From a virus, in IMG/VR virus record IMGVR_UViG_3300046737_000006, positions 1 through 50,570 of that record: a stretch of 50,570 nt of DNA. One strand, written 5' to 3'. The notes beneath the pieces are model-generated. The model was not told the origin of the DNA, ran no database searches, and was given only the letters and a program-made list of their open reading frames with translations. Shown here one piece after another: positions 1 to 50,570 of the stretch (its first letter is position 1; every line of letters begins with the position of its first letter). Position numbers and translations under genes: made by a program.

Positions 1-52
1 CTGGAAGCCCAGAGAATAGTTTCTTGAACAATGCTATTACAGAAGGTCTCCC
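1..52. repeat. Left copy of the contig-end overlap
   Basis: These 52 bases recur at 50519-50570 with one difference (A at 31, T at 50549). The reading frame of the giant virion gene runs through both copies in register. This fits a circular or circularly permuted genome opened at an arbitrary point, or less likely a very short physical terminal repeat. An exact assembler overlap would not contain a mismatch, so the difference points to population variation or a read error. Confidence 0.9.
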
Positions 53-800
53 AGCTCTAGGCTTATCTTTGATCTCAGGTAACTGGTACAATGTGGGAGA
101 GCGCTACGCTAACCCAGGAGGTATCTCTGTAGTCAAAGATATAATCCGAGGAGATAAGTCTTTCTTAAATGTTGTGGTAGGAGCCCCCTGGAGCATTGCT
201 AGTAATGTATTCGCTTCAGTCGACCCTTTTATACAGATGACCTTAAGTGCTGTCCGAGGAGATGGGGCTTTCAAACCTAAGATAGAGGACTTCACAGATG
301 TCTTCAAAGAAGTTAACTCAGCTTATGCAGCACTACGTTTCATTGGAGCAATGAATAGTCATCGCTGGTTAAATAAGAACGAAGGATACGTAGAGGACGT
401 AAGCACTGCTAACGCATTCTTCATGACTGTTACAGGCATGGGTCCTGCGGAAATGTCTTCTCTCCAGACCAAAGCTTGGACCAGAGAACAAGAGAAGTCA
501 GCTCAAGACTTAGGTATCCAACGCTTCATTAAAGAGTCTAGACGTGCTTATGACGAACGTTCTAAGGGCAATGCAGAACAAGCAGACGATTATATGCGTC
601 GCGCATGGGCGTGGATGAGATGGGGTGGTGTGCCTCCTGATCGCTTCGCAGAAGCTATTGCCATGTCAGCACACGGATATGAAACAGTTCTCAATAGAAC
701 AGACCGTGAGTATTATACTCGCCACGTTTCCCCCGATCGTATCCAAGGTGCGATTAGTGGTTATGACCAAACCTTACAAAAGAAATACGGAACACAATAA
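1..800 (+). CDS. Giant internal virion (ejection) protein, C-terminal part
   Basis: This is the 3' end of the gene that begins at 46087. The frame enters at base 3, and the TTG at 24 is an internal Leu codon rather than a start, because the same codon at 50542 is in frame with the ATG at 46087. The joined protein would be about 1743 aa, of which this piece supplies the last 258 or so residues. It is rich in Ala, Arg and aromatic residues and has no recognisable enzymatic motif. Position after a gp14-like gene and before further large virion genes matches the T7 gp15/gp16 ejection-protein block. The stop overlaps the next ATG (TAATG), indicating translational coupling. Confidence 0.85.
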   Translation, partial: GSPENSFLNNAITEGLPALGLSLISGNWYNVGERYANPGGISVVKDIIRGDKSFLNVVVGAPWSIASNVFASVDPFIQMTLSAVRGDGAFKPKIEDFTDVFKEVNSAYAALRFIGAMNSHRWLNKNEGYVEDVSTANAFFMTVTGMGPAEMSSLQTKAWTREQEKSAQDLGIQRFIKESRRAYDERSKGNAEQADDYMRRAWAWMRWGGVPPDRFAEAIAMSAHGYETVLNRTDREYYTRHVSPDRIQGAISGYDQTLQKKYGTQ

Positions 801-3112
801 TGGCTCTACAAAGTTCATTCGGATCATTTAATCCTGACGCTAAGGATGTAGCGCCCGGCAGTTACTTAAAGATGTTCGATTCTATATCGAGCTTCGAGCA
901 ACCTTCTGCAGTAGGAGTAGCCCTCAAGGGGGCAGCTAATCTACTGGACAAAGGATTGGAGGCAGCCAATGCCTTGGTCTTGAACGAAGGACGCAACCAA
1001 GCAGAGACTAGGTTCCAACCTAAGATCGAAGAATATACAGGTTACTTAGAAGACGTTCAGAAGAAGATTACAGCACTAACTAAACCTACGGCTACAGGAA
1101 CTTACGGTGGAGAATCCGTTCCAGGAACTGAAGGTGGTGTTCCCGCTGGAACTTCAATCCTTCCCACTGAGACTGATCCTAACCTAGCTAGTGTAGAAAC
1201 CAGTCCTTCACCCGTTGCTGCATCTTCTGCCAGACTAGACATCCTCAAGGCAGGTGTAGCTCAAGGTAAGTTCAACGACTCTTACTTCAGAGGCGCAGTA
1301 GCCAATGAAGCTAAGGACATGAGGAATAACTTCCCCATTGGGTATCGTCCTGAGATCGACGCAATGATCTCAGCTAAGATGCACAGTGTCCAAGCTAACC
1401 CTTACATTGAGAGTCTCTTAAAGGACATCAACCAACATCTGACCGCAGGCAATGCAGAGAAGAATAAAGTATCTAGCTTCCTACTGAGTCATATTAAGTA
1501 TGACGGCATGGAGCAGATTTACACTGACCACGAGATGAATAAGATCGATGGCCCAGAAGCTGTACGTAGGGCTAGTATTCCTATTCAAGCAGAACAGCGA
1601 ATCACTGAAGCACATAATAGATTAAGGCTCAACAGTGACTACCTGAAGATGAATAAGGATGTCACTCAGCAGGAAGCTCAGGGCATCATTAATGATATCT
1701 TAGTATCAAAGAACAGCTCCTTAACCTCAGCTTCAGGTATAGACCAGAAGCTAGGCCAGATCATAGTTAATGGTAATCGTGGTGATTACGATGCCATGGA
1801 TACCAATACGAAGATGACTATGGCGCGCAGAGCCGAAGCACTTCGTATAGAGACGGAAGATAAAGCTAGAGCAGAACTTATGCGTCCTAATGAGAAGGGT
1901 GTGTCTCACGCTTCGATCATCGGACCAGACGAAACTACCAAACTAGTTAAGTTCGCAGGTCAACAGTTCGCAGACTATCGCGACGCTTTCTATAGTGGCA
2001 AGTTAGATTTAGCAGCCAGTCGTGCACAGACCATTCAGGCACTAGGCCAGGACGCTCTGTATAGGGGAGTCATCTCCAATCCTCAGATCATCAACTCCTT
2101 AGCTTTGATTAAGTATGCTAAGGATAACGGCTTACCAGATGCTCAGATACAGACTCTGAGTGAACCCTTATTAGCATCTACTAATGAATTCCGTAAGGGA
2201 TTCGATGAACTAGTTAAGAATCAAAAGCTTAACTTGTTGACTCCTACTGAACAAGTTGCAGGTATCGAAAAGTATTACACCACTTGGAAAGATACCTTAG
2301 AACATATGAAGAAGGTCCAGGCTGAAAAGAAGATTGATCTCCCGGACCATATCAATGAAGTTACAAAGTTAATTGACGGTGTGGGTGAACAGGCTAGTTT
2401 AGTTAATCCTAAGACACCCCAGGATAAAAAGAATGACTTAGCTTGGGCTTTCTTCGGCCCCGGTAATAAGAACGCTTTCTCATATTTCAAGTCCAATCAA
2501 TTCGCTCCCAATGGTTTCATGACTCCAGGTGCAGAGGCTTTATTTGATCGCTTTTCCAAGCCTGACGTAGTCAGAGAGATAATGAAGATGCCTCTTTCAC
2601 ATCAGAAAGCGTATGAAGAATTTATGACTACAACTAGTCGTGAGGATATCTTACGCAAGGACCTGCCTAAGCTAAAGGAAGCTATCAACAGCCCTAATGC
2701 CCAGTGGCAACTCCAGTGGAACACTGCAACCAAGAACCTTAATGTGGTTCCTAATCCTAAGTACATCGATACCAATGTTCAACCTAATCAACTGAGTCAG
2801 CGTGCTTATGAGAACAAAGGTAAAGTAGCTCTGGAACAATCTGTCTTCAGCATCAACCAAACCTTAAATGGTCTCAAGAACATAGCAGAGACTTCAGGTA
2901 AGAAAGGCGATGAGGTTGATGGTTTCGTCTTAGGCCCAGTCGTCCAGTCCTTACAGGACATCGGCCATATGCCTGGTATTCCTCAGTCGATCGGTACTAC
3001 CATCCGCAATGCTTATGCTAAGAAGTTAATCGAAGCAGAGCAAGCTAAGCGAGATGAAGAAGATCGTCAGAAGAACTATGTTCCTAGGGAACGCAAGTCA
3101 GGTGGTCGCTAA
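800..3112 (+). CDS. Large internal virion protein (770 aa)
   Basis: A 770-residue hydrophilic, mostly helical-looking protein with no signal peptide and no recognised catalytic motif. The first 50 residues contain a small apolar Ala/Leu patch, and residues about 100-140 form a Pro/Thr/Gly-rich linker. The C-terminus is strongly charged (many K, R, E, D). The ATG overlaps the stop of the upstream virion gene, and its own stop overlaps the ATG of the next gene (TAATGG), so it belongs to one late operon. By order it is a counterpart of the T7 internal-core proteins ejected with the DNA; that is inferred from context, not from recognised homology. Confidence 0.75.
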   Translation: MALQSSFGSFNPDAKDVAPGSYLKMFDSISSFEQPSAVGVALKGAANLLDKGLEAANALVLNEGRNQAETRFQPKIEEYTGYLEDVQKKITALTKPTATGTYGGESVPGTEGGVPAGTSILPTETDPNLASVETSPSPVAASSARLDILKAGVAQGKFNDSYFRGAVANEAKDMRNNFPIGYRPEIDAMISAKMHSVQANPYIESLLKDINQHLTAGNAEKNKVSSFLLSHIKYDGMEQIYTDHEMNKIDGPEAVRRASIPIQAEQRITEAHNRLRLNSDYLKMNKDVTQQEAQGIINDILVSKNSSLTSASGIDQKLGQIIVNGNRGDYDAMDTNTKMTMARRAEALRIETEDKARAELMRPNEKGVSHASIIGPDETTKLVKFAGQQFADYRDAFYSGKLDLAASRAQTIQALGQDALYRGVISNPQIINSLALIKYAKDNGLPDAQIQTLSEPLLASTNEFRKGFDELVKNQKLNLLTPTEQVAGIEKYYTTWKDTLEHMKKVQAEKKIDLPDHINEVTKLIDGVGEQASLVNPKTPQDKKNDLAWAFFGPGNKNAFSYFKSNQFAPNGFMTPGAEALFDRFSKPDVVREIMKMPLSHQKAYEEFMTTTSREDILRKDLPKLKEAINSPNAQWQLQWNTATKNLNVVPNPKYIDTNVQPNQLSQRAYENKGKVALEQSVFSINQTLNGLKNIAETSGKKGDEVDGFVLGPVVQSLQDIGHMPGIPQSIGTTIRNAYAKKLIEAEQAKRDEEDRQKNYVPRERKSGGR

Positions 3113-3372
3113 TGGATAGTGGACAACACAACGACATTTTCTCTATGTTTCATTCCTTCTTATCTCATTACCACAGTTCTGAACGAGCAGGTGGCTTTGA
3201 CATGGGAGGCAACCCAGTGCAATGGATGTTGCAGAATGCAGATAAGATTCCTCAGCCTCAAGATATCTTCAAACAGATGCTTGAGACAGGAGCACAGGGT
3301 GGAAGTAGCCAAGCTGGACTAGCTCCTATCCAAAGCATCTTCGACGGTCTCATGGGCGGCTTTAATAAATGA
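3112..3372 (+). CDS. Small virion-operon protein (86 aa)
   Basis: A short acidic-to-neutral protein rich in Gly, Gln, Met and Phe, with no recognised domain. It is tied by 1-4 base overlaps to the large virion genes on both sides, so it is translated with them. Stop-start overlap at both ends is the main support. A + strand ORF at 3119 in another frame lies inside it and is not supported. Confidence 0.65.
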
Positions 3373-5900
3373 CTATTGCTACTGCAACTCAGTCCTACGA
3401 CTCTGATCTTCTATACCAATTAGATCAGATCAAAGACATGCCTTCGCGGGAAGAGACTAACCGCCAGCAGAAACTGAAGGGGTATGACGAAGCCATGCCT
3501 CCAGATATGCGCGGACCTCCGACAGGCGATGAGAGTTATCCTTCGTATGGTGATGAGGATAATCAACTACACCCGCAGAATCCTAAAGACCAGAACGATC
3601 CTTACACATGGGGCATGGGTCCATCGATGGATAGGACAGGCCCCGCTATGGTGCCTTATCCTACACCTAAGTTCCAACATATAATGGGGGCTTTAGACGA
3701 GATCATCTCTCCTGAGAAGATACAGGCAGAGCCTAGTGTTAGAGGCTTATTTGAAACTCTAAAACCAGAAGAGTGGAAAGATTGGAATAACCAACCTCCG
3801 GCAACTCTACAATATAAGTATAAAGGTAAATCTAGTATTGTTGATATTCCAGGTACCTTAGACCTTCCTGTGATGCAGGAACATGGGCAGGGTATTATAG
3901 TTGATCAGTTTCACCCGGATCTTTTAAAACTTCCTCCTGAAGAATATGAAATTAAGAATATACCAGGGGAAGATTTACTTTTAATTAAAAAGAAAGGTAA
4001 ACCTCCGCTAGTAGGTGAGAACGAGAGTATTCCACCTAACGCACGTCCTACGTCAGCAGAAACACCCGCTGGTCTACAAGAACCAGGCAACATTGATCTA
4101 AACAATCGTCCTGTGGTTAAGAATGCGGATGGAAGCATCAGTACAGTTCGCAGTATGAGTGTTAACTTCGGTAATGGTGAAGTGCTCATACCTACGGTAT
4201 CTGCAGACGGTAAGAAGGTACTATCTGAAGAAGAAGCTATTAAACAGTATAAAGAGACCGGGCAACACCTAGGTATCTTCGATACTCCTGAGAACGCTAC
4301 TGCATACGCACAGAAGCTTCACGAAGACCAAGCTCAACAGTATCTTCCTAAGGAAGCTCAGCCTAACCAGAAGACCTTGTCTTATGACGAATACAAGAAG
4401 CTCAATCCAGATGGAGAACAGAAGCCTGACCAGCTCCTAGAAGCTGTTAAGATAGTTAAAGACTGGGCTGGGGAGAAAGCTTCCGAGTATTCACCTTTCA
4501 TCTCTCGACTAGCTGACATGGTAGAGCGCCAAGCGCCTGCCCCTGTTGAAAGCAAAGAAACAGCTCCTAAAGAGCCTAACGCTTTCTCGAAGCCTACTAA
4601 AGAAGATCAAACAGAAGCCTACATCAAGAGTCTCAAGCCATCTGGATATGGAGAGTCCTACGACAACTTCGTAGCCGGTCTGACTAGGCTGACTGATAAA
4701 CTACAACCAGACTTCATTCCTACTGCAGAACAATTTCAGAACTCCTCTTGGAGAGAGAAGATTGGATTTGTACTAGGCACAACCATGATGATGGCTGCAC
4801 CAACCAGAGGCAAGAGTGTAACTGGAGAAGTATTACCATCTAAGAACGCTCTCGATTTCTGGAAGGAAGGTCTAGCTGAATACGATAAGGTTGAACACCC
4901 TGTGATCAATACCTTACGTATGGCGGAGAAGCAAGGATCAGAAGTAGCAGGTAAGCTGCTCGATACCTATAAGAAGATAGACGACCCCATGGTTAAGATG
5001 GAGTTCGCTAAGATGGTTAAGAACAAGATTGCTTCAGCTACCGAAGGTGGAGAGTACCCAGAGAAGACTAACATCTCTCAACCTGAGATCAAGTTAACAG
5101 ATTCTCAGATGGATATAATCAAACAGGGTTTCGCTGAAGGTAAGAACAATAAGCAGATCGCTAAGGACGCAGGCATAGGCTATACCCAACTTCAGAATAC
5201 TCTGTTTACTAAGACCGAACAAGCTGCTGAACTGAGAGCCGCACGAGAAGCTGCACCGTCCAGAGCCCAACGTAAGTGGACTGAAGGCGAGGACAAAGTC
5301 TTAACGGATTGGTACAACGATCCTAACGGCGATATGTTTGAGACTCCTGCTAGCTTAAGTCATCGGTCTGAGACCGCTATCTTAAAACGTGCTAAGACAC
5401 TAGGCTTAGAAGAAAGCCAACCTCGTGTAGGCAGCGTACCTAGGTCTCCTAAAGACCCTACGGTATACGCTCCTGAGAAGGGCAGCGGTTCAGGTGGTGG
5501 TGAATTTAGAGTTACTGAAGTGGAAGGAAAGAAAGGTTTTGATACTTTCTCTCCGAGATATCCTAGATTTCCTGATAATCAAAACATAACACCAGAGAAC
5601 TTCGGTAAGAATATGGCTACGGATATTATCCGAGCTAATTTAAAAGGAACAGGTAAATTAACTCCTGAAGAAGTTACAAGTCTTGTTGATAAATACGGAC
5701 CCACCTTCGAAGAATTTCATAAGATGAATGCATATAGTAGAGGTACTTCAGCTTCTGAATTCAGTAACTATATGCGTAAATCTGATCCTTTAATTAAAGA
5801 ATTAGAGAAACTCGAACTGTCTAAGATGGACCCATACGATAAAGCAGTTCTAGAACAGAAGAGACGTAAAGAGAATATAAAACCAGTTAAAGACAAGTAG
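3369..5900 (+). CDS. Virion protein with a conserved phage module plus HTH and Myb/SANT-like domains (843 aa)
   Basis: Last gene of the late operon. Residues about 240-325 hold a module common in large phage structural proteins (starts [16 protein letters not shown], continues with [31 protein letters not shown]). Residues about 576-610 look like a helix-turn-helix ([15 protein letters not shown]). Residues about 633-680 look like a Myb/SANT-type DNA-binding unit ([15 protein letters not shown], then [18 protein letters not shown]). The stretches near 3800-4010 and 5500-5900 are visibly more AT-rich than the rest, suggesting mosaic origin. Its place makes it a virion or ejected protein, but two apparent DNA-binding modules are unusual for that. 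It could alternatively be a late regulator. Confidence 0.75.
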
Positions 5901-5909
5901 ACAAAACAA

Positions 5910-5933
5910 AACCCCCGGCCTAAACCGGGGGTT
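5910..5933 (-). terminator. Convergent hairpin terminator
   Basis: Nine-base stem AACCCCCGG / CCGGGGGTT with a 6-base loop, between the last + gene (ends 5900) and the last - gene (ends 5962). On the - strand it is followed by TTTTGTTTTG, a good intrinsic terminator tail. On the + strand the tail is poor, so it should work mainly leftwards while possibly slowing rightward transcription. Confidence 0.85.
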
Positions 5934-5961
5934 AGTCATTTCTGAAGATAGAGTCTTTTTA

Positions 5962-6075
5962 TTATCCCTGTGTAGGGGTGCCCGGCTTCTCTTCGCGTGG
6001 AGCCTTCGCCATCTCTTCCATCTTCTTCTCTAACTCTTTAATATCAATCTTAGCATTATCAATAGTATCAGTCAT
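5962..6075 (-). CDS. Small charged protein (37 aa)
   Basis: Predicted start at 6075, where ATGACTGA overlaps the stop of the upstream HNH-like gene. This gives a 37-residue protein with a helical Lys/Glu core (ELEKKMEEMAK) and a Pro-rich tail. A longer reading from 6153 would add residues that overlap the upstream gene extensively and has no better ribosome site. Last gene of the - strand block. No function recognised. Confidence 0.5.
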   Translation of the reverse strand: MTDTIDNAKIDIKELEKKMEEMAKAPREEKPGTPTQG

Positions 6076-6325
6076 TTCTTGCTTTACCTTTTGCTTTTGT
6101 TTTGGGCTGTCGAATACGGTTCTCGTGTCGACTAACCACTTCTGTGGCAACATGATCTAAAGAACCAGTCCTATGGTAACCCACATGATCTAACTCTTTA
6201 TTGTCACCTTTGTGAACTAAACCTTTCCGTTCTGCCTTACGTCGTGCGCGATTTCTCGCTTCACGGCGTTTAACTTGTTCAGGCGAGTTTTCCCACTCGT
6301 TTTCTTTTTGGTAGTTCCGCGCCAT
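6068..6325 (-). CDS. Small basic HNH-like protein (85 aa)
   Basis: Very basic protein with an Arg/Lys-rich helix (RREARNRARRKAERKG) followed by GLVHKGDNKELDH and a later HENR segment. This pattern is seen in short phage HNH-like proteins where the D-H pair begins the beta-beta-alpha metal site. The central Asn/His of a full HNH is not obvious, so nuclease activity is uncertain. It overlaps the ends of both neighbours, as expected in this compact operon. Confidence 0.6.
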   Translation of the reverse strand: MARNYQKENEWENSPEQVKRREARNRARRKAERKGLVHKGDNKELDHVGYHRTGSLDHVATEVVSRHENRIRQPKTKAKGKARND

Positions 6326-6515
6326 GTTCTAACTTACTTTCAACTCCTTTATCTTCTTCTAACTTAACCTGTAACAACATTGGGAAGGCGTCTGCAGATG
6401 GGACAACGATGTCCACATCCTCATGTGCCTTGATGGTGGTCTGAGACCTCCAGTAGTATTCCATCGCCTCCTTGAAGAGTTCCAGGGAGACTGGAAGACT
6501 CACTATCCGCGTCAT
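6279..6515 (-). CDS. Hypothetical protein (78 aa)
   Basis: Start chosen at 6515 because GGAGACCGAAG precedes that ATG; the longer in-frame reading from 6569 overlaps a neighbouring small ORF. The protein begins MTRIVSLPVSLELFKEAMEY, has a mixed helix/strand pattern, and ends in a Lys/Arg-rich tail. It overlaps the HNH-like gene by 47 bases. No function recognised. Confidence 0.6.
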   Translation of the reverse strand: MTRIVSLPVSLELFKEAMEYYWRSQTTIKAHEDVDIVVPSADAFPMLLQVKLEEDKGVESKLEHGAELPKRKRVGKLA

Positions 6516-6618
6516 CTTCGGTCTCCGTTTGAACTTTGGGGGAGCGAGCTTTGTATCTCGTTTTCTCATGAAGCTCTTTCAGCTTCCGTCTTTCATATCT
6601 ATTAGTAGGATGTATCAT
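6421..6618 (-). CDS. Small hypothetical protein (65 aa), tentative
   Basis: Starts MIHPTNRYERRKLKELHEKT, a style typical of short basic phage proteins. Its C-terminal half overlaps the 78-aa gene in another frame by 95 bases, and that half is low in complexity (acidic/Ser, then Gly). No strong ribosome site precedes the ATG. Listed because otherwise 6516-6675 would be empty; it may be spurious. Confidence 0.4.
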   Translation of the reverse strand: MIHPTNRYERRKLKELHEKTRYKARSPKVQTETEDDADSESSSLPGTLQGGDGILLEVSDHHQGT

Positions 6619-6675
6619 ATGTGTGAACCAGGGGCCGTAGACTTCTACTACTCTTGAAGGGCGACAGCCTTACCC

Positions 6676-6780
6676 CTAGTTGATTCCCCAGTATAGTGCT
6701 AGACCTAGTAAACCTAGGAAGCAGGTTATAAGACCAAACATAAAACAGAAGCCACCAAATATCCAGGTATCTTTATTCAT
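6676..6780 (-). CDS. Small membrane protein (34 aa)
   Basis: Reads MNKDTWIFGGFCFMFGLITC and continues as one hydrophobic transmembrane span, ending WGIN. The ATG overlaps the last codons of the endonuclease I gene and is preceded by GGAGTGG, so it is probably translationally coupled to it. Too short for a domain call; a holin-like or signalling micro-protein is possible. Confidence 0.6.
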   Translation of the reverse strand: MNKDTWIFGGFCFMFGLITCFLGLLGLALYWGIN

Positions 6781-7108
6781 TTAACCACTCCTGGGGGATT
6801 GTTTCGACTGCGTACTTGAAGCCGTGCCTTTCGGCGAACGCGAGGTTCGTCTTGGACGCACTATAAAATACAAGCCGTATGTCGAGTTCGGGGTGTTGGC
6901 GTTTAACAGCCACCATCTTTCTCTTAGCTTCAGGTCTGAAATATCCTTTAGCTTCGATATAGATTTTACCCAAGCTCGTATGAACAATGAAGTCAGGGAT
7001 ATAATGTCCCGCAAGTACGTAAGGGATTTTCTCAGACTCATACTTAAAACTTAATTTAGATTTCTTGAGCTGGAGGTAAATCCTCTGCTCGAACTTATTT
7101 CTAGGCAC
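6773..7108 (-). CDS. Endonuclease I (Holliday junction resolvase), T7 gp3-like
   Basis: Clear relative of T7 endonuclease I, which resolves branched DNA and breaks down host DNA. The catalytic set is visible: D39 in YIPDF, E52 and K54 in IEAKG. The later block QHPELDIRLVFYSA and the C-terminal HGFKYAVETIPQEW follow the T7 protein closely. Length 111 aa versus about 149 in T7: the N-terminal and C-terminal extensions are missing. The start is GTG at 7108 with no visible Shine-Dalgarno, and a promoter -10 box lies just upstream, so the message may be nearly leaderless. Confidence 0.93.
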   Translation of the reverse strand: MPRNKFEQRIYLQLKKSKLSFKYESEKIPYVLAGHYIPDFIVHTSLGKIYIEAKGYFRPEAKRKMVAVKRQHPELDIRLVFYSASKTNLAFAERHGFKYAVETIPQEWLNE

Positions 7109-7113
7109 TATTA

Positions 7114-7142
7114 ATTATACAATACTATAAAGTAGAAAGCAA
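7114..7142 (-). promoter_or_regulatory. Sigma70-like promoter before endonuclease I
   Basis: On the - strand TTGCTT, then 17 bases, then TATAAT. The -35 box lies in the 3' arm of the terminator that closes the upstream gene, so stop and restart of transcription are packed together. The predicted start is at or next to the GTG at 7108. Confidence 0.5.
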
Positions 7143-7191
7143 GGGGCACCCAGCTTCCATGGGAATGGCGGTTAACGCCCGCGCCCCTTGC
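7139..7191 (-). terminator. Hairpin terminator after the 239-aa gene
   Basis: GCAAGGGGC pairs with GCCCCTTGC (9 bp) around an inner GGCG/CGCC hairpin; the - strand continues TTTCTACTTTA. Located directly after the stop at 7200. Confidence 0.7.
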
Positions 7192-7199
7192 CTGTTAGA

Positions 7200-7919
7200 T
7201 TAGTGGAAGGTCGCCTTCTCGAAGGCACGGACCGAAGCCAGAGCCTCCTTAGGCTCAAGGATCGCCACGTCATCCAGCACGTTGGTGCGGGCGGCCATCA
7301 TCTCGGCCTCAGCCGCATCGTAGCCAGCCTTGTCCGCAGGCACAGCCGGGTCACGCCACACGATGTAGCGCATCAGGTCCGGAGCGTAGCTGAACTTACG
7401 GTCCGACTTGATGTCCTTGGAGAACTGGACTTTGCCCGACGCGAAGCGGGCAACCAGCTCGTCGAAGCTCTCAGGAGCCTCGTCGTTGTTCAGATGAAAG
7501 GCTGCCCGGAGATCGCTCTCGTGCTGGTTGGCAATCTGGTAGACGCGGCTGCTCAGGTGGCCACGCTGGTCATTCAGGTCGTTCATTTCATTGTCCTCTT
7601 CGTCATCGTCAGAGTCGTCGCAACATTCGTCGCAATCGCACTCTGGGTAGGGGTCGTTAGGCCACGGATTATTATACTTGACCAAGTCAAGCGCCGTGGT
7701 ACTGGAAGTCTGCAGGTACAACATAGGTTTCTCTTCCTTCTTCAGTATGTACCTAAGGAATATCTTCGTCAAGTCTAGGTCGCTAATATACTGATAGACT
7801 TTATCTTTGCTTAGATTGTCCCAAAGAGATTTGCAATCGCTATACCTAAGATATAGATCGTTGCGTTTGTCTCTAAACGGGAGCTTAGGCATACGCCTAA
7901 TGGTAGACTGTTTTTCCAT
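7200..7919 (-). CDS. Hypothetical protein with acidic Cys-rich linker (239 aa)
   Basis: Open frame continues upstream to 8222, but that part overlaps the nuclease gene; the ATG at 7919 overlaps the nuclease end by 23 bases and is the likeliest first start. Internal ATGs at 7724 (preceded by AGGAAGAG) and 7586 (preceded by GAGGACAATGAA) are good alternatives. Residues about 90-112 form a Cys/Asp/Glu cluster (ECDCDECCDDSDDDEED). The C-terminal 128 residues are encoded in clearly GC-richer DNA than the first half, suggesting fusion of two segments or a separate highly expressed gene starting at 7586. No function recognised. Confidence 0.6.
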   Translation of the reverse strand: MEKQSTIRRMPKLPFRDKRNDLYLRYSDCKSLWDNLSKDKVYQYISDLDLTKIFLRYILKKEEKPMLYLQTSSTTALDLVKYNNPWPNDPYPECDCDECCDDSDDDEEDNEMNDLNDQRGHLSSRVYQIANQHESDLRAAFHLNNDEAPESFDELVARFASGKVQFSKDIKSDRKFSYAPDLMRYIVWRDPAVPADKAGYDAAEAEMMAARTNVLDDVAILEPKEALASVRAFEKATFH

Positions 7920-8796
7920 GTCTATTGAATTCTGGGATTGGTCCATATTTATTGGTTGGTCGTTTAACACATTTAGATAGATATACAGGTCCTTCCGAGT
8001 ACTTGAAAGCACGTAGGTGGGGAAAGCACTCCCATTTGTACGCGGAATAACTTGCCGTCCAATGTAGCTTATAATTGCCTGCATTTCCGAGAGGCTCAGT
8101 CCTACATTCACAGCTAGGTGGATGTTCCATGGACTGTATGGTTTTATAGTAACGAATACGTTCTGAGAGATTGTCACGCCTAGCACTTGTGACCTGATGC
8201 TCGTATAGATGTATATGTCCATGTTGTTTATCTATGGGTAGGAGAAATCCTTTGTCTTTCACACGAACCAGAGGATCGTCAGCGGCAGCCAACACATACC
8301 CGTCAAGTTGCTCCAGATAGCCGAAGCTATCCACCACGCTGTAGTCCCTCGTTTTAAACTTTTGAAACGAAAGGCTAGTAGCAGATTTAACGTCAACTGT
8401 GCAGCCGTCGATAACACAATCACGGTGTCCAACGATCCCGTCGTATCGGAGTTCATCTTGCTCTCCAGTTACTTCGTGTCCAGCGGCTTTCGCAAGTGGG
8501 ATGATGAGAGCTTCGATAATGCTACCATACGCGAACTTAATCTTCGTCCACGGCGGTAGAGCTTCTGCCAATTCCGGGTGGTGGAGGCTGTACCAAAGAG
8601 CCCTTGGACATCTCGAACCCAGTCCTGACAGCCGTAGCGTAGCCTTCTTTCCTTCCCTACGCTCCCCAAGTTGTCCTTGGAGACGCCTGCTAATACTAGA
8701 GGAAAGGTCTCCAGCAAGCTCGTCCGTGAACCATCCATCTTGCGTCTCCTTCAAGAGTTGGTAGATGTCAGGTATTAGTGTGTGTATTGAACTCAA
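7897..8796 (-). CDS. PD-(D/E)XK (RecB/Cas4-like) exonuclease
   Basis: 299 aa. Nuclease core: a glutamate at 95 (GSIIEAL), GHRD at 123-126 and DVK at 135-137 (motif III, lysine present). A cysteine in SRCPRALWY (C63) plus C-terminal cysteines (CEC, WECF) resemble the cysteine layout of Cas4/AddB-type proteins that bind an iron-sulphur cluster; this is inference. It takes the place of a T7 gp6-type 5' exonuclease in the replication/recombination block. Start is TTG at 8796, overlapping the upstream stop (TTGA), which suggests coupling. Confidence 0.85.
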   Translation of the reverse strand: MSSIHTLIPDIYQLLKETQDGWFTDELAGDLSSSISRRLQGQLGERREGKKATLRLSGLGSRCPRALWYSLHHPELAEALPPWTKIKFAYGSIIEALIIPLAKAAGHEVTGEQDELRYDGIVGHRDCVIDGCTVDVKSATSLSFQKFKTRDYSVVDSFGYLEQLDGYVLAAADDPLVRVKDKGFLLPIDKQHGHIHLYEHQVTSARRDNLSERIRYYKTIQSMEHPPSCECRTEPLGNAGNYKLHWTASYSAYKWECFPHLRAFKYSEGPVYLSKCVKRPTNKYGPIPEFNRHGKTVYH

Positions 8797-9062
8797 TTCA
8801 GTTTGATCTTCTGTGCCATCTCCACGAACTTCAACATGAAGTACATGAACGTTGTGTTGAATATGATTGCGATTAGTGGGAAGGCGACACAGAGCTTCAA
8901 GAACGTAGTCCAGTAGTCTGCCTTAGCCTTAGCTTCTGCTTCCTTCTTCTTCATCCCTGCTTCAGCATCTTGCTTGATCAGGTCGACGAAGGCTTTCATC
9001 CGTTGGTATTCTGCCAGTGGGTCGAGGTTATTATTGTTATTGCTTGGACCCATGAAGAACAT
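8793..9062 (-). CDS. Small membrane protein (89 aa)
   Basis: Starts after a strong AGGAGG. Has a short poly-Asn stretch, a charged helical middle (KKKEAEAKAKADY) and one membrane segment near the C-terminus (about residues 56-78). First gene after the long non-coding region; its leader ends with two small hairpins (GCACC-TTC-GGTGC and GCATC-GGA-GATGC). Function unknown. Confidence 0.75.
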   Translation of the reverse strand: MFFMGPSNNNNNLDPLAEYQRMKAFVDLIKQDAEAGMKKKEAEAKAKADYWTTFLKLCVAFPLIAIIFNTTFMYFMLKFVEMAQKIKLN

Positions 9063-9079
9063 GTTCTCCTCCTGTTATA

Positions 9080-10720
9080 TAGCATCTCCGATGCGCGCAC
9101 CGAAGGTGCTAGAAGAAGTAGTGGGGACTGTTGAGGGCCAGCCCCCGCGCCCCTATTGTTATTAAGGCGGCTGTGGGTATTGGGGTGGATATACTAGTGG
9201 GAACATAGCCGAGCCTCCTATCTGAGTATACCACATTCCACCTACCGCTAAAAGTCCTATTCGCTTCCCTACTCGTGGCTGAGGCACGTAACGCCCCGCT
9301 TCCATAGGTACAGCTACTGACTAGTTCGGGCTCGCCTGGAGGTTCTCCACGTCCAAGGCCCTATAGCTTCTTGGCGGTATCAGTAGGTCATCGTTTGCCA
9401 CAGAAGGCGCTACTTGCTCTTAGTGACTCAACCTACGGTCATCACAGCTCCAGAGCAGCGCTTACGCTGACATCAGTACCCTAGACATTCACCAGCGTGA
9501 AGTCCATCGGGTTTAACTGCTTAACAGGCTTAGCACAAACACACAGAGCGCTCGACGGCCCTTCTCTGTAGTCTGTTGTGTCTACCACAGGCGATTGTCA
9601 TGCTATCTGTCAGGCACCTGCCTTATTGCACCACTACCTTTCGGTAGGCCGGACTCGAACCGGCAGCTCCTGCCTACTCCTCGGTTCACCATACGGCTCC
9701 TTGCCGACGACGGATTCGCACCGTCTCTCTGGGATGGCCCGATCCTGTATATTGCGCATAGGCTTAGCTTTCGCGTCTTTGAATTACGCGCTCCCAACCG
9801 GTGACCTCGGAACTTCTTTTATCCGTGTAGCTCCATATGCAGATTACGGGAGTGTCAGCGATCGCTAGATCGCGATCAATCCCGGAGCACACAACGATAG
9901 AGAGGGATACCCCATCTATGTCTCGGCCTATAGGACTCCTACTACACTGCGTAGGTCCCAATGCACGGACATACCTGGCCTCGAACCAAGAGGCTCTCAA
10001 GTTCTCTGTCTCTTTGTACGGGTCGGACTCTTAGGTAAGTCGAATATACTCCGTAGAGCATTAGCCTGGCAGTCACCCTGCTGGCCGACGTTACCCTGTG
10101 TTGTGTGGAGGCTATCCCACTTTCAGCCGTTGGTTCGCTACCTGTGCACATTTGCTCATCGCTCATCGTTCGGCTATGAGAATGGTATATGACTCTGGAC
10201 TCACCGCCAGTCCTGCTTGACTTGGCTCGCACCTAAGCTTTCGCAGTCACCCCATGCCTAAGCTTCGCGTCCATATGAGCTAGCCTTTTCCCCTACACTG
10301 GTAGGCACGGTAGGCTAGTATCCGTAGTGCTCACGAACCCTGTAGATCGCTCAGTCTTTTAGGCTGCATCACTGAGCTAACGCCTAGTATTCCCGCTCCA
10401 CACGCGGGTATTTGCTTTCACCTTTCCTCAAGAGACTATCGTCCAGAAACCTCTGAGCGAATCACTCAGCCCCTGGAGCGTCGATGGCACCCATCTAGTG
10501 CTAGCTCAAGACTACTCAGTTACTGACAAGGAGGTTGCGCCACCTTTGGACAGTGTCCTCCGTTGAGGACCTAGCGCATCCTGACGCACATTAATCGTTT
10601 TCCTCAGCTATCCTAATCCCCTGGGACTTCGAGTCCCCGCTCCCCTGGTAGACAGCCAGGTGCTAGGATTGTGGACCGTACACTTAGGAGTGTTGCGACT
10701 AATGTACTTAATGAACAAAT
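9080..10720 (-). ncRNA. Candidate giant structured non-coding RNA (about 1.6 kb)
   Basis: No credible ORF on either strand. Read on the - strand, stems include: CTACC-GAAA-GGTAG (9634-9647), CAGCG-TAAG-CGCTG (9456-9469), GTCCTC-AACG-GAGGAC (10555-10570), GCTCAGT/ACTGAGC (10349-10377), CCCGC/GCGGG (10392-10408), a bulged 9-bp hairpin (10678-10707) and a three-way junction closed by ATCCTAG/TTAGGAT (10610-10669). GCGAAAGC appears twice. T-loop-like hairpins occur several times, for example GCCGG-TTCGAGT-CCGGC (9648-9664). I could not pair any of these with a tRNA acceptor stem. Size and phage context recall families such as GOLLD or ROOL, but I cannot assign it; a decayed tRNA array is the alternative. 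Ends are approximate. Confidence 0.6.
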
Positions 10721-10723
10721 AGA

Positions 10724-10778
10724 AACCCCGGCGCTACAGTTAGAAAGGAGGCGGAAAGAACTGTATTCACCGGGGTTG
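10724..10778 (-). terminator. Two-tier hairpin terminator before the ncRNA region
   Basis: AACCCCGG pairs with CCGGGGTT, with an inner ACAGTT/AACTGT stem; the - strand tail is TCTATTTGTT. It ends the operon carrying the polymerase and SSB-like genes, so the downstream RNA would need read-through or its own promoter. Confidence 0.65.
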
Positions 10779-10783
10779 TTTCG

Positions 10784-10915
10784 TTAGTAGATCAGGGGAG
10801 CAATCAGCTTAGCTGTCTCCTTACAGATGTCGATTAGACCTACACCTGCTAGGATCAAGATAACCCATGATTGCCAACCTTCGAACTTGAATTCGTACTT
10901 ATAGTTCCTGTTCAT
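10784..10915 (-). CDS. Small membrane protein (43 aa)
   Basis: Begins MNRNYKYEFKFEGWQSW and then has a single hydrophobic span (VILILAGVGLIDIC). The leader is structured and ends in an A-rich stretch (AATAAGAAAAAGAAC) before the ATG, so initiation may not depend on a classical Shine-Dalgarno. Last gene of its operon, directly before a terminator. No function recognised. Confidence 0.55.
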   Translation of the reverse strand: MNRNYKYEFKFEGWQSWVILILAGVGLIDICKETAKLIAPLIY

Positions 10916-10935
10916 TGTTCTTTTTCTTATTGTTT

Positions 10936-11033
10936 GGCTCCGACTGGGGGTCGGTTATTCCCCGGCCGTGACCCCTCCGCGCCTTGCGGTGCGTGATTAG
11001 AGCCGGGACAGATGTGGCCTGCACATCGGAGCC
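10936..11033 (-). promoter_or_regulatory. Structured leader between SSB-like gene and small membrane gene
   Basis: An 8-bp outer stem (GGCTCCGA / TCGGAGCC) encloses GC-rich inner hairpins. It lies in the 137-base gap 10916-11052. It may be a processing or translation-control element; no known riboswitch is recognised. Confidence 0.4.
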
Positions 11034-11052
11034 GTGGCCACCCACGCCTGTG

Positions 11053-11583
11053 TTAGAACAGTTGCTTGCCCTGGGTTTCGAAGCCCATGACTGCATTCTG
11101 ACCACCTTCATCGAAGGATGGCTTGTTGAAAGGGATTAGATGGTCAATGCGAACAGAGAACCACCTCATAGCCCACTCCTTCTTACCATCCCTAGATGCG
11201 GGGGGAGTATAAGGATAAACCTCAACCTTGGCGACTACATCAGAGCCATTACCGATAGGCTCATTCAGAGGAGCGTAGGCGACAACGTTGCCTTGTTCAT
11301 CCTTGATGGGCATGTTACCGTTGAATACTTCAGGCGGCTTCATACCCACAATCTTACCAGTACGCAATTTCAACTCTGATGGACGGTTCAAACGAACCCA
11401 CCAACCATCATCGTCCTTCTCAATTCGGTTCTTAATACCCTTGTCTTTTTGTAGCTGCTGCAATAGAGCCATTGACTCGGCGTCTGGATATAGCTTCATC
11501 GAATACTTGCCCCACTGATTAATCTTGTGTGGGGATACCCAAGAACCCTTACCCTTTAAGAAATACCATTCTGTACCGGGCAT
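11053..11583 (-). CDS. Probable single-stranded DNA-binding protein (176 aa)
   Basis: Position close to the polymerase and the pattern of the second half (IGNGSDVVAKVEVYPYTPP followed by MRWFSVRIDHLIPF) resemble phage OB-fold ssDNA-binding proteins of the T7 gp2.5/short-SSB type. The N-terminal half has aromatic and basic residues on presumed strands (WYFLKGKGSWVSPHK, GWWVRLNRPSELK). It lacks the usual strongly acidic C-terminal tail, ending GFETQGKQLF. An AGGATAAT sequence precedes the ATG. The assignment rests on pattern memory and context. Confidence 0.65.
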   Translation of the reverse strand: MPGTEWYFLKGKGSWVSPHKINQWGKYSMKLYPDAESMALLQQLQKDKGIKNRIEKDDDGWWVRLNRPSELKLRTGKIVGMKPPEVFNGNMPIKDEQGNVVAYAPLNEPIGNGSDVVAKVEVYPYTPPASRDGKKEWAMRWFSVRIDHLIPFNKPSFDEGGQNAVMGFETQGKQLF

Positions 11584-11584
11584 A

Positions 11585-11782
11585 TTATCCTAAGAAAGTC
11601 TTAGCCAGGACCAGAGCCGCTTCCACATCTGTTGCGTAGAACTTCTCAATGTCACCGCTATACATACTAGGCGAAACAACATAGCCGTTGGCAATCTTAA
11701 TGACTACAACTTCCTTGCGCTGCGACTCTGGCTCAACGCCGGGGTTGCTGGGCGCGCAAGTAGCTACTTCTAAATCATTCAT
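11585..11782 (-). CDS. Small hypothetical protein (65 aa)
   Basis: Predicted alpha/beta protein (EVVVIKIANGYVVSPSMYSG, then DVEAALVLAKTFLG), a compact layout seen in small phage accessory proteins. Starts 1 base after the upstream gene and ends 1 base before the SSB-like gene, so it is part of the replication operon. No function recognised. Confidence 0.65.
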   Translation of the reverse strand: MNDLEVATCAPSNPGVEPESQRKEVVVIKIANGYVVSPSMYSGDIEKFYATDVEAALVLAKTFLG

Positions 11783-11783
11783 A

Positions 11784-11954
11784 TTAGTCTAATTCCTTAA
11801 TCTTTGTAAGAGATAAACCTGTCACGTCTGGGTAAACTTCTTTAATCTCAGTCAGCGCAGCTAACTCCTTTTCGTCCTGATCTAAATCCTCATCGATGTC
11901 CAGAGTCATAGCTCCGACATCTGTGTACTCAAAATCAACTTGATGCATCGACAT
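11784..11954 (-). CDS. Small acidic protein (56 aa)
   Basis: Begins MSMHQVDFEYTDVGAMTLDI; highly acidic in the middle (DIDEDLDQDEKE). ATG preceded by AAGGATAACAAGA. It overlaps the Cys-rich 55-aa gene upstream by 20 bases. No function recognised; the acidity would fit a DNA-mimic or partner-binding protein, but that is speculation. Confidence 0.6.
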   Translation of the reverse strand: MSMHQVDFEYTDVGAMTLDIDEDLDQDEKELAALTEIKEVYPDVTGLSLTKIKELD

Positions 11955-12102
11955 TCTTGTTATCCTTTATATATTTACAATCATCCCAAGGCTTCTTGCA
12001 ATTGCAACTGCCATCTAAGATTACGCAGTCCCGGTCAAGTAAAAAGTCGTCAGTGCGTTTGGTACCAGTTCCGCCCGATGGTGTGTTCGTTGGTGCTGTC
12101 AT
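11935..12102 (-). CDS. Small Cys-rich protein (55 aa)
   Basis: Begins MTAPTNTPSGGTGTKRTDDF and carries CVILDGSCNCKKPWDDC, four Cys in 17 residues that may bind a metal. AGGGAG lies 8-9 bases before the ATG. It overlaps the polymerase gene end by 53 bases and the next gene by 20. The dense overlaps make it plausible but not certain. Confidence 0.5.
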   Translation of the reverse strand: MTAPTNTPSGGTGTKRTDDFLLDRDCVILDGSCNCKKPWDDCKYIKDNKNVDASS

Positions 12103-14023
12103 TGGTGTAACTCCCTGCCATAGGACAGTTCAGTTTATAGTATTGACCAGCTTCGACAATAGCTTGGGCCTTAATCTCGGCTACTTTTATAGCACATCTT
12201 TGGTCGTTGTCAACCTCAGATTGTAGCTCATCGTGAACTATGTCCACATAGTGCCAGTTGCCTGTAGCCTGAATGCATTCTGGAGATCGGATATGTCTCG
12301 CCGCGAGAATAGCAGCGCGCTTGACGATGATGGCTTCGCCGTTTTGGAGGTATCCAGACATTGCAAGATGTTGCCGGTCACGGAGAGTGTCTCCTGGTAT
12401 CTTAACCTTACGACCGTCCAGCCCAATGAAGTAACCACGTTTAGCATCTCTCGGAAATACTTCCTCGCGCATTCGTTTGAAGCCTTCGAGCCGTCCGAGC
12501 AGACGATCAAGAGCTGCTTGGGCTTCTTCTGTAGAGCAGCCAAGAATTTCAGCAAGTTTATTAAGGCCTGCCCCGAGTAGGAGTGCGTAGAGGAACCGTT
12601 TCGCAGCCTGTCTAGTCTTACAAGCACTACCCAGCACCCTTTGGTTGAAACTGTGCGGATCGCTCTTGTCGTGTTTAGAACCTCTGACCAGCGCATCGAT
12701 GAACTCCGGATCGTTTACGTAGTGTGCGAATATCCTAAGCTGAATGCCTTCGGCGTCAACACCAACTAATAAACGTTTCTTAGGAGCAATCCAAAGCTGT
12801 CTCAACTCCTTACCCAGGAGCTTGACGCTATCATCTACTGTATTGAACTCGCGGGGGATGTTCGCAGTGTTAGGCTCTTGATGAGCCATGCGATGTGTCC
12901 AGGCCCCTATACCTTGGAACTTTCCGTGTATCCTGCCATCCGTTCCAACAAGCCCTAACCATTCAGTTAGGGTTCTTCGACGAGACTCTAGCAGGATGCG
13001 CTTAGCAAGGGACCTGGCACTGGAGGGTGCGGAGGGAGGTAATGTAGCTAAATTATCTTCGTTGATCTTCCATCCAGTCTTAGATAGTAGATCAAGTTTA
13101 GCCTCTAAGTCAATTCGCTCTTGACCCTTAGCTTTGTGTAAAGCTCTCAGGGTATCCTTATGGGTCTGTGTCTTATCCGTAGGCTGCCAACCAGCCTCAG
13201 TTAATACTTCAATCAGTTGCTTATGAGAGCTAGGATTAAAAGGGACAAATCGAGTGTGCCGGTACGTCTCACCCGCTATATAGAGATGTATTTGAGGGTG
13301 GAGTACGCGGGGCACACTCGTTCGGGATATAGTCCCGAACTTAGTCAGCTTCGGTACGAACTCACGAATGAGTTGTTCCCTAGGCGGAAACGATTTAAGT
13401 ATCTCGTCGTCTAGTTTCCCCAGGTCTGCTTGGACTCTCGATAGTAAGCGATTAGCGCGATCGACGTCAAAAGCAAAACCATGAAGATGCAGCTCGTTGC
13501 AGATGAGCTGAAACTCTTGTTCGAGCTGGATAGCGCTAGTCCAAGTACTACCCCCGGACCGCTGCAGAAGAGCAGACAACCGAAGATAGAGCCTATAGTT
13601 AATCTCGACGTCTCTTTCACAGTACACCTCCATTTCTTTAGAGTACTTAGAGAAGTCAGAGAACTTCAGTTTGGGGTATCCGAGTTCCTCCCCAAACGCT
13701 TCCAACGAGTGGCCAGCCGGTCTTGAATAATCAAGGAGTTTTGATGTGATGAGTGTGTCAAATACCCCAGTAGTAACACTGGGCCACACAAGACCAATAA
13801 GACGATTGAGGACAATAAAATCGTAACCAAGTATATTGTGGCCAATCCATAGCGTCGCTCGTGAAGCGAGACGTAGAAACGCCGCCTTAGCTGCATCATC
13901 ATGGGTCACCTCTCTAAAGACGTGGACCTCCTGTGTGTCCACATCCCTACAGATAATGCACCATATCTGAGAGACCTTATATGGATTTAAACCATTGGCC
14001 TCGATATCAATTACTAGCTTCAA
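12050..14023 (-). CDS. Family A DNA polymerase with 3'-5' exonuclease
   Basis: 657 aa, close to T7 DNA polymerase (704 aa). Exonuclease motifs are all present: DIEANG at the N-terminus (Exo I), NILGYD (Exo II) and YCERD (Exo III), so proofreading should work. Polymerase motifs: VGVDAEGIQLRIFAHY (motif A), RQAAKRFLYALLLGAG (motif B, K and GAG of the O helix) and DIVHDE (motif C). It is the replicative polymerase, working with the primase-helicase at 17454-19055. Start is TTG at 14023, preceded by AGAGG at a good distance; the DIEANG motif leaves no room for a later start. Host thioredoxin dependence cannot be judged. Confidence 0.96.
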   Translation of the reverse strand: MKLVIDIEANGLNPYKVSQIWCIICRDVDTQEVHVFREVTHDDAAKAAFLRLASRATLWIGHNILGYDFIVLNRLIGLVWPSVTTGVFDTLITSKLLDYSRPAGHSLEAFGEELGYPKLKFSDFSKYSKEMEVYCERDVEINYRLYLRLSALLQRSGGSTWTSAIQLEQEFQLICNELHLHGFAFDVDRANRLLSRVQADLGKLDDEILKSFPPREQLIREFVPKLTKFGTISRTSVPRVLHPQIHLYIAGETYRHTRFVPFNPSSHKQLIEVLTEAGWQPTDKTQTHKDTLRALHKAKGQERIDLEAKLDLLSKTGWKINEDNLATLPPSAPSSARSLAKRILLESRRRTLTEWLGLVGTDGRIHGKFQGIGAWTHRMAHQEPNTANIPREFNTVDDSVKLLGKELRQLWIAPKKRLLVGVDAEGIQLRIFAHYVNDPEFIDALVRGSKHDKSDPHSFNQRVLGSACKTRQAAKRFLYALLLGAGLNKLAEILGCSTEEAQAALDRLLGRLEGFKRMREEVFPRDAKRGYFIGLDGRKVKIPGDTLRDRQHLAMSGYLQNGEAIIVKRAAILAARHIRSPECIQATGNWHYVDIVHDELQSEVDNDQRCAIKVAEIKAQAIVEAGQYYKLNCPMAGSYTNDSTNEHTIGRNWYQTH

Positions 14024-14094
14024 TTAGTCCTCTGAAATTCTTAATGTGTGCTCAGGGCCGAGCGGGACGTCTGGCGCCCAGCCCCTCGCTTAAC

Positions 14095-14598
14095 TTACTC
14101 CGCGTCTACGACAGCAGCAGTGACGAAGTACGACTGCCAATCCATGGTGTCTGTCGTGGAGTTATTTCCGGTACCGACGGGAACCCTCACGTTACGGATG
14201 AACGCCTCGTTGGCGTAGTTGATGGCGGTGTTCTTATCTTGGAAGAAGTGGATACCACTTCCGCAAGCGAAGTCGCCTTTATCATAAGGCTTCTCCGGTT
14301 CCAGCGTGTCGCCAGGCCCATAGAAAAACTTCTTGTCGTGTAGGCTACCGACCTTATCAAATCCACCGTGGATTTTCAAGACCTTTGCCTTGCTAGCACG
14401 ACATTTCTTCTCATTGTTTACGTTCGGGTAAGGACCCCACAGAGAGCTATAGAACTTGAACATAGAGTCTTCTGGGTCTTGCTCATGTTTAGGACACTGC
14501 CACTCAGCATCCTCTGGGATTTCCAGCTCCACCAGAACATACGTATCTGGGAGCTTGTCATCCTCGTTACGAACAACTGCCTTCTTGTACCCGATCAT
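14095..14598 (-). CDS. Hypothetical protein with DUF5758-like domain (167 aa)
   Basis: The middle and C-terminal part (KCRASKAKVLKIHG, FFYGPGDTLEPEKPYDKGDF, ACGSGIHFFQDKNTAINYA) follows the pattern of the DUF5758-type module found in many phage and pentapeptide-repeat proteins, with the conserved GIHFF block. Biochemical role unknown. N-terminal 60 residues are acidic and contain a CPKHE motif. Located just upstream of the polymerase gene; the 71-base gap between them can form GC-rich hairpins. Confidence 0.65.
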   Translation of the reverse strand: MIGYKKAVVRNEDDKLPDTYVLVELEIPEDAEWQCPKHEQDPEDSMFKFYSSLWGPYPNVNNEKKCRASKAKVLKIHGGFDKVGSLHDKKFFYGPGDTLEPEKPYDKGDFACGSGIHFFQDKNTAINYANEAFIRNVRVPVGTGNNSTTDTMDWQSYFVTAAVVDAE

Positions 14599-14613
14599 GG
14601 GTATCTTCCTTTG

Positions 14614-14778
14614 TTATTGGATATACGTTTGGAGCGTATACCGATATCTTTCCTTGTCTGCCTCTGCAACACGAGGACAGCTCTCACGCAGACGAATGGA
14701 GCAATCCCGGTAGACCTGCATTTGGGTCCACAATTCATGCCGCTCTTGCGGCGTCCCTTTGTAACCGACGACGTTCAT
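14614..14778 (-). CDS. Small hypothetical protein (54 aa)
   Basis: Begins MNVVGYKGTPQERHELWTQM and is helical and charged, ending YTLQTYIQ. It overlaps the end of the 75-aa gene by 44 bases and stops 15 bases before the DUF5758-like gene. Ribosome site is weak. Fills an otherwise empty interval. Confidence 0.5.
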   Translation of the reverse strand: MNVVGYKGTPQERHELWTQMQVYRDCSIRLRESCPRVAEADKERYRYTLQTYIQ

Positions 14779-14962
14779 GTTCTTGCTTCTTCAGTTCCAA
14801 TTGTTTTAACCGAATAGCCCTCCGGTGCTCTGCGACTCGGTAACGCCTCTCGTCGATCTCTCCCCAACGAGCTAGTGTTTGTTCCCACCCGCCGGTGTTA
14901 GCATTCTTGAAATCCTTCCTGAGCATCCCTGAGCCCAAGGGTTTGGAACGATCATAACTCAT
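14735..14962 (-). CDS. Small coiled-coil protein (75 aa)
   Basis: N-terminal half has Gly/Trp residues (NTGGWEQTLARWGEIDERRY); the second half is one long Arg/Lys/Glu/Gln helix likely to form a coiled coil. The ATG overlaps the stop of the upstream gene. Function unknown. Confidence 0.6.
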   Translation of the reverse strand: MSYDRSKPLGSGMLRKDFKNANTGGWEQTLARWGEIDERRYRVAEHRRAIRLKQLELKKQEHERRRLQRDAARAA

Positions 14963-15258
14963 ATCATCTTCCCTTCCCGACCTTCTCCGATCAGCTTGTA
15001 GTAGCTGTTCATGGTCTCGATCTCGTTGTCCAACGGATCATGCTTGACCACAGCAGAGGTCACGATCCAGCCTGTGAAGCTGGGGTGCCCCTTAGGCTTC
15101 CCAAAGATCACGTACCCCAAGGTATCTTCATAACCTGGGCGACGGTTCTTGTCAAACCGACGTATCTCCCAGTTATGGATTTCCCCTTTGTACTGCTTCC
15201 CCTTATGAGGGAAGGGGATACGAACAGCAGCAAACTTAAACTGCTCAAGCTTTCCCAT
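14959..15258 (-). CDS. Hypothetical protein (99 aa)
   Basis: ATG preceded by CAGGAGTATCCA, a strong ribosome site. Basic, aromatic-rich protein (FKFAAVRIPFPHKGKQYKG, then LGYVIFGKPKGHPSFTGWIV) with a beta-rich look. It lies directly downstream of the palindrome cluster at 15275-15403, which therefore forms its leader or promoter region. No function recognised. Confidence 0.7.
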   Translation of the reverse strand: MGKLEQFKFAAVRIPFPHKGKQYKGEIHNWEIRRFDKNRRPGYEDTLGYVIFGKPKGHPSFTGWIVTSAVVKHDPLDNEIETMNSYYKLIGEGREGKMI

Positions 15259-15274
15259 TGGATACTCCTGAGGT

Positions 15275-15403
15275 TTTATCTTACGTAAGATACTCTTAAG
15301 ATAAACATAAGCTATGTAAGATATACTAAAGATATACTACTGATGTAAGAGTAAACACCAGTAGTATATCTATAGATAGATATCTTACGTAAGAGTATCT
15401 TTA
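15275..15403. repeat. Nested palindromes built on TAAGATA
   Basis: Two copies of the palindrome core TCTTACGTAAGA (within 15278-15291 and 15383-15394), a perfect 13-bp inverted repeat AGATATACTACTG / CAGTAGTATATCT (15330-15342 and 15359-15371) and an 11-bp pair AAGATACTCTT / AAGAGTATCTT. TAAGATA starts at 15286, 15297 and 15317 and TATCTTA at 15277 and 15381. The same heptamer forms the array at 29.1 kb. It overlaps the last codons of the 15385-15729 gene. Candidate binding site for a phage replication or regulatory protein. Confidence 0.75.
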
Positions 15404-15729
15404 GATACGTTAGTTAAGTCAAGTAAGGGAATAGTTCCTTCTGGATCAGTGACTAGGTCTGCATCAGATGAACAGATGACTTCCCATAAATCATAGTTCT
15501 GACAGAACCTTACGGGAATGACAGCAACCATTGGGGGCATGTTCTGCTGTGTCGATCCCAAGTAGACCGTCTTCTCTGTCTTGTCGAGTATCTTGAAGAT
15601 GCCTAGAGCGAAGTTAGCGCTCTTCTTATCTTTAACCGAGAAGACAGTATCTTTGTCTAGTAACGATAACCAATCTCCGTTAGGTGGAAGTTCCTTTCCA
15701 CCAGTAACTAATTTCAAGTAGTCAGCCAT
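15385..15729 (-). CDS. Hypothetical protein (114 aa)
   Basis: Start uncertain: ATG at 15729 (MADYLKLVTGGKELPPNGDW) or ATG at 15795; an in-frame ATG at 15828 also exists. The protein looks beta-rich with two conserved-looking blocks (DTVFSVKDKKSANFALGIFK, VAVIPVRFCQNYDLWEVICS). Its last codons lie within the second palindrome of the TAAGATA cluster. No function recognised. Confidence 0.6.
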   Translation of the reverse strand: MADYLKLVTGGKELPPNGDWLSLLDKDTVFSVKDKKSANFALGIFKILDKTEKTVYLGSTQQNMPPMVAVIPVRFCQNYDLWEVICSSDADLVTDPEGTIPLLDLTNVSKDTLT

Positions 15730-15858
15730 AGTAGTTTCTTTTTCTTCCTTAATTGTAACAAGTTGGAGGATATTATTAGCACCTTTGGTCTTCATTAGAA
15801 TGCCCCGCAATCGCCCTAGGAAGGCCACTGGTGAGTTTAAGTATATAGGGAGCTACCC

Positions 15859-16050
15859 CTATAGCCCTTGCTTCATCTTTTCTATCTTGATAGCCCTTTC
15901 CTTATAGGTTGCGAGTGACTGTTTCATAGCACATACCCGACAGTAGAACTCGGGTACCTTCCTTACTTTGTTGGCGTCCGTGGTCTCCGTGCGATAACGT
16001 CGTGCCAACGGAATACCGTGGGTTGGGCAACACCGTTTGGTTTGTTCCAT
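15859..16050 (-). CDS. Small zinc-ribbon-like protein (63 aa)
   Basis: Start chosen at 16050 (MEQTKRCCPTHG) with AGGAG about 12 bases upstream. CCPTHG near the start and CRVC about 36 residues later give a Cys/His + Cys/Cys pair that could bind zinc. C-terminus is a Lys-rich helix. The 30-base gap downstream holds a perfect TATAGGG/CCCTATA hairpin. Function unknown. Confidence 0.55.
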   Translation of the reverse strand: MEQTKRCCPTHGIPLARRYRTETTDANKVRKVPEFYCRVCAMKQSLATYKERAIKIEKMKQGL

Positions 16051-16125
16051 AACATCAGTTCTCCTACCGCCGTGAAGATACCGCATGCATAGGCTAGGGC
16101 CAAGAGCCCTACGAACCACCAGAGG

Positions 16126-16314
16126 TCAATCTGTATCATCTTCTGTGTTCTCCCCTTCCACGCCGATGTTGGTTACGTCATACCCGGCGCACTCTGCCTT
16201 GAGTCCGTCCAGGTTGTCAGCGCGTTCGATTGCATTCCAAGCTCTCTTCTCAGCGTCTGCTACGTCAGTAGCGAACACCTCCACAATCATGGTTACATGC
16301 CACTTAACACTCAT
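16126..16314 (-). CDS. Small hypothetical protein (62 aa)
   Basis: Start at 16314 behind GGAGGAGGACGAC and overlapping the upstream stop (ATGA). Sequence starts MSVKWHVTMIVEVFATDVAD and looks like a compact beta-alpha unit with an acidic C-terminus (GENTEDDTD). No function recognised. Confidence 0.65.
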   Translation of the reverse strand: MSVKWHVTMIVEVFATDVADAEKRAWNAIERADNLDGLKAECAGYDVTNIGVEGENTEDDTD

Positions 16315-16568
16315 GTCGTCCTCCTCCACCGAAGGGTGGGAATGATATCGCCGTTGGTGAAGAACCAAGTGCCGAACTGATTTGGTTCCTTCAACTGGGC
16401 GATGGGTTTAGTGATCAGAATACGAACCAGAGCAATCTTGTACTCGTGTCCGTTGATCTCCTTAGATCGGTCCGGGACCTCCAGTCCATGAACTGCGAAC
16501 AGTGCCAGAAGGAAGGTCAGGTTCCTTCGCATCAGTGGCTTTGCTAGCATCGCTGGGATGTTCTGCAT
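16311..16568 (-). CDS. Hypothetical protein (85 aa)
   Basis: ATG at 16568 lies 8 bases after GGAGG. The second half (EINGHEYKIALVRILITKPI, GTWFFTNGDIIPTLRW) reads as a real beta-rich protein. The first 35 codons overlap the 74-aa gene in another frame, and residues 11-27 form a hydrophobic stretch that may be a signal or membrane anchor. If the overlap is spurious, the true start lies closer to 16462 at a non-ATG codon. Confidence 0.55.
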   Translation of the reverse strand: MQNIPAMLAKPLMRRNLTFLLALFAVHGLEVPDRSKEINGHEYKIALVRILITKPIAQLKEPNQFGTWFFTNGDIIPTLRWRRTT

Positions 16569-16686
16569 CTTTTTTACCTCCGTCAACATAGTACGAAACA
16601 ATATGTCCAGGTAAATTCTCAATCAAATTATTCAAATCAATAAGTGTCTCAGCGGTAAGTTCCACGACTACTGTAGCTTTCTTCAT
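16462..16686 (-). CDS. Small hypothetical protein (74 aa)
   Basis: ATG preceded by GGAGGCTACC, a good ribosome site, and overlapping the end of the uracil-DNA glycosylase gene. First 35 residues look folded (MKKATVVVELTAETLIDLNN); the remainder is Ser/Asp/Pro-rich and overlaps the next gene by 107 bases. No function recognised. Confidence 0.6.
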   Translation of the reverse strand: MKKATVVVELTAETLIDLNNLIENLPGHIVSYYVDGGKKDAEHPSDASKATDAKEPDLPSGTVRSSWTGGPGPI

Positions 16687-17351
16687 GGTAGCCTCCAGTC
16701 TATGGGTTGATCTAGGTACCAGTTTATTCTTGAGAATATACGACTTCCCAAGAACCCTTTCTTCGCTCCCAGCGGACTTGGGTGAGAAGTCCAGAGTTGT
16801 CGTTCGTAGCCTGGTATGGCAAAAGTCTGAGCCACCCGGCCAAGATATGCCAGGACAGCGTTGTTATCGGCCGCTTTTCGAAGAACTTCTTGTGTGAGTA
16901 ACTCCCACTCACACCAATGATGACTGCCGGGACGGCCTGTGGCGCATGTAGGATAAGCGTTCCAGAGCAGTACTCCTTGTTGGGTCCACGGAGTGAGGTC
17001 ACCGCTCGTCGGAAAGGGTAGCTGTAGATCATCGTGATATTCCTTAAAGATGTTGACTAAGGAAGGCGGGTAATCGTCAGACCCAATGTGATTAGGTACG
17101 CTAAAAGCAGTCCCAGTGCAGTACTTAGGGTTAGGATAAGGGTCTTGGCCCACAATGCAAACCCGTACTCTTTCAGGTGGCAGCTCGTTGAGCACACGGA
17201 ACATATCAATAGGAGCAGGACAATAAGCCTGAGCCCCTGATAATCGCCTATGATCAAGGTCATTGAGTCTCTCCCTTATGACCTGCCATTCACCGGACTT
17301 CCAGAACTTCAATTTCCAGTGTTGGTTATATCCCTTCGTATGAAACTTCAT
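16683..17351 (-). CDS. ung: Uracil-DNA glycosylase (family 1)
   Basis: 222 aa, the usual size. Water-activating motif GQDPYP at 68-73 (Asp present; Pro in place of His as in several bacterial family members), followed by TGTAFSVP, LLWNAYPT and the DNA-intercalation motif HPSPLGAKKGF near the C-terminus. It removes uracil from DNA during replication, so this phage presumably uses ordinary thymine DNA. The gene sits in the replication operon between primase-helicase and polymerase. No good Shine-Dalgarno; its start lies within the end of the upstream 64-aa gene, implying coupling. Confidence 0.93.
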   Translation of the reverse strand: MKFHTKGYNQHWKLKFWKSGEWQVIRERLNDLDHRRLSGAQAYCPAPIDMFRVLNELPPERVRVCIVGQDPYPNPKYCTGTAFSVPNHIGSDDYPPSLVNIFKEYHDDLQLPFPTSGDLTPWTQQGVLLWNAYPTCATGRPGSHHWCEWELLTQEVLRKAADNNAVLAYLGRVAQTFAIPGYERQLWTSHPSPLGAKKGFLGSRIFSRINWYLDQPIDWRLP

Positions 17352-17520
17352 TTATTCTAAATATCTCCAACCAATCTTCGATGTCCCCTTTAGGGACTAA
17401 TAGACAGTTATTCTTTTCCATTCGCCAAGCTAATTCTTTGAGACGTCTCTTGCCTACATCTGTGGAACCTTCGATGATGCAGGTTCCGTGCTTGGTGCAA
17501 GTGATGGTGATGTCAGCCAT
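17326..17520 (-). CDS. Small hypothetical protein (64 aa)
   Basis: ATG preceded by GGAGAGCTACC. Sequence begins MADITITCTKHGTCIIEGST and has a beta-rich N-terminal half with two Cys and a helical, aromatic second half. It overlaps the primase-helicase end by 67 bases and the glycosylase start by 26. The strong ribosome site is the main support. Confidence 0.6.
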   Translation of the reverse strand: MADITITCTKHGTCIIEGSTDVGKRRLKELAWRMEKNNCLLVPKGDIEDWLEIFRINEVSYEGI

Positions 17521-19055
17521 GGTAGCTCTCCAGTTTCAGGTTCAGTTGGGTTACTCTCTACGTACCGCCGCCTAAAAGAGTCAAACCGAAGACTGCCAGC
17601 AGGACCAGACTTGCCCATAGGTGGTCTGTTCTTGCTAACCAGTAGATCGATAATGCTAGACCCACTTTCAGTATCACGGGAAAGATCAATGCGAACATCA
17701 CACAGTTGCTCCATTGCCCGAGAACCTCTGGTCTGACCGTTGTCATTGACGTGAGAGACAAAGATCAGACCAAAGTTAAGCTCCTTGACCAGCATCTCTA
17801 GCTTGGTTGAGATGTAGTCGAGCGCTCTTCTTTCGTCCTTTTCGCTTCTCTCGCCGCTAACAACCAGACTAATATGGTCCAGAAGTATCCACCCCACATT
17901 ACAAGCGGCCACGAGGAACCGAATATTGTCGATAAGTAGGTCAGGGTCAGATGACCCAAAATGATCATAGACAAATAACCTACCATCCTCTTTAACGGCA
18001 GATTGAATTGCGGCAGCGACATCGTCATCAGATACCCCGTGATCTGGGACGAACGCTGGACGCCCAAGTTCAATGCTTGCCAAGCTACGGAGATGTTGTC
18101 CTTTAGGCTCTTCGAGGAAAATAGCGCCAACATTGTCGTTAGTCTCCTTTAGGAGCTGATACTCTAGGGCGTGCATCAACTCGGTCTTGCCTACGCCTGG
18201 CTTAGCAGTAATTAAAATACTCTCGCCTTTGCGCATACCGTAGGTCATCGACTGCAATGTCGGGAAAGGATAAGGAACACCTACGCTAGGCGCCTCAGAT
18301 AATACCCGTCGTACTGTCTCACGCGTTACTGCCATGACAGTCTTGGGGAGATACCTCTGCGCATTTGCGAAGATGTTCCTTAACTCGTCTTCTTCTCCAG
18401 CTTGGAGATAGTCGTTAGCGTCCTTATGCCTCACAAATTCTAGAACATAGACCTTACTGTGTTCGAAAAGCCTTGCCACAGACTCGCGAGCGGCAAGTCC
18501 CGCAGCGTCTCCATCGAACGCCAGAAATATCCTTTCATGAGAGTTGAGGAAGGCTCTAGCAGCAGCGCAGTCACTGACAGCAGAAGCGCTACTTCGAACA
18601 GAAACCGTAGGGACACTTGTCGACTGAAAAAGCGATGCAGCATCGTATTCACCCTCCGTGATGATGACACTCTTGTGACCGCCGGGATCAAACCTATTAC
18701 GGCCAAACAAATCAGGAGTCACTGACTCAACGCCAGCCGCCTTCTGCCAATAGAATGACTTATCATCTAAGTTACGAACCTTGATGTCACCTGAGGGATA
18801 GAAGAAACCATCCGACACAGGTCTACCGTTCGCATCAATCTTAGTTCTAATATTATAAAACTCTAATGACTTACGGGACAATCCTCTATGAGGAATATAC
18901 TCATAGGTATAAACGTTATCTTCCAAAAATTCCTCTCGTGGTGGTTTGAAGAACGAGCACGAGTAGCAATACCCGTGCCCGTCATCATATTCGTGGTAAG
19001 CATCCGAGCTAGGACAACTAGGACACGGAAGCTTTGGGTTTATCACTTTGCTCAT
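17454..19055 (-). CDS. Primase-helicase, T7 gp4-like
   Basis: 533 aa, one polypeptide with all expected parts: N-terminal zinc site (C11, C14, C30, C33), TOPRIM primase core with ITEGEYDA (E134) and FDGDAAG (D181, D183), then a DnaB-type hexameric helicase domain with Walker A AKPGVGKT (284-291), Walker B WILLDH and the later FVSHVNDNGQTRGS region. It unwinds DNA and makes primers at the fork for the family A polymerase. The Pro/Ser-rich tail of about 30 residues replaces the acidic tail that contacts polymerase in T7. The gene overlaps the GGCT-like gene by 38 bases. Confidence 0.95.
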   Translation of the reverse strand: MSKVINPKLPCPSCPSSDAYHEYDDGHGYCYSCSFFKPPREEFLEDNVYTYEYIPHRGLSRKSLEFYNIRTKIDANGRPVSDGFFYPSGDIKVRNLDDKSFYWQKAAGVESVTPDLFGRNRFDPGGHKSVIITEGEYDAASLFQSTSVPTVSVRSSASAVSDCAAARAFLNSHERIFLAFDGDAAGLAARESVARLFEHSKVYVLEFVRHKDANDYLQAGEEDELRNIFANAQRYLPKTVMAVTRETVRRVLSEAPSVGVPYPFPTLQSMTYGMRKGESILITAKPGVGKTELMHALEYQLLKETNDNVGAIFLEEPKGQHLRSLASIELGRPAFVPDHGVSDDDVAAAIQSAVKEDGRLFVYDHFGSSDPDLLIDNIRFLVAACNVGWILLDHISLVVSGERSEKDERRALDYISTKLEMLVKELNFGLIFVSHVNDNGQTRGSRAMEQLCDVRIDLSRDTESGSSIIDLLVSKNRPPMGKSGPAGSLRFDSFRRRYVESNPTEPETGELPWLTSPSLAPSTEPASSKVPQM

Positions 19056-19797
19056 GTAAGAGTACGTACTTCTTTTCTTCTTGTTTTTCTAACCAAGCTT
19101 CCTCTTCACTCTTCAATTCAACTCGGAAGTCACGGTAGTTGAATTGCTTCTGAACCAACGTCGGGTTGAAGCCAACTCGTTGGAAGGGTTGAAAGAACCT
19201 CTTCACGTATGGTCGTTCATCGATGTAGGTAGGACACGGAAGGTACACAGACTCCTTCGAATGTCCTCGGAAATGTTGCTGGTCGTACTGGAACTTGGGA
19301 CCCCAATACTGAGGATTGTGGTTGTACACCCAAGCATTAACACGCACCGGAATTCCATAGCACACATTGGTCTGGTGCTGGAATGTGAACTTGTCAGCCA
19401 ATACTACACGGATGCGTTTGCGAACAGACTGTACTCTGTTCCCATGTATGGCGTCAAGCTCAACCATCTGCTCAGCAGTCACGGGATGTAGTTTTCCCTT
19501 CAGCCTAGCGCGGGGTGTGCCGATGAAACCTGGGTGCATCTGTCCGTTGAATACCAGGCCCGGTGTACCTTGCTCGTGGTTCTGGAGGTACATCAGAAAC
19601 GTCTGGTCAGAGAAGATGGGCGAACCAGGGAATGCACATGGAGCTTTGGTCACTCGATTATCCCAATCGAATACCAGGTTAAACTCCTGCTGCTGGAGCT
19701 TGACTAGGTCAGGCGTGTTGAACGGCGGAGCCGCTGTCTTCTTGAAGTTGAAGGGCAGCCCAGTACGTAGGTTGGGGATACCTTGGAACCATTTCAT
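19018..19797 (-). CDS. Gamma-glutamylcyclotransferase-like protein, probably non-catalytic
   Basis: 259 aa. Residues about 85-135 (NGQMHPGFIGTPRARLKGKL, PVTAEQMVELDAIHG) follow the GGCT/AIG2-like pattern of a Gly/Pro turn, a beta strand leading to E-x-V-x-P-like text and LDxxEG. In active enzymes the last motif carries the catalytic Glu; here it is His (LDAIHG). The usual YGTL/YGSN loop near the N-terminus is also absent. So the fold call is tentative and activity unlikely in the classical form. The N- and C-terminal extensions are unrelated to the family. Adjacent to the helicase gene with overlap. Confidence 0.5.
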   Translation of the reverse strand: MKWFQGIPNLRTGLPFNFKKTAAPPFNTPDLVKLQQQEFNLVFDWDNRVTKAPCAFPGSPIFSDQTFLMYLQNHEQGTPGLVFNGQMHPGFIGTPRARLKGKLHPVTAEQMVELDAIHGNRVQSVRKRIRVVLADKFTFQHQTNVCYGIPVRVNAWVYNHNPQYWGPKFQYDQQHFRGHSKESVYLPCPTYIDERPYVKRFFQPFQRVGFNPTLVQKQFNYRDFRVELKSEEEAWLEKQEEKKYVLLHEQSDKPKASVS

Positions 19798-19834
19798 GTG
19801 CGTACTTCCCTCTCCAATATAAACAAAAGAATAT

Positions 19835-19860
19835 AGCGGCCTATCTGAGCGTTAGCCGCT
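19835..19860 (-). terminator. Hairpin terminator upstream of the GGCT-like gene
   Basis: AGCGGC / GCCGCT stem with a 14-base loop, then ATATTCTTTTGTTTATATT on the - strand. It lies in the 168-base gap 19798-19965, which also contains GC-rich possible hairpins between 19870 and 19965. A GGAGAGGG ribosome site follows for the next gene. Confidence 0.6.
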
Positions 19861-19965
19861 AGCTTTCCTGGCCCACCGAGGGGGACTATGGTGCGCACCT
19901 AAATGGTAAGCGCGTCCAGACCAGGACGAGAGTCAGACTACGTTGCTGGGTGCCGGGAGGCGACC

Positions 19966-21507
19966 TTACGCAGCCTGACTCTTCATCTTAGCCTTGCGCC
20001 AGGCCGGGATGTCGTCATCCTCTTCTTCTTCTTTCGCAACTGGCGCGACGGCTTTGGGAACCAGGTCTGGCTTCAATGCCAGGACCCAGGCTTGGAGTTC
20101 CAGGATCAACATCCAGGCTTGCTTGTGGCCGGTCTGGACGACGTCAAACATCCGATCCTGGGGCCAGAGGATCATCTCCTCGGGCTTCACATCCAATCGA
20201 TCAGAGAACTTGGGGTACTTCCCTTCGATGGCCTGGACCTGGATGGAGTCGAGGGTTGGACTTGCGAAGGCGGAAGATACCACCTTCTTGGTCTTCTCGA
20301 TCTGGTCGGCGGTCATCAGAGGCTGTGGCTTGCTGGTTGCTGCGAGAGTGTCTTTGGTAGCCACGACCGCAGGATCAGTGTTCTTGCCGCTGCCCGAGCC
20401 AACAGGCGTCTTCTCAGGGATACGGTTGAAGAGCCGATAGAGATGGCTTCCAGGTTGAAGGTCTTCGACTGGAATTCCCTGTCGATTCTTGAGATCATAG
20501 GCAAGATGGCCCTTAGTTGAGTGAGAGCCATAATGACGCCGAAGCTCTCGTCCACCAAGGTGGACTGGTGGTTTGATGGACTTGGTGGTTGGGTCCCAAA
20601 TGCCGTCCTTAGGATCGAGTCCCTTGGCAAGCTCATCGAGATCAACCTGAGCGACCTTCGGGCCTGTCGCTCCCTTCGCCGCCTGGCTTTTAGTATCGTC
20701 TACTTCACCCGCCTCCTCATCATCCTTATCGTCCTCATCCTCTTCCTCTGGCTTGGCCGGAGGCGTTGCGGCGGGCGCAGGTACGGCTGCTGGCGTCGCT
20801 GCCAAGCGCGCCTTGCGCCAAGCAGGAATATTATCATCATCAGCAACGGGGTCCTCCTTCTTCTCCTCCACAGGCTTCTCCTCCTCCTTGTAGCCCAAGG
20901 TCTGGGAGGCTTCACCCCAAGAGAAGTCGGCGTAATCGTCATTCTTGCGCTTGAGGCGCAGGAAATCGTCATCCTTGGAAAGGAGCATGATGGTGCACTT
21001 GGGCTCCATATGCTCGATCATCGGCTTCCGGAACTCAGCCGAGTTGATCTTCTCCATCAACTTGGTGAGGTTGGCGCCGGCCTCGGTGTAGGCGTCGATG
21101 ATCAGGCTGCCGAAGTAGGCGTCCATGAACTGCGTCTCAGGACCCACAGGCTTCTTGGGGTCCATGTACCGTGCCATGTCGCCGGAGATGTAGACATGGA
21201 GGAGTTCGATCTCCTTGTCGTCCATCAGGACGGGGAATGGCTGACGCTCGGCCGGAGAGACTTCGTACTCGTAACCCACCAGCACGTAGTTCTTGTCCTT
21301 GAACTTGGTCGAAACTTCCTGCAAGGACTTGGCCAGATCGTAGCCCTTCTTCTTGCCCTCAGGTAGAGGGTTGTAGAAGAGACTCTTCATACCCTCCGAC
21401 TTGTTGGCAACCGAGAAGCTGAACCCACTCTTGCATGCCTCCAGAAACTTGGTCTGGTAAGCAGCCGGAATTTCGTGTCCAGCCTTAACCCGAAGTAGTA
21501 CAGACAT
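19966..21507 (-). CDS. Large acidic hypothetical protein with repeated IPAWRKA motifs (513 aa)
   Basis: Start at 21507 after GAGGAGTCTGCGC; the upstream in-frame start at 21546 lacks a site. The N-terminal 230 residues look folded (MSVLLRVKAGHEIPAAYQTK, FPVLMDDKEIELLHVYISGD). Then comes an Ala/Pro/Glu/Asp linker. Two copies of an acidic-D(D/N)IPAWRKA(R/K) motif occur, one in the linker (20802-20842) and one at the very C-terminus (19975-20021). The DDDIP part recalls the SSB C-terminal peptide, the whole recalls FtsZ-tail-like linear motifs. GC-rich codon use marks it as probably highly expressed or transferred. It might be an ssDNA-binding or recombination partner; unproven. Confidence 0.7.
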   Translation of the reverse strand: MSVLLRVKAGHEIPAAYQTKFLEACKSGFSFSVANKSEGMKSLFYNPLPEGKKKGYDLAKSLQEVSTKFKDKNYVLVGYEYEVSPAERQPFPVLMDDKEIELLHVYISGDMARYMDPKKPVGPETQFMDAYFGSLIIDAYTEAGANLTKLMEKINSAEFRKPMIEHMEPKCTIMLLSKDDDFLRLKRKNDDYADFSWGEASQTLGYKEEEKPVEEKKEDPVADDDNIPAWRKARLAATPAAVPAPAATPPAKPEEEDEDDKDDEEAGEVDDTKSQAAKGATGPKVAQVDLDELAKGLDPKDGIWDPTTKSIKPPVHLGGRELRRHYGSHSTKGHLAYDLKNRQGIPVEDLQPGSHLYRLFNRIPEKTPVGSGSGKNTDPAVVATKDTLAATSKPQPLMTADQIEKTKKVVSSAFASPTLDSIQVQAIEGKYPKFSDRLDVKPEEMILWPQDRMFDVVQTGHKQAWMLILELQAWVLALKPDLVPKAVAPVAKEEEEDDDIPAWRKAKMKSQAA

Positions 21508-21568
21508 TGCGCAGACTCCTCTGTTATGCGCATGGATCGCAGTCAACGACTGCTAGAAACCTGTCACA

Positions 21569-22039
21569 TTAGGCATTTCGGCAGTGTTCGAACTCTGCTT
21601 CCAAGGAATTCTTCTTGGGTTCCGCCACCTCCTTGTGTTTAGACTTGGTCAGGCCAAGCCGCGCCTTGATCTTCTTCTTCAAGGCAGGAACATCCACGCG
21701 CTTCAGTGGATTGGTGAAGTACCAGGGCTTACCATACGAAGGTTCGTCATAGCTAAGGTCCATGCCGATCCCACGCATCTTCTTGACTAAGGTGTGGTAA
21801 GCCCAGTCATGAATCTTTCCTTCAGTCTTCAAGCGATGAAGGTCTTCTGTGAAGGTGTTGGCAATGAGAGACCACTCCGCCTCTTTCTTTGCCCTGACTC
21901 GCCGCCGCGACATCATGAACTCCCGTAGTTGTGATCTGTGCTTGAAGATTAACCACGAGGCCATCCCAGACGCCGCGAAACCAGGCACAATGCTCAGCTT
22001 CGTAAGCGTTTCCAATTCCGTCAGCAGCCCCTCTAACAT
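21569..22039 (-). CDS. Membrane-anchored hypothetical protein (156 aa)
   Basis: Residues about 14-32 (LSIVPGFAASGMASWLIF) form one weak membrane segment, followed by an Arg/Lys-rich stretch typical of a cytoplasmic stop-transfer. The remainder is basic and helical. GAGAGGG precedes the ATG. First protein gene after the tRNA pair. Function unknown. Confidence 0.65.
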   Translation of the reverse strand: MLEGLLTELETLTKLSIVPGFAASGMASWLIFKHRSQLREFMMSRRRVRAKKEAEWSLIANTFTEDLHRLKTEGKIHDWAYHTLVKKMRGIGMDLSYDEPSYGKPWYFTNPLKRVDVPALKKKIKARLGLTKSKHKEVAEPKKNSLEAEFEHCRNA

Positions 22040-22081
22040 TTGACTACCCTCTCGCTTGCGTTATACTCAAAGTAATAATAG

Positions 22082-22156
22082 TGGAGCCGGAAGGAATTGA
22101 ACCTTCGGACCGAGGACAGCGGGCAGCACCCGATCCCCAGAAACACTGGCAGCCCC
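22082..22156 (-). tRNA. tRNA-like gene with abnormal anticodon arm
   Basis: A 7-bp acceptor pairs GGGGCTG with CGGCTCC (two G-U), and a perfect T-arm GAAGG-TTCAATT-CCTTC follows. The rest is not standard: the D-arm would be CCAG-TGTTT-CTGG without the GG pair in the loop, and the anticodon arm is a long hairpin (GGGGA/TCCTC outside, CGGG/CCCG inside) with a 5-base loop. No anticodon can be read with confidence. CCA is not encoded. It starts 5 bases after the tRNA-Leu gene, so both are co-transcribed. It may be a decayed tRNA or a tRNA-like RNA with another job. Confidence 0.5.
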
Positions 22157-22161
22157 TTAAG

Positions 22162-22237
22162 TGGTGCCCACGGTTGGACTCGAACCAACACTAGAGGGAT
22201 TTTAAGTCCCTTGCCTCTGCCATTGGGCTACGTAGGC
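22162..22237 (-). tRNA. tRNA-Leu (anticodon UAA)
   Basis: 76 bases with encoded CCA. Acceptor GCCTACG/CGTGGGC, U8-A9, D-arm with GG in the loop, anticodon stem AGGGA/TCCCT around CTTAAAA (U33, anticodon UAA, A37), T-arm GTTGG-TTCGAGT-CCAAC, discriminator A73 as leucine tRNAs have. The variable loop is only 5 bases (CTAGT), whereas bacterial leucine tRNAs normally have a long variable arm. So either it is a short-form Leu tRNA or its true charging identity differs. Confidence 0.88.
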
Positions 22238-22390
22238 GTCTGCGTAGAACATACGCAGTTGAATTCCTGCTATTATCACGATCGTGAACAGGTCCCGCGC
22301 ACCATATGCGTCCTTGTAACCTGTGTCAGAAACCGATTGTGTGGCTAAATTCCGGTAACTGTGCCTAAGCACACGCAGCGATCTGGCCAT
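22202..22390 (-). CDS. Small membrane protein whose end overlaps tRNA-Leu (62 aa)
   Basis: ATG at 22390 directly follows TTGGAGGTCAC, one of the best ribosome sites in the window. Starts MARSLRVLRHSYRNLATQSV and has a hydrophobic span (LFTIVIIAGIQLRMF). The last 11 codons (AYVAQWQRQGT) and the stop are the 5' half of the tRNA-Leu gene. The longer open frame upstream to 22726 runs through a terminator and is not credible. Confidence 0.55.
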   Translation of the reverse strand: MARSLRVLRHSYRNLATQSVSDTGYKDAYGARDLFTIVIIAGIQLRMFYADAYVAQWQRQGT

Positions 22391-22414
22391 GTGACCTCCA
22401 ATAAACAAAATAAA

Positions 22415-22498
22415 ACCCAGGCAGGTTACGCAGCGAGCTAACGGCTGGGGAGGACTTCGAGAGTCCACCGTATCACTCACGCACAACACTGCCTGGGT
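22415..22498 (-). terminator. Large structured terminator
   Basis: Perfect 10-bp stem ACCCAGGCAG / CTGCCTGGGT followed on the - strand by TTTTATTTTG. The enclosed 64 bases fold further: ACGG/CCGT closing GGACT-CTCGA-AGTCC. That last hairpin resembles one in the 9.1-10.7 kb RNA (GGGACT-CG-AAGTCCC). It ends the 22590-23249 gene transcript. It may be more than a simple terminator. The stretch 22499-22589 holds no gene I can support. Confidence 0.65.
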
Positions 22499-22589
22499 CC
22501 ACCCCCACGTCCGGAGAGCACAGCCATACAAGCATTGGATGATGCGGCGGCACCATGCTTGCAGACAACCTAACGTGGAGGGTGTAGGA

Positions 22590-23249
22590 TTATTTCTGCT
22601 TCTGAACCAACTCAGCCCCGGCCCAGAATACCTTGCCCCTGGAGAATTTCTTCTCCGCCTCAGACATTGTGTAAGGATTCGAGTAGACGATCCTAGCTTT
22701 ATAGCTAGTTGGTGTCGCCACTTCATCGAATACTTTAATTATCCTAGCCTTGTTGCCTTGGAAATATAACCGTATCTCAGGGTTGCCACGCTGAAGGATA
22801 CGGTAGTTCCACGCTGTGAAGCCTTGGAACCGATAACTAGAAACAAAGAACGAATGGCCCAAGAGACATTCCTGTATCTCTCGTTCCATCAAAGAAGCAT
22901 CAATAGCCAATAACTTAGGGCTGGGTGCATAAACACTTGCCCCAGTCTCATCTACGTGTCTGGTGCTGAGGTGAGCAGTCTTAGGCACAGGCGCAGGGTC
23001 ATAACGTACCCTATGCTTGCGCCATATCACAGTCTCTTTCTTGACCAGAGCATTAAGTTCCTCATCCTTATGGTAGGATGTGACCTTCTGCTGCTTGTCA
23101 CTCACGATGACTGGGTTAATGTTCCCCAAGCTTCGTGTGCGTGGTCTGTTCTGAAATAGAGCGTAGTTGAGAACCTTCGATACATCGACACCCCCCGGTG
23201 TCTTGATCATTAGCTTAGGGTATGTCCTCTTGATCCTCCTCTTAGCCAT
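22590..23249 (-). CDS. Hypothetical basic protein (219 aa)
   Basis: Begins MAKRRIKRTYPKLMIKTPGG; basic N-terminus, then mixed alpha/beta. Contains a Cys in ECLLGHSFFVSSYRF and a basic C-terminal region (KKFSRGKVFWAGAELVQKQK). The start overlaps the upstream 60-aa gene by 8 bases. No domain recognised. Confidence 0.7.
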   Translation of the reverse strand: MAKRRIKRTYPKLMIKTPGGVDVSKVLNYALFQNRPRTRSLGNINPVIVSDKQQKVTSYHKDEELNALVKKETVIWRKHRVRYDPAPVPKTAHLSTRHVDETGASVYAPSPKLLAIDASLMEREIQECLLGHSFFVSSYRFQGFTAWNYRILQRGNPEIRLYFQGNKARIIKVFDEVATPTSYKARIVYSNPYTMSEAEKKFSRGKVFWAGAELVQKQK

Positions 23250-23424
23250 GGTGATTACTCCAGAAGATGAGACTCATCCTTTCCTGGATATATTGTATCT
23301 TCCAGTACGAGACGTTCCCATTACATCTAGAGATTAAGTCATAAGAATATCCCTTAAACAACCACTCTTGTATAAATACAACAGTGCTCTCTCTTAGTCT
23401 CAGTCTTATTGCTACTTGTTTCAT
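23242..23424 (-). CDS. Small helix-turn-helix-like protein (60 aa)
   Basis: ATG after GGAGAGCACA, and 42 bases downstream of a predicted promoter start site. Residues 10-45 (RESTVVFIQEWLFKGYSYDL, then a short turn and VSYWKIQYIQERM) have the spacing of a helix-turn-helix. It could be a phage transcription regulator acting on its own promoter; inferred only from the pattern. Confidence 0.55.
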   Translation of the reverse strand: MKQVAIRLRLRESTVVFIQEWLFKGYSYDLISRCNGNVSYWKIQYIQERMSLIFWSNHHG

Positions 23425-23472
23425 TGTGCTCTCCGTTGTTGTGCGGTTCCGCCGAACCTTTCTCCAGTATCC

Positions 23473-23511
23473 ATATTATAGCCTAGGTTAACACTCTAAG
23501 TAAAATCACTT
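23473..23511 (-). promoter_or_regulatory. Promoter with conserved 18-bp upstream box
   Basis: On the - strand AAGTGATTTTACTTAGAG lies 32-33 bases before TATAAT (23473-23478). The same box and spacing recur at 26165-26202. TTTACT to TATAAT is 18 bases, so this can be read as sigma70-like with a weak -35, or as an activator-dependent middle promoter. It drives the 60-aa HTH-like gene. The gap 23425-23544 holds nothing else except a GGTTC/GAACC hairpin. Confidence 0.6.
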
Positions 23512-23544
23512 TAGGTCATCCAAACTAGTAAAGTAGGAACACCG

Positions 23545-23817
23545 TCAATACCGAGGAACGATTACCACCTTTTCGAATATCTCCGGATCAGGCCAATGGA
23601 ACTTGGTGGTAGCGCAGAATGTACGTTCCTCCCCTGCCTGATCTTTGACAGTGATCGAGCAGGTCTCAGCAAAGGAAGTCCAAGCACCTACCCTTCCTTT
23701 GTATTGCAGTTGGTGGTTACCGTTCTGGTCGTAGTGATGCTCTAATTCAGCATCAAGTCCGATCCACGGGGCGGTTGTGTACAGGCCCGCTTGAAACCTG
23801 GGTTCCAGTACTTGCAT
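23545..23817 (-). CDS. Hypothetical protein (90 aa)
   Basis: Beta-rich, aromatic and acidic (FQAGLYTTAPWIGLDAELEH, then YKGRVGAWTSFAETCSITVK). Overlaps the upstream 80-aa gene by 65 bases, a long overlap for this genome. GAGGAAC precedes the ATG. No function recognised. Confidence 0.6.
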   Translation of the reverse strand: MQVLEPRFQAGLYTTAPWIGLDAELEHHYDQNGNHQLQYKGRVGAWTSFAETCSITVKDQAGEERTFCATTKFHWPDPEIFEKVVIVPRY

Positions 23818-23995
23818 TGGCAGTGTTCCTCGTTCTGTAGTCTACGACAGCCACGTTCTCGATCTTGAGAACCATGACACCATCCACCCATATCTCCTCA
23901 TACCGTCGGGTGGTCTTCTCGTCCCATCCTGTCCAGATGGTTACGTACTTAGTGGGCGACATCTTACCCTCGTCCCTGGGTGTGTATGTATTCAT
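23753..23995 (-). CDS. Hypothetical protein (80 aa)
   Basis: Start at 23995 after AAAGGAGGCTAC, a strong ribosome site; the upstream in-frame ATG at 24055 lies in the leader. Middle region is beta-like (KYVTIWTGWDEKTTRRYEEI, then VDGVMVLKIENVAVVDY). The leader (23996-24086) contains TGACAGGTTT and GC-rich inverted repeats. No function recognised. Confidence 0.65.
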   Translation of the reverse strand: MNTYTPRDEGKMSPTKYVTIWTGWDEKTTRRYEEIWVDGVMVLKIENVAVVDYRTRNTANASTGTQVSSGPVHNRPVDRT

Positions 23996-24086
23996 GTAGC
24001 CTCCTTTAGTCCTCCGGGGCACAATCGCCCTCACTGCGGCCTGGAAACCTGTCATCTCCCGGCCGCAGGAAGTGCTATTGCACTGC

Positions 24087-24383
24087 TCAATTGTCGCTGA
24101 GCGCCGACTCGTGACGCTCTTCCTCCTCCTTGTCAGGCTGGAGCACTGAGTAGCCCTGCTGCTCGATCAACAGCATGTTCTTGACCAGCAGGTCGTCGTC
24201 GTCATCGTCGGTTGCTGCGCACGCCGCCTTGATTCCTTCGTCGTCGAGTGTAGTAGACCTGTTGACTTGGGAGACGAACGTGTTCTTGACTTCCTCCAGC
24301 TTGAGATCGCCGCTGTCGATTAAAGCTTGAATATCGGCCATCACAAGTGCAGAAACAATAGTCTTGCCAACGATGCTATCCAT
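24087..24383 (-). CDS. Acidic hypothetical protein (98 aa)
   Basis: Start at 24383 after GGAGAGCGTTT; a GCTGCC-AAGA-GGCAGC hairpin sits directly before the ribosome site. Protein begins MDSIVGKTIVSALVMADIQA, has a run of six Asp (TDDDDDDLL) and an acidic Glu-rich tail. Such acidity is common in phage proteins that bind host enzymes or mimic DNA, but no homology is recognised. Confidence 0.65.
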   Translation of the reverse strand: MDSIVGKTIVSALVMADIQALIDSGDLKLEEVKNTFVSQVNRSTTLDDEGIKAACAATDDDDDDLLVKNMLLIEQQGYSVLQPDKEEEERHESALSDN

Positions 24384-24466
24384 AAACGCTCTCCTATGCT
24401 GCCTCTTGGCAGCGGCTTGGGCGGAATGCCCTCGCTGTGGCCCGCGTGGAGCCACAGGAAGTGCAC

Positions 24467-24688
24467 TCAGCAGCGCTGAAGGTTCTCACAAACTTCCTGA
24501 TTACCTTCGCGTAATCCTTCCAAGTACTTAACGTCATCGTCTCTGGGATCGAAGTAATACTCCTCGAACACACCCCATATCTGCTCGTCAGTGAGCAGAA
24601 GCCTCTCGTTCTGCTTCGCTTCAGCCCATATCTGCCGCATGTTCTTCACGACAGATGAATGATATAGAGGATTGTATTTCTGTCCCAT
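24467..24688 (-). CDS. Hypothetical protein (73 aa)
   Basis: ATG after ATAGGAGAGCGA. Helical, acidic protein (MRQIWAEAKQNERLLLTDEQ, then VFEEYYFDPRDDDVKYLEG) ending in CENLQRC. A GTGTCC/GGACAC hairpin stands just before the ribosome site. No function recognised. Confidence 0.65.
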   Translation of the reverse strand: MGQKYNPLYHSSVVKNMRQIWAEAKQNERLLLTDEQIWGVFEEYYFDPRDDDVKYLEGLREGNQEVCENLQRC

Positions 24689-24696
24689 TCGCTCTC

Positions 24697-25083
24697 CTAT
24701 CTAAACTGTGTCCATACTGGGACACGCCGCCTGTTCAGGATCACTGAACAAACATCTCGCACACAAGCCTTGCCCTTAGAAGTAATTGTCAAATCCTCAT
24801 AAGGCTCAGGCTGATCGTGCATCTCTAGGCGCTGTGCCTTGGTGATGTAGAACGTACCATCACGGCGACACCACGTCTGTTCCAAATGTGCGAGCGTAAC
24901 GAAATACCTAGACCGCCATTTGACATTATGCTCAAACTCTACTACTACACCTCTGGGTTCCTTCTCGATGAACCCAAAGATGATACCATCTGCGTTCAAG
25001 CCATTGTCGAAGCGCCATTGCCACCACACTTGGTTAGTGCAGTACAGGCTGTCCGTCCAATGCTTCGCCTCCGGTTGCTCCAT
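24697..25083 (-). CDS. Hypothetical protein (128 aa)
   Basis: Start at 25083 (MEQPEAKHWTDSLYCTNQVW) after GGAGCACAAGC. Beta-rich (GIIFGFIEKEPRGVVVEFEH, then YFVTLAHLEQTWCRRDGTFY) and basic at the end. Overlaps the 48-aa gene by 50 bases. An upstream in-frame start at 25131 lies inside that gene. No function recognised. Confidence 0.6.
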   Translation of the reverse strand: MEQPEAKHWTDSLYCTNQVWWQWRFDNGLNADGIIFGFIEKEPRGVVVEFEHNVKWRSRYFVTLAHLEQTWCRRDGTFYITKAQRLEMHDQPEPYEDLTITSKGKACVRDVCSVILNRRRVPVWTQFR

Positions 25084-25180
25084 GCTTGTGCTCCATCTTG
25101 TTGAGCAGATACCTGAGGTAGTATTTGTCACACGCTAGGGCTATGAAGGAGTGGTGCAAGCCATTCTTTTCAATGACCAT
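25034..25180 (-). CDS. Small hypothetical protein (48 aa)
   Basis: Start at 25180 after GGAGGGGTGGGG; the open frame to 25270 lacks a ribosome site and overlaps the upstream gene. Begins MVIEKNGLHHSFIALACDKY. Probably a real but minor early protein; no function recognised. Confidence 0.45.
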   Translation of the reverse strand: MVIEKNGLHHSFIALACDKYYLRYLLNKMEHKHGATGGEALDGQPVLH

Positions 25181-25232
25181 CCCCACCCCTCCAACTGATA
25201 TGACGTATTCATCTACCCTAGTGTCGAAACGC

Positions 25233-26009
25233 TCAGTGTTCCGGTGTCTCGGTAGACGTAATATCAGCACGAGGACCTCCGTTCTGCGGCCCTTGCCTCA
25301 GAAATGCAGGTATTTCATCAGTGCCACCAAGCCGACCGTTGTTGTCAAAGTCCCCCACCGATGATGTCGATGGAATGTTTGGGGCATTTGGAAGTGTGGA
25401 GTGCTCGGGTCGAACCGACCTCCGTTCTTCGGGGAACACAAAGCGAATGAACTCCAGCTTATCATTCACTCGCCTGAGCATGACCTCAGGTTTCGATTTG
25501 TACCCGCTAGGTACGTGCCCTAGCTTATTGCGATACCACGTCTTAGTGGCAGTGCGGTCAAGGTCCGGCTCAGGAGCGATAGTGAACTCCACGCCTTCGG
25601 GCATTGACGCAATCTCCAACCACTCTTTCGAGGTGAGATTGATGAGATGTCGTGGCCCATTAACAATAGGCGTAGGTGCTGGGCTAGGCTTCTCTTCCAA
25701 ATCATCCAACGATAACATAGGCTTAGGCTTACGCTCCACGTCCTTCATGAGCGTAACCATCTTGTCAGACCACTCCGTCGCAGCTTGCGTAACAACGCCC
25801 ACTTTCTCCCGAAAGTACGTAGCGTCTTTGACTGCATCAGACAGACGATCTTTCAAATCAACATTGTTCGCTTGGAGTGTTTTAATTACTCCATTAGCTT
25901 CAGATAGCGCCATCTTGAGGCGCATTACTTCATCCTCTAGTCCTGCGTTGCTGTCTTGTAGATTGGCAACGTGCGAAGTGACATCACGTAGTGTCTGCAA
26001 CATATCCAT
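25233..26009 (-). CDS. Coiled-coil protein with FtsZ-tail-like peptide (258 aa)
   Basis: ATG after AGGAGAGCGCACAC. Residues 1-95 form a long coiled coil (heptads of L, V, A with charged partners). Residues 120-200 look folded (HLINLTSKEWLEIASMPEGV, then WYRNKLGHVPSGYKS). A flexible Asn/Gly/Ser linker leads to DEIPAFLRQ at 231-239, nearly the FtsZ C-terminal peptide (E. coli DIPAFLRKQAD), with about 19 flexible residues after it. That peptide in FtsZ binds FtsA, ZipA, MinC and related partners. A coiled-coil protein presenting it could titrate those proteins and block division. The function is inferred from this short motif alone. Confidence 0.7.
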   Translation of the reverse strand: MDMLQTLRDVTSHVANLQDSNAGLEDEVMRLKMALSEANGVIKTLQANNVDLKDRLSDAVKDATYFREKVGVVTQAATEWSDKMVTLMKDVERKPKPMLSLDDLEEKPSPAPTPIVNGPRHLINLTSKEWLEIASMPEGVEFTIAPEPDLDRTATKTWYRNKLGHVPSGYKSKPEVMLRRVNDKLEFIRFVFPEERRSVRPEHSTLPNAPNIPSTSSVGDFDNNGRLGGTDEIPAFLRQGPQNGGPRADITSTETPEH

Positions 26010-26038
26010 GTGTGCGCTCTCCTAGTTGTGTGGTTGGG

Positions 26039-26140
26039 TTAGTGAACAGTGCAACTGCCGAATGTAGACAGAATGATCCCGGTTGCAACCATAAGTGCAG
26101 CCATCACTAACTGACACTTAACTCTCTGTTCTCTCGTCAC
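26039..26140 (-). CDS. Small membrane protein (33 aa)
   Basis: GTG start at 26140 directly behind GAGGAGGGCTCAAT. Sequence MTREQRVKCQLVMAALMVAT continues as one hydrophobic span ending FGSCTVH. First gene after the promoter at 26165-26202, whose predicted start site is about 18 bases upstream. Function unknown. Confidence 0.6.
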   Translation of the reverse strand: MTREQRVKCQLVMAALMVATGIILSTFGSCTVH

Positions 26141-26164
26141 ATTGAGCCCTCCTCGACTGTCCCT

Positions 26165-26202
26165 ATAGTATGCGCCCTAAAACGCTTTAAGTAAAATCAC
26201 TT
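26165..26202 (-). promoter_or_regulatory. Second promoter with the conserved 18-bp box
   Basis: AAGTGATTTTACTTAAAG (26185-26202 on the - strand), 32 bases before TACTAT (26165-26170), followed by AGGG. Identity with the 23.5 kb copy is 17 of 18 bases and the spacing differs by one base. The downstream CTATAGGGA resembles a T7 promoter core, but no matching polymerase is encoded. The remainder of 26203-26348 holds no gene I can support. Confidence 0.6.
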
Positions 26203-26348
26203 CAAGCCTTCCCATGCGTAGATAGGTCCTTAATCGCCCTACGGAGCCCACCGGTGCGTTTTAACAACATACCTGCTACCCCAGTAGCGTAACATACGAC
26301 AGACCTGCGCAAGCTATGACAGGTTTTTCTCCCATGGGTTGTATTGTT

Positions 26349-26453
26349 CTACTCCCACAACCACGAGTACACATAACGTATAGCTATGACCCAGAACAAA
26401 ATCGATATAGCTATAAGCGCGTACGATAGTGCATCAAGCTTTTGAATAGGCAT
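26349..26453 (-). CDS. Small membrane protein (34 aa)
   Basis: ATG after TGGAGGTACTACC. One membrane span (LIAISILFWVIAI) then an aromatic tail ending YSWLWE. Lies just after the terminator at 26482-26509. Function unknown; one of several single-span micro-proteins on this strand. Confidence 0.6.
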   Translation of the reverse strand: MPIQKLDALSYALIAISILFWVIAIRYVYSWLWE

Positions 26454-26481
26454 GGTAGTACCTCCATTGAGATAAAAGAAA

Positions 26482-26509
26482 AGCCCCGAAGGGGCTAACC
26501 CTCGGGGCT
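26482..26509 (-). terminator. Hairpin terminator after the 474-aa gene
   Basis: AGCCCCGA / TCGGGGCT stem with an overlapping AGCCCC/GGGGCT alternative; the - strand continues TTTTCTTTTATC. Placed 24 bases after the stop at 26534. Confidence 0.8.
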
Positions 26510-26533
26510 CTCTGATCAGTGTACTGTGTAGTG

Positions 26534-27958
26534 CTAGGCAGCTTTAGCCTGAGCCTCAAGCGCGTCGTTTATGCGCTTGCGGTAGGGGATGAGGAAGTCA
26601 TTGATTGACTTGACCATATCATCCAAATCAATCAACTCCTCGGTTATCTCTGCTGTCTGCACATTGAAGTGCTTGAGCAGACGCGACCGATAGGCAAGTG
26701 CTTGCGCCTGATTGCCTCCCGCCTCATCCAAACCCGTAGCAAACATACGGGCAGTGGCGACCAACTCCTCGGGCGTAGGAATACCAATGTCTTTGCCCGT
26801 CTTGTCTTTGTCGCCACCTTGCTTGCTCTTGTCGTCGGGAGTCACGGGTGCCGCCTTCTTAAGCGTATCCTTGATATTCCCTACGGTACCACCAAGCGCA
26901 ATCGCTACCTCGAAACGTGTCCGAGTTGCACCCTTGGCAGGATGCTGTAACGACAGGAATTGCGAGAGTGAGATAGGATCAGAACTATCTACCTCCGCAC
27001 CCTTGACGGTTATGAACTTGATAGGCTTATTGCGTCGCGCTACCTCATCCATATGCTTGGTCGCATCGGCTACGCTGAACCCCCAACGAGAGCCCTTAGC
27101 AACGAAGCCTAGCTCATTCCAGCGCGTGATAGTTTGAATGAAACCTGCCGCCTTGCTAAAGGCGTTGGTTCGCGCTGACTGTCGCGCTTGGAGTTGCGAC
27201 AGTTTAGCAATCCTCTGATCACTCTTCCCATGGTAAATCAGAAGTTCCTTGTTCTTGACACCTGCCGTACCATCTTTGAGCAGGTTCAAGTCTTTGATAT
27301 CAGATAGGAGTTGAACACCGTGCGCCGTGCCATTGGCTAAGTCACGGTAGAACCTGATAGTGTACTCCGTACCTGTCGCATGATCCTTGAACTTGTGAAT
27401 GTCTGGAGTTTCATTGCGAAGTTTCCAGAAATCCGACTTGTACGAGGAACCGGGAACTGGCCACGCCATGACCGCAGGACAGCGGACCATCATGCCGCTT
27501 TCCTTGTCGCGTTCACCTCCGTAAAGATCAAATAGGTGATCGGCCAGAAGAACAGGGCCACCCATTTGGGTTTCTTTCGCGTCGGCAATGCTCTCAAGGA
27601 TGCTATCAACATCCTTGTCGAACACTTCGCTTTGCTTTCGCGCTAGCTGGCTAAGTTCCGATTTGGAGGCGGCAGTCAACGGGACTTCATCAGCCTCGTC
27701 ACCTTCTTCACTTTCAGTAACCAGAGCAGCGAGCCGATCCTTGCGAACCTGTTGGCCGTCCTGTTCACTGTTTTCATTACCAGGAATTTGCTCAATGATC
27801 GCAATCACGCGGTCATCAGGCAATAGGGCTAAGCTATCCTCGTCCCCATCTTCCTCCTTGACTGCCGACGCACGATAGGCGGCAGCAAAGGCAACGGTGT
27901 TAGACTTCAACCATTTGGTAATGTTCTTGCCGTCCACATCAGTGTAGATATTAGCCAT
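26534..27958 (-). CDS. Large early hypothetical protein (474 aa)
   Basis: Start at 27958 (MANIYTDVDGKNITKWLKSN) after ATAGGAGACTATACT; the in-frame ATG at 27997 lies in the leader. Acidic N-terminal third (residues 30-95), then a helical region with a Gly/Pro-rich loop (MMVRCPAVMAWPVPGSSYKS), and a helical C-terminus. No Walker, nuclease or other catalytic motif seen. As the longest early gene it is a candidate for host takeover or replication initiation, but nothing in the sequence decides. The leader has a GCACAGT/ACTGTGC inverted repeat ending at the ribosome site. Confidence 0.75.
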   Translation of the reverse strand: MANIYTDVDGKNITKWLKSNTVAFAAAYRASAVKEEDGDEDSLALLPDDRVIAIIEQIPGNENSEQDGQQVRKDRLAALVTESEEGDEADEVPLTAASKSELSQLARKQSEVFDKDVDSILESIADAKETQMGGPVLLADHLFDLYGGERDKESGMMVRCPAVMAWPVPGSSYKSDFWKLRNETPDIHKFKDHATGTEYTIRFYRDLANGTAHGVQLLSDIKDLNLLKDGTAGVKNKELLIYHGKSDQRIAKLSQLQARQSARTNAFSKAAGFIQTITRWNELGFVAKGSRWGFSVADATKHMDEVARRNKPIKFITVKGAEVDSSDPISLSQFLSLQHPAKGATRTRFEVAIALGGTVGNIKDTLKKAAPVTPDDKSKQGGDKDKTGKDIGIPTPEELVATARMFATGLDEAGGNQAQALAYRSRLLKHFNVQTAEITEELIDLDDMVKSINDFLIPYRKRINDALEAQAKAA

Positions 27959-28069
27959 AGTATAGTCTCCTATGCACAGTCTGTATTTAGGAGGCACTGT
28001 GCAATCCTCCTTGGCGCGGTATGCACCATGTCTATCGTGCGCCCAAACCTGTCATAAACTCAAATGGTA

Positions 28070-28372
28070 TTAGTAGTTACGATGCACGCCCACACAATGC
28101 TTGTTGCCACATTCAAGGCAAGCACCCCGAATGCGACGACAATCATGTATGTCATTGGTTAGCCTAGCCATGAAGGCAGCTAGCCTCAATCCCTTGGGAT
28201 CAGCAGGTACCAAGGGTTTAACCGGCAACGCATCAGCGTCTCTCTGTGCTCGATTGAATGCAGCTAGTGCAGGCTTACCGCGAAGGTTAGTAGACAACAT
28301 GAAGTTTTCCAGCGCGATAATCCTGCGCTCGCTGTAGTTAGCGGGCACAGTAGATGCACGAGTTCTAGACAT
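28070..28372 (-). CDS. Small protein with C-terminal zinc knuckle-like motif (100 aa)
   Basis: Basic N-terminus (MSRTRASTVPANYSERRIIA), helical middle and CLECGNKHCVGVH at the end, with three Cys and one or two His spaced like a zinc site. The ribosome site (GGGAGCACATACC) can pair with TGTGCTC upstream in a 7-bp stem, which would hide it. The gap 28373-28536 (164 bases) holds this leader and AT-rich sequence but no gene I can support. Confidence 0.6.
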   Translation of the reverse strand: MSRTRASTVPANYSERRIIALENFMLSTNLRGKPALAAFNRAQRDADALPVKPLVPADPKGLRLAAFMARLTNDIHDCRRIRGACLECGNKHCVGVHRNY

Positions 28373-28536
28373 GGTATGTGCTCCCGTTAGGTTATAGGTA
28401 AGAGCACACGATAGGCACAGTACATACCGCAGTGTGGTTAGCCTAAGTCTTGCGCCCTGTATTGGTGAAGTATTAACTAGCCCACATATCGTATAGAAAC
28501 CAATAGTAAGCTAGCACATGCGCGTTGTGTTGCATC

Positions 28537-28719
28537 TCAGTGAGACTTACCACGCAAGAGGATAGCAAAGGCGGAGATTACATCAGCCAATGCTGTCGCC
28601 TCATCGTCGCTAAAACTACCAATGACATCAGTTAACCTATGTTTATAGGTTGCTAGACTGATATCCTTATTGAGGTAGTCTTGAGTATGAATGACTAACT
28701 TCGATAGGTTATCAAGCAT
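28537..28719 (-). CDS. Small early protein (60 aa)
   Basis: Start at 28719 (MLDNLSKLVIHTQDYLNKDI) after ACAGGAGAGCAAGACT; an in-frame start at 28773 has no ribosome site. Helical. AGTCTT and AAGACT flank the ribosome site as a 6-bp inverted repeat. First protein gene leftwards of the control region 28780-29440. No function recognised. Confidence 0.6.
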   Translation of the reverse strand: MLDNLSKLVIHTQDYLNKDISLATYKHRLTDVIGSFSDDEATALADVISAFAILLRGKSH

Positions 28720-28899
28720 AGTCTTGCTCTCCTGTTGTGTGTGAACACAGGGCACAAGGCTAAGACTAACCACATGATTAACTTGTCAAATAGCGTGTAT
28801 TGCGGTTTCTAGGATACTCCCGCAACCATTGCTCATCATACCCCTCATTGTGGCAGCAACAAGGCATCAAGTCAAATCACTCTCGTTGTTCAATTGATC

Positions 28900-28915
28900 G
28901 TAACGCTTGCGTTAC
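28900..28915. promoter_or_regulatory. 16-bp palindrome, operator candidate
   Basis: GTAACGCTTGCGTTAC, two perfect 7-base arms around TT. Located between TTGACA-type boxes, where a dimeric regulator would control leftward early transcription. Confidence 0.5.
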
Positions 28916-29101
28916 TGACAGTTTGATTGCGTTTTAGAATATTTGTCAAATATCCAGGTATTACAGCAGCAATCTCAATCACTTAGCGTTTGTCAAATCA
29001 AACATTCACTCTCAGTCGTGATTAGCCCTCACTCTCACGTTGTTGTGATCTCAATCAACTAATCGTGATCGCACCTCTACTCTCTTACCTTATCTAATGT
29101 T

Positions 29102-29167
29102 AAAGATATACTTAAGATAGTATAAGATAGACTAAGATATCGTAAGATAATCTAAGATATATCTTAC
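29102..29167. repeat. Helically phased TAAGATA iteron array
   Basis: TAAGATA occurs at 29114, 29124, 29134, 29144 and 29154, exactly 10 bp apart, preceded by a variant at 29102 and followed by the inverted copy TATCTTA at 29161 and again near 29183. The three bases between copies vary (GTA... GAC, TCG, ATC), so the conserved word and not simple tandem duplication is maintained. All sites lie on one face of the helix, as expected for cooperative protein binding. Confidence 0.8.
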
Positions 29168-29441
29168 TCTCCTGTGTATAAGTATCTTACACCCTTGGGT
29201 TGTATGACGAAACTTTAAAGTCAAGTCGTAAGTCATTGATTTTACAGCTCTTTTTCCAAATAACACCCATGAATGACCCATAAGCAGGGGTTATACCCCT
29301 TGACTTTGGGCCGAGCGAAGCGAGGTGCTCCTCCAAAATATCTGACACTAATCCAAAATATCTCACAACTTTAACTTTCATAAAAAATTCTGGGAAATAT
29401 TTTAAGTTCATCGTTAGTTATTTCATCCAGACACAAAAATA

Positions 29442-29459
29442 CCCCGGCTTGCGCCGGGG
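29442..29459 (-). terminator. Hairpin terminator
   Basis: CCCCGGC-TTGC-GCCGGGG stem, then TATTTTTGTG on the - strand. Placed after the short gene cluster 29474-29949, separating it from the control region further left. Confidence 0.85.
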
Positions 29460-29473
29460 CTAAGTTATCCAAA

Positions 29474-29632
29474 TCATCTATAACTTCGAATTTTAGTTAC
29501 AAACTCCCTGAAGTATTTCTCATCAAATTTGGGAAGAGTGTTGAATCCTTCTTCAACAGCTTCATCCACATTTCGATCGGTCATAGCAGTTTCGATACCT
29601 AACCAATCATATGGCCTACTTCGTCTACTCAT
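29474..29632 (-). CDS. Small hypothetical protein (52 aa)
   Basis: Begins MSRRSRPYDWLGIETAMTDR; basic start, acidic middle, aromatic helix at the end. ATG overlaps the stop of the 19-aa ORF (ATGA). Followed 15 bases later by a terminator, which supports a real transcript. No function recognised. Confidence 0.55.
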   Translation of the reverse strand: MSRRSRPYDWLGIETAMTDRNVDEAVEEGFNTLPKFDEKYFREFVTKIRSYR

Positions 29633-29688
29633 CTACACCTCGGTGCAAAGTGGTATACTTCACATTTAAAGCAATAAACTGTTTTCAT
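29629..29688 (-). CDS. Micro-protein with CxxC (19 aa), tentative
   Basis: Reads MKTVYCFKCEVYHFAPRCR. CFKC plus a later Cys/His could bind zinc. The stop overlaps the next ATG. No convincing ribosome site; kept because the Cys pattern and overlap are suggestive. Confidence 0.35.
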   Translation of the reverse strand: MKTVYCFKCEVYHFAPRCR

Positions 29689-29722
29689 ACATATATTCTC
29701 CGTAGAATACCCTACAATCGCT

Positions 29723-29872
29723 CTAGGAAGCCCGTACGTAAGATTTGGGGGGTGGAGGGCTAGTAGGGTAGCTCAGGTATAGATTTAAGTCATCCATGGC
29801 CTTCTCTAGCCGATTAAGCCTATCTCTAATCTCCCCCATCTCTGGGGTATGTTTTAACTCAATTACTGACAA
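29723..29872 (-). CDS. Small helical protein (49 aa)
   Basis: TTG start at 29872 with GAGGTG 8-9 bases before it, overlapping the upstream ORF. Helical heptads (EIRDRLNRLEKAMDDLNLYL) suggest a short coiled coil, followed by PTSPPPPKS. No function recognised. Confidence 0.45.
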   Translation of the reverse strand: MSVIELKHTPEMGEIRDRLNRLEKAMDDLNLYLSYPTSPPPPKSYVRAS

Positions 29873-29949
29873 TCTTGACACCTCGAACTACCAGGAACCA
29901 CAGGTTTCTTATATCCCCATTTATAACATGCTAAACAATACCAAGTCAT
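29863..29949 (-). CDS. Zinc-ribbon micro-protein (28 aa)
   Basis: Begins MTWYCLACYKWGYKKP and ends SSRCQDCQ, giving two CxxC pairs, a complete zinc-ribbon layout. ATG preceded by AGGAAGGAAGTC. First leftward gene, starting next to the rightward promoter region. Confidence 0.5.
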   Translation of the reverse strand: MTWYCLACYKWGYKKPVVPGSSRCQDCQ

Positions 29950-29956
29950 AATTATC

Positions 29957-29985
29957 TTGACTTCCTTCCTCGATTAATGTATACG
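29957..29985 (+). promoter_or_regulatory. Sigma70-like rightward promoter
   Basis: TTGACT, 17 bases, TATACG. It sits in the divergent gap between the leftward and rightward blocks (29950-30021) and is the only good rightward promoter I can point to ahead of the structural operon. Predicted start near 29992. Confidence 0.55.
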
Positions 29986-30021
29986 TCGAACCATTTGCCT
30001 ATTTTGTTCTTTGTTTAACAA

Positions 30022-30162
30022 ATGCCCTACAAATCAAAAGCACAAGCTGCCTACTTTAACATGCACCGCGCTCAATTACAAGCGCAAGGTGTCAATGTTG
30101 ATGAATGGAATACAGCGTCCAAGGGCATGAAGTTACCCAAGAGAAAGAAGAAACAGAAATGA
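30022..30162 (+). CDS. Small conserved-type phage protein (46 aa)
   Basis: Begins MPYKSKAQAAYFNMHRAQLQ and ends in KLPKRKKKQK, a layout common in short basic proteins near phage terminase genes. First + strand gene. Stop overlaps the next ATG. No Shine-Dalgarno is obvious. Confidence 0.6.
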   Translation: MPYKSKAQAAYFNMHRAQLQAQGVNVDEWNTASKGMKLPKRKKKQK

Positions 30163-30260
30163 AGATCATGGACTGTACTAAATGCTCTCAGCACATAGCC
30201 GGAGCTAATGGTAAATCAGTAAAAGTTAAATCAGACTCCAGTAGAGGAAGCGATGAGTAA
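30159..30260 (+). CDS. Micro-protein with CxxC (33 aa)
   Basis: Begins MKIMDCTKCSQHIAGANGKS; one CTKC pair and a charged tail. Overlaps both neighbours by 4-8 bases (ATGA-type coupling), which is the main support. Confidence 0.5.
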   Translation: MKIMDCTKCSQHIAGANGKSVKVKSDSSRGSDE

Positions 30261-30414
30261 AGCACACCCAGGCTTCGCAGCCGTACAGAAATCAATTCAG
30301 AAAGAGGGCTACAGCAAGAAAGCCGCAGGAGCAATCTTAGCCTCCAAGACACGCAAAGCTTCTGCATCAGCCAAACGCAAGAACCCCAACTTAAAGAAAG
30401 TTAAAGGCTACTAA
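30253..30414 (+). CDS. Small basic conserved-type phage protein (53 aa)
   Basis: Begins MSKAHPGFAAVQKSIQKEGY and continues SKKAAGAILASKTRKASASA with a Lys-rich end. This 'K-K-A-A-G-A-I-L-A' pattern recurs in short proteins of many phages near packaging genes; role unknown, probably nucleic-acid or capsid binding. GAGGAAGC precedes the ATG. Confidence 0.65.
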   Translation: MSKAHPGFAAVQKSIQKEGYSKKAAGAILASKTRKASASAKRKNPNLKKVKGY

Positions 30415-30692
30415 TGTTCCACTCACAAGCTTCCAACGCATTCAAGAATATCAACTCTGCCACTACGACTACAGTTAAAGTTGGAGCTGGTATTCTCCAT
30501 TCTATTACAATCAATACTCCAGTGGCCGGTGCCATCACTCTATTCGATAACACTGCTGCTTCTGGTACCGTCATCGGCCTAATCACTACAACTGCTGCGT
30601 CTCAAGGCACAATGTTGTACGACGTAGAGTTTAGAACTGGCTTAACCATTCTAACTGCCACAGCTAACGACATCACTGTCTGTTTCGCTTAG
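30414..30692 (+). CDS. Small beta-rich virion-type protein (92 aa)
   Basis: Begins MFHSQASNAFKNINSATTTT and has repeated Thr/Gly/Ala strands (VKVGAGILHSITINTPVAG, then DNTAASGTVIG). This pattern is common in phage head- or tail-associated decoration proteins. The start overlaps the previous stop. Confidence 0.6.
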   Translation: MFHSQASNAFKNINSATTTTVKVGAGILHSITINTPVAGAITLFDNTAASGTVIGLITTTAASQGTMLYDVEFRTGLTILTATANDITVCFA

Positions 30693-30696
30693 TGGT

Positions 30697-31080
30697 ATGG
30701 AATACATTCCCGCAACAGCGTTAGCTTTAACTTTTGTGGGAGCCGTCTGGGGGCACGCACTCTGGTTGTCTAATCGATTCCACTCAATCTACAAAGCTAT
30801 CGATCTTAAGTTCGATAAGCTTCTGGAATCCATTACAGATAAACTAGAATACCATGAACGTCACGATGACCAACGCTTCGGTCACATCAGTGATTCGATC
30901 TGGGAAATGAGACTACAACAAGCCATACAGAACGGTGCAATACTTGCCAAAGAAAAACAAATCAACGCTAACGAACGAGCGGGAAGAGAAACGATTAGCA
31001 GCGGAAGCGAGTCTAGAACGATTTATCGAACTAGTCCATCCACGTCGAGTATTGGGCAACATCCACAGGAACATCATTAA
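30697..31080 (+). CDS. Membrane-anchored coiled-coil protein (127 aa)
   Basis: N-terminal membrane span (ATALALTFVGAVWGHALWL) then a charged helix (KAIDLKFDKLLESITDKLEY). The last third is Ser/Arg/Thr-rich and overlaps the terminase gene by 146 bases, so that tail may only be a by-product of the overlap. Lysis- or packaging-related small protein; no clear family. No small terminase subunit was otherwise recognised here. Confidence 0.5.
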   Translation: MEYIPATALALTFVGAVWGHALWLSNRFHSIYKAIDLKFDKLLESITDKLEYHERHDDQRFGHISDSIWEMRLQQAIQNGAILAKEKQINANERAGRETISSGSESRTIYRTSPSTSSIGQHPQEHH

Positions 31081-32536
31081 TTGGTGGACACGTCCGGACG
31101 CGAAATCCCATCAGGTCTTATTGATCCCCAGGGATCATATGAAGTCTGCCCTCATTGCTTACAGAGTCGCATGGGAGCTTACCAAGGACCCAACATTACG
31201 TATTCTGTTCATTTCCTCGACCAGCAACTTGGCGACCAAACAGCTCAAGTTCATTAAGGATATTCTGACGTGCGACAATTACCGTCTTCATTGGCCGGAA
31301 ATGGTCAACAAAGAGGAAGCTCAACGAGAGAAGTGGACAGAGCGTGAAATCTCCGTCGATGATCCCAGACGAGCCGCAGAATCCGTACGCGACCCCTCTA
31401 TCTTTACTGCTGGCCTCACTACCAATATTGTTGGTCTGCATTGCGATATTTGTGTGTTGGATGATGTAGTAGTATCAGGAAATGCTTATACTCAAGATGG
31501 ACGAGAAAAGACTAAAGAACAATACGGCCTCCTCTCCTCGGTTGAGACAGTGGGAGCCCGTGAATGGGTCGTCGGTACTAGATACCATCCGGACGACCTC
31601 TACGCCTCGCTCCTTGAACTCACCTTGGACACCTACAACGACGAGGGCCATGTAACTGACTCTATTTCCCTATTCGAGCGCAACTCAGACTTTGGCATAC
31701 CAGAGACTGTTGAGTCAATCGGGGATGGAAGCGGTCAGTTTCTTTGGCCTAAACAACAACGATTCGATGGTAAGTGGTTCGGCTTCGACCGAGAAGCCCT
31801 GGACAAGAAGCGATCTGCCTATCTAAATAAGACGCACTTTCGTGCGCAATATTACAATGATCCACACGATGTGGGCGCTTCTGTCTTCAAAAGAGACCTA
31901 TTCCAATATTATGAAACCGGCTGGCTTGTCTGTAGAGACGGTCGCTGGTTCTTCAAAGAAGACAAACTCAACGTCTTTGCTGCAGTGGACTTTGCCTTCA
32001 CCGTCAACAAGAAGTCTGACTATACAGCTATAGTCGTACTCGGTGTAGACGGAAGGGGTAACTACTACGTTCTGGAGATCGATCGTTTCAAGACCAAGTC
32101 CCCTTCGGAGCAGATAAAAAGGATTCTCGCTCTGCATCAGAAATGGGGTTTCCGAAAGATTCGAGCCGAAGTTGTAGCTGCTCAAGAGTCGATTGTGACA
32201 GACCTAAAAGAATCCTATATTCGTCCTCTCGGATTGGCTTTATCCGTTGAAGACTACAGACCTGGTCGATGGTCTGGTAGCAAAGAAGAACGAATAATGG
32301 CCGTCCTAGAACCGAAGTACGCGAACAAACAAATTTGGCATTACCCCACAGGCAACTGTCAAATACTCGAAGAAGAGCTTTTATACGCGAATCCAGCGCA
32401 CGACGACGTAAAAGATGCATTAGCTTCTGTAGTAGATTTTGCTTCATCATTAGGTCCTACAATTAATTTGTTTTCATTCAAAAAAGATATTAACCAAGTG
32501 TACAATTACCATTCTAAGTTTGGCGGTGTGATGTGA
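30935..32536 (+). CDS. Large terminase subunit (DNA packaging ATPase-nuclease)
   Basis: 533 aa. ATPase: unusual Walker A-like RDHMKS (66-71) in the position of the P-loop, Walker B region HCDICVLDDVV. RNase H-type nuclease: AAVDFAFTVNKKSDYTAIVV with the first catalytic Asp, and later NPAHDDVKDA. It pumps DNA through the portal encoded just downstream. The first codon I can find is GTG at 30935, inside the preceding ORF and without a good ribosome site, so the start is uncertain; residues from about 28 on (ERFIELVHPRRVLGNIH) look like the conserved N-terminus. Confidence 0.92.
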   Translation: MQYLPKKNKSTLTNEREEKRLAAEASLERFIELVHPRRVLGNIHRNIINWWTRPDAKSHQVLLIPRDHMKSALIAYRVAWELTKDPTLRILFISSTSNLATKQLKFIKDILTCDNYRLHWPEMVNKEEAQREKWTEREISVDDPRRAAESVRDPSIFTAGLTTNIVGLHCDICVLDDVVVSGNAYTQDGREKTKEQYGLLSSVETVGAREWVVGTRYHPDDLYASLLELTLDTYNDEGHVTDSISLFERNSDFGIPETVESIGDGSGQFLWPKQQRFDGKWFGFDREALDKKRSAYLNKTHFRAQYYNDPHDVGASVFKRDLFQYYETGWLVCRDGRWFFKEDKLNVFAAVDFAFTVNKKSDYTAIVVLGVDGRGNYYVLEIDRFKTKSPSEQIKRILALHQKWGFRKIRAEVVAAQESIVTDLKESYIRPLGLALSVEDYRPGRWSGSKEERIMAVLEPKYANKQIWHYPTGNCQILEEELLYANPAHDDVKDALASVVDFASSLGPTINLFSFKKDINQVYNYHSKFGGVM

Positions 32537-32602
32537 GTTACTGGCATATAGAGAAATCTGGTACCAATACATTTTTTACAAAAGGACGCCGAGTAAACTT
32601 CA

Positions 32603-34426
32603 ATGACCGGTAAAGTCTTAGAACTCTGCGACATTGTCCGTGAGGATCGTTTAGCCTGTCTGATCTCAGACGACTACATCCAGAAGGATTTGTTACGCAG
32701 ACAGTGGAAGTTGGATAAAGAAGAAATCCGACGTTACGTATACGCCACTGATACTACTCAAACTACTAACTCCCAGCTTCCGTGGAAGAATAAGACCACA
32801 ATACCGAAGCTGTGTCAAATCAGAGATAACCTATACGCTAACTATGTAGCTACCTTATTCCCGCAGCGTAAGTCTGTGATCTGGGAAGCGAATGAGTTAG
32901 ATGCAGCTAGCGTAGCTAAGCGCGATGCAATCACCAACTATATGAGTTGGGTGATGACGCAGGACGCCTTCAAACACGAGATTGATAAGATCATCCTCGA
33001 CTATATCGACTTCGGCAACTGCTTTGCCACCGTCGAATGGGTCGATGAGCGTGTTCAACGCGACGACAATACTACTACTCAGGCCGGTTATGTGGGGCCT
33101 TCTATACGAAGGATCAATCCACTAAACCTGGTCATGAATCCTACCGCAGAACAGTTTTCCAAGACACCTAAGATCATCAAGTCCTTAGTCTCCCTGGGCG
33201 AGATTAAGAAGAAGCTTGAGTCTATGTCTACTGATGAGAACTACGAAGAGTACAAGGAACTCTACAAGTACCTCAAAGACCTTCGAGAGAACGCACGTCA
33301 GTTCGACGGCGATTGGAAGGAGATGGATAGCCTCTATCAAATGGATGGCTTCACCTCGTTCCGTGAGTATCTCAAGAGTGGAAACGTGGAAGTCCTAACC
33401 TTCTATGGTGATATTTATGATGATGAGAATGACGTATTACTTGAAAATCATGTAATAACGGTCGTAGATAGGCACAAGCTAATCGGGAAAAAGCCAAATC
33501 CGTCATTCTTTGGATACCCTCCCATCTTTCATTCTCCTTGGAGGAAGAAGCCCGACAATCTTTGGGGCATGGGTCCTTTAGACAATCTGATCGGCATGCA
33601 GTATCGCATGGATCACATTGAGAACATGAAGGCGGACATCTTTGATCTTGTGACATACCCTGTCCAGAAGATTAAAGGAATGGTTGAAGATTTCACCTGG
33701 CAACCTGGCGAAAAGATATTCGTCTCGGAAGAAGGTGATGTGGAACTAGTCACGCCTCAGACCAATGTTCTCCAAGCTAATATGGAGATACAGAATCTAG
33801 AGCGCTTGATGGAGGAGATGGCAGGTGCACCCAGAGAAGCGATGGGGTTCAGAACTCCAGGCGAAAAAACAAAGTACGAAGTACAACAGCTCGAAAACGC
33901 CGCCTCGCGAGTCTTCCAAAATAAGATCAAACAATTCGAGGAGCAGATAATCGAGCCATTGCTCAATGCAATGCTCGAACTAGCTAGAAGGAACCTAACA
34001 GGTGCGACCGTCATTAAAGTATTTGACAATGACTTCAACGCTGCTGCATTCCAATCACTCACAGTTGAGGACATTACCGGGATTGGTCGCATTAAACCAG
34101 TGGCGGCTAGACACTTTGCTGAACAAGCCGAGCTTGTCCAAAACCTCACCAACTTAACCAACTCTCAACTCTGGCCTACCGTACAGCCGCATTTCAGTGG
34201 CAAGAAGCTGGCTAAGATCATTGAGCATATCTTTAATCTAGATCAATACGAAGTCTTCATTCCTTACATCGCCCTAGCCGAACAGGCTGAAGCGCAGAAG
34301 TTCCAGACAGCTCTACAAGAGCAGGTTCAGGGCCATGCCATGACGGCGACTGGGATGAACGGAGACTACGATATGTCTAGCGGCCCTCAGGCGGGTCAAA
34401 CTCAAACGCCTTTTGGAGGGCAATAA
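32603..34426 (+). CDS. Portal protein (head-tail connector)
   Basis: 607 aa, right size and place for the dodecameric podoviral portal between terminase and scaffold. It contains the usual mid-region with WGMGPLDNLIGMQYRMDHIE and the helical wing/stem, and a Gln/Gly-rich C-terminal tail (SSGPQAGQTQTPFGGQ). AAAGGA precedes the ATG at a long distance. The 66-base gap to terminase has no clear gene. Confidence 0.88.
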   Translation: MTGKVLELCDIVREDRLACLISDDYIQKDLLRRQWKLDKEEIRRYVYATDTTQTTNSQLPWKNKTTIPKLCQIRDNLYANYVATLFPQRKSVIWEANELDAASVAKRDAITNYMSWVMTQDAFKHEIDKIILDYIDFGNCFATVEWVDERVQRDDNTTTQAGYVGPSIRRINPLNLVMNPTAEQFSKTPKIIKSLVSLGEIKKKLESMSTDENYEEYKELYKYLKDLRENARQFDGDWKEMDSLYQMDGFTSFREYLKSGNVEVLTFYGDIYDDENDVLLENHVITVVDRHKLIGKKPNPSFFGYPPIFHSPWRKKPDNLWGMGPLDNLIGMQYRMDHIENMKADIFDLVTYPVQKIKGMVEDFTWQPGEKIFVSEEGDVELVTPQTNVLQANMEIQNLERLMEEMAGAPREAMGFRTPGEKTKYEVQQLENAASRVFQNKIKQFEEQIIEPLLNAMLELARRNLTGATVIKVFDNDFNAAAFQSLTVEDITGIGRIKPVAARHFAEQAELVQNLTNLTNSQLWPTVQPHFSGKKLAKIIEHIFNLDQYEVFIPYIALAEQAEAQKFQTALQEQVQGHAMTATGMNGDYDMSSGPQAGQTQTPFGGQ

Positions 34427-34696
34427 ATGTGGACTAAGTGGACCTCACACTTACCCGAAACAGATAGAGACACCTTCAGGAATTCAATCAGAGGATCGAA
34501 GCAAGTGCTCGACCGCGCGATAGAAATCCTACAAGAACGATACAACGGTCTGGAGAGTAACGAACTAGACCCCAAGATATTCGGGTCACCCGCTTGGCCT
34601 TATCTACAGGCGGCCATCGTAGGCCGTAAGGCGGAAATCCGAGACACAATTAAATTACTTACTCTGACCGGAGAAGACAATGGATTTACTAACTAA
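34427..34696 (+). CDS. Small protein between portal and scaffold (89 aa)
   Basis: Starts 1 base after the portal stop and overlaps the scaffold gene. Helical and charged (RDTFRNSIRGSKQVLDRAIE, then EIRDTIKLLTLTGED). No family recognised; a head-assembly role is likely from position. Confidence 0.65.
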   Translation: MWTKWTSHLPETDRDTFRNSIRGSKQVLDRAIEILQERYNGLESNELDPKIFGSPAWPYLQAAIVGRKAEIRDTIKLLTLTGEDNGFTN

Positions 34697-35444
34697 CGAA
34701 CATAACAATAACTTAGACCCAGTTATTGACGAAAACAAAGATTACCTCTCTGAATTAGTAGGGGACGACAAGAAGTTTAAAACTCCTGCCGAACTCGCTA
34801 AAGGTAAATGGCATGCTGACCAAACCATAGAATTAATGAAGAAGCGTATGGACGACCTCCGTAGCGACTACATGAAGGAGAGAGAGCAAAACTTAGCGCG
34901 GGAACAAATAGAGTCCGTTCTGACCAGATTTAAAGAGACTCCGCTGTCAAGTAACGTAGCACCCCAAGTGAACGAAGCTGAAAATAGACCCACGTACGAT
35001 CCTAATCAAATCAAGACTTTAGTGTCTGAAACCTATTCCCAAGAAAAGGAACGGGACCGTCAGGCAGCTAATGCTAGATTAGTTCAGGAAAAAGCAATTG
35101 AACGTTTTGGTAATTCTTACCAGGACGCTCTTTCCCGTCAAGCTGCAGAACTAGGACTTTCTCCACAGGAAGTCAATACGATGGCGAAGAATAACCCGAA
35201 GGTCTTTATTAAGACTTTCAGCTTAGACCAGCCTGTTCGTAAGGACAACTTCGAAGCTCCTATGCGTAATACCCAATCCTTCGCGCCGACAGGCGGACCC
35301 GATAGGTCATGGGCATATTACCAGAAGCTCAAAGTAGAGAAGCCCAAAGAATACTACAGCCCTAAAATTCAAAATCAGATGTTGGCTGACTATGACCGTC
35401 TCGGATCGAAATTCGAAGACGGCGACTTCAGTCAATACAATTAA
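34680..35444 (+). CDS. Scaffolding protein
   Basis: 254 aa, highly charged, helical, with a central coiled coil (ELMKKRMDDLRSDYMKEREQ) and a C-terminal region with KPKEYYSPKIQNQM. Directly before the major capsid gene, the usual place of the scaffold that guides procapsid assembly and leaves before packaging is complete. No protease motif seen. Confidence 0.75.
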   Translation: MDLLTNEHNNNLDPVIDENKDYLSELVGDDKKFKTPAELAKGKWHADQTIELMKKRMDDLRSDYMKEREQNLAREQIESVLTRFKETPLSSNVAPQVNEAENRPTYDPNQIKTLVSETYSQEKERDRQAANARLVQEKAIERFGNSYQDALSRQAAELGLSPQEVNTMAKNNPKVFIKTFSLDQPVRKDNFEAPMRNTQSFAPTGGPDRSWAYYQKLKVEKPKEYYSPKIQNQMLADYDRLGSKFEDGDFSQYN

Positions 35445-35461
35445 GTGGAGTCTAACATATC

Positions 35462-36451
35462 ATGGCTAGTGGTTTCACGACCCTAAATGATACTGATCTC
35501 CGTAGGCTTAATCTGTGGAATGCACAGATCAAGATGCTCCTACTGGATGATCTTATGGCCATGCGCTTCGTTAAGAACATCACTGACTTCTCTGATGGCG
35601 TAACCTTGAACATCCCGTCACTGGGTGAGGCAGAAACTGCCGACTTCAGTGAAGGCTTGGCAGTCAAGTATAACCGAATGGACACTGGTAACTTCACGTT
35701 TACCTTTGACCAATACAAATATTCGGCCAATACGATGTCTGCAAAGTTCAAGCGAGACAGCTTCTACAGCCAGGAAGTGCTTAACGCATTCCTGCCTCGG
35801 CAGCATCGCGCCCTCATGGAAGCCATTGAAACACGTATTTTCGATCGCTTCAATGCTGGCCAAACAGCATCTAACGCTAACACGATCAACACAGCGGATC
35901 ACCGCTGGATCGGGTCGGCGGTCTCTGGCACCAATCGTGCAATGGGCTTAAACGATTTCGCGAAAGCCCGCTTCGCACTGATGAAGGCAAACGTTCCGTT
36001 AACGAACATTTGCGCTGTGGTTGATCCCACAGTTGCTTATACTATCGCAACCCAGGCTAACGTAATGAACTTGCTCACTGAGGCTCCTCAGTGGGACGAG
36101 ATTGTTAACGGTGGACTTGAGTCCGGCAACGTAGTCGGCTCGATGAAGTTCGTCTTTAACATCTTCGGATTTGACGTCTATGTTTCCAACTATCTTCCGA
36201 CAGTTGGCGCAGAGACTATCAATTCGGTTTCTTCGGCAGCAGGTGCAGTCGCGAACTATATGTTCTCGGCTACGGCAGGTGACACTATGCCCATTATCGG
36301 TGGCTTTAGGCAACAGCCTACTGTCTACCAGGAGTTCAACAAAGACCTCCAACAGTGGGAATTCGTGACGTTCGCAGAGTATGGCTTCAAAGCCTACCGT
36401 CCTGAGAACATCATCACGGTCATCACCGACACCACTGGCGTAGTGGTCTAA
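35462..36451 (+). CDS. Major capsid protein
   Basis: 329 aa. N-terminal MASGFTTLNDTDLRRLNLWN, an E-loop-like region and ALMEAIETRIFDRFNAGQT helix, then VPLTNICAVVDPTVAYTIAT and the VYVSNYLPT strand, consistent with an HK97-fold capsid of the T7-like type. GTGGAG lies about 12 bases before the ATG. Flanked by scaffold and head-associated genes. GC-richer, optimised-looking codon use fits high expression. Confidence 0.85.
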   Translation: MASGFTTLNDTDLRRLNLWNAQIKMLLLDDLMAMRFVKNITDFSDGVTLNIPSLGEAETADFSEGLAVKYNRMDTGNFTFTFDQYKYSANTMSAKFKRDSFYSQEVLNAFLPRQHRALMEAIETRIFDRFNAGQTASNANTINTADHRWIGSAVSGTNRAMGLNDFAKARFALMKANVPLTNICAVVDPTVAYTIATQANVMNLLTEAPQWDEIVNGGLESGNVVGSMKFVFNIFGFDVYVSNYLPTVGAETINSVSSAAGAVANYMFSATAGDTMPIIGGFRQQPTVYQEFNKDLQQWEFVTFAEYGFKAYRPENIITVITDTTGVVV

Positions 36452-36464
36452 TAGGAGAATTATC

Positions 36465-37022
36465 ATGGGTTTAGGTACAAACTTTTTCGATGGTGATTCA
36501 CTCCTGCGTAAGTACGGTACAACCAAGGCGATTCCAAATCGCGGTGGCGAGTACAAGACTTACGGCGAACTCCGCGTTCTTGAATACAAGATCGTATGGG
36601 GAACAGCGTCAGCTTTCGGAACGACTACGGTCGGCACGGTAGCTTCGACGGATGTGATCCAGTCAGATCAGATTCAGTTCCCTCGCGGCGTGTTCGTTGA
36701 AGAGGTCACACTGGAAGTCGCCGAAGTGTTTAATACTCTCACGAGTATTAGCGTCGGCATGGTGCAGTCGAACGACCGCAGCACTCTGATCGGCGCCTCT
36801 GGCGGCGGTTTCATTGCAGCGGAAGTCTTAGCTACATTAACCCCTGTTGGTCAGCGCGTCACCTATATCGGTGGCACGTCTAAGGCAGGTACGTTAATCG
36901 GCACGATTGCCATTTCGGCAGCGTCAACCTTCTCAGGTTACATCACTGCACGATTTGTGGGCACTCAGGGCACTACTGGAGTCGGCATCGTCCGAATCAA
37001 GTATCGCGCTAACAGTCCCTAA
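36465..37022 (+). CDS. Head- or capsid-associated protein (185 aa)
   Basis: Starts after AGGAGAATTATC. Beta-rich protein with many Thr/Gly strands (GTVASTDVIQSDQIQFPRGV, VFVEEVTLEVAEVFNTLTSI). Between capsid and tail-fibre genes, it is likely a decoration or head-completion protein. No specific family recognised. Confidence 0.65.
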   Translation: MGLGTNFFDGDSLLRKYGTTKAIPNRGGEYKTYGELRVLEYKIVWGTASAFGTTTVGTVASTDVIQSDQIQFPRGVFVEEVTLEVAEVFNTLTSISVGMVQSNDRSTLIGASGGGFIAAEVLATLTPVGQRVTYIGGTSKAGTLIGTIAISAASTFSGYITARFVGTQGTTGVGIVRIKYRANSP

Positions 37023-37030
37023 TTAGTGGC

Positions 37031-37046
37031 GGGGGCTTCGGCCCCC
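37031..37046 (+). terminator. UUCG hairpin after capsid genes
   Basis: GGGGGC-TTCG-GCCCCC, a very stable hairpin followed by TTCACTT, not a real T-tract. It may be a weak terminator or an mRNA-stabilising end that raises capsid gene expression relative to downstream genes. Confidence 0.55.
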
Positions 37047-37070
37047 TTCACTTAAGGAGAAATAAAATAA

Positions 37071-37481
37071 ATGGCTGCTCAAGGTCTAGCTGATTTGGCT
37101 GGAAATGACGTTGCAGTTCGTAGCATTCAACTAGGTGCACAGCTCCCTGCTCGGTTCCCGGCGACTCCGTCGGCGGTGACTCAGGCGACCAACCGTGCAA
37201 CTGGTGTTACGCTCAACGCTTTAACTGGTCAAATCACAACTAACAACGCATCTCTAGCTGCGGGCGCTCAGGCCACTTTTACGGTAACCAACAGCTTTGT
37301 CTCTGCAAATGACATTGTTCTGATTACCATTAAGAGTGGGACTAACAGCACAGGTACAGACGTTTTCGTCTCTGCCGTTGCTGCAGGCTCCTTCAGCATT
37401 ACTGTAGATAACAACACCACTGCTACCGCAGAAACTGGTGCGATTATCATCACATTCGCAGTGGTTAAAGTCCAAGGCTAA
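37071..37481 (+). CDS. Small Ig-like/beta-sandwich virion protein (136 aa)
   Basis: AAGGAG precedes the ATG. Begins MAAQGLADLAGNDVAVRSIQ; the rest is Thr/Ala/Val-rich with alternate strands (TFTVTNSFVSANDIVLITIK, SGTNSTGTDVFVSAVAAGSF). Such proteins decorate heads or fibre bases. The stop overlaps the next ATG. Confidence 0.6.
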   Translation: MAAQGLADLAGNDVAVRSIQLGAQLPARFPATPSAVTQATNRATGVTLNALTGQITTNNASLAAGAQATFTVTNSFVSANDIVLITIKSGTNSTGTDVFVSAVAAGSFSITVDNNTTATAETGAIIITFAVVKVQG

Positions 37482-38437
37482 TGACTAAACTTGTTCAGAA
37501 CGACATCGCGTCGTTAACAAATGAACAGTCCGCTCTGGCGGCACTGAACTCGAACTATGCCTCGTTAGAGGCATTCTCTGACTCAGTGCTGTCGAGGGAC
37601 GGTGTTACGCCAAATGAAATGTTGGCAGATTTGGATATGAATGGGAACCAAATTCTCAATTTATCCGCTCCTGCATCCGGTACTGAGCCTGTTCGTTTAC
37701 AGGATTTAAATACGATTATTGGGGGTGGAACAATTATTGCAGGGATTGGAAAGCCTTCTCCAGCTACTAGCGCGGATAATGCGGTAGTTAGGTGGGATGG
37801 AACCAACGCTGCAAGCGTTCAGAATTCAGGGGTTATTATTGATGATTCAAATAACATCTCTGGTTTAAATAACATTACTGGCGCAGGATATGTAGAAGTT
37901 CCAGAAATATCTGCGCCTTCTTCGCCTGCAGCAGACAAAGCTAGAATTTATGCCAAAGATGTTTCCGGTACAACTGGCGTCTTTATGAAAGATAGTGCGG
38001 GAACTGAAACAAAGTTGAATCAAGCTACCTTTTGGCTTAGGGATGGAACTGGGAAAGCAGTTGTTACTAATCTGTTAAATCAAACTAATTCTGCAGATAG
38101 TAATGGAACATTGAATGTTGACAGCATAACGCCCGGTACTGTGCCTGCAAATGCACAAGCTTTAATACTTACTATTGAAGTTGGTTATTCTACAGCACCC
38201 GCTGGAACACAAATCTGTCAAATAAGAGTTATGCCTTCTGGTTATAATCTAGGTGCTGTTTTAGATAGGGCTAAATTACAGCAAGTATTCCCAACTGGAA
38301 ATATAGACGTAACTGCTATGCATGTCTTAATGCCTATTGCTCCTGGTAAACGAGATTTCTTTTGGGCAAGACAATCGACGGATAATGCAGTAGCAAACAA
38401 AATGTCTATTATAGATTTATGGGGTTATGTAATTTAA
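37481..38437 (+). CDS. Tail-fibre protein A (318 aa)
   Basis: N-terminal module LSRDGVTPNEMLADLDMNGN and PVRLQDL, shared with the next gene, matches the virion-attachment segment of podoviral fibres. Then a fibre segment with NAVVRWDG and NSGVIIDDSNNISG repeats and a C-terminal beta domain ending DLWGYVI that should be the receptor-binding or trimer end. From about 37.6 kb DNA is AT-richer than the neighbouring head genes, typical of swapped host-range modules. Confidence 0.75.
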   Translation: MTKLVQNDIASLTNEQSALAALNSNYASLEAFSDSVLSRDGVTPNEMLADLDMNGNQILNLSAPASGTEPVRLQDLNTIIGGGTIIAGIGKPSPATSADNAVVRWDGTNAASVQNSGVIIDDSNNISGLNNITGAGYVEVPEISAPSSPAADKARIYAKDVSGTTGVFMKDSAGTETKLNQATFWLRDGTGKAVVTNLLNQTNSADSNGTLNVDSITPGTVPANAQALILTIEVGYSTAPAGTQICQIRVMPSGYNLGAVLDRAKLQQVFPTGNIDVTAMHVLMPIAPGKRDFFWARQSTDNAVANKMSIIDLWGYVI

Positions 38438-39547
38438 ATGACAAAAATTGATCTTCAAAATATAGCTTTTACAGATTCTACGTCTACGTTGATAAACGCT
38501 AATAGTTTTGAAATAGAAACTAAGAGTGATACTTTCTTATCTAGGGATGGTGCAACTCCTAATGAGATGCTGACTGATTTGGATATGAATTCCAATCAGA
38601 TTTTTAATCTTCCAACTCCTTCAACACCTACTGAACCATTGCGCGCACAAGATTTGGCTAGTTTTATTAGTGGTTCCTTGACTATTCCAGACTTACAAAA
38701 TATTACCGTTACAACCAAGCCTTTAGTTAATGATGGTGTTGCTTTAGGTTCAACTACTAAAAGTTGGTCCGATCTATTTTTAGCTAATGGGGCTGTTTTT
38801 AATTTTAATAATGGTAATTTAACGGTTACCCATAACAGTGGCACGCTTACATTCACTGGTTCTATTTTAGGTGGTAACACTATATCTAAAGTTATTAATC
38901 AAACTTTTACTAGTGGTGGTACGTATACTCCAACTACAGGTATGCTTTACTGTGATGTTGTTGCTTGCGGAGGTGGTGGTGGTGGTGGTGGAACACCTAA
39001 TACTTCAGCAGCACAAATCTCTGCTGGTGGTGGAGGTGGTTCAGGTGGAGTAACACGAGGAATATTTACGGCCGCACAAATTGGAGCAAGTAAAACTGTT
39101 ACCATAGGTGCTGCAGGTACTACGGGTTCTAATGCTGCAGGAGGTAATGGAGGTAATACAACTTTTGGTGCCTTGCTTACTGCGAATGGCGGCCAAGGGG
39201 GTCCAGTAGGAACTGCGACTGGTTCTTCTTTCATATTTGGTGGTGCTGTAGGAGGTACTGCGTCTGGTGGTTTTATAAATATTCAAGGACGTGGTGGTGA
39301 AGATGGTTGGGGCACAAATCCAGCAGGCCAACAGCTTGCACAAGGAGGTATTGGTGGTTACACACCATTTGGACTAGGAACTGGAGGAGCAGGAGCAATG
39401 TCTGGAACTGGGGCACAAATCGGTAATGGTGCTACAGGATTCGGAGGAGGAGGTGGAGGTTCCGCTGCAGGTCTCAGTAGTTCAGCAACATCTGGTGGTG
39501 GGGCTACCGCAGGTATTGTATTTGTAATTGAATACGTTCAAGGCTAG
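38438..39547 (+). CDS. Tail-fibre protein B with glycine-rich adhesin domain (369 aa)
   Basis: Starts 1 base after fibre A and shares its anchor (LSRDGATPNEMLTDLDMNSN, PLRAQDL), so the two arose by duplication of the N-terminal part. Residues about 160-369 are a Gly-rich domain (YTPTTGMLYCDVVACGGGGG, then many GG and GGNGG), like the polyglycine-II adhesin domains of phage tips. Fibre A and B probably form alternative or stacked receptor-binding parts. AT-rich codon use. No chaperone gene was recognised. Confidence 0.78.
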   Translation: MTKIDLQNIAFTDSTSTLINANSFEIETKSDTFLSRDGATPNEMLTDLDMNSNQIFNLPTPSTPTEPLRAQDLASFISGSLTIPDLQNITVTTKPLVNDGVALGSTTKSWSDLFLANGAVFNFNNGNLTVTHNSGTLTFTGSILGGNTISKVINQTFTSGGTYTPTTGMLYCDVVACGGGGGGGGTPNTSAAQISAGGGGGSGGVTRGIFTAAQIGASKTVTIGAAGTTGSNAAGGNGGNTTFGALLTANGGQGGPVGTATGSSFIFGGAVGGTASGGFINIQGRGGEDGWGTNPAGQQLAQGGIGGYTPFGLGTGGAGAMSGTGAQIGNGATGFGGGGGGSAAGLSSSATSGGGATAGIVFVIEYVQG

Positions 39548-39568
39548 TAATAATGAAACGAAAGATTA

Positions 39569-39643
39569 ATGACTAAACAACAAACTATAGAGAAACAATT
39601 AGGGATGACAATTACCGAATTAAAGGTTTTATTAAATGGCTAA
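39569..39643 (+). CDS. Micro-ORF (24 aa), tentative
   Basis: Reads MTKQQTIEKQLGMTITELKV and ends LLNG; its stop overlaps the start of the next gene (ATGGCTAA). It may be a remnant of a fibre gene N-terminus or a coupling leader. The 88-base gap 39548-39635 holds nothing else. Confidence 0.3.
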   Translation: MTKQQTIEKQLGMTITELKVLLNG

Positions 39644-40307
39644 CGTAGAACATTCAGTATTAACAGGCACAGACTTACATGAGTCAAAAGGTGTGGCTGC
39701 GGCTGCAAACAATAGAGTTTATGTAACCAATGGTGCAGGCAGTGGTTCCTTTCAACAGGTTCCTGCTGCAGCAATTGCTTCAGCCGGTGTTCTTGTCTTC
39801 CAGAGTCAGAAATATCACATCCGTGATGAAGTCTCTTCAGGAACTGCGAGCCAAGGCGCATTAACAGATAATACCTGGAACACTAGACGCCTTCAGACAG
39901 AAAAAACAGATGATTTAACCATTACACTAAGTGGTAATCAGTTTGCACTTCCCGCAGGTACTTATTGGGTAGAAGGTTTTACATCTTGCTTTGTTACTCA
40001 AGATGGTGGTGCTGCCGGTGTTGCGGATGGAGAAGCGTCTTTGAGACTTAGAAACATTTCAGATAGTACTACAGCCTTAAGTGGAATTGTTTATAGACAA
40101 AAATTTGATTCTTCTAGCGCTGGTATAAGTTATGTTCAAGCACTTCTTCAGATAAGAGGTCAGTTTACAATTGCGGGTACCAAAACTTTTGAACTCCAAA
40201 ATTGGGTTAAAGATGCATCTAACGGAACAACTTTTAACGCAGGTTTTAGTGCTAGTTCTGGTGAGAACGAAGTCTATGCAGACTTAGTAATCTGGAAACT
40301 TTCCTAA
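39636..40307 (+). CDS. Third fibre-like protein with C1q/jelly-roll-type domain (223 aa)
   Basis: N-terminal part (DLHESKGVAAAANNRVYVTN) is a common start of phage fibre-tip proteins; residues 50-223 form a beta-rich domain (LQTEKTDDLTITLSGNQFAL, AGTYWVEGFTS, RIAGTKTFELQ-like strands) resembling C1q/TNF-type jelly rolls. Probably a receptor-binding tip on one of the fibres. Followed at once by endolysin (stop-start overlap). Confidence 0.65.
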   Translation: MANVEHSVLTGTDLHESKGVAAAANNRVYVTNGAGSGSFQQVPAAAIASAGVLVFQSQKYHIRDEVSSGTASQGALTDNTWNTRRLQTEKTDDLTITLSGNQFALPAGTYWVEGFTSCFVTQDGGAAGVADGEASLRLRNISDSTTALSGIVYRQKFDSSSAGISYVQALLQIRGQFTIAGTKTFELQNWVKDASNGTTFNAGFSASSGENEVYADLVIWKLS

Positions 40308-41002
40308 TGTACATATCTTTCGATAAGTATGGTCCTGAATACCAGCAACTCTGGGATACTATGCACATCATTCGTGATGGGCAAGAACTTCAACGCCTAT
40401 CCGATAAGATTAAACTAAGCGCGTCTAAATACAAAGAAGTCGAAGCGCAGGTCGGAGTACCGTGGCAAATGGTAGCCGTCATACACGTGCGCGAGGCAGG
40501 AGAACAAGACATCGCAAGATGGCTATGCGTTCTCCATAACGGGGAGAAAATCATTGGTACAGGGAAAACCACCCGTTTGGTCCCTGCTGGTAGGGGTCCT
40601 TTCTACGATTGGGTTTCTGCTGCTGTGGATGCACTACGGTATCAAGGATTCGATAAATATACTGACTGGACTGTTGGCCGCGTTCTTTGGGCATTAGAAC
40701 CCTTCAACGGCTACGGTTACAGAAATAAAGGCTTAAGAAGTCCGTATCTATGGGCGAGCACAAATCACCAGCAATTAGGAAAATATATAGCTGACGGTGT
40801 ATTTGACGCCAATGTCATGGACTCTCAAATAGGGTGCGCAGCGTTGCTGAAGTACCTTGAGTTTGGAGGCACTACTACACAACCTGTTCCTCATATTCCG
40901 GATACGCCTACGTTTCCCGCGCGTGTACCTCCGGTTGTGGAGCAACCTTCATTCATCGAAGTTCTAATGAACTTCCTAAAATCAATATTCAAAAGGAAAT
41001 AA
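40307..41002 (+). CDS. Endolysin, lysozyme-like muramidase
   Basis: 231 aa. The N-terminal catalytic domain has MVAVIHVREAG (Glu 63 as likely catalytic acid), LHNGEKI, VPAGRGPFYDWVSAAVDAL, WTVGRVLWALEPFNGYGYRN and SPYLWASTNHQQLGKYI, a set of motifs typical of one family of phage lysozyme-like endolysins. It cleaves peptidoglycan at the end of infection. Residues about 190-231 are Pro-rich and end in a basic, amphipathic helix (MNFLKSIFKRK) that may help to reach or cross the membrane. No signal peptide, so a holin is needed; holin-like genes follow. Confidence 0.85.
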   Translation: MYISFDKYGPEYQQLWDTMHIIRDGQELQRLSDKIKLSASKYKEVEAQVGVPWQMVAVIHVREAGEQDIARWLCVLHNGEKIIGTGKTTRLVPAGRGPFYDWVSAAVDALRYQGFDKYTDWTVGRVLWALEPFNGYGYRNKGLRSPYLWASTNHQQLGKYIADGVFDANVMDSQIGCAALLKYLEFGGTTTQPVPHIPDTPTFPARVPPVVEQPSFIEVLMNFLKSIFKRK

Positions 41003-41003
41003 T

Positions 41004-41255
41004 ATGTTTGCTTGGATTTCAAAGACTTGGAATAAGTTTCATAACTGGTGTGCACGCGTTGCGCCTGGCTTTAAAACATTCCTAATCTCTGCAGTTGGTA
41101 TCTTCGGCTCAGCCGGCGCTGCCATGCAGGAATATTTGACGGGCGTTCCCTTAGATAGGTTTGTGACCGCACAGGAAGCACTAATCGTGACTACTGTACT
41201 GTTCACCCTTACCTTCTGGGCACGTGCGCTGACTAATCGCACTCCCACCGCTTAA
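41004..41255 (+). CDS. Small two-span membrane protein, holin-like (83 aa)
   Basis: Two hydrophobic segments (about residues 22-42 and 56-76) with a short polar loop and basic N-terminus. Overlaps the next gene. Its place between endolysin and a second membrane protein suggests a holin or antiholin; the family is not recognised. Confidence 0.6.
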   Translation: MFAWISKTWNKFHNWCARVAPGFKTFLISAVGIFGSAGAAMQEYLTGVPLDRFVTAQEALIVTTVLFTLTFWARALTNRTPTA

Positions 41256-41695
41256 TGCTCAGCATCCTAGGCTTTATCACAGGGTTAGCGCCTATGCTAA
41301 CCCAGTTAGCCAACAACATCACTGACTTGCAGAAGATGAAGGTAAAAGCTCAATCTGATACTGAGTTAGCCCAAATAAACAAACAGATTGAAGAAGCTCA
41401 CGACAGACGCCAAATCTTAGTCGCAGAGGCTGCCTCCCGGATAGGTATAATTCTAAATGGTGGCATGCGGGCTCTGATGGCTCTGCCTGTGGTAATATTC
41501 TTGAATAAGTGGTTGGTGTGGGACAAAGTAGTTGGTTCTTTTGCGGGATGCTCCGGAAAGACTCCAGTAGCTCCTCTTGATAAATGTTATACCTATGTGA
41601 CTGATCAGTTAGACGCAAATACATGGATTGTAATCCTAGGGGTTTGCAGTTTCTACTTTGCCTATGACTTCGGTTCAAGGCTGTTAAAGAAATGA
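41255..41695 (+). CDS. Probable holin of the 3-TM (GTA-holin-like) type (146 aa)
   Basis: An N-terminal weakly apolar segment, an amphipathic charged helix, then two strong spans (about 62-86 and 121-138). The arrangement and the RIGIILNGGMRALMALPVVI region fit the holin family seen with gene-transfer agents and prophages. Stop overlaps the tail tubular A start. No spanin pair was recognised nearby. Confidence 0.65.
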   Translation: MLSILGFITGLAPMLTQLANNITDLQKMKVKAQSDTELAQINKQIEEAHDRRQILVAEAASRIGIILNGGMRALMALPVVIFLNKWLVWDKVVGSFAGCSGKTPVAPLDKCYTYVTDQLDANTWIVILGVCSFYFAYDFGSRLLKK

Positions 41696-42450
41696 AATAT
41701 ACATTATTAGAATTAACTCAGAACATTCTCTCTCGTTTAGATAGTGACGAAGTAGATAGTATTAGTGATACAGTAGAGGCTACGCAAGTAGCCCGCGTAA
41801 TCCGCAATACATACTTCAACATCATCAGTAGGTCAAATCTACCAGAGCATAAGAAGTTAATTCAGCTTACTGCATCTGGAGACAACACTAAGCCTGTCTT
41901 AATGACTCGGCCAGATAATGTTCAACGTATCGATTGGATTAAGTACAACGTACGTTCTGCTACCGATACAACTGATCGTTATGAATACATCATCATTCTG
42001 CCTTTAGCACAGTTCCTAGAGATGACTGATGGACTCAATACATCAGATACTGCTAATGTCGGCACAATGACATTCAACGGTATTACCTTTGCTTACAATA
42101 AGAAGCTACGTCCTGTGTACTGTACCATCGTAGAAGATGATACTATTATCTTCGACTCCTACGATAGCGCAGTAGAAAGTACACTTCAGACTTCTAAGAC
42201 CAAATGTTTCGCTTTGACCGTTCCGACTTTTGATCTGATCGACACGACGATTCCTGATCTAGATGATGTTCAATTTCCTCTACTCTTGAACGAAGCAACC
42301 GCAGTTGCCTTTGTTGATCTAAAACAGCAGGCGAATCCGAAAGCAGAGCAAGAGTCGCGAAGACAGTGGATATCGTTGCAACGGACAAAGATGTTAGCAA
42401 AAGTGCCCACTCCATTTGATGCATTACCTCATTTTGGTAGGAGATTATAA
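41692..42450 (+). CDS. Tail tubular protein A (T7 gp11-like gatekeeper)
   Basis: 252 aa, beginning MKYTLLELTQNILSRLDSDE; residues 25-60 give the helical pattern of podoviral adaptor proteins (DTVEATQVARVIRNTYFNII). The C-terminal helix has LKQQANPKAEQESRRQWISL. It joins portal to nozzle. Order A then B, with one short gene between, matches the T7-like tail module. Confidence 0.78.
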   Translation: MKYTLLELTQNILSRLDSDEVDSISDTVEATQVARVIRNTYFNIISRSNLPEHKKLIQLTASGDNTKPVLMTRPDNVQRIDWIKYNVRSATDTTDRYEYIIILPLAQFLEMTDGLNTSDTANVGTMTFNGITFAYNKKLRPVYCTIVEDDTIIFDSYDSAVESTLQTSKTKCFALTVPTFDLIDTTIPDLDDVQFPLLLNEATAVAFVDLKQQANPKAEQESRRQWISLQRTKMLAKVPTPFDALPHFGRRL

Positions 42451-42797
42451 TGGCTACTATGTTCCATCAACACGAGAATGTTGTGGAAGAAAAGAATCAT
42501 GCACCTGTACGTGAGCTTATTCTAAAGCCCATGGAAGGCATGACGGTTAAAGGAAATAACATGGTTGACCCTGGGGTATGGAAGGGGACTAACAGTCTTC
42601 GCGCCATCCAGGATGAGACTAGTCTCTGGGGATTTAAGTTCGACAAGGGCATATTACCAGACCCGCTTAAGCAACGTTTCACATCTTTACCTAAAGCGAT
42701 TGCCTTTGCGAAACAATACTTTGCTAAACGCAATCTCGAACTAACAGAAGTAAAAGACGTACATGCCCCGAAGTCATGGAATAGTAATACAGAATAA
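42450..42797 (+). CDS. Small protein between tail tubular A and B (115 aa)
   Basis: Begins MATMFHQHENVVEEKNHAPV; charged, partly helical, with KAIAFAKQYFAKRNLELTEV. It overlaps the start of tail tubular B by 35 bases. No T7 counterpart at this place is known to me; probably a tail accessory protein. Confidence 0.6.
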   Translation: MATMFHQHENVVEEKNHAPVRELILKPMEGMTVKGNNMVDPGVWKGTNSLRAIQDETSLWGFKFDKGILPDPLKQRFTSLPKAIAFAKQYFAKRNLELTEVKDVHAPKSWNSNTE

Positions 42798-45156
42798 GTT
42801 CATCAAAGGACTTATTACTGAAGCAACTGCATTAAACTACCCAGAAGACGCCTGCACAGATGTCGACAATTGTGTTTTTGATCATCTTGGTCATATTACT
42901 CGACGATTGGGAATCGACTTAGAAGGAGGCAAGACTACTCAGTCTGCCGCTAGAGCAGGCCGAGTTTGCGTCACGTACTTATGGAAGAATGTGGGTGGGG
43001 ACGGAGACACTAACTTCGTAGTGGTACAAAACGGTGGAACATTATTCTTCTACCGTGTTCTATCTTCTACAGCATTATCCGCTGGGTTGCACGCTAATAC
43101 AGTTGCACTGACTTCTTTCTCCACAGTCGCTCCTGAAACTATTAGAACTCTAGAATGTCAGTTCGCACAAGGTAACGGTTACCTATTCGTAACCCACCCT
43201 AGTTGCGAACCTTTTTTTGTGTCTTATGACGTAGCTGGAAGCACATTCACTGCTACGCAGATCAATTTAAAAGAAAGAGACTTCGTAGGAATTACTTCAG
43301 ACAGTGCGTTAGATCAAGAACGACCTACTACTCTGACAGACGCACACAGATATAATCTAGCTAACCAAGGTTGGCCTAGCAGGTACTTAGGACAGTCAGC
43401 TACATCTATTACAATAGGCACTGGTTCTAAAGTATTCACTACAGCAGCGACACTAAGTATCCTAGTCGGAGATCGCGTACGCGTATACTCGCGCGCGACC
43501 CCAGGTTCCTTAGGCGCCAGTACCAATAGTGGCAACATTATGATCGGCACGGTAACTGCATATGCTGGTACATCTCTAACTGTTAATGTTACATCTACGA
43601 ATGGTGCCGGTACCCTTACCGATTGGAATATCGTAGAAGAGCCAGATTATATAGAAGCTTGGAATATTCTATACGGCAACTATCCAAATAACTGCGATGT
43701 CTGGTGGTCCTATAAGAACACTTCAGGTGTCTTTGGACCCAGCACAGAGTTCATGAATAGTTTCCCTGGGCTAGGTTTAGCTCCTAAGGGACATTTCATT
43801 CTAGGTGTATTCAGCGCAGACAGAGCTGTAGCTTCTGGTATCACTGGCCTCACAGTTGTAACAACTGGAACAGCTAGACCAACTACATGCGCCTTCTTCG
43901 CAGGACGGACGTTCTACTCAGGTATTCAATTCCAAGGGTATAATGCTAGAATATACTTCTCACAGATATTAACTAATATCAACCAAGCTGGTAAATGTTA
44001 CCAGGTTAATGACCCTTCAAACGAACAGGCTTTCGACCTGTTACCTTCTGATGGTGGCTTCATAGACATCTTAGAAGCAGGGCAAATCTTAAAACTTGTC
44101 CCTTATCTCAATTCACTAATCGTCATTGCAACCAACGGTATCTGGAGCGTCACAGGCTCACAAGGATTAGGCTTCGTAGCTACAGACTACTCAGTTCATA
44201 AAATTTCTGCAGTACCTAGCTCATCTGCAAACAGTCTAGTGGACGTGGACGGAGTCCCTGTTTGGTGGACTAGCGACGGTATCTTCACCATTACATCTGA
44301 CCCACAGACAGGGCAATTGGGTGTTCAGAACATTATCAACGAGTCTATCTTAACCTTTTTCCAAAGCATTCCTGTGGAGTCCAGACGGTTTGCTAGAGGT
44401 ACATACGACCCAGAAGATCATCTAGTACACTGGGTATATAAAGGGGGAAGTTCAAGTTCATTCTCCGATAAGTATATTTACGACCGAGCGCTCACATTAA
44501 ATCTATTAAGCAAGGCGTTCTATCCTTGGAGTATCGACGCAACACATGGACGTATCCATGGTGTGGTTGCAGCTAGAACTCAAGGTGGTACATTTACTTT
44601 ATCGAATGTCTCTGCAGCAGCAGGCGTCAATAACGTCCAAGCTGCCAGTGGAGCAAACCAAGTAATAGTCTTTTCTGCGCCGACAAATACTACAGGTAAC
44701 TCAGGTACAATTGTTAAGTACCTATGTACCTACGATCCGGTTGGAGTAGACGAAACGTCTAGTATGACTTTCGCCGAGGGATACCGAACATCGTATCTCG
44801 ATTGGGAATCAACTACTTCAGGTTCAATAGACTTCTTAAGTTACTTTGTTTCAGGCTACCGTATCCACGGTCAGGCTATGCGTAAGTATCAAACTAACTA
44901 CATCAACTTCTACTCAGATGTAGACGCTATCAATACTGCCTTCCGTGTACGCGGTGAGTGGGACTTCAGTACTTCCGGTAGTTCCGGACGTTGGTCCACT
45001 GCGCAAGTACCCGCAGGCTTCTTCAAAGCTAGACCTGTACGCTTGAAGATTAGAGGACATGGTAAATCCATGCAGATCAGAGTAGAGAGTCTTACAGGAC
45101 AACCCTTCACCTTAATTGGGTGGGCAGCCTTCGAAACGGCAAATCCATGGATATAA
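42763..45156 (+). CDS. Tail tubular protein B (T7 gp12-like nozzle)
   Basis: 797 aa, the size of T7 gp12 (794 aa). Starts MPRSHGIVIQNKFIKGLITE and contains the typical DACTDVDNCVFDHLGHITRR region, GRTFYSGIQ and ARIYFSQI, a long series of beta strands (propeller), and a C-terminal MQIRVESLTGQPFTLIGWA that closes like other nozzle proteins. It forms the tail end through which DNA leaves, and fibres attach at its junction with tubular A. Confidence 0.85.
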   Translation: MPRSHGIVIQNKFIKGLITEATALNYPEDACTDVDNCVFDHLGHITRRLGIDLEGGKTTQSAARAGRVCVTYLWKNVGGDGDTNFVVVQNGGTLFFYRVLSSTALSAGLHANTVALTSFSTVAPETIRTLECQFAQGNGYLFVTHPSCEPFFVSYDVAGSTFTATQINLKERDFVGITSDSALDQERPTTLTDAHRYNLANQGWPSRYLGQSATSITIGTGSKVFTTAATLSILVGDRVRVYSRATPGSLGASTNSGNIMIGTVTAYAGTSLTVNVTSTNGAGTLTDWNIVEEPDYIEAWNILYGNYPNNCDVWWSYKNTSGVFGPSTEFMNSFPGLGLAPKGHFILGVFSADRAVASGITGLTVVTTGTARPTTCAFFAGRTFYSGIQFQGYNARIYFSQILTNINQAGKCYQVNDPSNEQAFDLLPSDGGFIDILEAGQILKLVPYLNSLIVIATNGIWSVTGSQGLGFVATDYSVHKISAVPSSSANSLVDVDGVPVWWTSDGIFTITSDPQTGQLGVQNIINESILTFFQSIPVESRRFARGTYDPEDHLVHWVYKGGSSSSFSDKYIYDRALTLNLLSKAFYPWSIDATHGRIHGVVAARTQGGTFTLSNVSAAAGVNNVQAASGANQVIVFSAPTNTTGNSGTIVKYLCTYDPVGVDETSSMTFAEGYRTSYLDWESTTSGSIDFLSYFVSGYRIHGQAMRKYQTNYINFYSDVDAINTAFRVRGEWDFSTSGSSGRWSTAQVPAGFFKARPVRLKIRGHGKSMQIRVESLTGQPFTLIGWAAFETANPWI

Positions 45157-45572
45157 GAAAAGCAACATTAGAAGACCTGCCTGCTATTATGAAGATGGCG
45201 GTATCTTTCATAGAAACAACTCACTATGTCAAGTACGCTGATCCTGAAGTATTAGCTAAACTAGTCTACGGTTTAATTATAGATACTAATAAGGTCATAC
45301 TAATCGATGAAAACAATCAGGGTTTTATTGCAGGTTTAATTACACCCTTTGTGTTTGGAACAGACTTAATCGCCAGTGAGTTCGGCTGGTGGGTAGAACC
45401 TGAAGCTAGAAAGACAGGGCTTGGACAGCAGCTTATGGAAGCTTTCCACACCTGGGCGAAAGAGAATGGTTGTAAGATGATTACATTAACAAGTTTAGAC
45501 GATGATGTAGGTAAGCTCTACGAGAAGGCTGGTTACAGCCTCTACGAGCGCGCTTACTTCAAGGAGATATAA
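45147..45572 (+). CDS. GNAT-family acetyltransferase-like protein (T7 gp13 position)
   Basis: 141 aa from the ATG at 45147 (MDIRKATLEDLPAIMKMAVS), chosen over GTG at 45120; it overlaps the tail B stop by 10 bases. Acetyl-CoA loop RKTGLGQQLMEAF is intact, as are the preceding WWVEPEA strand and C-terminal LYEKAGYSLYERAYFKE. In T7-like phages a GNAT-like protein often lies at exactly this place and affects virion assembly. Whether it acetylates anything is unknown. Confidence 0.82.
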   Translation: MDIRKATLEDLPAIMKMAVSFIETTHYVKYADPEVLAKLVYGLIIDTNKVILIDENNQGFIAGLITPFVFGTDLIASEFGWWVEPEARKTGLGQQLMEAFHTWAKENGCKMITLTSLDDDVGKLYEKAGYSLYERAYFKEI

Positions 45573-46087
45573 TGCCCGCTTTAACAACCATTGCAGCCGT
45601 CGTAGGAGGCGGCGCTTTAATAGGCGGCATTATTGGTGGTTCTGCTACTGCCAAGAAGCAAGCTGCAGAACAGAAGGCCATCGCTGCCGATCAGATGAAG
45701 ATCGAAGAGCAGAAACGAATGGCTATGGAATTAGATAGTAGACGGCGAGAATTAGAAGTCTTCCGAAGTGTTCAGCGAGCTAAATCAATCGCGCTAACGA
45801 ACGCAACCATGCAAGGTGCAGGAATGGGTTCTGGAGTCATAGGTGGTATGGCGCAGGCGACACAGTCTGGTAACGAGAACTTAGAGAGCATCGGTCAGAA
45901 CCTTACAATTGGTAGACAGATCAGCGACTTCAACAACGATATCTCACAACATAAGATGAACCTAGCTTCCCTCGGAGCAGACGCTTCTATGTATAGCGGT
46001 ATCACTCAGATTGGAAGTACGCTCTTAGGCAACGTGGGAACCATTGGTAAACTAACCAGTGGCTGGGGAAATACGAGTATAGGTTAA
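45572..46087 (+). CDS. Internal virion protein, T7 gp14-like
   Basis: 171 aa. Gly-rich hydrophobic N-terminus (LTTIAAVVGGGALIGGIIGG) followed by a long Lys/Glu/Arg coiled coil and an Ala/Gly/Ser C-terminus. This is the layout of gp14-type ejection proteins that form the pore in the outer membrane during DNA entry. Stop overlaps the giant gene ATG. Confidence 0.72.
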   Translation: MPALTTIAAVVGGGALIGGIIGGSATAKKQAAEQKAIAADQMKIEEQKRMAMELDSRRRELEVFRSVQRAKSIALTNATMQGAGMGSGVIGGMAQATQSGNENLESIGQNLTIGRQISDFNNDISQHKMNLASLGADASMYSGITQIGSTLLGNVGTIGKLTSGWGNTSIG

Positions 46088-49000
46088 TGGTAGACGAAAC
46101 ATCAGGCTTTACTTTAGCCCAGGCTCCAAACGCAACAGATGGTAACGAGGCGTTCGCATTGTCGACACCTCAAGCTATCCCTCAAGTCCCTGATCCTATT
46201 GCAACAGACCGCGCGCTGAAAGCCACACAAGGCTATCCTCAGCTAGGTCTGAATACAGAAGAGATCGTCAATAAGATTAGGAATGGTGGTGAAGCTGCAT
46301 TTAGATCAGAGCTAGCTGCCAACGTAGACTATCAGAATAGTCGTAAGGCTACTCAGGTCGTCTATAACTTATCTCAGAGCTTAGGTAGACCTTTAACTCT
46401 ACCTGAAGCCTTGATGACGCAGGACATCCTTAAGAAGAAACAAGCAGACCCTAATACTGTAATCGAAGAAGGTTACGCCGAGAAGTTCATGGAGAACTTA
46501 CGAGATCAGGCAATCAAGAACCCTGACTCAGATATCGGTAGAGCTTTCCAAGTTACTCCCACCCAAGTTGATAAAGACTTAACTACAGCCAAGGGATACT
46601 TCGCTAGTAGACAGTGGTGGCAGACACAGGTAGAGAACTCCGGTACTGCCTATAACAATCAATCAACCTTTGGTGCAGCCGTAGACTGGGCCAAGGGACT
46701 AACAGGCTTATATGAGTCAGCGAAGTTAAGAGGGCTTAACCCTAGTACTAGCGTACTGGGAGAAGGTGGTCTGGGGCAGAACCTGGAAGCACAAGCCCGC
46801 GCTTGGTTCCACTTGCCCACCGATGAGATGGTCAAGATAGCTGGTCCAATCATGGACAAGCTACGCGCAGACAATCCTCAGCTAGCTCAATACTATGCTA
46901 GCGCTATGCTAGAGCAGAGTCAAAGCGAACAACTCTTACACAGCGTCATGCCAGTCTTAGATGTAACCATAGCAGGCGACATCGCTAAAGGAGGCAAAGC
47001 TTTATATAACGGGATAAGAGGCATTGCAGTAACGCGTAAAGCTATTAAACAGGTCATGACTGATCTGAGTAAAGCTACTCCTGAGAATGCAGCTAACGCA
47101 GTAGGCGATGCTGCTGAAGCAGGTATTCAACAGGCGTCTGCATCTATCCTAACTAAATTACAAGGTATTCAAGGACCTGTTACAGAAGAACTTAAAAGCT
47201 TACAGAGCATCTACAACGCTGAGGTAGGTGGGATTACCGATCTACAAATCCCAAGAGCTAATAAAGAATTCATAGGGCCTATGCCTCTGTCTGCTACAGG
47301 ACGTAGCATTGGGCAAGAAGCTGTTAATCGAATCAACGAACAGTTGATTAAATATGGCGATAAAGTCTTCGCCGATATTGAGCAGGCTATGAAGATTGAT
47401 CAAGTCCCTGCTGCATTTGCAGTTCGGAATACAATTCAAAAGATCGTAGACGCTACCAAGCGTGACTATCCCGGCTGGGAGAACGCTATCCTTGATACGC
47501 GCTTTACCCACGATGGCTTAGGAAATCTACGGGCAGAGACTTACTTTGGTAAGAGCGGGACTGCGCTATTCGGGACAGAAGCAGAAGCTGCAGCGGCTGT
47601 TAGGGATGACTTCAATAAGCTTGGTGGTGCACGCATCGTCCAGACCGAAGGTCCTCCGCAAGCAATTAAGAAGACAGTCAAAGGTAAGCCAGGTCCAGAG
47701 CCAATTAAGACTGGTCCTGCAGAACCTCTAGAGAGAAGTCCTCACGATGTTTTCGTGGGTGAACTAGATGATCGCGAGTTAAGAGCGGCTACTACAGGCA
47801 GAGATGCTTATAATAAGCAAGTGCTCTACCCTGACCTTGGGCATACGATGGAGATCGATGATCGTATTCCAGGGGCTGTAGAACGAAGAGAAGCAGAAAC
47901 TAGAATTGAAATGAAAGGTGCAGGCTATGTAATAGTCCATAGTGCCCCAGTCGATGTGACTAGTCCTGAAATGCGTCTTGCTCTGTTGTCTACCAATGAT
48001 GTCAAGACACCCATGAGCACTATCAATGCCATGGGCGGATGGCTAGGCAGACTACGTACGCCAGAGGATACGCTCTCGCGCGAGCAGAACCTTGCCCGTA
48101 AGATTGCTACGTATGCTCCAGGCATCTTCAGAGAGAGCATGAAGGAAATCTCAAGGGAGATTGATAAAGAATTACCTAAGTGGAAGATTCCACTAATTAA
48201 GAAGAACCAAGTCTGGAACGATTGGAAGACCGTCCTAGACTACGCAATGACATTGCCTGATCCTGTAACAGGGAAGACGGGTACGTTGAGCTTCCGTTCG
48301 ACAGGTGAACTGGGTGATTTATATCTCCAGAAGCTTAACCGTGTCCCCAGTCCTGCGGAAGTCAGAGCAGCCTTCTTAGCCAAGTCCTTCAATGAATTCG
48401 AAGAGGCTTTCAATAAGATCAGAGAGTTCAACCGTCAGACGCGCTTAGGCGCAGAGACTTGGACCTTCAAGGTTGGTGATGTTGCACGGGAGACTAATCG
48501 TAATTTACCTGGTGGTGGCTCTTACCCCGATAAGAAGATTATAGCCAACGGCATCATTCAACATGAGTTTCCTTCAGAAGGCAATATCTTAGTCCTTGGT
48601 TTCAAGGAAGGTGATGAAGTCTTACATAAGGCACAGTCACTAAACGCTTCTAAGTACGGAGAGACTCTACGAGATGCAGTAGCCAAAGGACATGGAACTT
48701 TAGTCCGGCTTACCGATAAGACATCGTTCCCCATGTCTTCGCTATCCAAAGTAGGAGATCAGTTAGTAGAGTACGTCTATCAAGGCGTCTCTGAATCCGG
48801 GAGACCGATGGCTGAACGCGGACCTCTCAAATGGGATTTACTACGCACAGGACAAATTCCACGTTACGACTATGATCATTACGTAGTTCAACCTAATCTA
48901 CACCACGATCGCTTATCGCAGAGAGTTTCCTTCTTAGGAGACAGTACAATCGCTGCGTTCCAAATCCGGGCCATGAGCAAGGATGTGGCAATGAAGCTAA

Positions 49001-50570
49001 ATGAGATACGCAAGAAGCTTGCTGTAGACGATATCCAAGGTGCCAAAGACTTCCATGCTACCAGTGGTTTAGAACAACCCTGGGATGAAATCCATAGTTG
49101 GTTCCATTCAGATGTAACTCCTGAAGGTCTGCCTATTGGGCCTAAGTTAAATAAGTTCGAAGACATCATCTCCGTTCCTCACGGTAAGACTTCGCTCGAT
49201 ATGGGTAAAGACTTAGAGCGTAAGTATGGCGATAGATTCCAAGACGCAACTAAAGAATACTACGGACATCTTCTCGATGATCGACGTGATCCTTTCGATG
49301 TGTTCACGTATAAGAACGCAGGAAGTAAGGACAGTCCACTCTACCAGAAGACAGCCGTCAAATACATTGATCCTCTCACGACTCTGAATAGAGGAATGAG
49401 CAGGGCCATCAATGGTATGTATTTAGATACTTATAAACAAATGAGTGTCGAGCACTGGATACAGGAAGCTAAGGAATGGCTTACAGTTGACGACAAGGCT
49501 TTAGCGTCTGCTCCTGAGTATTGGTTCTATACTGCAGCCGCAGAGAACCATTGGAAGGCAGGTGCTCCGGAAGTTGTTAAGAGCAATCTAATCAACGCTA
49601 ACATGCAGATCAGACAGTTCCTAGGCATCCAAGACAAGATGGATACTTGGCTACATCAGACTGCGCAGACCATTGCAGACAGTATCTATGGCTATAAACC
49701 TGAGTGGGCTTTAGTCCCCAACTACCTATTACCGCGCTTGAGAGACCCCTTCGTTTTTGTGAGAGGCATGGCCTACCACACTAAGATGGGTCTATTCGCC
49801 ATACCACAGCTTCTAGTACAAGCCAGTACTTACGGTGCCATCTTCGGTATCGCAGGACCTGATAAAGCTAGTGCTGGAGCCAAGGCTGCTCTGTTCCATA
49901 TGTGGTCCAGAGTTAACAGCAGTCCAGAAATCTTAGATCATCTGGATAGCTTAGTCGCGGGAAACATTGTACCAGGTTCCAAATGGTTGCCCGGTCAATG
50001 GAAAGAAGCCAACAGTCTCTTCACCCGTAGTGGGCTGGAGCACGTAGGCAATGAACATATCTTCCGAGATAGTACAAACTACTACGATTTCTTCGGAAGC
50101 AAATTCCAAGGTTTCCTTGACGCCGGTACCTGGTTTTTCCGAGAGGGAGAACGTCAAGTACGGACAGGTGCATTCTACACGGCCTACCGTGAAGTGCGTG
50201 ACGAGTTGACACATACAGGTCCCCTCACAGCGGCGGAAGAACGAGCAGTTCTCAATCGCGCAGACTTGCTTACCATCAACATGAGTCGAGCTTCGGCTTC
50301 GATGATCCATAAGGGTGCTTTCTCTGTTCCTATGCAGTTCATGAGTTATACGTTACGTATGTCAGAACTGATCTGGGGACAACGTTTAACTAACGTAGAG
50401 AAGGCTAGACTATTCGCTACCTACTCAACTCTATACGGAGTTCCTGCAGCCTTCGGCTTATCAGGTCTTCCGCTAGGTGATGTGATCAATAAAACGGCAC
50501 AAGAGAACGGTTATGTTACTGGAAGCCCAGAGAATAGTTTCTTGAACATTGCTATTACAGAAGGTCTCCC
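46087..50570 (+). CDS. Giant internal virion (ejection) protein, N-terminal part
   Basis: ATG at 46087 (TAATG overlap) opens a frame that runs without a stop to the contig end and continues at 1-800; total about 1743 aa. Starts MVDETSGFTLAQAPNATDGN. The sequence is helical and charged with Ala/Pro linkers near residues 535-555 and several hydrophobic patches in the last third (for example FAIPQLLVQASTYGAIFGIA). Size and position match the largest ejection protein of T7-like phages (gp16, 1318 aa), but the N-terminal lytic transglycosylase motif of gp16 was not seen, so peptidoglycan opening may be done elsewhere or not by this protein. Confidence 0.85.
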   Translation, partial: MVDETSGFTLAQAPNATDGNEAFALSTPQAIPQVPDPIATDRALKATQGYPQLGLNTEEIVNKIRNGGEAAFRSELAANVDYQNSRKATQVVYNLSQSLGRPLTLPEALMTQDILKKKQADPNTVIEEGYAEKFMENLRDQAIKNPDSDIGRAFQVTPTQVDKDLTTAKGYFASRQWWQTQVENSGTAYNNQSTFGAAVDWAKGLTGLYESAKLRGLNPSTSVLGEGGLGQNLEAQARAWFHLPTDEMVKIAGPIMDKLRADNPQLAQYYASAMLEQSQSEQLLHSVMPVLDVTIAGDIAKGGKALYNGIRGIAVTRKAIKQVMTDLSKATPENAANAVGDAAEAGIQQASASILTKLQGIQGPVTEELKSLQSIYNAEVGGITDLQIPRANKEFIGPMPLSATGRSIGQEAVNRINEQLIKYGDKVFADIEQAMKIDQVPAAFAVRNTIQKIVDATKRDYPGWENAILDTRFTHDGLGNLRAETYFGKSGTALFGTEAEAAAAVRDDFNKLGGARIVQTEGPPQAIKKTVKGKPGPEPIKTGPAEPLERSPHDVFVGELDDRELRAATTGRDAYNKQVLYPDLGHTMEIDDRIPGAVERREAETRIEMKGAGYVIVHSAPVDVTSPEMRLALLSTNDVKTPMSTINAMGGWLGRLRTPEDTLSREQNLARKIATYAPGIFRESMKEISREIDKELPKWKIPLIKKNQVWNDWKTVLDYAMTLPDPVTGKTGTLSFRSTGELGDLYLQKLNRVPSPAEVRAAFLAKSFNEFEEAFNKIREFNRQTRLGAETWTFKVGDVARETNRNLPGGGSYPDKKIIANGIIQHEFPSEGNILVLGFKEGDEVLHKAQSLNASKYGETLRDAVAKGHGTLVRLTDKTSFPMSSLSKVGDQLVEYVYQGVSESGRPMAERGPLKWDLLRTGQIPRYDYDHYVVQPNLHHDRLSQRVSFLGDSTIAAFQIRAMSKDVAMKLNEIRKKLAVDDIQGAKDFHATSGLEQPWDEIHSWFHSDVTPEGLPIGPKLNKFEDIISVPHGKTSLDMGKDLERKYGDRFQDATKEYYGHLLDDRRDPFDVFTYKNAGSKDSPLYQKTAVKYIDPLTTLNRGMSRAINGMYLDTYKQMSVEHWIQEAKEWLTVDDKALASAPEYWFYTAAAENHWKAGAPEVVKSNLINANMQIRQFLGIQDKMDTWLHQTAQTIADSIYGYKPEWALVPNYLLPRLRDPFVFVRGMAYHTKMGLFAIPQLLVQASTYGAIFGIAGPDKASAGAKAALFHMWSRVNSSPEILDHLDSLVAGNIVPGSKWLPGQWKEANSLFTRSGLEHVGNEHIFRDSTNYYDFFGSKFQGFLDAGTWFFREGERQVRTGAFYTAYREVRDELTHTGPLTAAEERAVLNRADLLTINMSRASASMIHKGAFSVPMQFMSYTLRMSELIWGQRLTNVEKARLFATYSTLYGVPAAFGLSGLPLGDVINKTAQENGYVTGSPENSFLNIAITEGL
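50519..50570. repeat. Right copy of the contig-end overlap
   Basis: Matches 1-52 in 51 of 52 positions. The mismatch changes an Ile codon (ATT, here) to Asn (AAT, left copy) in the giant virion protein. Confidence 0.9.

Follow-up and report, generated by a model that had tools for sequence, protein, structure and literature searches.

What occupies the space between two replication genes of a virus where some 1.6 kb of DNA appear to encode no protein? The question is raised by positions 9080-10720 of the 50,570-nt stretch analysed here (IMG/VR record IMGVR_UViG_3300046737_000006; hereafter the window), for which a preliminary description had suggested that the minus strand may encode a giant structured phage RNA, a member of GOLLD or ROOL or else a new class, with a decayed tRNA cluster as the main rival idea. 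To our knowledge, very few noncoding RNAs of such a size exist outside the ribosome. The span is indeed gene-free as described, since it holds only short ORFs (the longest at most 96 aa), none of those tested matches Pfam or PHROGs, and neither ARAGORN nor Rfam finds a tRNA within it. Its minus strand reads in the same direction as both flanking replication genes, and along this strand the locus comprises the following features:

11053-11583, minus strand: probable gp2.5-like ssDNA-binding protein (SSB) gene, the upstream syntenic anchor; predicted fold with pLDDT 91.5, best PDB match T7 gp2.5 (1je5, E 7e-6)
10724-10777, minus strand: terminator-like hairpin in the sequence, AACCCCGG..CCGGGGTT-TCTATTT, separating a small ORF (10784-10915) from the RNA
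9220-10720 (ends approximate), minus strand: predicted giant structured noncoding RNA; the stretch has no genes, shares its syntenic position with the gene-free gaps of about 70 relatives and carries signature hairpins on this strand only
9162-9206, minus strand: leader ORF of the Pro-Pro-stop type, MFPLVYPPQYPQPP-stop, with an AGGAGG ribosome site
9123-9146, minus strand: G+C-rich hairpin between the leader ORF and the membrane-protein ORF; a hairpin at the same place covaries in the relatives of group A (see below)
8793-9062, minus strand: ORF of a small membrane protein (89 aa) that follows the RNA; its ribosome site is strong
7897-8796, minus strand: Cas4-like exonuclease gene, the downstream syntenic anchor (PHROG 1990, E 1.6e-25)

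The identity of the SSB as T7 gp2.5-like is taken from its confident predicted fold together with the best PDB match. As to the extent of the RNA, the proposed span holds as far as about 9220, so that the RNA proper runs from about 10720 to 9220, while the 3' portion at 9206-9162 is instead the small conserved ORF ending in Pro-Pro-stop. At the other end, the segment 10700-10899, which contains the terminator-like hairpin, has a folding-energy z of -4.46. The ORF at 10784-10915 (minus strand), between the RNA and the SSB gene, encodes 43 aa with a probable membrane helix, and locus L029 shows a comparable peptide (MKLEGWKAGVVLTA...) following its SSB gene. Directly after the SSB stop codon lies a compact element (10945-11046, minus strand) closed by GGCTCCGA/TCGGAGCC, possibly a separate structured RNA, whose folding energy taken alone is not above chance. 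Elsewhere in the window, the ORF at 16683-17351 (minus strand) carries a GQDPYP motif, which we take to be that of a uracil-DNA glycosylase, presumably unusual in such a phage, and the segment 29001-30000, where GC content is low (0.39) and GC skew more negative than anywhere else in the window, marks the point at which replication genes on the minus strand give way to structural genes on the plus strand and is a possible divergent promoter or origin region.

A search of IMG/VR with the exonuclease and DNA polymerase proteins yielded more than 100 loci with the common gene order polymerase - SSB - gap - exonuclease - endonuclease I, which after removal of duplicates gave 72 intergenic regions in addition to that of the window, some near-duplicates still being present. 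About 70 related soil phages have a gene-free gap, mostly of 1.5-2.7 kb, where the SSB gene is separated from that of the Cas4-like exonuclease; the only conserved protein found inside it in the relatives is the short peptide of the Pro-Pro-stop type at the 3' margin. Because the gap is lacking both in marine relatives (L042-L049; exonuclease identity about 37%) and in the isolates phiM6 and T5S1, in which related exonucleases occur among packed genes and the RNA is absent, the feature is confined to one soil clade, and on this comparative evidence the RNA family belongs to a clade of roughly 50-kb soil phages. A search of bacterial genomes with the exonuclease found no relative and hence gives no clue to the host. 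The DNA of the gap is highly diverse, most regions being singletons at the BLAST threshold used, and the window's region shows no DNA similarity to known phages, none to the relatives' regions (blastn) and no match to a profile HMM of group A (nhmmer). A motif, CCGGTGACAGACGNGATCAGTC, is strongly conserved in the intergenic regions of several relatives (L004, L006, L023, L034, L058, L075, L101, L106, L120 and L121), and those IMG/VR contigs matching it that were checked (loci L209-L217) all carry the clade's replication genes. The pattern GATAAAAGCGAGAYCC also matched eight contigs that had no other family features, and these matches were taken as chance.

Evidence for a folded RNA comes from the alignable relatives rather than from the window's own RNA. 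Group A consists of nine alignable regions of 59-88% identity, for which 60 alignments simulated on their own maximum-likelihood tree served as control. Helices with a covariation score of at least 30 number 22 in the real alignment against a mean of 0.35 and a maximum of 3 in the simulated ones, and those with a score of at least 40 number 12 against none; 21 of the 24 best helices also appear in an independently computed consensus fold and are spread along the whole RNA. Realignment of one domain (about 320 nt), which long-range helices close, gives two-sided changes at 28 of its 44 pairs, a figure that none of 500 shuffles reached; sliding the partners destroys the signal, and the covariation tolerates G-U pairs. 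A second sub-family has 16 helices with at least four covarying pairs (simulated maximum 9), two groups of three sequences point in the same direction, and in two small sub-families, groups C and E, covariation is indistinguishable from simulation. A covariance model of 321 positions built from the group A domain (R1) also detects this domain in about a dozen other sub-families (E-values 1e-31 to 1e-3), and every such match is in this gap and on the strand of the RNA. In an alignment of 19 sequences two-sided changes occur at 34 of the 44 pairs, a count that leans towards the model to which the alignment was fitted. For the alignable relatives these comparisons show a predicted RNA that folds along its whole length into many helices kept by compensatory changes. 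The window's RNA, for its part, aligns to no other member by blastn or nhmmer, and R1 with filters off gives a weak match reaching its T-arms only.

The many stable hairpins of the preliminary description have to be divided into their existence, which stands, and their stability, which does not exceed chance. The quoted hairpins were all located (CTACC-GAAA-GGTAG at 9647-9634, GTCCTC-AACG-GAGGAC near 10565, CAGCG-TAAG-CGCTG near 9465, and GCGAAAGC twice), and so were the T-loop-like hairpins that it had noticed, at 9725-9709 and 9664-9648. The folding energy of the region is no better than that of dinucleotide shuffles (mean z -0.34; flanking coding DNA -0.86). Since four relatives from a sub-family with strong covariation also have a z near 0, folding energy is uninformative for this family. 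What rises above chance is the identity of the loops: five signature hairpins were counted on the minus strand against 0.086 expected from 3000 shuffles, a count slightly favoured by the fact that the loop list was compiled with the window among the 73 regions, and the plus strand of the region has none. The hairpins of the window's RNA include:

10644-10660, minus strand: CCTGG-CUGUCUA-CCAGG, whose loop is common to eight other relatives on different stems
10541-10555, minus strand: hairpin with the recurring loop GUCCAAA
10453-10469, minus strand: hairpin with the recurring loop UGAUUCG
9709-9725, minus strand: T-loop hairpin of the UGC type, GACGG-UGCGAAU-CCGUC
9648-9664, minus strand: T-arm hairpin GCCGG-UUCGAGU-CCGGC, with a weak covariance-model match restricted to the T-arm
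9634-9647, minus strand: GAAA-tetraloop hairpin (sequence above), between the T-arm and the D-arm-like hairpin
9613-9632, minus strand: D-arm-like hairpin GGUGC-AAUAAGGCAG-GUGCC, downstream of the T-arm, read as part of a permuted tRNA elbow

The last three, in the order T-arm, GAAA hairpin and D-like hairpin, form an elbow module whose D-like TGGTGCAATAAGGCAG resembles TGGCGCAATTGGTAG of L090 and TGGCGCAATATGGCAG of L085. The same loops recur across sub-families that cannot be aligned with one another, on changing stems and on one strand only, and neither the reverse strand nor shuffles contain them; these loops comprise UUCGAGU and other T-loops, CUCAUUA, CUCUGAA/CCCUGAA (CYCUGAA, always on 6-bp stems), CUGUCUA, GUCCAAA (GUCCAWA), CAGAUUA and GUGAAA/GUGCAA (GUGMAA, on stems of 6-7 bp). 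T-loop hairpins are 35 times denser in the regions than elsewhere in the same loci, and T-arms that combine canonical GGUUCGANUCC with a 5-bp stem number in the tens. A strict search for D-arm-like hairpins of the class II tRNA type returned 12 on the RNA strand against none on the opposite strand and 2.4 in shuffles, while a looser one placed a D-arm-like hairpin within 60 nt downstream of 11 of the 85 T-arms (1.8 expected, P 2e-6) and found no such association upstream; two of these 11 matches lie in the window, namely the GAAA hairpin itself and the D-like hairpin. The order of T followed by D, the reverse of that in tRNA, is read as a permuted elbow that would serve as a tertiary joint. 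Kissing between the recurring 7-nt loops was also considered, and complementary k-mers are not enriched. Loop and hairpin comparisons across the regions show that the families reuse a kit of fixed loops and elbow modules, with stems changing and order differing. The window carries the arrangement by which the family is recognised, a gene-free interval between SSB and exonuclease genes with a Pro-Pro-stop leader and a membrane-protein ORF, and its membership is founded on synteny, loop and elbow modules and this leader, not on alignment.

Downstream of the RNA the arrangement is equally constant. A very short ORF with a ribosome site and ending in Pro-Pro-stop is found in 67 of 68 intergenic regions, and it is usually followed by a hairpin, which in group A has 9 bp and covaries, and then in nearly all relatives by a one-helix membrane protein. 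In the window this last gene is the ORF 8793-9062, which with its strong ribosome site follows the RNA just as had been noticed earlier and has no family match in Pfam or PHROGs. The leader peptide likely controls expression of the membrane protein, because Pro-Pro-stop is known to stall termination and ranks among the strongest ends in this respect (Hayes et al. 2002, through the citation in PMC7246954). We do not read CCUCCUUAA as an anti-Shine-Dalgarno sequence, since its letters are the Pro-Pro-stop codons.

The same arrangement gives rise to the main rival explanation, which would make the whole RNA a giant cis-acting leader, that is the 5' UTR of a membrane-protein/exonuclease/endonuclease operon acting by attenuation or anti-Rho protection in concert with the Pro-Pro-stop peptide. 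The invariable position of the RNA directly upstream of the same genes speaks for it, as do the near-universal leader ORF with its stalling end and ribosome site and the covarying hairpin next to it in group A. However, the leader ORF and hairpin alone would be enough for attenuation, the elbows lie distant from the controlled gene, and no attenuator that we know of comes near an RNA that exceeds 1.2 kb, has dozens of helices and varies in module order; we hold this reading to be unlikely. Still less probable is a mimic or sponge of tRNA parts, whose T-arms, D-arm-like arms and anticodon-like 7-nt loops would divert tRNA-cleaving defence nucleases or tRNA enzymes. The abundance of canonical T-arms on 5-bp stems, the presence of D-arm-like modules and the C and A at the loop ends of CUCAUUA and CUGUCUA, as in anticodon loops, would suit such a role, whereas U33 or a purine at 37 is missing from many loops, stem lengths often differ from 5 bp (as for CYCUGAA and GUGMAA), T precedes D, an acceptor stem with CCA is not seen, and the T-arms are embedded in larger covarying domains.

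That the locus is a DNA-level element, such as a replication origin within the replication gene cluster, is suggested by its position between SSB and exonuclease genes and is nonetheless very improbable, given that the signature loops are strictly strand-specific and the covariation accepts G-U pairs, as expected for RNA. Least credible of all is the functionless decayed tRNA cluster, to which we assign next to no probability. Isolated T-arms and D-arm-like hairpins, and one tRNA-Leu elsewhere in the genome, might recall such a cluster, but it is contradicted by the strong compensatory change, by the module order and by the lack of any intact or near-intact tRNA here or in the loci of 40 relatives, where no tRNA series was found either; place and order are moreover conserved within families. 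The T-arm stands 5' of the D-arm-like hairpin, and two acceptor strands cannot fit between them because the gap is only 6-11 nt in some relatives. Neither ARAGORN nor Rfam detected a tRNA or tmRNA cloverleaf with acceptor stem and anticodon arm in the region or its relatives, and the single tRNA detected in the window, a tRNA-Leu (22162-22237), lies 11.5 kb from the RNA with no tRNA island nearby. Directly after that gene, a tRNA-like sequence at 22072-22146 (minus strand), GGGGCTGCC..GAAGGTTCAATTCCTTCCGGCTCCAC, was missed by ARAGORN and is possibly an odd or decayed tRNA.

Synteny, covariation in relatives and strand-limited loops thus point to a real minus-strand gene for a giant structured RNA, from about 10720 to 9220. 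The explanation that we consider best, with a probability of about 60%, is a trans-acting structured RNA of about 1.5 kb that would form a GOLLD/ROOL-like particle and may have the membrane protein as its partner. Its transcription would follow the direction of the phage replication genes, its recurring loops would act as tertiary joints folding it into a large compact particle, possibly homo-oligomeric, and this particle would act during phage DNA replication in the manner of GOLLD and ROOL; the adjoining membrane protein, whose expression would depend on ribosomes stalling at the Pro-Pro-stop leader, may tether or partner the particle in analogy with OLE RNA and OapA. A trans-acting compact particle is proposed because of the size of the RNA, its modular tertiary joints, the GOLLD/ROOL precedent and the membrane-protein partnership of OLE. 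The broader notion of a superfamily of rRNA-sized phage RNAs, which would draw on permuted tRNA elbows and on tertiary loops from a common kit, shuffled anew from phage to phage, to build a replication-associated particle tethered by its own membrane protein, is put forward tentatively and seems to us doubtful. The RNA family would in any case offer a natural experiment in building large RNAs from reusable parts such as T-loops and tRNA elbows, and a repeated origin of giant RNAs in phages, if there is one, would probably reflect a shared need.

How does this RNA compare with those already described? None of 4227 Rfam models (including GOLLD, ROOL, OLE, tRNA and introns) matched the RNA region of the window or 12 relatives at gathering thresholds; at E-values up to 10 the window's region left GOLLD, ROOL, OLE and group I and II introns unmatched and returned two chance-level hits only, six relatives gave no match at E-values up to 1, and YrlA reached a weak sub-threshold match of 16.1 bits in the window's region. 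A literature search of incomplete coverage found no description of such an RNA. GOLLD, ROOL and OLE form RNA-only oligomers (PMC12286853), those of the phage RNAs GOLLD and ROOL being cages. Like GOLLD, the new RNA is a very large ornate noncoding RNA encoded by phages, with two-sided covariation and domains that evolve independently (PMC12286853), but it measures about 1.5 kb rather than 0.8 kb, has no Rfam match, reuses T-loop and D-arm-like modules and does not lie beside tRNA genes, whereas GOLLD is found near phage tRNAs or has a tRNA in its linker. ROOL is likewise a giant RNA of phages or prophages, with an RNA-only cage of the sort that the new RNA may form, yet the new RNA is longer, stands in another gene neighbourhood and is without an Rfam match to it. 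With OLE and OapA it shares the combination of a large structured RNA and a membrane protein, which is a dedicated partner in OLE and here a neighbour only; OLE is bacterial and the new RNA, again with no Rfam match, belongs to phages. The UUCGANY T-arm loop and the class-II-tRNA-like D-arm loop with GG recall the tRNA elbow and the Y RNA YrlA, although here T precedes D, within a 1.5-kb RNA and without tRNA acceptor or anticodon architecture. Of the two possibilities raised earlier, membership in GOLLD or ROOL and a new class, it is the second that stands: in kind the RNA is like the giant ornate phage RNAs, while its sequence, structure, size and gene context set it apart from GOLLD and ROOL as a class of its own. 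As a third class of giant phage RNA, larger than and unrelated to these two, its roughly 70 members collected by synteny, together with the covarying helices, are direct targets for structural biologists.
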